A stretch of 34,542 bases of DNA from a bacterium (GTDB taxonomy: Bacteria > Patescibacteriota > Saccharimonadia > Saccharimonadales > OMJO01): NCBI GenBank assembly GCA_900299395.1, contig OMJO01000022.1:1-34542 (forward strand), in the 5' to 3' direction. The first letter of the stretch is position 1; each line of letters opens with the position of its first letter. The notes beneath the pieces are model-generated. The model saw nothing but the letters and a program-made list of their open reading frames with translations. It had not been told where the DNA came from and did no database searches. Of the stretch, positions 1 through 34,542 are shown in pieces. Both the position numbers and the translations under genes were made by a program.

Positions 1-2
1 GT

Positions 3-317
3 TTCGGAATCGTATTAGTTGAGGCAATGGCTGCCCGCGCTGGCGTTGTGCTTGCCGGAAACAATAGTGGTTATCGATCAGTGTTGCGCGAGCGGCCAGC
101 ACAACTTTTTGATCCCTATGATACGGCTAAGTTTGCTAAAGCGCTAAAAGGGTTTGCTTTCAATAAACCAGCGCGTAATCGCGCCTCCAAGTGGCAAGAG
201 ACACAAGTTGGTCAATATGATGTGTCACGTGTCGGGAATCAGCTTTTGCGGGCGTATGAAGGGATTGTTGCAAAAAAACAGCGCACATCAGATAATAGTA
301 AGCATGAGCCAAAATAA
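3..317 (+). CDS. Glycosyltransferase family 4-like, C-terminal fragment (5' truncated by window edge)
   Basis: Open from the window edge: FGIVLVEAMAARAGVVLAGNNSGYRSVL..., resembling the E-x7-E/GNNSG region of GT-B glycosyltransferases. Confidence 0.6.
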   Translation, partial: FGIVLVEAMAARAGVVLAGNNSGYRSVLRERPAQLFDPYDTAKFAKALKGFAFNKPARNRASKWQETQVGQYDVSRVGNQLLRAYEGIVAKKQRTSDNSKHEPK

Positions 318-1380
318 TAAAACAGAAATCACTCTCTCGAATCGTACGATCGCCAGAATATTAGTAGTTATAATTATCACCGTATTTGGACTTCGTTTTT
401 TGCATAGCGCAGGGCACGCTCTACAGCTAATATTTATAGCGTTCTTCCTGAGTTTGGCGCTGAGCCCGACCGTTAACTGGATATCACGACAGTTAAAACT
501 TAAAAGTCGTGCCGCTGCCACCGGTATAGCGTACCTTGTTGTCATTGGGGTACTTGGAACGTTCATCACGCTTGTCGTCCCACCACTTGCCCGTCAAACA
601 GTTGATTTCATTCGAGAAGTCCCTGCAACACTTTCTTCGCTTCGTGAAGGCAATGGTTCGGTTGGCCGATTTATACAGCGCTATCATTTAGAAGAAAACA
701 TTGATGGTCTAAGCGAAAACATTCGTGATCGAACCAAAAATGTACAAGAACCTGTAATAAATACGGCAACAAAAGTCGGGAGCGCTTTTATATCAGTTAT
801 CACCGTGCTTGTTTTGACATTTATGTTTCTGGTTGAGGGACCAGATTGGATGCGACGCTACTGGCAACTACACCCCAAACAGAGCCGAAAGCATCACAAG
901 GAGCTCGCACAACGCATGTACCGCGTTGTCACCGGTTACGTAAACGGTCAAGTGCTTATAGCTGCAATTGCGGGTATGTTTGCCATGATGACTCTAGTGA
1001 TTGCCAGTACGGTGATGAAGGTGTCTGTTAATGCTGTCGCGCTTGCGGGCATTGTATTTATATTTGGACTCATCCCACTTATCGGTAATACACTTGCTGC
1101 GGTAATCGTTGCATTAGTTTGTCTCTTCTCTTCTGTGCCACTTGCGCTCACAATGATTGCCTACTTTTTGCTCTACCAACAGATTGAGAATGTTACATTG
1201 CAGCCATACATTCAAGCAAAAAACAACGAGCTCACCCCGCTCCTTGTGTTTGTTGCTGCGCTGTTAGGCGCAAGTTTCGGCGGCTTATTAGGCGCATTTG
1301 TGGCTATACCAGCTTTCGGTTGCGGCAAGATACTACTGCAAGACTACCTTGAATCTCGTTTCAAGCACAATAACTCCTAA
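304..1380 (+). CDS. AI-2E family transporter (PerM/YdiK-like membrane protein)
   Basis: Multi-TM protein with the typical C-terminus (LIPLIGNTLAAVIVALVCLF... QQIENVTLQPYIQAKNNELTPLLVFVAALLGASFGGLLGAFVAIPAFG). The ATG at 304 is preferred over the upstream ORF start at 154. Confidence 0.85.
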   Translation: MSQNNKTEITLSNRTIARILVVIIITVFGLRFLHSAGHALQLIFIAFFLSLALSPTVNWISRQLKLKSRAAATGIAYLVVIGVLGTFITLVVPPLARQTVDFIREVPATLSSLREGNGSVGRFIQRYHLEENIDGLSENIRDRTKNVQEPVINTATKVGSAFISVITVLVLTFMFLVEGPDWMRRYWQLHPKQSRKHHKELAQRMYRVVTGYVNGQVLIAAIAGMFAMMTLVIASTVMKVSVNAVALAGIVFIFGLIPLIGNTLAAVIVALVCLFSSVPLALTMIAYFLLYQQIENVTLQPYIQAKNNELTPLLVFVAALLGASFGGLLGAFVAIPAFGCGKILLQDYLESRFKHNNS

Positions 1381-2798
1381 AGTCTAAACCAAATTTGGCC
1401 GAAGTTACTATCACGCACCCCGATGTGTTCTTTTTCTAGCTTCTGACGTATTGCGTCAGCTGCTGCCCAGTCGCTACTTTGTCTTGCCTTACTTCGATCG
1501 TGTAACAAGCTTTTTTGTTGGTCGGTTATGTCTAGTCGCTCAGACAGGCCTAAGCCAAATACATCATCAAGTTGCTTCAGCAGCATCGCCAAATCTTTGG
1601 GGCTCCAGCCATGGGTGTCCGTTTGGTTGACCAAGCCAGAGAGCCAGCCCAAGGCTTCGGTTGTATTTAGATCCTGAGAAAGAGCAGCATATATCTTCTC
1701 AAGCGCAGGTTGGTACGTTTGATTAACCTCAGAAAACTGCTCCGGTGTCTGATGGGCCAAGTCTGCCCACCCACGAATTCGATTCAAAAACGTTTGTGCT
1801 GCTTCTAGTGACCCCCAGCTAAAGTTCAGTTGCGACCGGTAGTGAGCTTGCAGCATTAATAGCCTAAACGCGAGTGGGTCATAACCTTTTTCTCGTACAT
1901 CACGCAGAGTATAGAAATTACCTAATGATTTTGACATCTTTGTACCATTCACGAGCACAAATTCATTATGGAGCCAATACTGTGCCAATGGATGCCCAAA
2001 AGCAGCCTCGGTCTGCGCAATTTCGTTGGTATGGTGTGTGCCGATATGGTCAACGCCACCAGTATGTATGTCGATAGGCTCGTGCAAAGTCTCATGAATT
2101 ATTGTGGAGCACTCGAGATGCCACCCCGGGAAACCACTACCCCAGGGACTCTGCCACTGCAAGGCGTGATCTTCAAATCGACCCACAGCAAAAAACCACA
2201 ATGCAAAATCGTACGGATGTCGCTTGTCTGTGTCTTGCACAACTTCTTCACGAACTGCTGTTTCTTTCTCTTCTAGTTTTTGCCCCGAAAGTTTTCCGTA
2301 GTCTTTTTGTTTCGTAACGTCAAAATAGATGGCTTCCTTGGTAATATAGGCGTACTTCTTCTCGAGCAATGTAGAGATTATTTCGATTTGCTGCGGTATG
2401 AAATCAGTCGCACGTGCATAGCCGTCCACACGACCTTTGTAGCCGTTTGGCTGCAGAATATTGAGTGATTGGGTATCTTTGAGAAAACTTTGTGTATACT
2501 GGTCAGCGATATCCCAAACTGTTTTCCCTTCGCGCTTCGCCCCCTTCTCTAGCTTATCTTCACCCACATCAGCATCGCTAGAAAGGTGGCCAACATCCGT
2601 AATGTTCATCACATGATGAACAGTATATCCTTGTGCAGACAGGGTTCTACGCAAGGTGTCGGCAAATATAAACGCACGGAGGTTACCGATATGGGCATAA
2701 TCGTAGACAGTTGGGCCACAAGAGTATACTTTGACCACATTAGGTGACTGGGGTTTAAATGGTTGCAGTTTCCTGCCGAGGGTATTATAAAGTTTCAC
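1377..2798 (-). CDS. cysS: Cysteinyl-tRNA synthetase
   Basis: HIGH-like (YDYAHIGNLRAFIFADTLRR) and KMSKSLGN motifs; class Ia CysRS architecture. Confidence 0.97.
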   Translation of the reverse strand: MKLYNTLGRKLQPFKPQSPNVVKVYSCGPTVYDYAHIGNLRAFIFADTLRRTLSAQGYTVHHVMNITDVGHLSSDADVGEDKLEKGAKREGKTVWDIADQYTQSFLKDTQSLNILQPNGYKGRVDGYARATDFIPQQIEIISTLLEKKYAYITKEAIYFDVTKQKDYGKLSGQKLEEKETAVREEVVQDTDKRHPYDFALWFFAVGRFEDHALQWQSPWGSGFPGWHLECSTIIHETLHEPIDIHTGGVDHIGTHHTNEIAQTEAAFGHPLAQYWLHNEFVLVNGTKMSKSLGNFYTLRDVREKGYDPLAFRLLMLQAHYRSQLNFSWGSLEAAQTFLNRIRGWADLAHQTPEQFSEVNQTYQPALEKIYAALSQDLNTTEALGWLSGLVNQTDTHGWSPKDLAMLLKQLDDVFGLGLSERLDITDQQKSLLHDRSKARQSSDWAAADAIRQKLEKEHIGVRDSNFGQIWFRL

Positions 2799-3810
2799 TT
2801 GAGTTATCTTTCGCTAGGTTATGTAAGAGTCTGGTGCTCACTGTAATGCACTCTTGTTTTATTTCCTCAATCGTTCTGCCGTCTTCTATTTTAAACCCAC
2901 TGGCATATGCGTGCCCCCCACCGCCAAAGTGTTTCGCTAGCTCTGAAGCGATGGTTTTTCCAAAGTTAGTTCGTATCTTGGCAGTAATCTTACCATCCCT
3001 GTATGTTTTGAAGGCAATAGCAACGTCAGTATTTTCTGTCAGTCGCATATCATCGATGACAAGCATAGAGGGGTTGTAGGCATGGCTATACATCTCAATT
3101 TCCTTCCAGGGGATAGTGATTGTAGCAATCCTATCATTCTCGAAATATTCAATACGTTGCAGTAGCTCACCTTTATATCGCACCAACGCAGGACTCTTGC
3201 GCATCATTTCGCGACGTGCATTTTCTAGCCGAGCCAAACGGACGCCTTTATCTACCAGTTCTGCCATAATGCGTATGCTACGTCCGGTGGTCGCTTCACT
3301 AACGAGTCCCAGACTATCAGACAAGATTGACACGGCCATCATCTCTAACGCAGTTCGATTGGCTGGCCAGTCGAGTTGCTCTGCTAACTCGTAGATAACC
3401 TCACCGGTTGCGACCACGGGGTAGTTACAGACTACTGTCGCAAACGGAATAGAAGGCTCCACTTCATGATGGTCCAAGATAATACATGGTCGGCTGGAGA
3501 GCCATTTGTTTTCACCATTTCGCGTCAGCGTTTCAAATAAGCTCATGGCGCTAGTATCTACGATTATTGAGGCGTCAAATTTGGTGGGTATGGTTTTCTG
3601 CACTCTGTCCCACCCTGGAAGGTATCGTAGATAGGTGGGAATATCAACGCCACAATAAAGGACGGGATCTTTTCCCATATCTGAAAGAATTTGTTCAAGC
3701 GCGAGAACACTCCCCAAACTATCTCCATCCGGGTTGTCAGCTTGTAGTATCAGTATTTTCTCGGCTGAGCCAAGGATTTTTTGAATGGTAGTTGCTTCAG
3801 GGTACTTCAT
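2785..3810 (-). CDS. DHH/DHHA1 family phosphoesterase (NrnA/RecJ-like)
   Basis: DNPDGDSLGS, DTSAM, LDHHE motifs and C-terminal GGGGHAYASGF (DHHA1). Start MKYPEAT at 3810 overlaps the upstream stop (ATGA). Confidence 0.9.
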   Translation of the reverse strand: MKYPEATTIQKILGSAEKILILQADNPDGDSLGSVLALEQILSDMGKDPVLYCGVDIPTYLRYLPGWDRVQKTIPTKFDASIIVDTSAMSLFETLTRNGENKWLSSRPCIILDHHEVEPSIPFATVVCNYPVVATGEVIYELAEQLDWPANRTALEMMAVSILSDSLGLVSEATTGRSIRIMAELVDKGVRLARLENARREMMRKSPALVRYKGELLQRIEYFENDRIATITIPWKEIEMYSHAYNPSMLVIDDMRLTENTDVAIAFKTYRDGKITAKIRTNFGKTIASELAKHFGGGGHAYASGFKIEDGRTIEEIKQECITVSTRLLHNLAKDNSSETL

Positions 3811-4292
3811 AGTAATTTCCCTTTTAGTGTATCTGTTAAGCCGGGATATTGCCAAGCAAATTCTGGTGAGTCGATTGCGTCGATAGGCATCCATGTTAAT
3901 TCAGCGACATCATCGTTCGGTTGTTCTTCCCCGGACCAAGAACAACACAGAAATACGACATCAGTGACACTAATATTTTCATCATAAAGGCGGGTATAGG
4001 CTGCGACCGGCTCCAGTTTATGTAGTGTCAACCCTGTTTCTTCTTGAATCTCTCGTTTGGCCGCCGAAACTGGTTGTTCATCAAACTGTAAGAAGCCTCC
4101 AGGCAAATCAATCTTGTTTTTGTGAGGTTCTATACCCCGCACAGAAAATAAAATTTTGTTCTGGCGGTATAAAATAACACTGGCTGCCGCTTTTGGGTTG
4201 TTCCAGGAAGTGTGACCTTTGTCGCACACGTACTCAGTTTGATTTTTTACTTGTAGTTTTGTGCCACATTCTTGGCAGTACATCATTCTCAT
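3807..4292 (-). CDS. NUDIX hydrolase with N-terminal zinc ribbon
   Basis: CQECGTK...VCDKGH ribbon and Nudix box GGFLQFDEQPVSAAKREIQEETGL. Confidence 0.9.
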   Translation of the reverse strand: MRMMYCQECGTKLQVKNQTEYVCDKGHTSWNNPKAAASVILYRQNKILFSVRGIEPHKNKIDLPGGFLQFDEQPVSAAKREIQEETGLTLHKLEPVAAYTRLYDENISVTDVVFLCCSWSGEEQPNDDVAELTWMPIDAIDSPEFAWQYPGLTDTLKGKLL

Positions 4293-4894
4293 AGAGCAGT
4301 CCGGCCTTCAAGAGCCCTACTCAGCGTTATGCTGTCTGCATACTCTAAATCAACGCCAACTGGCAATCCGCGCGCCAGCCTGCTTATAGTGACCGGCTTG
4401 TCTTTCAGTTGCTGCTGTATATAAAGCGCAGTTGACTCGCCCTCTACGCTGGCGTTAGTTGCGAGTATTACCTCAGTGACTTTATCTTCGTCGATTCTTG
4501 TAACAAGTTCGTGTATGTGCAATTGCTCTGGCCCGATGCCGTCAATAGGCGATACGAGCCCACCAAGGACATGGTACGTGCCTCTGAACTGTCCAGTTTT
4601 CTCGAGGGCGACAATGTCGAACGGCTCAGCAACTATGGCAACCTGCTGTTTATTCCTGGTTGGATCAGAGTAAAGTGTAGAAATCTCCTGGTCTTTGGGA
4701 ATAAGTGCGAAAGTTTTTTTGCAATATGCTACACCGCTGTGAAGTTTAGTCACGCTATCGGCTAATTTTTGTGAAATAACGTCAGGGTTCTTTAGCAAGA
4801 AATATGCATATCGCTCAGCTGTGCGCGGTCCTACCCCCGGGAGTGACCCCAAAGCCTCAATAAGATCTTGTAGTGCAGGTGGCAGAACGCTCAT
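4289..4894 (-). CDS. recR: Recombination mediator protein RecR
   Basis: PALQDLIEALGSLPGVGPRTAERYAYFLL; TOPRIM VAEPFDIVALEKTGQFRGTYHVLGGLVSPIDGIGPEQL. Likely start MSVLPPALQ at 4894. Confidence 0.95.
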   Translation of the reverse strand: MSVLPPALQDLIEALGSLPGVGPRTAERYAYFLLKNPDVISQKLADSVTKLHSGVAYCKKTFALIPKDQEISTLYSDPTRNKQQVAIVAEPFDIVALEKTGQFRGTYHVLGGLVSPIDGIGPEQLHIHELVTRIDEDKVTEVILATNASVEGESTALYIQQQLKDKPVTISRLARGLPVGVDLEYADSITLSRALEGRTAL

Positions 4895-4904
4895 ACGGGG
4901 TTTC

Positions 4905-5198
4905 TTATAGACCGAGGTCCCCAAGCGCCCCCATCATCGGTTGCATTTTTTCTGCGGCTACTTTTTGGCTCTCAGCGATGGCCTCTTTTACGGCATCTTC
5001 TACCCAGCGCTCGAGTTGACCAATGTCGTCTAGGTCGATGCTCTCAGGGTCGATGTGGATTTTTTTAATCTTCTGTTCACCGGTTATTTCAACTTTAACT
5101 GCCCCGTCACCCTTCTCGACGTTAATAACCATTTTTTGTAATTCTTTTTGTAGCTTTTTGACTTTCAATAGCATCTTAGCTTGGTCAAATCGACTCAT
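4905..5198 (-). CDS. YbaB/EbfC family nucleoid-associated protein
   Basis: Small protein, VEKGDGAVKVEITGEQKIKKIHIDPE, directly upstream of recR. Confidence 0.9.
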   Translation of the reverse strand: MSRFDQAKMLLKVKKLQKELQKMVINVEKGDGAVKVEITGEQKIKKIHIDPESIDLDDIGQLERWVEDAVKEAIAESQKVAAEKMQPMMGALGDLGL

Positions 5199-5238
5199 AG
5201 TAGGCTCCTCTTATATACGTTCCTATTGTAACAAATTT

Positions 5239-6420
5239 CTAGAGGTGTTTACTAAAGGTTGATTTGGTTAGTGGGGCATTTGGCCAGGCAATGAAATAAT
5301 TGGTTATGTGATAGAACCCGGCAAGGAGTACCGCCAAAGATAGCAGCGTTGTAGCTATGCCTCTTGCGAGGGGGTTGCGCGGAAATACACGGAGCCATTC
5401 TTCCAGCATAAAGGCTATACCTGCAGCGGCCAACAAATAGATTGGAACAAGTAATGACGTCATGGTTTTTAGATCACCGATGGCACAGAGGATAAGGCCA
5501 GATATGAGAAGTGCGAGGGTAACTTTATTACGATCTAATCGCCAACTCTTGAATGTTGCGTATAGGCCAAGTAAGACCATTGTTATGGTGAAGATATCTA
5601 ACAAGGCAGCTTTGCCGACTGTAACAAGTGCATCGGCAGGCCCTCTAATAAATAAGTACGCGGGGATGTGGCTGAGTTGCTCCCAGATGGTTTTGAGTGA
5701 CCAATCATTACCAAAGCCCAACACGTTAAGAATCAGTGAGGGTGTTATGAAGATGCTGTAGAAAAAAGGAATCAACAATATCGTGCTTATAATTCCCATA
5801 ACAATAACAACGTTGGTGGGTAATTTAGACAGGTCGGCAATAAGTTGTTTACCTCGCCAGACACCTGCAACCGCAATAAACCAAATCATACCAGGAACGT
5901 ATAGCAGGCCAACAACAGCTAGGCACGAAATAGTAAACGCTAATCTTGGGTGGCGTGTTCGTTGAAGCCAAGCCCAAAAGAGCACGAGCGTTATAGAAAG
6001 CGAACTCATGACTTCAGGCGTTGCGAGCCGTGAGCTACGCAAGAACCAGCTTGATGTGGCAAATAGGATCGTGCCCAAAATTGCAACACGAGGACGATAC
6101 CAGAGGGATAGGAGGGCGTAAAAGCAAACAACAAGCACAAAGCCAAAGACGCTGCTCGGCAATCTTGCTGTAGTAGTCGTTATTTGTGGGGAGGCCTTCC
6201 GGACAACATTACGTACGACGATGTAGGGCATATTAACGGGGTCTTGGACAATGCTTCGTACTGATGGGCTTCTCTGAGAGAACTGAACTTCACTGGTGTG
6301 GGCGCCCTTCGTAAGGTTGCCTAAATGGAATGTCAGTAGAAAGATGACTGCAATAATGGCCATTCCAAAGACGAGCATTCGCTGCCAGTCTGACGCAAAG
6401 TAAAACCAGTATTTTCTCAT
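5239..6420 (-). CDS. Multi-TM membrane protein, probably GT-C (PMT/ArnT-like) glycosyltransferase family
   Basis: Many hydrophobic helices; YRPRVAILGTILFATSSWFLRSSRLATPEVM resembles the ArnT/PMT fold. Confidence 0.5.
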   Translation of the reverse strand: MRKYWFYFASDWQRMLVFGMAIIAVIFLLTFHLGNLTKGAHTSEVQFSQRSPSVRSIVQDPVNMPYIVVRNVVRKASPQITTTTARLPSSVFGFVLVVCFYALLSLWYRPRVAILGTILFATSSWFLRSSRLATPEVMSSLSITLVLFWAWLQRTRHPRLAFTISCLAVVGLLYVPGMIWFIAVAGVWRGKQLIADLSKLPTNVVIVMGIISTILLIPFFYSIFITPSLILNVLGFGNDWSLKTIWEQLSHIPAYLFIRGPADALVTVGKAALLDIFTITMVLLGLYATFKSWRLDRNKVTLALLISGLILCAIGDLKTMTSLLVPIYLLAAAGIAFMLEEWLRVFPRNPLARGIATTLLSLAVLLAGFYHITNYFIAWPNAPLTKSTFSKHL

Positions 6421-6455
6421 AAGCTTATGTTTAGTATAGCATTGTGCATCAAGGA

Positions 6456-7811
6456 CTAATCAAACGGTGTTGCGTGTTTGGTGTCAAGGCTACGGAATCG
6501 CTGTTTTTCTCGATCAAAATACAGCTCAACTGCTCCTGTAGGACCATTACGATGCTTCTTGATGAATATGTCAGTAATATTTTTCCTGTCGGTTTCCGGA
6601 TTGTAGTACTCTTCCCTATAGATAAAGGCAACAACGTCGGCGTCCTGTTCAATAGAGCCTGATTCACGCAAGTCAGCAAGTTGGGGGATTTGCGGACTGC
6701 GGCTTTCGACAGAACGGCTTAATTGGCTCAGGGCTATGAGGGGTACATTTAACTCTCGTGCTATCCCCTTCAATCCACGTGATATCTCTGATATTTCTTG
6801 GACACGGTTAGCATCTCCACCAAAACGGCTACCACCACTCATGAGCTGCAAGTAGTCGACAATGATAAGTCCCAGCTCGCGCTGGTGTGCTTCTCGTCGT
6901 GCTTTTGTTCGCAGATCGCTTACCGTAATGCCGGGAGTGTCATCAATGTATATCTGGGCTTCACTCAAGGTGCCCATTGCTTGTCCAATCTTCTCGAAAT
7001 CCGCGTCAGTTAAGTTACCGGTGCGTAGTGCCCAGGCATCTACGCCAGACTCCATAGCGAGCATACGGTCAACGAGCTGCTCTTTACTCATCTCAAGGCT
7101 GAACATGAGCACTGGTTGGCTTGCCTGTACAGCTACGTTATGCGCAAGGTTGAGTGCCAAAGCAGTCTTACCCATCGATGGGCGAGCAGCCAAAATAAAG
7201 AGGTCTGAGCGTTGCAGGCCAGCCAAGATAGCATCCATGTCCTTGAACCCCGTGGGGACACCTCTAATTTTGCCTTTATCGCGATGCAGCTCGTCTAAAC
7301 GATCGAAGCTTTCGCTGAGGATGGCTTCAAGACTAGTGACGTCTTGTTTAATATGCTTTTCACTGACTTCAAAAAGATTTGTCTCGGCCTCTTCAATCAG
7401 CTCTTGCAGTGATTTTGCTTCATCATAGCCAAGTCCGACAATATTTTGCGATGCTTTGATAAGCCGCCGACGCAGGGCCTTTTGTGCAACAATATCGGCG
7501 TATTTTTCAACGTGTGCAGCAGTAGGAACAAAGTTGGTAAGTTCGGTGAGATACGCCGGCCCACCTACCATGTCGAGGAACCCGGTACTTCTCAGCTGGT
7601 CAGATAATGTGAGGACATCTATAGGGCTATGCTTTTCGTATAGTTGTAATACTGCTTCAAAAATGCGTCGATGACGGTCTTCGTAAAAATCATCAGGACC
7701 AACACTATCTGCAATTTTTACTATGGCGTCAGTATCAATTAGCACGGCACCGAGAAGTGATGCTTCTGCTTCAGTGTTTTGTGGGGGGACCTTCGCTACT
7801 TGTGAATCCAT
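6456..7811 (-). CDS. dnaB: Replicative DNA helicase DnaB
   Basis: PPQNTEAEASLLGAVLID; Walker A ARPSMGKTALALN; LGLIIVDYLQLM; DLRESGSIEQDADVV. Confidence 0.98.
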   Translation of the reverse strand: MDSQVAKVPPQNTEAEASLLGAVLIDTDAIVKIADSVGPDDFYEDRHRRIFEAVLQLYEKHSPIDVLTLSDQLRSTGFLDMVGGPAYLTELTNFVPTAAHVEKYADIVAQKALRRRLIKASQNIVGLGYDEAKSLQELIEEAETNLFEVSEKHIKQDVTSLEAILSESFDRLDELHRDKGKIRGVPTGFKDMDAILAGLQRSDLFILAARPSMGKTALALNLAHNVAVQASQPVLMFSLEMSKEQLVDRMLAMESGVDAWALRTGNLTDADFEKIGQAMGTLSEAQIYIDDTPGITVSDLRTKARREAHQRELGLIIVDYLQLMSGGSRFGGDANRVQEISEISRGLKGIARELNVPLIALSQLSRSVESRSPQIPQLADLRESGSIEQDADVVAFIYREEYYNPETDRKNITDIFIKKHRNGPTGAVELYFDREKQRFRSLDTKHATPFD

Positions 7812-7826
7812 AGTTACTCCGTGTGC

Positions 7827-9242
7827 CTATGATTCTAACACCTCAGCGTCGCCGAAAATATTGCTAATGGTTTCTATTGTGCTTGAAGGTTTTGTTTCAG
7901 TCTTCGGTGATGTACGTTTAGGTACCGTGGCACGTAACGTGACTTTAACGACGTATTCGTCACCAGAAAGGCGTTTGACGGTATCAGTAATGATTTGAAG
8001 ATTTTTGGTATCAGATAACTGTTTCTGATGAAACGGGAACTCGCAACTTAGATGTAAATCATTGTTTGTTACGGTAGCGGTGGCCATACGAGCGATACCA
8101 TATAGAGTTGCATGATGTTTTTTTATTTCAGCCAGTGTTTTCATCCAAATGTCTTTCTGTATAACATCGTCAACCATGCGTTCTGGTGTTAGCTCTTGGT
8201 TTTTTGTTTTAACAGGAGCTATTTCTGGTTCAGGTTGCGGCAGAGAGGCAGGCTGGGGTTCGGGAGAGGGTTTTTGTGATGCTGTAGCCGGCTGGGGCAT
8301 GCTTGCAGTCAGTATGGCCAATTGTAGCGCGGCAGCCGGATCGTGGGAGGAAGGAACCTCTATCAATTCTCGCGCAAGTGTTCTTAGCGCATCGGCTACA
8401 GCTGGTTCATCCAGAAGTAGCGCGCGGACTTTATCCGCAAGCTGTTTTGCTATTTGTGCCGGCGTGCTTTTTGAGAGAAGGTTGTCTATCAATTTCAGCG
8501 ACTCTCTAGGATTTTTCAGCTGAACGGTAGTGATTACGGAATCTATCTCTTCGTCAGCTACAAGGCCAAGAATTACCTTAACGTGGTGTCGATCGATCTT
8601 TTCGTTCCCAGAACTTACCTGGTCAAGCAGGCTAATGCTATCACGAAATGATCCACCACCGTGTTGTGCTAACAATTGTAGCGCATCATCTGAAATGTTA
8701 ACTTTTTCTCGGTGAGCAATATCTTGTAAGTGTGAAACAATGCGCTCAGTCGTGATTGGTTTGAAAGCGAAGCGTTGCGTTCGGCTAACAATTGTCTCAG
8801 GGACCTTATGTGCTTCTGTTGTTGCCAGGATGAAAATAACGTGCTCCGGGGGTTCCTCTAAAGTTTTGAGGAGGGCGTTAAAAGCCTCTTTGGTAAGCAT
8901 GTGCACCTCATCAATAATGTAGACCTTATACCGAGCTGCCGCAGGTGCGCTGTGAACTCGCTCGCGCAATTCGCGTATTTCATCAATACGCCGATTACTT
9001 GCGGCATCAATCTCGATAATATCTAGATGCGGCTTCGTTTCATCGTATGGTAGCCCATTGACAGCGTGCGCAAGAATGCGCGCGATGCTTGTTTTCCCAA
9101 CACCGCGCGGGCCTGTAAAGAGGTACGCATGGCTTATTTTGCCATTTTTTAGTGCCTTCTCGAGTGTTTTAGTGATGTGTTCTTGGCCAACGACCTCACT
9201 AAACGATTTTGATCGGTATTTGCGATATAAAGCCTGCCCCAT
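7827..9242 (-). CDS. dnaX: DNA polymerase III subunit gamma/tau
   Basis: MGQALYRKYRSKSFSEVVGQEHITKTLEKAL; GPRGVGKTS; IDEVHMLTKEAFNALLKTLEEPP; SRTQRF. Confidence 0.97.
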   Translation of the reverse strand: MGQALYRKYRSKSFSEVVGQEHITKTLEKALKNGKISHAYLFTGPRGVGKTSIARILAHAVNGLPYDETKPHLDIIEIDAASNRRIDEIRELRERVHSAPAAARYKVYIIDEVHMLTKEAFNALLKTLEEPPEHVIFILATTEAHKVPETIVSRTQRFAFKPITTERIVSHLQDIAHREKVNISDDALQLLAQHGGGSFRDSISLLDQVSSGNEKIDRHHVKVILGLVADEEIDSVITTVQLKNPRESLKLIDNLLSKSTPAQIAKQLADKVRALLLDEPAVADALRTLARELIEVPSSHDPAAALQLAILTASMPQPATASQKPSPEPQPASLPQPEPEIAPVKTKNQELTPERMVDDVIQKDIWMKTLAEIKKHHATLYGIARMATATVTNNDLHLSCEFPFHQKQLSDTKNLQIITDTVKRLSGDEYVVKVTLRATVPKRTSPKTETKPSSTIETISNIFGDAEVLES

Positions 9243-9285
9243 AGTCTTCTTATTATAAACAACTCAAGCGGGCTGTGTTGTTGTG

Positions 9286-9930
9286 TTATTCTGCGTTCTC
9301 TGGTGGGACAAATTGCCGCGCGTAGCCAGCAATAGCAACGCCACCCGTGATTACGCCAACAGCGGTGGCAACATAACCAACGTTTGCAACATTGCGCTGC
9401 AGCTCGGGATCTTCTATCACGTCCGCCACCCCAAAAGCGCCTATAGCTATGCCATCCACCCAAAGATTCGCCTGACCGGCCATTGATGAGTGCGGCTCTA
9501 ACCCCATCAGCTGCGCAGTTGTATTTAAACCTGCATTTACTAAATGTTTGCCACCTATAATACCAAGAGCCATGCGCCGTAGGATTTGTTCTCCCGGTTC
9601 CATATCGGTGGTATGTCGCCATAACGTCCGTACTTCAAGGAACACCTTGCCCTTATCAAGGAACGGATCAATTAGTGCTCCGGATTCGCTGACTACCCCA
9701 AAAGCACGAGCCCAGTCACCGTCTATATCATCGAACGTTTCGCCGAGAATGCGAAGTGCAAGCCCGGTCTTGCCATCAACCTCTGAACCGGCATACACGA
9801 GGCCTGCTCCAGCGGCACTTATAAGGTTGGCTGATTGCCGGCGAAGTAACCCTTCAGGAAGGCGTTGGTTAACTGCAGTAACAAATTGTTCCCTAGTGGA
9901 ACGTGGAATGGTGTGTTTAATAATTCCCAT
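9286..9930 (-). CDS. CDP-alcohol phosphatidyltransferase family protein (small, divergent)
   Basis: Exact match to the family signature D-x2-D-G-x2-A-R-x8-G-x3-D-x3-D in DDIDGDWARAFGVVSESGALIDPFLD. Confidence 0.7.
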   Translation of the reverse strand: MGIIKHTIPRSTREQFVTAVNQRLPEGLLRRQSANLISAAGAGLVYAGSEVDGKTGLALRILGETFDDIDGDWARAFGVVSESGALIDPFLDKGKVFLEVRTLWRHTTDMEPGEQILRRMALGIIGGKHLVNAGLNTTAQLMGLEPHSSMAGQANLWVDGIAIGAFGVADVIEDPELQRNVANVGYVATAVGVITGGVAIAGYARQFVPPENAE

Positions 9931-9987
9931 AGGTAGTCAGTATAGCCCAACAGTACGTTCTAACCAGCAGCGGTATAGAATACTAGT

Positions 9988-10500
9988 TTATAGCGCAGCT
10001 TCTAGGGCCGCCCACTCAGCATGTGCGTCATCTTCGGGGACATTGACACTAACCTGATCGCCAGGCTTAGCTTTGAAATACGTAACACTAGCTAAAAGAA
10101 CACGGTATTCTTTATCCCCAACTTCAACAAAGTAGTGTCCGTTCTCTTGTTTTAGCACGCCAACAACTTGTTTTCGAGGGATAGGTCCAATTTGTTTGTA
10201 CATAAAAGCACCATCATCTGCGATAGTAAGTTTTAAAATGTCACCTTGGACGAGTTTCGATTTGCTAGCGTAGTTTGCTGGGACTGGATACGTTTTCCCA
10301 TCAGACCCCACCATACTTTGACCGTCAAAAACACCCTCAATCACTTTTCCGAGTGGTTCATCTTTCAGATTTGCAGTCGGTACTGTTTCATCGCCGCCTA
10401 CAACACTCACCAAGAGTTCTTTGGCGGCTGCCAAACTTGTCTCAGCCTCTGCGATCAGTGCTTTTAATCGTTTTATTTGTTTCTCTGGTACGTCCGCCAT
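9988..10500 (-). CDS. Hypothetical protein, N-terminal coiled coil plus beta-rich domain
   Basis: Full ORF MADVPEKQIKRLKALIAEAETSLAAAKELL...; no family recognised. Confidence 0.75.
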   Translation of the reverse strand: MADVPEKQIKRLKALIAEAETSLAAAKELLVSVVGGDETVPTANLKDEPLGKVIEGVFDGQSMVGSDGKTYPVPANYASKSKLVQGDILKLTIADDGAFMYKQIGPIPRKQVVGVLKQENGHYFVEVGDKEYRVLLASVTYFKAKPGDQVSVNVPEDDAHAEWAALEAAL

Positions 10501-10599
10501 TGTGTTTCCTGTCTCTCACCTCAAGTGTTTGTTTGCTACACTTATGGCCCTACCGTATCACGTTAGCTTCGTCAAGTCAAAATAGCGATTGTCCATCTG

Positions 10600-10639
10600 T
10601 GGAAAAGTAAAACCGCTCCCTGTTACCAAAGAGCGGTTT
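10600..10639 (-). terminator. Intrinsic terminator downstream of rplL
   Basis: Minus strand AAACCGCTC-(12 nt)-GAGCGGTTT followed by TACTTTTC; 9-bp perfect arms at 10610-10618 and 10631-10639. Confidence 0.75.
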
Positions 10640-10659
10640 CGGCGTAAAAAGTAGACCTC

Positions 10660-11040
10660 TTACGCAAGTTCGACTGTTGCGCCAGCTTCTTCCAAAACTT
10701 TTTTGGCGTTTTCGGCGTCGTCTTTCTTTGCCTTTTCCAAAACAGTTTTAGGTGCACCGTCAACAACGGCCTTAGCTTCACCAAGACCAAGACCAGTCAG
10801 GTCTTTCACGGCCTTAATAACAGCAACTTTTTGAGCACCAGCGTCCTTAAGGACAACATCGTACTCAGCTTTTGCTTCCTCAGCTGGAGCAGCGTCACCG
10901 CCGGCGCCAGGAGCAGCAACGGCAACAGCTGCTGCTGCAGGCTCGATGCCATACTCATCTTTTAAGATCTGACCAAGTTCATTAACTTCGAGTACACTCA
11001 AGTTTACGAGCTGTTCAGCGAATTTTTTCAAATCTGCCAT
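10660..11040 (-). CDS. rplL: 50S ribosomal protein L7/L12
   Basis: [49 protein letters not shown]-type C-terminal domain. Confidence 0.98.
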
Positions 11041-11055
11041 AGCTATATCCTTCCC

Positions 11056-11580
11056 TTACTTACTTGTATTTGCTTCAAGCGCGCTCAAAATACCGTGCAG
11101 GTTCCCTGAAAGGCCGCTCATCACGCCACGAACTGGTGAGTTCAATGTGTTGATGATGCCAGCGATCAGTTGGTTCTTGCTTGGTAGAGCTGCGAGAGCT
11201 TTTACGTCCTCCGCGCTAATGAATGTACCATCTTCAGTAAAGGCGCCAACGAAGCTAAGGCTTGGTTGGGTCTTTGCGAAGGTAGCGATCACTTGTGCAG
11301 GGGCAACTTCATCTTGATTGTTGAATGCGTACAGCAACATTCCATTGAGTGCGCTGGTGTCAGCATCTTGGTACTGATCATGAGCGTTTAAAGCTTTGAT
11401 GACCAAGCGGTTCTTGACCACTTTCATGGTTGTGCCATTATCTTTACCTTGTCGGCGTAGTGCCTGCAACGCCTTTACGGGCGTTCCTTGGTATGCAGCA
11501 ACAACTGTCATCTTTGAATCACTCAATAGCTGGCTGATTTCTTCAACAACTTGATTCTTCTTGTCTTTTGTAAGTGCCAT
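11056..11580 (-). CDS. rplJ: 50S ribosomal protein L10
   Basis: MALTKDKKNQVVEEISQLLSDSKMTVVAAYQG...; adjacent to rplL. Start at 11580 preferred over the ORF start at 11622. Confidence 0.95.
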   Translation of the reverse strand: MALTKDKKNQVVEEISQLLSDSKMTVVAAYQGTPVKALQALRRQGKDNGTTMKVVKNRLVIKALNAHDQYQDADTSALNGMLLYAFNNQDEVAPAQVIATFAKTQPSLSFVGAFTEDGTFISAEDVKALAALPSKNQLIAGIINTLNSPVRGVMSGLSGNLHGILSALEANTSK

Positions 11581-11648
11581 AAGATTTCCTCTTGTTAGCA
11601 TTAAATCATCGACCGTAGGCAATGCCTTGATTTAATAGTTACCGTATT

Positions 11649-11677
11649 AAAAAAGCCTTTAGCGCTGAGCCAAAGAC
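11649..11677 (-). terminator. Attenuator-type intrinsic terminator in the rplJ leader
   Basis: Minus strand GTCTTTGGC-tcagc-GCTAAAGGC-TTTTTT. Arms at 11669-11677 and 11655-11663, T6 at 11649-11654, lying upstream of the rplJ start. Confidence 0.75.
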
Positions 11678-11751
11678 TTACACGATGTCAGAAAACATAT
11701 TGTTTCTACCTCGGCGACATAATTAAGGTTTTCGCCCGTCGCTGTCTTTGG
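11670..11751 (-). ncRNA. Ribosomal protein L10 leader (cis-regulatory RNA)
   Basis: Minus strand CCAAAGAC...AGCGACGGGCGAAAACCTTAATTATGTCGCCGAGGTAG...GTCTTTGG: closing stem plus the conserved L10-binding-like core, upstream of rplJ. Confidence 0.85.
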
Positions 11752-11763
11752 TAACTAGGCTAG

Positions 11764-11792
11764 ATTATACAAAAAAACACTTCTCAACTCAA
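11764..11792 (-). promoter_or_regulatory. Sigma70-type promoter for rplJ-rplL
   Basis: -35 TTGAGT (11787-11792), 17-bp spacer, -10 TATAAT (11764-11769), immediately upstream of the L10 leader. Confidence 0.75.
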
Positions 11793-11799
11793 GTGCAAT

Positions 11800-11829
11800 T
11801 TGACAACATTGTTTATTCGGGCGTAAAAT
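11800..11829 (+). promoter_or_regulatory. Sigma70-type promoter for the 12002-14671 operon
   Basis: -35 TTGACA (11800-11805), 18-bp spacer, -10 TAAAAT (11824-11829); predicted TSS about 11835-11839. Confidence 0.7.
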
Positions 11830-11848
11830 GACGCGGATATGTCAAACG

Positions 11849-11985
11849 TAATCTGTCGTAGCTCTTATAAGCACACTGTGGCCTTTTTTGGTCTCGTGCT
11901 CATTATGGGCTAATGGCAGATTGACTTCGGCATAACAATAATCACCCACCGAGCAATCTGCCAAAGAGAGGAGCTCGGTTTTTTT
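11849..11985 (+). promoter_or_regulatory. Putative transcription attenuator/riboswitch-like leader (unclassified)
   Basis: P1 11849-11864 with 11907-11923; P2 AGCAC/GTGCT; P3 GGCC/GGTC with U6 loop. Antiterminator 11914-11930 with 11949-11963. Terminator ACCGAGC (11948-11954)/GCTCGGT (11973-11979) plus T7 (11979-11985). Confidence 0.7.
11948..11985 (+). terminator. Intrinsic terminator 17 nt upstream of the 12002 start codon
   Basis: ACCGAGC-(18 nt)-GCTCGGT followed by TTTTTTT. Confidence 0.75.
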
Positions 11986-12001
11986 ATGAGAAGAGAGACA
12001 A

Positions 12002-13201
12002 ATGGCAACACACGAAGCACAACCCAGTCCAGCGGAACAACCATTCAATATTACGGTTGAAAACACGCTTTCATTGCAGGATCTAGCTAGTTTAGATGCC
12101 CAAGGCTACTCTGTTGTGCGTTCATCGCACGTCGGCAATCAGTATCCTTCCAATCTTGCCTGGATTCAAGAAGGTGGGCGTGCCGTGTGGTATGACCGTA
12201 CGCTTGCCTCTCGAGACAATAACTACTATCCCCATTTGCACGTAGCTAGTGGTGAGTCACATTCGTTGTACGGCACACATGATCAGTTGACCACGCACGC
12301 CGTAGTGGAAACGCCACCACCAGGCTACGAGGATTTAGCTGGTGAGTCTGCAACAAGTTTCCATTTGCAAGGATTGGCGCGTGCCTATCCGCTGGCAAAC
12401 GTTTTGCCATATGAGGGGTATTTATTAAAAAATCAGCCCGAAGCAGCTGAGATACTCGATATCTTGCATCGCGGTGGCTTTCGTCACTACTTTAACCGTT
12501 TTGTGCATAGCGACGGGCATGTCGAGGATGTTTCGGCTATACCTGATGCGCCGAGACACTTAACAGTTGGCGAACACGCTGACAGCGACCGTGTTGGATT
12601 TATCCCGGCAAACGAGGTCAATGTAGCGCTATTTGGCGTGCTGGAAGCGTTGCGCTCAGGGCGAACTACACAATATCATTTATCGGGGCCAGATATGATC
12701 GGCTATGCAGCAAAGATGCAGCCGGAGCTAAGTGCAATGTACGCTACTGTTAGGCGGGCAGCCTCATTCCGCGCTGAATTACCCGACCATATTCATATGA
12801 AGGTTGTGCCGTCCGCCGCAGCTCGTTTTTTAGTAAGACATTCGGATGGTGAAGCCCTGGACGCATTGTTTGACACTCATGGCGACATGGCAGTCACAGA
12901 GGATATGATTTCGGCAGAAGCGGCAGATTACTTTGGCCCTGACGCCACAATAACTGATGAGGCGAAACGAAAGGCTTTTGTGGAACGCAAACATCAGGTG
13001 CTGGGTGTAACGCGTAAGGTATTTGATGAAGCACTGGTGCACGTAATGCCAGCCATGACTGGACCCGGTGAGCCTTCATTTCCTTCACAATACGACGCAG
13101 TTTATATGCGCCCTGAAAACCGACTATGGAAACTGTCAGACTTGCAACATTTGTACAAAACTATGACGAAACGCTATAAGGCACTACAAAAAGGAAAATA
13201 A
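12002..13201 (+). CDS. Hypothetical protein, first gene of D-amino-acid/dipeptidase operon
   Basis: 399-aa ORF downstream of promoter and attenuator; stop overlaps the next ATG by 1 nt (TAATG); no family recognised. Confidence 0.85.
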   Translation: MATHEAQPSPAEQPFNITVENTLSLQDLASLDAQGYSVVRSSHVGNQYPSNLAWIQEGGRAVWYDRTLASRDNNYYPHLHVASGESHSLYGTHDQLTTHAVVETPPPGYEDLAGESATSFHLQGLARAYPLANVLPYEGYLLKNQPEAAEILDILHRGGFRHYFNRFVHSDGHVEDVSAIPDAPRHLTVGEHADSDRVGFIPANEVNVALFGVLEALRSGRTTQYHLSGPDMIGYAAKMQPELSAMYATVRRAASFRAELPDHIHMKVVPSAAARFLVRHSDGEALDALFDTHGDMAVTEDMISAEAADYFGPDATITDEAKRKAFVERKHQVLGVTRKVFDEALVHVMPAMTGPGEPSFPSQYDAVYMRPENRLWKLSDLQHLYKTMTKRYKALQKGK

Positions 13202-13977
13202 TGTTCACAAAAGCCTACATTACGTCTCAAAGTCAGCTTTTGGCCGTGCCAGCTTCAGAACGCTGGAAGTATTACCTTGACAGGAAGTTATTACAGACTA
13301 TCGTCCACTTTTCTGACGATGATGACCCAATGGTTACGCGACGCGATATCGAGAAAGCGGGTATAGCCTGTGAGCCGTTTTGGGAAGATACAGCTGGATA
13401 TCTTGATAATGAAGGAAAAGCATTTCAACGATATCGCCAGATGCATCCTGAATTTGACATTTGTATTCGAAAAATAGCTCTTGAGCGGCTGTTGCAAGCG
13501 CAAAAGATACTGGGGGCACAAGCGCAGATTGTAATCAAGGCAGCATATCGACCGCTAGCTGTTCAGCGTGATGTATTTAACGCGGAGCTGACCGTCGTCA
13601 GGAGTGCGCGCCCAGAGTGGTCAGAAAAACAAAGCCGTGCGTATTTACTAGAATATGTGACTGACCCAGAAGTTTACCTGCCCCCGCATGCTAGTGGTGG
13701 AACGGTGGATATTGTGCTGAAACACCCCAGGAGCAATGAGCTGCTTGATATGGGTGTGCCCGTGAATAGTGTCGATGATCGCTCTTGGACTGCAAATATG
13801 GATGGCCTGACTTCCGAACAAAAGAACAACCGAAAATTTATAACCAAGACTATGTTGCAGGCTGGCTTTGCCAATTTAGCATCTGAGTGGTGGCACTATA
13901 GTTTTGGCGATCAACGCTGGGCAGTGTTTTACAGCAAAGCAGAAGCACTTTATAGTACACCGGAAGGATTGAAATAA
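13201..13977 (+). CDS. D-alanyl-D-alanine dipeptidase (VanX/DdpX, M15D family)
   Basis: AAYRPLAVQ (catalytic Arg region), PHASGGTVDIVL (zinc ligands H and D), EWWHYSF (E and H), VDDRSW; matches the VanX motif set. Confidence 0.9.
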   Translation: MFTKAYITSQSQLLAVPASERWKYYLDRKLLQTIVHFSDDDDPMVTRRDIEKAGIACEPFWEDTAGYLDNEGKAFQRYRQMHPEFDICIRKIALERLLQAQKILGAQAQIVIKAAYRPLAVQRDVFNAELTVVRSARPEWSEKQSRAYLLEYVTDPEVYLPPHASGGTVDIVLKHPRSNELLDMGVPVNSVDDRSWTANMDGLTSEQKNNRKFITKTMLQAGFANLASEWWHYSFGDQRWAVFYSKAEALYSTPEGLK

Positions 13978-13981
13978 CAGT

Positions 13982-14671
13982 ATGAAACAGATAATCGGCA
14001 TAGTAGGTGGTACTGGTCCATTGGCTAGTACTCATTTGTGTTCGCTTCTTACTGAGCTACATCTTGTGAAGAGTGATCAGGATCATGTTCCGTTTGTGCA
14101 CATTAGCCATCCGCAAATACCTGATAGAAGTGCTTTTTTGCGCGGTGAAGGCGAAAATCCGACTGCAGCTATAGTCTCAGTCATTGAACGCTTACAACAG
14201 GCTGGTGCTACCATGGCCTGTGTTGCCTGTAATACCGCGCATGCTCCTCAGATTTATGATGAGATTTCAAGAAAAAGCCCGCTGCCACTTGTTAATCTTG
14301 TTGCTACGACAGCAGATTTTGTCATATCGTCTGTTCCTAATGCAAAAACCGTCGGTATTTTAGGTACGACTGGTACGGTGTCAGCGAATGTGTATGCACT
14401 CTACTTTGAGCGGCATCAAGTTGCGGTTAAATACCTACAACCAGACCACCAGCAACAGGTAATGCGTACCATCTATGAGATAAAGGCGTCTGGGCCTACT
14501 GGCGAGCACTCTAAGCTTATTACGGCACTGTCGGGGACACTCCTGCATTCCGGTTGTGATGCAGTTGTCCTAGGATGTACAGAGCTTAGCCTACTAGACT
14601 ACCCAACATCAAAAGTTATGTTTGATCCCGTGCGCATTCTGGCTGAACATTTGCTAGAGCGGGCAGCCTAG
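13982..14671 (+). CDS. Aspartate/glutamate racemase family protein
   Basis: IGIVGGTGPLASTHL; catalytic Cys motifs VACNTAHAP and VVLGCTELSLL. Confidence 0.92.
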   Translation: MKQIIGIVGGTGPLASTHLCSLLTELHLVKSDQDHVPFVHISHPQIPDRSAFLRGEGENPTAAIVSVIERLQQAGATMACVACNTAHAPQIYDEISRKSPLPLVNLVATTADFVISSVPNAKTVGILGTTGTVSANVYALYFERHQVAVKYLQPDHQQQVMRTIYEIKASGPTGEHSKLITALSGTLLHSGCDAVVLGCTELSLLDYPTSKVMFDPVRILAEHLLERAA

Positions 14672-14675
14672 TTTC

Positions 14676-17030
14676 TCATTCAGCTTGATCGAGCTTTTCT
14701 AGTTTGTACTGCGTGGCTCGTTCGGCTGCTAGCCGGGTTAATTCAGGATTTTCATCTTGGTTGACGAATTTCATTGCTTCAGCAAGCATGGGGTGCCGTG
14801 CGGTAAGTTGTTCGTGCATCTGTTGTACTAGTTTACGATAGCCAGGATGGCCTTGAGGGGCTGTCCGTAGTTCATGAAAATGGAAAGCTTCACGGGCGTT
14901 ATACGTAACTGTCCAACGCATCTTATGGCCAAGCAAGGTCGCATAATGGGCTTCGTAGGTATAACCGGCGGCTTGTAGGTGGCTATAAAGGGCTGCTGAT
15001 AGGTCAAAGCATTGCTCAAATTGTTCACTTAGTCCCGCTTCTTCAATAAGTTCTGGCACATCAAAACCATAACGGGGACTCAGTGCTTGCCATTCCAGAT
15101 CGTCTACCATGCGATGCCGCTGTAAATCGCGGAAAATGCCATAATCGCACACGAGGTCCCACGTGTAGTGGGCCTGCTCAAGGGCACGACCAGGACGATG
15201 TCGTCGATTAAGGCGTTCACCCATATAAGTCGTAAAGACATCCATTTTTTTGTCTATAGACCACGTGTCGACCTCGGCTTGTATCTCGCGCAATGACATG
15301 GTGCTGTGCTCATAGAGCATGTGAGGTACTAGATCCAACTCGTTGGTTGGGCTAACTTTTAAAAGTTGCACGGACGCAGGATAGCTGCCGTACGAACCCT
15401 TGAGATATTTATCTGCCAAGTCGCGAACAGCGTGCCTTGTATTAGCAAAATAAGCTGTCATGGCACCACCGCGTTCTGGTTTGTCCGCCCGCTCGAGGAA
15501 CGTAGGGATAACTTTTCTGGCTTCAGCAAGGATTTCATCACCTGTTTTTCTCGCCTCGTGACTATCACTTGCCCGCAGTCTCATAATAAGGTTTTCGAGC
15601 GCTTGTCCACTAGCAAAGATGCCGACAGTTGATTTTGTTGACACTGGTAATACAGGCCGTACAGCATCACACGCCTGAGCTCGAATAGCTGCACGCCAAG
15701 CGCCATCTTGTTCTTCCTTTTTGACTGACGAGTTTCTGGCAAGATAGTCAGCGAGCTCATGCACCATGGAGGAATAGAGGTCAAAGATGTTGTCCATGTG
15801 CTGACGATACAGTCGCTTTGTGGCAACGTTTAACGTTTCTGGCGTATAGTATCTGTAATTACCATCGTTGTCTTTCTGGTCAAAATAGATATACCGGGTT
15901 GATTGTTCCAGATAGGATGCCAAACGACCCCACTCCAACTGTTTCGTCAGGAGGTTGCTGGCTCCTTCTACTACAATATGCTGCCCCGCAAGTTGTTGTA
16001 CTGAATCATCACCGTACGCCGTGATAACACGCTTTAACAAACCGGTGTCCTTGCCTTCGTGGACCGCAAATTCGTCCAATATGGTTATGCGCATATCATC
16101 ACCGCGTCTACTCAAACGAGCCATAGCGGCGGCAACGGTCATGGCGCTGAGCTTGTCAGTGAATCCGTAAACGTTACCTTCTGTATTGGTGACCGCTTCT
16201 TTAAGGAATTGTGCGCCTTCATTAGTTATTTGATATCGTCCCTGCTTGTCTTTGTATACGTAGGGGTTTGGTGTAACGGAAGTAGTTTTCTGCAAAATAG
16301 CCGCGTTTTCTGTACTTTTTCTCTCTGGTTTGGAAGGTAAAAGTGGCAGTACGGTACGCCACAGTATTTCGTGTATTGTATCAATATCAAGTAGTTGGCC
16401 GTCGCGCACACAGTCAAGGCGGCTGAAATCTTTCGGGAATAACTGACAAAGGTCATCGTATACTTCTACAGACTTTTGTAGATGATTGAGGTCTGCCTCG
16501 TGCAAGTCACGTTGTTTTTTGGTGTACGTACGTTCGGCTTTCTGATCCACCAAATTCTGTGCAATCTCGGCCGGTACGCGAAGCACAAACGATTTATCAG
16601 GACGAGGGATACGAAGCATTTCAAATTCCAGATTATCTAGCCAGATAAAGTATCCGCGTCTTTGTTCCGGACTAGCAAATTTGGTACCTTGATGCGCCAT
16701 GTTTGAGCCGGTAAATCTATTTGCTAGGACGATCTTGCCTTCGCTCAAAGCCTGCCTAATCTGGCTGGCGGCCTGGAAGCGATCGAGAGCGTAAAACAAT
16801 GATCCAGTGTACGGTCCTACTTGATCGGCCGACCCATAGTTGCCATTTAGGTACTCCTGTACAAAGTAACTTGAGGGCTGGTCGTACTGCGGAAAATCAA
16901 ACGTTGCGACGCTATAGCCTTCACGTTCAAGTCTTTCAGCAAGCTTTTTGAACTGCGTACCTTTCCCCGACCCATCTGTTCCTTCCAGAACTAGAAAAGC
17001 ACCTGTTTGGGAGAGGCTTTCATTGTTCAT
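14676..17030 (-). CDS. Fusion protein: thymidylate kinase - ThyX-like - ThyX-like
   Basis: N-term FLVLEGTDGSGKGTQFKKLAERL (Tmk). Then two ThyX-like regions: LEWGRLASYLEQSTRYIYF...RPVLPVSTKSTVGIFASGQALENLIMRLRASDSHEARK, and FRDLQRHRMVDDLEWQALSPRYG...GHKMRWTVTYNAREAFHFHELRTAPQGHPGYRK. Start MNNESLSQ at 17030 (ATGA overlap with the upstream stop). Confidence 0.85.
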   Translation of the reverse strand: MNNESLSQTGAFLVLEGTDGSGKGTQFKKLAERLEREGYSVATFDFPQYDQPSSYFVQEYLNGNYGSADQVGPYTGSLFYALDRFQAASQIRQALSEGKIVLANRFTGSNMAHQGTKFASPEQRRGYFIWLDNLEFEMLRIPRPDKSFVLRVPAEIAQNLVDQKAERTYTKKQRDLHEADLNHLQKSVEVYDDLCQLFPKDFSRLDCVRDGQLLDIDTIHEILWRTVLPLLPSKPERKSTENAAILQKTTSVTPNPYVYKDKQGRYQITNEGAQFLKEAVTNTEGNVYGFTDKLSAMTVAAAMARLSRRGDDMRITILDEFAVHEGKDTGLLKRVITAYGDDSVQQLAGQHIVVEGASNLLTKQLEWGRLASYLEQSTRYIYFDQKDNDGNYRYYTPETLNVATKRLYRQHMDNIFDLYSSMVHELADYLARNSSVKKEEQDGAWRAAIRAQACDAVRPVLPVSTKSTVGIFASGQALENLIMRLRASDSHEARKTGDEILAEARKVIPTFLERADKPERGGAMTAYFANTRHAVRDLADKYLKGSYGSYPASVQLLKVSPTNELDLVPHMLYEHSTMSLREIQAEVDTWSIDKKMDVFTTYMGERLNRRHRPGRALEQAHYTWDLVCDYGIFRDLQRHRMVDDLEWQALSPRYGFDVPELIEEAGLSEQFEQCFDLSAALYSHLQAAGYTYEAHYATLLGHKMRWTVTYNAREAFHFHELRTAPQGHPGYRKLVQQMHEQLTARHPMLAEAMKFVNQDENPELTRLAAERATQYKLEKLDQAE

Positions 17031-17731
17031 TGCACTTTTAAACCTTTTATCTTCTCCGGCATTCGACGAGCGTCTTTGTACGCCCGTGGTAACATTTGCT
17101 CTGGCTTCCACGCTGCAATAATACTGTCGAGGCTGTCACTTGTGGCAGTTTGATACTTGCCGCTCAACTTCTTGTACTCAAGGTCAACTGGGCCCGTTTC
17201 ATAGAAGACCATTTGAGCTACCCGCTCACCCACCGGTAACACAACGCTCTCGTGTTGATTCATGTTATAGATTTCCATTGTCCATCGGTTGATATACCCG
17301 GGGTCACCCCACCCCGCGTCAAGACACACGGCAACACCATTACGGCCCCATGTGCTCCGGGCCTGCATAGTGCTGGTGCCAGGGGCCTTGATACCAATAA
17401 ATTCATGAGTATGCGCCAAAATGCGCTCTCCAGGGCGTAAAACAATGATAGGATGGTCAGCTGGAATATTAGTAAATAAGGTGCGGCCGTGTTTTTTGGC
17501 CCAGTCTTTATGCTTCTCTGCTTTTTGCGGCTCGCCAAAGTACTGTTTTACCGCCTTTTCTTCCATGGGGTTATAGAAGCCACCTTCACTTGGCCGCTCA
17601 GTTCGGTAGTACCAGTTGCCTAATGTTACATCAACACTACTACCAGCTATCTGTTTTTCATTATAAGGGTGAAAAACAATATGGCCCTTCTTGATCGCTT
17701 CTTTAATCTGAATATTACTGTATACGCCCAT
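17027..17731 (-). CDS. dcd: dCTP deaminase / dUTPase family protein
   Basis: IAGSSVDVTLGNWYY; STMQARSTWGRNGVAVCLDAGWGDPGYINRWTMEIYN; VGERVAQMVFYETG. Confidence 0.88.
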   Translation of the reverse strand: MGVYSNIQIKEAIKKGHIVFHPYNEKQIAGSSVDVTLGNWYYRTERPSEGGFYNPMEEKAVKQYFGEPQKAEKHKDWAKKHGRTLFTNIPADHPIIVLRPGERILAHTHEFIGIKAPGTSTMQARSTWGRNGVAVCLDAGWGDPGYINRWTMEIYNMNQHESVVLPVGERVAQMVFYETGPVDLEYKKLSGKYQTATSDSLDSIIAAWKPEQMLPRAYKDARRMPEKIKGLKVQ

Positions 17732-17754
17732 ACTTACTCCAATCAGCTACTACT

Positions 17755-17784
17755 ATTGTACGTTTTGTCAAAAGCATGACGCAA
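17755..17784 (-). promoter_or_regulatory. Possible promoter for dcd
   Basis: -35 TTGCGT (17779-17784), 18-bp spacer, -10 TACAAT (17755-17760). Confidence 0.4.
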
Positions 17785-17820
17785 GCATCAGCAGCACATT
17801 TTACAACTCTTTATGTGCGA

Positions 17821-18564
17821 CTACGACTTGGCGATGTATGTTGCCGGCAGTAAACCCGTCTTGATGTCTGCCAGTATTTTGTGGGAGATTCCCCGTAGAT
17901 CGTCCAAACTACCGTTGTTTATCACAATAGTATCCGCGGTAATAGTGCCTCGATCTCTTTCGGTAGGGTCTTGTATATCGACCTCTTTGGACGCTGGGCG
18001 GATGATAGCCATAATCTTGCCATGTGCCTTACGAACTAGTGTGGCATCGGAAGGAAACCGGACACCACTTATAATCCCTAGTTCGACACCCGCACCAACG
18101 CAACGGCGAATAAGCTCGTCATACCATATACCTGGCCCCACTTTTAAAACTAGATAGCCTCCTAGCCACTGCAGAAAGGGTCGGTAAAATTTTTTATTCT
18201 CAGATGTGATTATTACTTGAGTGGCTTGAGGTTGCTCTTTGAGGGCGTCAAGGTATTCAAAAAGTTTTTCGTAGGCTACAGGGTCTCTTTCGATATCATT
18301 TTTTTGGACTCGTATAGAGCCAAACGTTATTTCTTTATGCAGTAGTTCCTGGGCTATTTCGGGCAAGTAGTGTAACCACTTATTGATTCCCGCTATATCG
18401 TCAGCTCGGGGTATTGACTGCAGTTTTTGATGTAGCGCATCAGCAACTTCTGCAACGAGAAATCCAGTCTCTAAATGTACTGAAGAGACATCAGAATCAA
18501 TTAGCATCGTTGCCAAGGTTGATTTACCGTGCCCAATGGGACCGGTAATACCGAGTAGGACCAT
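17821..18564 (-). CDS. P-loop deoxynucleoside monophosphate kinase-like protein
   Basis: Walker A GITGPIGHGKSTLA; ISGVRFPSDATLVRKAHGKIMAIIRP resembles T4 gp1-type dNMP kinases. Confidence 0.6.
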   Translation of the reverse strand: MVLLGITGPIGHGKSTLATMLIDSDVSSVHLETGFLVAEVADALHQKLQSIPRADDIAGINKWLHYLPEIAQELLHKEITFGSIRVQKNDIERDPVAYEKLFEYLDALKEQPQATQVIITSENKKFYRPFLQWLGGYLVLKVGPGIWYDELIRRCVGAGVELGIISGVRFPSDATLVRKAHGKIMAIIRPASKEVDIQDPTERDRGTITADTIVINNGSLDDLRGISHKILADIKTGLLPATYIAKS

Positions 18565-18573
18565 GTCTCTAGT

Positions 18574-19485
18574 TTACACGTCGCTCAGCGCAACGGGAAT
18601 GGATGGCCCCATAGTCGTAGTCACAAATACTGACTGAACGTATGCGCCTTTTACGCTAGCTGGTTTAGCAGCTTTAATGCTTTCAAGAATGGCCTTTGCA
18701 TTGTCTTGCAGTTTGTCCTTGCCAAAACTAACTTTACCAATATTGACGTGAACAATACCGGTGCTATCGACACGGTACTCTACCCGACCGGCATTAGCTT
18801 CGGTGACTGCCTTGGCTACATTAGGTGTAACAGTGCCGCTCTTAGGGTTAGGCATAAGACCCTTTGGCCCCAATACACGAGCGTATTTACCCAGTTTTGG
18901 CATCATTGCTGGTGTAGCGATTAAAATATCGAAGTTTATCTCGCCTTTTTCTAACTGTTGCAGAAATTCTTCACCTGCAGCGATGTCAGCACCTGCTTGC
19001 TTTGCTTTAGCAACGTCGTCGACGTCAGCAAATACTGCTACGCGCACTTTTTTGCCAGTTCCAGCCGGCAAGGAGACGGTTTGTCGAATGTTTTGATCGG
19101 CTTGTCGTGGATCAACACCAAGGCGTACGTGCATTTCAACACTTGCATCGAATTTTACAGTACTTGTCTTTGTGGCTAACTTTAAGGCTTCTGCGATGCT
19201 GTATGTGGTACTACGGTCAACTAGCTTTGCTGACTTCTGGTAGTTTTTACCTCGACGCTCAAGACGTGATCGAGCTGCTTTTGCGGTGACCTTTACTTTT
19301 TCATCAGTCGACGTATCGGTTTCGGCCTTACGTTCTTCTTTGGCTTGTTTTTCGTCTGCTTCCTTGAGGGCCTTTTGGCTACGCTTGCCTGCCTTAGCAG
19401 GTGCGACCTTTTCTGCGGCTGTAGTCTCGACAACTTCCGCTTCGATGGGCTCAGGTGCTTTAGTGGTTTTTTTGGCTTCTGCCAT
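18574..19485 (-). CDS. rplA: 50S ribosomal protein L1 with Lys/Ala/Glu-rich N-terminal extension
   Basis: KFDASVEMHVRLGVDPRQADQNIRQTVSLPAGTGK...; GPKGLMPNPKSGTVT; start MAEAKKTTKAPEP at 19485. Confidence 0.96.
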   Translation of the reverse strand: MAEAKKTTKAPEPIEAEVVETTAAEKVAPAKAGKRSQKALKEADEKQAKEERKAETDTSTDEKVKVTAKAARSRLERRGKNYQKSAKLVDRSTTYSIAEALKLATKTSTVKFDASVEMHVRLGVDPRQADQNIRQTVSLPAGTGKKVRVAVFADVDDVAKAKQAGADIAAGEEFLQQLEKGEINFDILIATPAMMPKLGKYARVLGPKGLMPNPKSGTVTPNVAKAVTEANAGRVEYRVDSTGIVHVNIGKVSFGKDKLQDNAKAILESIKAAKPASVKGAYVQSVFVTTTMGPSIPVALSDV

Positions 19486-19537
19486 ACTTCCTCCTTCGTG
19501 GTACAAACGGCTGGTTGCCTCCCACAATAGTTATTGT

Positions 19538-19972
19538 TTACGCTTCGATTTCTACACCCATGCTGCGGGCTGTGCCTGCAACCATCTTTTTAACGGCCGG
19601 GATGTCGTCGGTATTCATATCGTGAGCTTTTGCTTCGGCAATTTCTGTCAGTGCTGCATCGGATAGTTTTTTGCTCACCTTTTCACTGTTTGGCCGTCCT
19701 GAACCTTTTTGAATGCCAAGCTTGGCTCGAATCATGTCATCAGTTGGCTCGCCGACCACTCGGAAGTCCATGGTACGGTCATCGTAGATAGTAATATGTG
19801 CAGTAACTGTCTTGCCTTGCATGTCTTTGGTGGCTTCATTAAAAGGATTGATAAAGTCCATCATATTAACACCGTACTGACCAAGTGTGCTACCAACTGG
19901 TGGTGCTGCGCTAGCTTGTCCGCCACGGATTTTCATTTTTAGATTTGCTTTAACTTGTTTGGCGTCTGCCAC
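19538..19972 (-). CDS. rplK: 50S ribosomal protein L11
   Basis: LKMKIRGGQASAAPPVGSTLGQYGVNMMDFINPFNEAT...AGTARSMGVEI. Confidence 0.97.
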   Translation of the reverse strand: MADAKQVKANLKMKIRGGQASAAPPVGSTLGQYGVNMMDFINPFNEATKDMQGKTVTAHITIYDDRTMDFRVVGEPTDDMIRAKLGIQKGSGRPNSEKVSKKLSDAALTEIAEAKAHDMNTDDIPAVKKMVAGTARSMGVEIEA

Positions 19973-20037
19973 AGTAATTCTCCTATGATTGCATTATGGT
20001 CAATGAAGCAATTTGACCACTAGTGCGTAACCTGTTA

Positions 20038-20066
20038 ATTGTAGCAATTTCTACTCTGTTTGTCCA
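20038..20066 (-). promoter_or_regulatory. Putative promoter for rplK-rplA
   Basis: -35 TGGACA (20061-20066), 17-bp spacer, -10 TACAAT (20038-20043). Confidence 0.5.
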
Positions 20067-20338
20067 GCTTGTGTATCTGGTGGATACTCACCGAACGCAT
20101 CAATAAATATTGCGTCCTGTTCTTCTGGAGTGTGAGTTGTCATGACACCCTCCATACAGGTAGCTGCGACGACAACCGCGCCTGCCATCGCAGCAGCGCC
20201 AAGTTTAGGGGAGTCTGTCAGCACTTCCACGAGCAGGCCAACGGGTAACGCCCCCAGCATAAGACCTGTTGCGGTATTCAGTAAGCCGTCATGATGTCTT
20301 TCGTAGAAATCATGTCTTTGCTGGGTATTCAGTCGCAT
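20051..20338 (-). CDS. Small hypothetical membrane protein
   Basis: 95-aa ORF with hydrophobic segments (LMLGALPVGLLVEVL, AAAMAGAVVVAATCM), in line with nusG. Confidence 0.65.
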   Translation of the reverse strand: MRLNTQQRHDFYERHHDGLLNTATGLMLGALPVGLLVEVLTDSPKLGAAAMAGAVVVAATCMEGVMTTHTPEEQDAIFIDAFGEYPPDTQAGQTE

Positions 20339-20339
20339 A

Positions 20340-20885
20340 TTACACTCGTTTTACTTGAAGGCTGTCGAGTTCCACGGGAGTTTCCCTGCCGAACATGTTG
20401 ACTAGAACCTTAAGTTTACCTTTTTGGGCATCAATTTCATTGATGCTGCCATCGAAGCCCTTGAATGGACCGTCAGTGATGTTAACAACTTCGCCGATTG
20501 TGAAGTCAATCTTATGCTTTGGCTCTGCTCGGCCCATACGCTTCATGATCTTTTCCATCTCGTCTTTTTCGATTGGTGTCGGCTCTGAGCCGCTGCCAAC
20601 GAAGCCGGTTACAGAAGGTGTGTTGCGCACAATGTACCACGCGTCTTCACTCATTTTCATCTCGACAAGGACGTAGCCTTGGAAAATGCGCTTTTCAACA
20701 ACTTTGCGCTTTCCGTTCTTAACCTCGATCATTTTCTCTTTTGGAACTAAGACCTGGAAGATCTTGTCCTTCATATCAAGACTATCGGCTCGCTGGCGAA
20801 TGCTTTCTGCCACCTTTTCTTCATAGCCACTATAGGTGTGGATAGCATACCAGTGTTTGCTAGTATCGTAACGCTTACTCATCAT
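20340..20885 (-). CDS. nusG: Transcription termination/antitermination protein NusG
   Basis: KHWYAIHTYSGYEEKVAESIRQRA; IFQGYVLVEMKMSEDAWYIVRNTPSVTGFVGSG; GEVVNITDGPFKGFDGSI. Confidence 0.98.
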   Translation of the reverse strand: MMSKRYDTSKHWYAIHTYSGYEEKVAESIRQRADSLDMKDKIFQVLVPKEKMIEVKNGKRKVVEKRIFQGYVLVEMKMSEDAWYIVRNTPSVTGFVGSGSEPTPIEKDEMEKIMKRMGRAEPKHKIDFTIGEVVNITDGPFKGFDGSINEIDAQKGKLKVLVNMFGRETPVELDSLQVKRV

Positions 20886-20892
20886 GTACTCC

Positions 20893-21285
20893 TTATTTCA
20901 AAATGACACTTCTAAATAACTTATCAAGACCATAGTCAGCTAGGGCAATGAGGCTCCCAAAGCTCAAGGCAAAAATAAATACAGCAAGCGTCAACTTCCA
21001 CGTTTCACGGCGGCCTGGCCATGTTACTTGGCGCAATTCACCCCATGCTCCACGCAAAAATTTGGGCCAAAGAATGAACGCAATGCCTCGACTCACTTTT
21101 TTGACTGGTTTAGCCTTGAACGGCTTAGCAAGCGGCTTTAAGGCACTGAGGGGTTTTGCCACTTTCCCGGCCGTGCTTTTAATAACTCGTCGTTTTGGCC
21201 GTTCAGCGGTAATCTTAGTAGCCCGCTCACGAACGGTTTCAGATTTTTTGATAACGCGTTTTTTCGTTGATTTAGCTTTGGCCAC
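20893..21285 (-). CDS. secE: Preprotein translocase subunit SecE with basic N-terminal extension
   Basis: GELRQVTWPGRRETWKLTLAVFIFALSFGSLIALADYGLDKLFRSVI; GTG start with AGGAGG SD; upstream of nusG. Confidence 0.92.
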   Translation of the reverse strand: MAKAKSTKKRVIKKSETVRERATKITAERPKRRVIKSTAGKVAKPLSALKPLAKPFKAKPVKKVSRGIAFILWPKFLRGAWGELRQVTWPGRRETWKLTLAVFIFALSFGSLIALADYGLDKLFRSVILK

Positions 21286-21337
21286 GATTGCCTCCTAAAT
21301 TAAAACACCTACCATGCAGATAGGTGCTGACGTGTCA

Positions 21338-21366
21338 ATAATACTGCAATTAGTTTCAGGGGTCAA
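21338..21366 (-). promoter_or_regulatory. Putative promoter for secE-nusG
   Basis: -35 TTGACC (21361-21366), 17-bp spacer, -10 TATTAT (21338-21343). Confidence 0.6.
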
Positions 21367-21369
21367 GTG

Positions 21370-22470
21370 CTACCGCAAGTTAGGTATAAAGATACTAAAC
21401 GTAGTGCCTTGGTTCATTTCACTTTGTAAATTTATCTCGGCATGCAGCAGCCTGGCCAGTTTCATAGTGACATACAGGCCGAGTCCTGTGCCGTTGTTTT
21501 GCCTCGTACGGTAATCTTCGCTACGGAAGAATTTGTCGAAGACTTTTTCTTGATCGCTTTTACTAATACCAATGCCCGTGTCAGTTACATAAAACTCCAC
21601 ACCTCCCTTTTTGGTGGTTGCACCAAGAACAATATGACCTTTTTCAGTGTATTTTATCGCATTCGTTATGAAGTTCTGTAGTATTTCCCGTACGTATAAT
21701 CTACCGGACAGCAATACTTCCAAAGTGGGGTCAAGGTAGCTTTTTAGTTCGAGACCTTTCTTCTGTGCATCAGGCGTATAGTTAGCGACTAATTCTTGAA
21801 CCAACTCGCTGACATTGATGGACTCAATCTCAACATTGAGTTTTCCGCGCTCCGCACGCGATAAGGTGGACAAGTCATTAATTATGCCAGATAAAAACAT
21901 TATTTGGTTATATGTCTGTTTTAGTGACTCTCTGATGGTTGTGAGATCACCGTTTTTTTCTGCCAAAAAGAGTGCATTGCTGACGTTCCCCTCGGCTATG
22001 GCAATCGGTGTACGTAGCTCATGGCTCACGACACTAATAAACTCGTCTCTCTCTTCTTCGAGGGATTTTTCCCTCGTGATATCCCGTAGAAGAATAACGT
22101 ACCCGCGCATGCCTTCTTGGCCATAGCCTAGGCGGACCGGCGCAATACTGATGTAGAGATTGACCGTTTCTTTATCAGGGTATAGTAGTCGCCACTCACG
22201 TGAAGCGGTTGATGTTTTGGTGTTGGTGATAGTTTCACGGATGTCAATCGGCTGATTGTTTTTATCAATCAGGTGTAGCACTTCGTTGATAGGCGTGCCG
22301 GCCATAGATTTATTGATATCTAGAATATTAAGAGCTGCCCCGTTATATAGCACGACACTGGTCTGTTCATCTATAGCAATAACCCCGTCTCCCATGCTGT
22401 TGATAAGACTTTTCAGGCGTTCCCGTTCGACATCAGCATTGGGTGCTGGTGTGGCGTTCGTGTCAGGCAT
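21370..22470 (-). CDS. PAS-domain sensor histidine kinase (no transmembrane segment seen)
   Basis: H-box FISVVSHELRTPIAIAEG; N-box; G1 VTDTGIGI; F-box FDKFFRSED; G2 GTGLGLYV. Confidence 0.94.
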   Translation of the reverse strand: MPDTNATPAPNADVERERLKSLINSMGDGVIAIDEQTSVVLYNGAALNILDINKSMAGTPINEVLHLIDKNNQPIDIRETITNTKTSTASREWRLLYPDKETVNLYISIAPVRLGYGQEGMRGYVILLRDITREKSLEEERDEFISVVSHELRTPIAIAEGNVSNALFLAEKNGDLTTIRESLKQTYNQIMFLSGIINDLSTLSRAERGKLNVEIESINVSELVQELVANYTPDAQKKGLELKSYLDPTLEVLLSGRLYVREILQNFITNAIKYTEKGHIVLGATTKKGGVEFYVTDTGIGISKSDQEKVFDKFFRSEDYRTRQNNGTGLGLYVTMKLARLLHAEINLQSEMNQGTTFSIFIPNLR

Positions 22471-22502
22471 AAGCTTTATTATGACACACCGAACATCACA
22501 GT

Positions 22503-23204
22503 TTAAAAGTTTACTGCCGGTCTTGTCGTTCGTATTTCTTTTCTGATAGTTGCAAGGTCGGGTACGTATTCCGCAAGTTCATCCCAAAAACGTGTCCCAT
22601 GGGCCATAATTCGAGTGTGTACGAGCTCGTGCAAGAGCACATAGTCAATAAGCCGCCATGGCAGCTGCATCAAGTAGCAGTTAAGTGTGATGTTTTTATG
22701 GCTATCACAGCTACCCCAACGACTGGATAAACGCTTAATAGTCACTGACTTATACGCAAACCCATGGGCTTCTGCAAGTTGTGCAAGTCTACCCGGTAGT
22801 AGACTCTCCGCTTCGTACTTAAGTGCACGAATTATAGCTTTGTGAGCAGCGCCTTGGACGCGCTTGTCGTTTTTATCGTATCCCGCAGGTACATGCACGA
22901 CAATTTCATTACCGCGTATGTTGGTACGTGGTGTTGAGATGCGTTCATTTGGCAAAAAAACAAGATGATGAGCTTTTCCGATAGACGTTTTATCCTGCAG
23001 TGGCGCAATATCGGGCCGATGTTTTGTGATCCACGAAGCCCGTGCCAAGGCGAAATTAGCCGCCATATGGTACGGCGCCCACGGTGGTAGTGTTACCTTT
23101 ACTTCCCCGCGACTATTTATACTGATACGGAGGCTTTTATTGCCTCGTCTTTTTTGCAGAGTGACGATGCCTATTCCTGGCAAGTCGACACGTTTCACGG
23201 CCAT
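22503..23204 (-). CDS. YgjP-like/DUF45 family metallopeptidase
   Basis: SRWGSCDSHKNITLNCYLMQLPWRLIDYVLLHELVHTRIMAHGTRFWDEL. Confidence 0.88.
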   Translation of the reverse strand: MAVKRVDLPGIGIVTLQKRRGNKSLRISINSRGEVKVTLPPWAPYHMAANFALARASWITKHRPDIAPLQDKTSIGKAHHLVFLPNERISTPRTNIRGNEIVVHVPAGYDKNDKRVQGAAHKAIIRALKYEAESLLPGRLAQLAEAHGFAYKSVTIKRLSSRWGSCDSHKNITLNCYLMQLPWRLIDYVLLHELVHTRIMAHGTRFWDELAEYVPDLATIRKEIRTTRPAVNF

Positions 23205-23866
23205 TAGCGGATAGTAATATTGCGTCGAGATTGATCAACACGTCCACGCAGTGCGGTAGGGACGAGATTGACCAAACCGGGCTTCACCAGTCCTTCAGTC
23301 GCTTCAGTTGCGCCAATTAGCCCTAAGGAATGAAGTTTTTTGAGAGCTGCTGCACGTTGTGTCTGGAAGTGATGCTTTCCACTTACGACAAAATAATCTT
23401 CAGTTTTTTGCGGATTTTGCATTCGGCTAGTGACGTCTTCGAAAGTTGTTCTGTCCATTGCAACAGCATATTTATCATCAGTTTTTCGTCGATCCCGTTT
23501 CACGACGCGCTCAAAGGCACTTTCAACGTCAATTTGCAGCCATACCATCACTGTCTGCGCTTTTGCTTTTCGAGCCATATCTCGCAGCGCACGCCGCTGT
23601 GCAAAGCGAGAAGCATTTATGTCATAGATAACACTTACGCCTGCGTTCAAAAACTCTTCAGCCATATATTCGGACAGATGATTAACCACTTCGTTCTCTT
23701 GCTTGGTATAACTGGGCTCCTCAAAAAGTTCAAAGCGGAATCTGTCAGCCTGTACATGAGCTGCATGAAGTTCTTCAGCAAGTTGTCGCGCAAAGAACGT
23801 TTTCCCAGAACCTGGGTACCCATATAGGAGTATCAAAGTCGGCATGTTTAATACAGTCTTGCTCAT
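23204..23866 (-). CDS. P-loop ATP-binding protein (AAA/zeta-toxin-like kinase)
   Basis: LILLYGYPGSGKTFFARQLAEEL...SVIYDINASRFAQRRALRDMARKAKAQTVMVWLQ. Start at 23866 chosen because the longer ORF runs antisense through tRNA-Trp. Confidence 0.75.
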   Translation of the reverse strand: MSKTVLNMPTLILLYGYPGSGKTFFARQLAEELHAAHVQADRFRFELFEEPSYTKQENEVVNHLSEYMAEEFLNAGVSVIYDINASRFAQRRALRDMARKAKAQTVMVWLQIDVESAFERVVKRDRRKTDDKYAVAMDRTTFEDVTSRMQNPQKTEDYFVVSGKHHFQTQRAAALKKLHSLGLIGATEATEGLVKPGLVNLVPTALRGRVDQSRRNITIR

Positions 23867-23968
23867 TACACTATTGTATACCAGATTTTCAAGATTAAAT
23901 AAAGAGTTACATAGGTGACAAGATCGATAAAATATCGTAAGCTTGCTGCTGTAACCATTATTGGCTGT

Positions 23969-24044
23969 AGGGGAGTAGCTCAGCTGGTAGAGTGACGGTC
24001 TCCAAAACCGTAGGTCGCAGGTTCGATCCCTGTCTCCCCTGCCA
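23969..24044 (+). tRNA. tRNA-Trp (CCA)
   Basis: AGGGGAG...CTCCCCT acceptor stem, D-arm AGCTCAGCTGGTAGAG, anticodon loop CTCCAAA, T-arm GGTTCGATCC, encoded CCA. Confidence 0.96.
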
Positions 24045-24095
24045 TTTTTTATTTGATACTTAAAAAAATAGTCGTGTGTGTAAAAACGAGGAGCC

Positions 24096-24302
24096 TTAGC
24101 CCTTGCGAGGCTTGACTTCGTTGCGCCCAAGACTTTTCTTGGTTTCTACGTAGAGTACGTGCTTGCGCAGTACAGGGTCGTACTTCCGTAACTGAAGCTT
24201 ATCAGGAGTGTTCTGAGTATTTTTAACCGTATAGTAGTGGCGGTGACCACTCTCTTCAGAAACAAGACCAACAGTCTTTCGCTTACCTTGTTTTTTTGCC
24301 AT
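24096..24302 (-). CDS. rpmG: 50S ribosomal protein L33
   Basis: MAKKQGKRKTVGLVSEESGHRHYYTVKNTQNTPDKLQLRKYDPVLRKHVLYVETK; start at 24302. Confidence 0.93.
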   Translation of the reverse strand: MAKKQGKRKTVGLVSEESGHRHYYTVKNTQNTPDKLQLRKYDPVLRKHVLYVETKKSLGRNEVKPRKG

Positions 24303-24449
24303 GTGTAACCTCGCTCTTCTTAGGAATGATAATCGATGAAACAATGCCGCCGCCGCAGACGCCATCAATTTTTTTATCAGTGTCAGACTTGTATAGTCTT
24401 TTCATAACCAGGCAATTTTAACAGATAAAAGTGAATAATTCAACAGTTA

Positions 24450-24524
<75 letters not shown>

Positions 24525-24529
24525 CCATC

Positions 24530-24614
24530 TGGTGCAGGGAGAGGGATTCGAACCCCCGAAGGCTGAGCCGTCTGATTTACAGTCAGATGTGTTTGACCGC
24601 TTCACTATCCCTGC
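24530..24614 (-). tRNA. tRNA-Tyr (GTA)
   Basis: GCAGGGA...TCCCTGC acceptor, anticodon stem-loop TCTGA-CTGTAAA-TCAGA, long variable arm, encoded CCA. Confidence 0.95.
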
Positions 24615-24615
24615 A

Positions 24616-24691
24616 TGGAGCCGGCGGAGGGAGTCGAACCCACGACCCGCTGTTTACAAAACAGCCGCTCTGGCCACTGAGCTACGCCGGC
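24616..24691 (-). tRNA. tRNA-Thr (TGT)
   Basis: GCCGGCG...CGCCGGC acceptor, anticodon stem-loop GCTGT-TTTGTAA-ACAGC, encoded CCA. Confidence 0.95.
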
Positions 24692-24706
24692 ATAAAGTAC
24701 CGAGAA

Positions 24707-24735
24707 AGTGTATCAAAACAGAGGTTAAATGACAA
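24707..24735 (-). promoter_or_regulatory. Promoter for tRNA-Thr/Tyr/Thr cluster
   Basis: -35 TTGTCA (24730-24735), 17-bp spacer, -10 TACACT (24707-24712). Confidence 0.6.
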
Positions 24736-25378
24736 CCCGCTTAGGGCGCAGCATACGTTTTGGTTTGCCTGCCGGAACAATAAGCTTCTTCAGATGATCC
24801 TTAGCAATGTCAGCTTCAGCTGGCATATTGAGATTTTCGTAGGTACGAATGAGCAACGAGTAGCTTTCTTGGTTTGGCTCGAGTTCAACCGCCCGCTCAA
24901 GCTCCTGTAGCATTAATTTAGTGTTGCCGAGTTTTTCTTGAACTTTGGCATACGCAATGTGCCTTGCCGCTAACTCTTCTTCAAGCTTTAAGGCCTGCTC
25001 AAAGGCCGTTGCGGCCTTTGTATAATTTTCAGTTTCGTAATAAATAAGCCCGAGATTATGTAAGCTCGATGCGGTTGGCTCAATACTACTAGCGATCTCA
25101 AAACAGTCGATGGCATCTTTATACTCTTTTTGTTTTGCATAAAGAATTCCTAAACGATTGTAAGCAGCAGCATTTTTTTGATCAATCTTGAGAATAGTCA
25201 GTAAGGCCTTTTCAGCCCTGAGAAATCGATTCTCACGCATGCCCTGGTGCGCAATATCCCACAGTTTACCCAGCTTGTCGCTTATGCGGCGAGGAAGTAC
25301 TGTCATTTCTTCTTCGCGCACTGCAACACTACGAAATGCGAGTATACCTGCTCCTAGAACTAAAATAAGTTCGTACAT
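24725..25378 (-). CDS. Tetratricopeptide repeat protein
   Basis: Consecutive TPR units (AAAYNRLGILYAKQKEYKDAIDCFEIASSIEPTASSLHNLGLIYYETENYTKAATAFEQAL). Confidence 0.9.
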   Translation of the reverse strand: MYELILVLGAGILAFRSVAVREEEMTVLPRRISDKLGKLWDIAHQGMRENRFLRAEKALLTILKIDQKNAAAYNRLGILYAKQKEYKDAIDCFEIASSIEPTASSLHNLGLIYYETENYTKAATAFEQALKLEEELAARHIAYAKVQEKLGNTKLMLQELERAVELEPNQESYSLLIRTYENLNMPAEADIAKDHLKKLIVPAGKPKRMLRPKRVVI

Positions 25379-25395
25379 ATGTACCGGTAATTATA

Positions 25396-26244
25396 CTACA
25401 AGTTTAGCATCAGGTCAGTCAGTGCGAGCTTGGTATTCACTGATTCATCAAGTAGTATTTCCGTGCGATGTGATTGCAGCAAGACACGATGCCATCTTTG
25501 TGCATGTTTTGGATCATCAGTTTGCTTAAGTGCGGCGGTTGCTATTTGTTTGAGGGCAGAAAGCAGCTTTCGAGCCTCATCCTTGTTTGCGCCGAGTGTG
25601 TTCACCTCGATAAGTTTCTTATATGTAGTCATCTGGAGAAGTTTTTTTGCTTCTGTAATTTTTTGAATCAAGGGGTGATCATTATCTTCCGATAACAGAG
25701 CTTGCAAAAGGCCAACTTTCCCATCACTTAATGCGTGCGCAACAATAAGGGAACTTTCCGGTTCACTAAAGTATTCTTTGATTGCGTCATAAGATGGTGT
25801 TTTTATGGGTACCGTGGTCACACGTGAGGTTACCGTCGGTAGCAACGACTGAGCCCTATCCGCCAGTAAAATAATAAGTGTGTCCGCTGGAGGTTCTTCA
25901 AGACTCTTGAGAAGTGCGTTCTGTGCTTCAGTGGTCATGGTATTGGCATTTTCGATAATAATGACGCGACGAATAGTGCGCGATCCTGTTGTTCGTAAGC
26001 GCAAAAAGGTTGTGATCGAACGAATCTGGTCAATCCCTACGGGGGTTGTTTGGATGGTCATGAAGTAGGGATAATCTTGAAGTGTTGTAGGGTCAACTGA
26101 GAGGATTTCTGAGGCAGCATCCACTGCTACTGTCATTTTCCCGCTGCCACTACCTCCAGTAATCAGTAATGCGTGTTTTGGTGATTGAACAAATCTCTCA
26201 ATGTCTTGACGAGTTTGTGGGTGTAAGAGTAGTCCCTTTATCAT
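25396..26244 (-). CDS. holB: DNA polymerase III delta' subunit-like AAA ATPase
   Basis: LLITGGSGSGKMTVAVDAA; RRVIIIENANTMTTEAQNALLKSLEEPPADTLIILLADRAQSLLPTVTSR. Confidence 0.85.
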   Translation of the reverse strand: MIKGLLLHPQTRQDIERFVQSPKHALLITGGSGSGKMTVAVDAASEILSVDPTTLQDYPYFMTIQTTPVGIDQIRSITTFLRLRTTGSRTIRRVIIIENANTMTTEAQNALLKSLEEPPADTLIILLADRAQSLLPTVTSRVTTVPIKTPSYDAIKEYFSEPESSLIVAHALSDGKVGLLQALLSEDNDHPLIQKITEAKKLLQMTTYKKLIEVNTLGANKDEARKLLSALKQIATAALKQTDDPKHAQRWHRVLLQSHRTEILLDESVNTKLALTDLMLNL

Positions 26245-27103
26245 GTGTCATCATTGTACGAAATTCTGATGGTATTGGCACTTCAAAAACTTTGCGTGTT
26301 CGTGAAGGCAACGTGATTTCCAGGCTATGCGCGTGTAAAAATAGTCTTTTCGCGGTTGTGCCGCCATAGAGTGCGTCTCCTGTAATTGGGTGGCCCAACT
26401 GCTTCATGTGCACTCTTAGCTGATGTGTCCGGCCCGTTGTTGGCTGCAGTCGCACTAGATCGTGCTCCTCACCTCGCTCTGTCACAAAATAATACGTAGT
26501 GGCCGGTTTTCCTTGAGCACTTGTACGAAACAGCTTTGGTGTCCGGGGGTGTCGCTCGATAGGCATCTCTATAACAGCCTCACTCTCTTGCAAATGCCCG
26601 TCCACAATCGCAAAATATGATTTCTTAACTTTTCGCTGACTAAACTGTTTCTGGAGCCACGAAAGGGCTGCGTGTGTTTTGGCGGCGATGATAACGCCTG
26701 AAGTCGCTCGATCAAGCCGATGTACAATGCCACCACGTTCACCAGACATATCAATAAGCCTATCGTGGATAAAAGTTGCCACAGTCCACTCTGGATTAAA
26801 CGAGCCCTTACTATGAGTAAGAACACCCGTGGGCTTATTCATAACAATACAATCATCGTCTTCGTACAGTATTTCAATGTCCGGTTGTTGAATTGCCTCA
26901 ACGCCGCTAACATCATAATCAATACGCACAACATCATCTGTCCGCATGTGATAGCTTGGCTTCTCTACAACCTTGTTTACCAAAATCTTTTTATCTTCAA
27001 GGAGCTTCTTTACGGACGATCTACTTAAATCAGGAATTTTATTATGAGCAAATACATCGAGTCTTTGTCCAGCCTCGCCTGAATGTACATGGTAGATACT
27101 CAT
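26198..27103 (-). CDS. RluA/RluD family 23S rRNA pseudouridine synthase
   Basis: N-terminal S4-like domain; IVHRLDRATSGVIIAAKTHAALSWLQKQF; LVRLQPTTGRTHQLRVHMKQLGHPITGDALYGG. Confidence 0.94.
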   Translation of the reverse strand: MSIYHVHSGEAGQRLDVFAHNKIPDLSRSSVKKLLEDKKILVNKVVEKPSYHMRTDDVVRIDYDVSGVEAIQQPDIEILYEDDDCIVMNKPTGVLTHSKGSFNPEWTVATFIHDRLIDMSGERGGIVHRLDRATSGVIIAAKTHAALSWLQKQFSQRKVKKSYFAIVDGHLQESEAVIEMPIERHPRTPKLFRTSAQGKPATTYYFVTERGEEHDLVRLQPTTGRTHQLRVHMKQLGHPITGDALYGGTTAKRLFLHAHSLEITLPSRTRKVFEVPIPSEFRTMMTHDKGTTLTPTNSSRH

Positions 27104-28134
27104 TAGCCCCGCAAACCGACAGCTTTCTGGACAAGGGCGAGTTTCTTGTTTGCAATTGAGTTGAGGGTTTCTTCGGACTTCTTTAATTTATCCGTCAAAG
27201 TCTTGTCTGTAACCTCATCGTAAGCTTTTTGAAAGGTCGTAAGAAATTGCTCAAGTGCTGCTGCAACAGCTGATTTTAATGGCCCGTATTGTGTTTGGCC
27301 TTCATACTGTTTTATGACAGCTTGCAGTCCTTGACCACTGAGAAGAGATAAGATTTGTAGTAGATTACTGATTCCCGGTTGTTTTTCAAGATCGTAATGG
27401 ATCATGCCGATACTGTCAGTAGTAGCACTCATTATTTTTTGTGCTGCTTTTTGGGGCTCATCATGCATAAAGATGATTCCTTTTCCAGATTCATCAGATT
27501 TACTCATTTTTTTCTGAGGATCTTGCAGGTCACGTATACGCAACCCTTGGTCTTTGCCAAAAAAAACATGCTGCTCAGGTGCGGGCTTAGGCAGCGTGAA
27601 CAGTTCGCCGAACTTATTATTCATACGCTGCGCAATGTCCCGCGTAAACTCTAGGTGTTGAGTTTGATCGTCACCGACAGGTACATAGGTAGTGTCATAC
27701 AGTAAAATATCGGCTGCCATCAGTGGTGGGTAATTTAGTAGTGCCATGCTGACCCGATCGGTGCCGATCTTGGCAGATTTGTCTTTATACTGTGTCATAC
27801 GCCCCATTTCACCAACACCAGTAAAGCAGTCAAGGATATGCATTAGCTCCGAATGCGCTGGGATGTAGCTTTCTCTGAATAAAAAGATGTCTTCTTGTTC
27901 TATCGGCAGCCCAGCCGCAATGTATGTACGTAAATTATCTTGGATCTGATCGTGTAGTTTTGTGTGGTCAATTGGGGTAGAAAAGCTATGCAGATCAGCC
28001 ATCATTAGCAGGATCTGGTATGTACCAGCTTGTTTTTTTGCCATATCAATTAAGGGCAACAATGCACCAAAGTAGTTGCCAATGTGTAGGTCGTTATTGG
28101 CCCTAAGACCGGTTAATATGGCTGGTTTACTCAT
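27103..28134 (-). CDS. trpS: Tryptophanyl-tRNA synthetase
   Basis: TGLRANNDLHIGNYFGAL; KMSKSDESGKGIIFMHD; PVGDDQTQHLEFTRDIAQRMN. Confidence 0.97.
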   Translation of the reverse strand: MSKPAILTGLRANNDLHIGNYFGALLPLIDMAKKQAGTYQILLMMADLHSFSTPIDHTKLHDQIQDNLRTYIAAGLPIEQEDIFLFRESYIPAHSELMHILDCFTGVGEMGRMTQYKDKSAKIGTDRVSMALLNYPPLMAADILLYDTTYVPVGDDQTQHLEFTRDIAQRMNNKFGELFTLPKPAPEQHVFFGKDQGLRIRDLQDPQKKMSKSDESGKGIIFMHDEPQKAAQKIMSATTDSIGMIHYDLEKQPGISNLLQILSLLSGQGLQAVIKQYEGQTQYGPLKSAVAAALEQFLTTFQKAYDEVTDKTLTDKLKKSEETLNSIANKKLALVQKAVGLRG

Positions 28135-28194
28135 AACAGAGTTATTATAGCCTAATCAGAGCAGTATTTCGACTGATGCGAAGCTGAAGACGGG

Positions 28195-28593
28195 TTAACG
28201 CTTGGTGAACTGACGTTGTTTACGGGCACCCTTGAGACCGAACTTCTTGCGTTCTTTCTCGCGAGGGTCGCGGCCAAGCAGTTCAGCACGGCGCAGCGTG
28301 CTCTTAAGGTCTTCATTCATGAGGGCAAGTGCCTTAGCAATGCCAAGACGAATGGCTTCAGCTTGGCCATGGTGTCCACCACCGCTTACAACAACCGTAA
28401 CGTCATATTTATTTTCAATTTCTAGGGCAGCGAAGGGCTTCTGTAGCTCATTAAGCAAAGACTTGCTAGTCGCAAAATATTCATGTGCAGGGGCATTGTT
28501 AATAGTGATACTCCCCTTTCCATTCATAAGACGGACCCGTGCAGTCGCGCTTTTGCGACGTCCTAGTGCGTAATAATAGTTCTTGGCAGCCAT
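28195..28593 (-). CDS. rpsI: 30S ribosomal protein S9
   Basis: YYYALGRRKSATARVRLMNGKGSITIN; C-terminal KKFGLKGARKQRQFTKR. Confidence 0.98.
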   Translation of the reverse strand: MAAKNYYYALGRRKSATARVRLMNGKGSITINNAPAHEYFATSKSLLNELQKPFAALEIENKYDVTVVVSGGGHHGQAEAIRLGIAKALALMNEDLKSTLRRAELLGRDPREKERKKFGLKGARKQRQFTKR

Positions 28594-29033
28594 TATGAAC
28601 CTACTTTCACTGAGAATTCTTTAGGATTTTGTGCTTCATGCTTGTGGTCTGCGTCAACGTATACTTTTAGTCTCTTTAGGCGTTCATCTCGCAATTTGTT
28701 GACCGGTAACATACCGCGGACAGCTTTAGTAATAACTTGTGTTGGATCTTTAGCCATAAGTTCATTGAGGGTTGCCGACTTAATGCCGCCTGGGTAATGT
28801 GAGTGGCGATAGTATACTTTCTTTTCACCCTTGTTGCCTGTTGTTACCAAGCTCCCGGCATTGATAACTATCACGTAGTCACCACAGTCGATGTGATGTG
28901 TAAACATAGGTTTACCCTTGCCGGTTAACAGGGTGGCGACTTGGGTAGCAATGCGGCCTAATGGGGCTTTACTGGCGTCAACCACGTACCACTCGCGTTT
29001 TACATCGCTTGGTTTTGCACTAAAAGTCTTCAT
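28593..29033 (-). CDS. rplM: 50S ribosomal protein L13
   Basis: REWYVVDASKAPLGRIATQVATLLTGKGKPMFTHHIDCGDYVIVINA. Confidence 0.98.
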   Translation of the reverse strand: MKTFSAKPSDVKREWYVVDASKAPLGRIATQVATLLTGKGKPMFTHHIDCGDYVIVINAGSLVTTGNKGEKKVYYRHSHYPGGIKSATLNELMAKDPTQVITKAVRGMLPVNKLRDERLKRLKVYVDADHKHEAQNPKEFSVKVGS

Positions 29034-29524
29034 TATTTAGCCTCTTTCTTCACAGCTGTAGCTTTGGTTGTCGCTGGTTTCTTGCGCGTCGTAGTAGTTG
29101 TCTTAGGCTTTGCTGGTGCTACCTTTTTAGCAGGAGCGGCTGCTTTAGCTACCGGTGCTTCTTTCAGGTCATCAACAAAGCTTACACGTGCCAACTGTGC
29201 GTTATCACCGCGGCGCAAGCCAAGGCGTTCAATTCGCAGGTGACCACTTGTGCGACCCTTCAGTTCGGGTGCAATTTCATCAACAAGCTTGTGGGCGCTT
29301 TCCAGGGTGTGCAACGCACTGATAATTTGTCTTCGATTGTGCAAATCGCCTTTTTTCGCCTTTGTAATCAAGCGCTCGACATACGGCACAACTTCTTTGG
29401 CCTTTTCTCGGGTAGTTTCAATAGACTCGTACTTGATAAGTGAGTCCGCCAAGCCTTGGATCAGTGCTTCGCGCTGATCTCGCTCTCTGTGAAACTTCCT
29501 GCCTCGATATCCGTGCCGATGCAT
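29033..29524 (-). CDS. rplQ: 50S ribosomal protein L17 with Ala/Lys/Thr-rich C-terminal tail
   Basis: MHRHGYRGRKFHRERDQREALIQGLADSLIKYESIETTREKAKEV. Confidence 0.97.
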   Translation of the reverse strand: MHRHGYRGRKFHRERDQREALIQGLADSLIKYESIETTREKAKEVVPYVERLITKAKKGDLHNRRQIISALHTLESAHKLVDEIAPELKGRTSGHLRIERLGLRRGDNAQLARVSFVDDLKEAPVAKAAAPAKKVAPAKPKTTTTTRKKPATTKATAVKKEAK

Positions 29525-29526
29525 TA

Positions 29527-30471
29527 CTAAAGCTCCAACTCCGCCATTTTTTCTTTAACTTCATCGAGTGCTTTGCTGCCAAAACCCTTTAGCTCACGGA
29601 GTTCGGTGTCTCCAAGGCTAAATAAATCTTTCAGTGTGTGAATGTCATTATTAATGAGGGCATTCGTCGTGCGTGCTGACAGGTTCAGGTCTTCAATGGA
29701 AGTGTTCAGCTCAGTAATATCGTCTGACTCATCAGCTTGGGCTTCAGCGTTCGCGTGTCCTAGTGGTGCAGCGGCTTCTACACGCGTTTGACCAGCAAGA
29801 GCAGTGTATTGGTTAACAAGGATAGCTGCGGCTTCTTCGAAAACATCACGCGGCGTAATAGACCCGTCAGTATCTACAGTGAGGATAAGCTTGTCAAGGT
29901 TAGTGATCTGACCAACACGGGTGTTCTCTACCTTGTATCGAACACGAAGTACAGGGCTAAAGACTGCGTCAACGGCAATCATGTCACTAGCTTTCTTGGC
30001 TGAGCCCTCTTCAATCGTGCGATAGCCGCGGCCTGTCTCGACAACGATGTCCATAACAAGTGATGCCTTGTCATCATCGATGGTAGCTATAACGTGATCC
30101 TTGCCGACCACTTCAACATCAGCTGTCGCTTGAATATCTTTAGCTGTTACAGCACCTTTGCCTTTTTTTACAATTCGTAATGTGTGTATATCATTATCAC
30201 CAAAAACGCGGAAACGGAGGCCTTTGAGATTCAGCATAATATCAACGACATCTTCTTTGACGCCTTTGACAGTAGTAAATTCGTGGGTTGCGCCTTCAAC
30301 CTTGAAAGCAGTGACAGCGGCACCGGCAATGCTGGAGAGAAGCACGCGTCGTAAGCTATTACCAAGAGTCATGCCGTATCCTGTGTGTAACGGTTCAATG
30401 GTAAATGTTGCGCTCGTGGCGCTGTGGTCGTCTGTGCTGACGAGTCCTGGTGTGTGGATGTTTTTTGACAT
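29527..30471 (-). CDS. rpoA: DNA-directed RNA polymerase subunit alpha
   Basis: TIEPLHTGYGMTLGNSLRRVLLSSIAGAAVTAFKVEG; alpha-CTD LNLSARTTNALINNDIHTLKDLFSL. Confidence 0.98.
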   Translation of the reverse strand: MSKNIHTPGLVSTDDHSATSATFTIEPLHTGYGMTLGNSLRRVLLSSIAGAAVTAFKVEGATHEFTTVKGVKEDVVDIMLNLKGLRFRVFGDNDIHTLRIVKKGKGAVTAKDIQATADVEVVGKDHVIATIDDDKASLVMDIVVETGRGYRTIEEGSAKKASDMIAVDAVFSPVLRVRYKVENTRVGQITNLDKLILTVDTDGSITPRDVFEEAAAILVNQYTALAGQTRVEAAAPLGHANAEAQADESDDITELNTSIEDLNLSARTTNALINNDIHTLKDLFSLGDTELRELKGFGSKALDEVKEKMAELEL

Positions 30472-30491
30472 AAGGTTACTCCTTGCCTCTC

Positions 30492-31109
30492 CTATCGTGA
30501 GTAGTATTCCACGATTAGTTGTTCATTAATCTCTGGCTCTGCTTCATCGCGAGTTGGCAGGCCGGTTACAGTTATTTCAATCTTCTTGCGATTTACCTTT
30601 ATCCAACTAGGTGTTTCTGTTGGTGCAGGACTTACGTCATCAAGTTTTTTGAAATACTCATTGTTCTTGCTATGGTCACGAAGGACTATTTCATCCCCCG
30701 GCTTCAGACGAATGGATGGCACGTCTACACGACGGCCGTTGAGCATAAAGTGCCCGTGGGTGACAAGCTGACGAGCAGCGCGGCGGCTCGATGCATACCC
30801 GGCGCGGTATACAGCGTTGTCGAGTCTTCGTTCCAAATACTGCAGCAATAACTCGCCACTTTGACCTTCTTTGCGGTCAGCTTCAGACATCAATTTACTA
30901 AATTGACGCTCTAGTAGGCCATACAGTCGTTTTACCTTCTGTTTTTCTCGCAGTTGGAGTGAATACTGACTTGGCTTGTTGCGCTGATTACGACCACCGT
31001 GATTGCCAGGGATTGTCGTACGCTTTACTAATGCCTTGTGAGCCTTAGGGTGCAACGCGTAGCCTTCACGGCGACTCATTTTTACAATGCTTTGGGTATC
31101 TTTTGCCAT
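30492..31109 (-). CDS. rpsD: 30S ribosomal protein S4
   Basis: QYSLQLREKQKVKRLYGLLERQF; RLDNAVYRAGYASSRRAARQLVTHGHFMLNGRRVDVPS. Confidence 0.97.
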   Translation of the reverse strand: MAKDTQSIVKMSRREGYALHPKAHKALVKRTTIPGNHGGRNQRNKPSQYSLQLREKQKVKRLYGLLERQFSKLMSEADRKEGQSGELLLQYLERRLDNAVYRAGYASSRRAARQLVTHGHFMLNGRRVDVPSIRLKPGDEIVLRDHSKNNEYFKKLDDVSPAPTETPSWIKVNRKKIEITVTGLPTRDEAEPEINEQLIVEYYSR

Positions 31110-31120
31110 AATTCTAACTC

Positions 31121-31573
31121 CTATACCCTTCGTGCTTTCTTAGGTCGAACGCCACCATGTGGAACACCGGTAACGTCCTTAATGCTTTCAACGTTCATAT
31201 CGAGATTCATAAGACTCCGGATAGCAGCCTCGCGGCCCAAACCGACACCTTTTACAAATACTTCGACTTTTGACAAGCCATATTGCTGTTTTGCTAGCTG
31301 GCCGGCTTTTTCCGCGGCGACCTGTGCAGCATAGGCGGTTCCCTTTTTAGAGCCTCGGAACCCACAAGCACCAGCACTTGAGGCAGCCAGTACACCACCT
31401 TTGCTATCGGTAAAACTAACGATGGTGTTATTAAACGTTGCAAGAATATGTACTTGTCCGACAGGTACAGAGCGCTTGGTTTTGCGTTTTTTGGGTGCTG
31501 ATGTGGGAGTTGCTGCCTGTTCTGTGGCTACAACTTCTGCGACTTCTGGTTTTGTGGTTACTTCTTGTGCCAT
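31121..31573 (-). CDS. rpsK: 30S ribosomal protein S11 with N-terminal extension
   Basis: GQVHILATFNNTIVSFTDSKGGVLAASSAGACGFRGSKKGTAYAAQVAAEKA; start MAQEVTTK at 31573. Confidence 0.97.
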   Translation of the reverse strand: MAQEVTTKPEVAEVVATEQAATPTSAPKKRKTKRSVPVGQVHILATFNNTIVSFTDSKGGVLAASSAGACGFRGSKKGTAYAAQVAAEKAGQLAKQQYGLSKVEVFVKGVGLGREAAIRSLMNLDMNVESIKDVTGVPHGGVRPKKARRV

Positions 31574-31583
31574 ATGATTAGTC

Positions 31584-31970
31584 CTACGTCTTAGACGGTG
31601 CTTTCTTAGCCGTTCCACCAACAGTCAGTTTTTTACCACGTCGAGTACGGGCATTAGTGCGGGTTCGCTGTCCACGACTTGGTAAATTGCCCTGGTGGCG
31701 AAGCCCACGGTAACTATTTATGTCCTTCAACCGCTTGATATTACCAACAACAACACGGTGCAATTCACCCTCAACGGTATAACTTTCGTTTATAAAGTCT
31801 TGTATCCGTGAGATTTCACTATCTGTCAGATCTTTCACGCGAACGGTAGGCTCAACCTTAGCAGCACTTAGAATATCAACGCTAGTCTTAGGGCCAATGC
31901 CGTACACATAGGTAAGTGCAACATGCACTTGTTTACCATCAGGAATCGTTACACCAGAAATTCGAGCCAT
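31584..31970 (-). CDS. rpsM: 30S ribosomal protein S13
   Basis: MARISGVTIPDGKQVHVALTYVYGIGPKTS; YRGLRHQGNLPSRGQRTRTNARTRRG. Confidence 0.98.
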   Translation of the reverse strand: MARISGVTIPDGKQVHVALTYVYGIGPKTSVDILSAAKVEPTVRVKDLTDSEISRIQDFINESYTVEGELHRVVVGNIKRLKDINSYRGLRHQGNLPSRGQRTRTNARTRRGKKLTVGGTAKKAPSKT

Positions 31971-31973
31971 ATA

Positions 31974-32090
31974 CTAACCTTGCCTTTGTTTGTGCTTGGG
32001 CTTAAGTTTATTAATGACATAGACACGCCCTTTACGTCGGACGATTTTATCATCGGGACTGATTTTCTTGACACTTGCACGCACTTTCAT
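31974..32090 (-). CDS. rpmJ: 50S ribosomal protein L36 (below ORF-track size cutoff)
   Basis: Hand-translated minus strand: [38 protein letters not shown]; between infA and rpsM. Confidence 0.95.
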
Positions 32091-32144
32091 GCGGATCATT
32101 GCTCCTTTTTGCGAATGGTCAATGACTCACTGCTTAGTTGATAG

Positions 32145-32363
32145 TTACTTGCGATAGGTGATTCTTCCCTTAGTAAGATCATAAGGGGTCAACTCGACCG
32201 TAACGCCGTCTCCTGGAACGAGGCGAATGTAATGTTTCCGCATCTTTCCGGCGACATGAGCTATAATTTTATGGCCGTTTTCAAGCTCTACTCGGAACTG
32301 AGTTCCAGGCAATGCCTCGACTATGGTTCCGGACAACTCGATCACTTCCTTGTTATTTGCCAT
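32145..32363 (-). CDS. infA: Translation initiation factor IF-1
   Basis: [71 protein letters not shown]. Confidence 0.98.
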
Positions 32364-32380
32364 AAATATAACGTCAAGTG

Positions 32381-32409
32381 AGTATAGCATTCTCACCACT
32401 GTCTGTAAA
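32381..32409 (-). promoter_or_regulatory. Putative internal promoter for infA-rpmJ-rpsM... operon
   Basis: -35 TTTACA (32404-32409), 17-bp spacer, -10 TATACT (32381-32386) in the secY-infA gap. Confidence 0.6.
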
Positions 32410-32430
32410 GTGTTTTCTTGTTACCGCTAG

Positions 32431-33924
32431 TTACTTTTTACGTCTACCTGCTAAAAAACGCAGTCTTCGGCCACCAGTGCCTGCTTGTGCGGGTTCAGAA
32501 GAGTCGTAGAAAAAGTCAGAATCTGCATACTGATCGTATGTAACCATGAGCGCCCGCGACTCAATGGCTCGCAGTGTTTCAAGGGCAACAGAGACGAGGA
32601 TAAGAATGCTGGTACCGCCGATCGCAATATTGGTTTTTAGGAATATCTGGCCAATTATTGGTAGCAGCGCGAGCAGACCCAAGCTTAGGGCGCCGAATAA
32701 GGTCAATCTATTCACTACTTTTGACAAATATTTCTCAGTTTGCGAACCGGAACGGACACCCTCTATAAAGCCTCCCTGTTTTTGTAGGTTTTCGGCAATT
32801 TCTTTGGCATTGAACGTAATGCTGGTGTAGAAAAACGTAAAGATAAATACTAGCAAGAAATAAACGACCGGATAAATGTACGGTGTAAAGCCACCGGCTT
32901 GAAAAGTTTGCGGGCTCGGGTTTTGGAACCATTGCACAAGATTATTGCCGATATGTTGCAGCCGCTGGCTTTGAGAACTCGTCATAAGCTGCCCAGCAAA
33001 GCTTGGAACGCTCAGAAATGCAACCGCGAAGATAATAGGCACAACGCCGGCGGTAATAAGCTTTACGGGAAGAATGGTGGTCACCCCTCCATAGGTACGG
33101 TTGCCTTGGACACGCTTGGCATAATGTACGGTAATCTTCCTCGAGGCTTCACTGAGCTTAACAATGAGTACCGTAACAATAATAGTAATAGCGAGCAGGA
33201 GAACTCCGTAAAACAGCTCATGACTATTGATTGGCAACTCTTTGCCAAAGATACTAAGCTTCTTGCTGTTGTCAACAATTGACGTTGCCACGCTAGAAAT
33301 TGTTGAAGGCAAACGACTCACAATACCTACGGTAATAACAAGTGAGATGCCGTTCCCGACACTCTGTTCTGTAATAAGCTCACCCAGCCACATCAGAAGC
33401 ATCGAGCCGCCTGTTAAAGCAGCGACCATCAATACCCACTGTGCTGCAGTTGCGTGTGCCGTGATGTCACCAATGCCACTTACGCGGGCAGCAGTTTGTC
33501 GCACGAGGTATATGGCGCCTACGGATTGTACGAGTGCTAATGGGAATGTCAGTAACCGTGTGTATTGGTTAATCTTCTTCCGGCCAAATTCACCTTCTTT
33601 GTTGAGTGCCTCAAGCTTTGGTATAGCTCGGGTAAGTAACTGCATAATGATTGATGCGTTAATGTATGGACCCAGGCCTACAAGCATGATGGAGAAATTC
33701 GCGAGAGCACCACCCGACAACACATCAATAAAGCTTAAGAGGTTGTTAGTGGACTTGGTCGAGTTAAACAAGTTTTCGAGAATTTGCTTGAGTGTCTGTG
33801 GATCACCAATCGGAATGGGGATGTGAGCGAGAATACGAAAAACAAGCAGCATGCCCAGCACCGCCAAAAGTCGATTCCGCATGTCCTTGTTTTTGAGCGC
33901 TTGCCAAATTACTTTCCAACTCAT
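32431..33924 (-). CDS. secY: Preprotein translocase subunit SecY
   Basis: [64 protein letters not shown]. Confidence 0.98.
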
Positions 33925-33996
33925 ATAGCTGCAACTAGTATACAGAAGTCATGCTTTAGACACTAGGTATTCAGCAGTTTTTACAACTATAGATAG

Positions 33997-34464
33997 CTAT
34001 TTTGTGTCTTTAGCTTTTTTGCTACGTGCAATTTGCGGCGTAAATTCAAAAGTGCCGCCTGCTTTTTTTACGGCAGCAACTGCGGACTCACTTGCTGCTT
34101 GGAGTTTTACCGTAGCCTTCTTGGTAACGGGGCCGTTTACTACTAGTTTTGCTCGTACGTAGGGGCTCGAAAGAATACCTGCCTTATGTGCAGTGTGGTT
34201 ATCTACAATTGTACCAATGTCGTCGATTTGACCCGTATAGACTAGTTCTGCTTTCGGACGAATTGAACGGAAGCCTGGCAGTTTAGGAAGTCGCTGCATC
34301 AAAGGGTTTTGGCCACCCTCGAAGCCAGGACGCCGTCCTGCGCCTGTACGAGACTTCTGTCCTTTTGTGCCTCGCCCAGCGGTTTTGCCACGTCCAGCAG
34401 CAATCCCTCGGCCGACACGGCGGTTTGTACGATTAGCGGTGGTCTGTAGCTCGTGATAACGCAT
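33997..34464 (-). CDS. rplO: 50S ribosomal protein L15
   Basis: RVGRGIAAGRGKTAGRGTKGQKSRTGAGRRPGFEGGQNPLMQRLPKLPGF. Confidence 0.97.
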   Translation of the reverse strand: MRYHELQTTANRTNRRVGRGIAAGRGKTAGRGTKGQKSRTGAGRRPGFEGGQNPLMQRLPKLPGFRSIRPKAELVYTGQIDDIGTIVDNHTAHKAGILSSPYVRAKLVVNGPVTKKATVKLQAASESAVAAVKKAGGTFEFTPQIARSKKAKDTK

Positions 34465-34466
34465 GA

Positions 34467-34542
34467 TTAGGCCTCCACCTTTGCTTTAGCTAGCGACTTT
34501 TTGGTTTCAACAATTTGTCGCGTGTGCCAAGTCTTTGCTGGA
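34467..34542 (-). CDS. C-terminal fragment of a ribosomal-operon protein, probably S5 (rpsE), truncated at window edge
   Basis: Open minus frame ...PAKTWHTRQIVETKKSLAKAKVEA*; position upstream of rplO suggests S5. Confidence 0.45.
   Translation of the reverse strand, partial: PAKTWHTRQIVETKKSLAKAKVEA

Follow-up and report, generated by a model that had tools for sequence, protein, structure and literature searches.

A leader-peptide attenuator probably controls a dipeptidase and racemase operon, possibly for amino-acid scavenging, in a saccharibacterium

Main finding

A three-gene operon of a saccharibacterium, encoding a protein of a family here called UNK (gene 1), an M15-family dipeptidase (gene 2) and an Asp/Glu-type racemase (gene 3), very probably sits behind a leader-peptide transcription attenuator. 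We lean towards the reading that this attenuator senses low levels of aromatic amino acids and drives an operon for the scavenging of peptides and D-amino acids. Patescibacteria are thought to depend on their hosts for amino acids, and how they sense shortage is little understood. If true, a conserved switch of this kind, worked by ribosome stalling ahead of dipeptidase operons, would make amino-acid sensing in epibionts directly accessible to tests. Moreover, the UNK family, which is without described relatives and changes its partners while the switch is kept, is a good target for the search for new peptide chemistry.

The operon and its leader

The window, i.e. the whole analysed stretch of 34,542 nucleotides (contig OMJO01000022.1), carries three plus strand open reading frames that were confirmed as initially annotated, the second overlapping the first by 1 nt and the third following after a gap of 4 nt (Table 1). 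Judged from their sequence and arrangement, the three genes form one operon. The grouping goes beyond chance, since the exact trio recurs in Saccharibacteria CPR2 (L005), and genes 1 and 2 of QS_5_54_17 (L006) have rplJ and thyX on either side, like those of the window. The promoter is strong, with 11 of 12 positions matching the consensus, and the ATG of the leader lies 9 nt past the end of the -10 box. The earlier proposal of a regulated promoter is supported; it had left the kind of regulation open, and this looks like a leader-peptide attenuator.

Table 1. Features of the operon and of its leader (positions in the window).
Feature	Position	Strand	Remarks
Sigma-70-type promoter	11800..11829	+	TTGACA 11800-11805, 18-nt spacer, TAAAAT 11824-11829
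Leader peptide ORF MSNVICRSSYKHTVAFFGLVLIMG*, 24 codons	11839..11913	+	from sequence; starts about where transcription should start
Region 1 (AATCTGTC)	11850..11857	+	pairs with region 2 in the ribosome-free fold
Region 2 (GGCAGATTG)	11915..11923	+	directly past the leader stop codon; partner for region 1 or 3
Region 3 (CAATCTGCC)	11954..11962	+	9 bp with region 2 (antiterminator); overlaps 5' arm and loop of the terminator
Intrinsic terminator	11948..11985	+	ACCGAGC 11948-11954 / GCTCGGT 11973-11979, U tract 11979-11985
UNK (gene 1), 399 aa	12002..13201	+	no Pfam or NCBIfam model; family of Patescibacteria
M15-family (VanX-like) dipeptidase (gene 2), 258 aa	13201..13977	+	metal-ligand motifs present
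Asp/Glu-type racemase (gene 3), 229 aa	13982..14671	+	both catalytic Cys motifs

The leader of the window folds with a minimum free energy of -50.8 kcal/mol (z = -4.96 against shuffles). When a ribosome was simulated at each codon, the terminator, which formed with a probability of 0.97 in the free RNA, was low for stalls at codons 1-22, giving read-through, and high again for a ribosome at the end of the leader or on its stop codon. Judged from the position of the -10 box, transcription would begin on the leader ATG or right beside it. A ribosome reaching the stop codon would then cover region 2, so that the terminator forms and transcription ends, while a ribosome stalled within the leader would cover region 1 and leave region 2 to pair with region 3, so that the terminator does not form and the operon is transcribed. 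An Rfam scan of the operon leader yielded no T-box or riboswitch match, the sole match being an L10 leader on the other strand.

Leader-peptide attenuators have been described in actinobacterial amino-acid operons (PMC1262725). Like the trpL, pheL and hisL attenuators, the UNK leaders combine a short open reading frame with mutually exclusive hairpins and an intrinsic terminator, and are enriched in candidate control codons ahead of region 2. They differ in that the switch governs peptidase, racemase and UNK genes instead of biosynthesis, that little or no transcript precedes the leader frame and that aromatic codons are mixed instead of arranged in runs of one.

The switch in related loci

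The layout of the UNK leaders, in which a short open reading frame begins 2-14 nt past the -10 box and precedes an intrinsic terminator able to base-pair, through its 5' arm, with the last part of the frame, was found by a mechanical detector in front of 17 of 20 UNK genes vs. 7 of 97 neighbouring genes of the same loci; counting L016, overlooked by the name filter, gives 18 of 21. None of 34 TyrRS, TrpRS, ArgRS and stand-alone M15 loci gave a detection, and a candidate trpS attenuator in L071 (MQAANYWFTVIKTWRLAPCLV) was rejected because the detector was negative. Leaders were chosen by eye from the positions of promoter and terminator, a few of them with alternative starts. In 11 of the 12 leaders tested some stall abolished the terminator and late ribosomes restored it. 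Dinucleotide shuffles of these leaders switched in 0-4%, except for the window, which is the weakest switching case: here 16 of 80 shuffles also switched and the terminator is weaker, which makes switching by chance only moderately unlikely for the window taken by itself. In L028 (1108-1497), a tandem pair of leader-frame and terminator units stands ahead of a single UNK gene.

The signal sensed by the leader

W, H and F codons abound in the leaders. Pooled, 23 leaders hold 140 F, W, Y or H among 647 residues, compared to 105 ± 8.6 after base-composition shuffling, where none of 1000 shuffles attains the observed count. Tryptophan occurs in 16 of the 23 where 8.9 would be expected (0 of 1000 shuffles) and histidine in 21 of 23 vs. 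12.5 expected from shuffles. In leaders with narrow windows, W and Y codons fall within the predicted stall windows (permutation p = 0.0015, one of about 22 such tests made); with Phe, His or aliphatic residues as the single control codon, the position tests were not significant. On account of the aromatic enrichment and of the W/Y codons in the stall windows, we are inclined to read the leader as a sensor of aromatic amino-acid shortage, family-wide mainly of Trp and Tyr. Stalling would be triggered by too little charged tRNA for aromatic amino acids (Trp/Tyr, perhaps Phe/His in some leaders). The aromatic residues in the leader of the window are Y, H and FF, and its control codon cannot be read from the leader because the stall window spans most of the frame and there is no Trp codon. 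Separately, M15 dipeptidase genes were seen to adjoin trpS (TrpRS) in four loci (L024, L071, L073, L081), two of them between rpsI and trpS, an adjacency that may weakly fit aromatic sensing.

Lineages appear to use different aromatic residues in their leaders, an uncommon trait among classical attenuators, and an arrest peptide induced by a ligand would give a similar picture. The leader could be an arrest peptide responding in the ribosome tunnel to a small molecule (a free amino acid, a dipeptide or an antibiotic), much as TnaC responds to tryptophan, with the operon making or destroying that molecule. Such a reading would fit the KHW common to the leaders of L008, L011 and L016, and the VxFFGLVLI-type stretches in those of the window, L006 and L009; peptidases plus a racemase could detoxify a peptide compound, and those S66 enzymes that are related to MccF are immunity enzymes. 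However, arrest peptides usually need a conserved leader sequence, and across the family the leader sequences are unconserved, with aromatic content and position being what is shared. We consider an arrest peptide rather improbable and keep to the sensing of aromatic shortage.

UNK family and its partners

UNK gave no match to Pfam, NCBIfam or PDB sequences, either alone or as a profile, and no description of the family with its switch turned up in the literature searched. Residues H43, G45, D65, D72, H121, G172 and Y235 are invariant across its long and short forms. Genomes with an UNK gene are rare, amounting to 6 of 393 within the order and 4 of 380 within the phylum. When GTDB contigs were scanned with the family motifs, UNK appeared only in Patescibacteria, namely in Saccharibacteria, Uhrbacteria, Campbellbacteria and Parcubacteria, and none was found in the viral contigs searched.

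UNK stands with M15 in the window, L005, L006, L024, L079 and L081, and the forms preceding M15 in the last three are shorter and divergent. A homologue of the M19 membrane dipeptidase, with the racemase present or absent, accompanies UNK in L007, L009, L010, L012-L015 and L017-L019, in L019 ahead of it. In L008, L011 and L023 a racemase and an S33 hydrolase come after UNK, and S33 alone does so in L004, where the second UNK copy of the window's own genome is located; in L028 and L029 the partner is an S66-like LD-carboxypeptidase (S66 assigned by eye). The racemase is present in nine UNK loci and missing from about half of the loci, and no transport gene was found linked to UNK. As the partners differ from locus to locus, UNK is the constant member, the peptidase being swapped among four unrelated families and the racemase being common and optional. 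Co-occurrence of the three genes in relatives, raised as a check in the initial annotation, holds for UNK together with a peptidase in almost every relative inspected, but only two genomes have the exact trio.

The type of partner tracks the UNK tree, in which the S33 group forms one clade (99/98) and the window clusters with L005 and L006 (94/95); the row of L028 was out of frame and its long branch was disregarded. The second UNK copy of the window's own genome (L004 / L094, contig C1) has its own leader, MSYNMHCWHKRYTRYTQAACARSAMIVQT. L016 (5872-8406) encodes two consecutive UNK genes, each with its own leader and no peptidase before the contig end, and in L019 (3330-3887) a 186-aa protein without Pfam match heads the operon with M19 and UNK, a leader-type open reading frame being located upstream.

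Two confident structural models of UNK (AF2, pLDDT 89.5 and 94.8) had ArgRS, TyrRS, GluRS and pantothenate synthetase as their leading PDB matches. A PHVGN-type motif lies between strand 37-43 and helix 49-56, where HIGH would sit. A fold resembling class-I aminoacyl-tRNA synthetases is only hinted at by these models. UNK might then be a ligase of the class-I aminoacyl-tRNA synthetase / pantothenate synthetase superfamily, making a D-amino-acid dipeptide or amide from a D-residue supplied by the racemase, with the peptidase for turnover or immunity. In favour of a ligase are the shared leading matches of both models, the HIGH-like position of PHVGN after a strand and the HIGGSDM of the L081 UNK, which resembles the TyrRS GGSDQ motif. 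However, the matches are weak (best Foldseek E 0.019, TM below 0.3), KMSKS is absent from the UNK alignments, and profile-profile comparisons with ArgRS, TrpRS and TyrRS were no better than with unrelated families; an hhalign alignment with TrpRS that lands on HIGH was not significant. Furthermore, the invariant H and D residues could equally form a metal site, and UNK differs from class-I synthetases, pantothenate synthetase and cyclodipeptide synthases, all of which share these weak likenesses to it, by a long C-terminal helical hairpin. A ligase activity seems to us unlikely. Somewhat less doubtful, and still tentative, is the broader proposal that UNK founds a new enzyme family of Patescibacteria, perhaps a remote class-I synthetase-like activator of amino acids, which with interchangeable peptidases and a family-specific attenuator would form an unrecognised module of peptide and D-amino-acid metabolism.

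Dipeptidase, racemase and the role of the operon

Pfam assigns gene 2 to Peptidase_M15 (9.6e-20), and its alignment with VanX (1r44) runs across HxxxxxxD and EWWHY, so that the metal-ligand motifs of M15D are present; the initial annotation had likewise noted all metal-ligand motifs. With its M15 domain, HxxxxxxD, EWWH and no evident signal peptide, it is similar to VanX and DdpX (MEROPS M15D). It differs from them in falling far below both equivalog cut-offs (49.7 bits vs. a cut-off of 320 for VanX, NF033115), in being about 60 residues longer and in lacking van or ddp neighbours.

Gene 3, matching Pfam Asp_Glu_race (5.7e-32), aligns with the Pyrococcus horikoshii aspartate racemase 1jfl over its full length and through both Cys motifs (CNTAH and GCTE), in line with the initial annotation. 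It scores above the cut-off of the asp_race subfamily TIGR00035 (133.5 vs. 93.1 bits), just under that of the cysteate racemase CuyB (188.3 vs. 190) and far from that of the MurI equivalog TIGR00067 (46.9 vs. 146.65 bits). Gene 3 thus scores as nearest to aspartate and cysteate racemases and not to MurI. The genome of the window has a separate MurI-like racemase (L093) and a D-Ala-D-Ala ligase-like (Ddl-like) gene.

The products would free amino acids, D-forms included, from short peptides for reuse: the M15 enzyme would cut dipeptides, the racemase would convert an acidic amino acid between its D and L forms, and UNK would be an enzyme working on the same peptides or amino acids. We give such a salvage role about even chances.

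The more specific role initially proposed, salvage of peptidoglycan fragments or self-protection by processing imported D-Ala-D-Ala and D-Glu of the host wall, is not supported as stated and appears improbable. The motifs of the M15 enzyme and the racemase are intact, and M19 and S66 enzymes, partners elsewhere in the family, can act on D-containing peptides. On the other hand, a plain peptidoglycan role is less likely because the genome has its own MurI-like and Ddl-like genes, the racemase does not score as MurI, the M15 enzyme is far under the VanX/DdpX cut-offs and the S33 partners are not wall enzymes; in addition, the leaders are rich in aromatic residues, which to our knowledge are absent from ordinary peptidoglycan. 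Glycopeptide (vancomycin-type) resistance through VanX-like removal of D-Ala-D-Ala, for which only the M15 family membership of gene 2 would speak, was held unlikely in the initial annotation and is highly improbable, given that there is no vanH, vanA or VanRS nearby, that the VanX score is far below the cut-off and that the regulation resembles a leader-peptide attenuator.

Genomic neighbourhood

The closest relatives are Saccharibacteria, which supports the saccharibacterial host suspected earlier. The operon had been placed between rplA and rplJ; it does adjoin rplJ, but rplA (18574-19527) lies three genes further on, beyond a tmk-thyX fusion (14676-17111) convergent to the operon, a dcd-like gene (17027-17731) and a small kinase-like gene (17821-18564). 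The L10 leader (RF00557) precedes rplJ at 11639-11769 on the minus strand, divergent from the operon promoter. In the tmk-thyX fusion, a single open reading frame of 811 aa, a thymidylate-kinase-like domain is fused to one of the Thy1 (ThyX) type; a similarly fused gene is found in L005, and two separate genes in L006.
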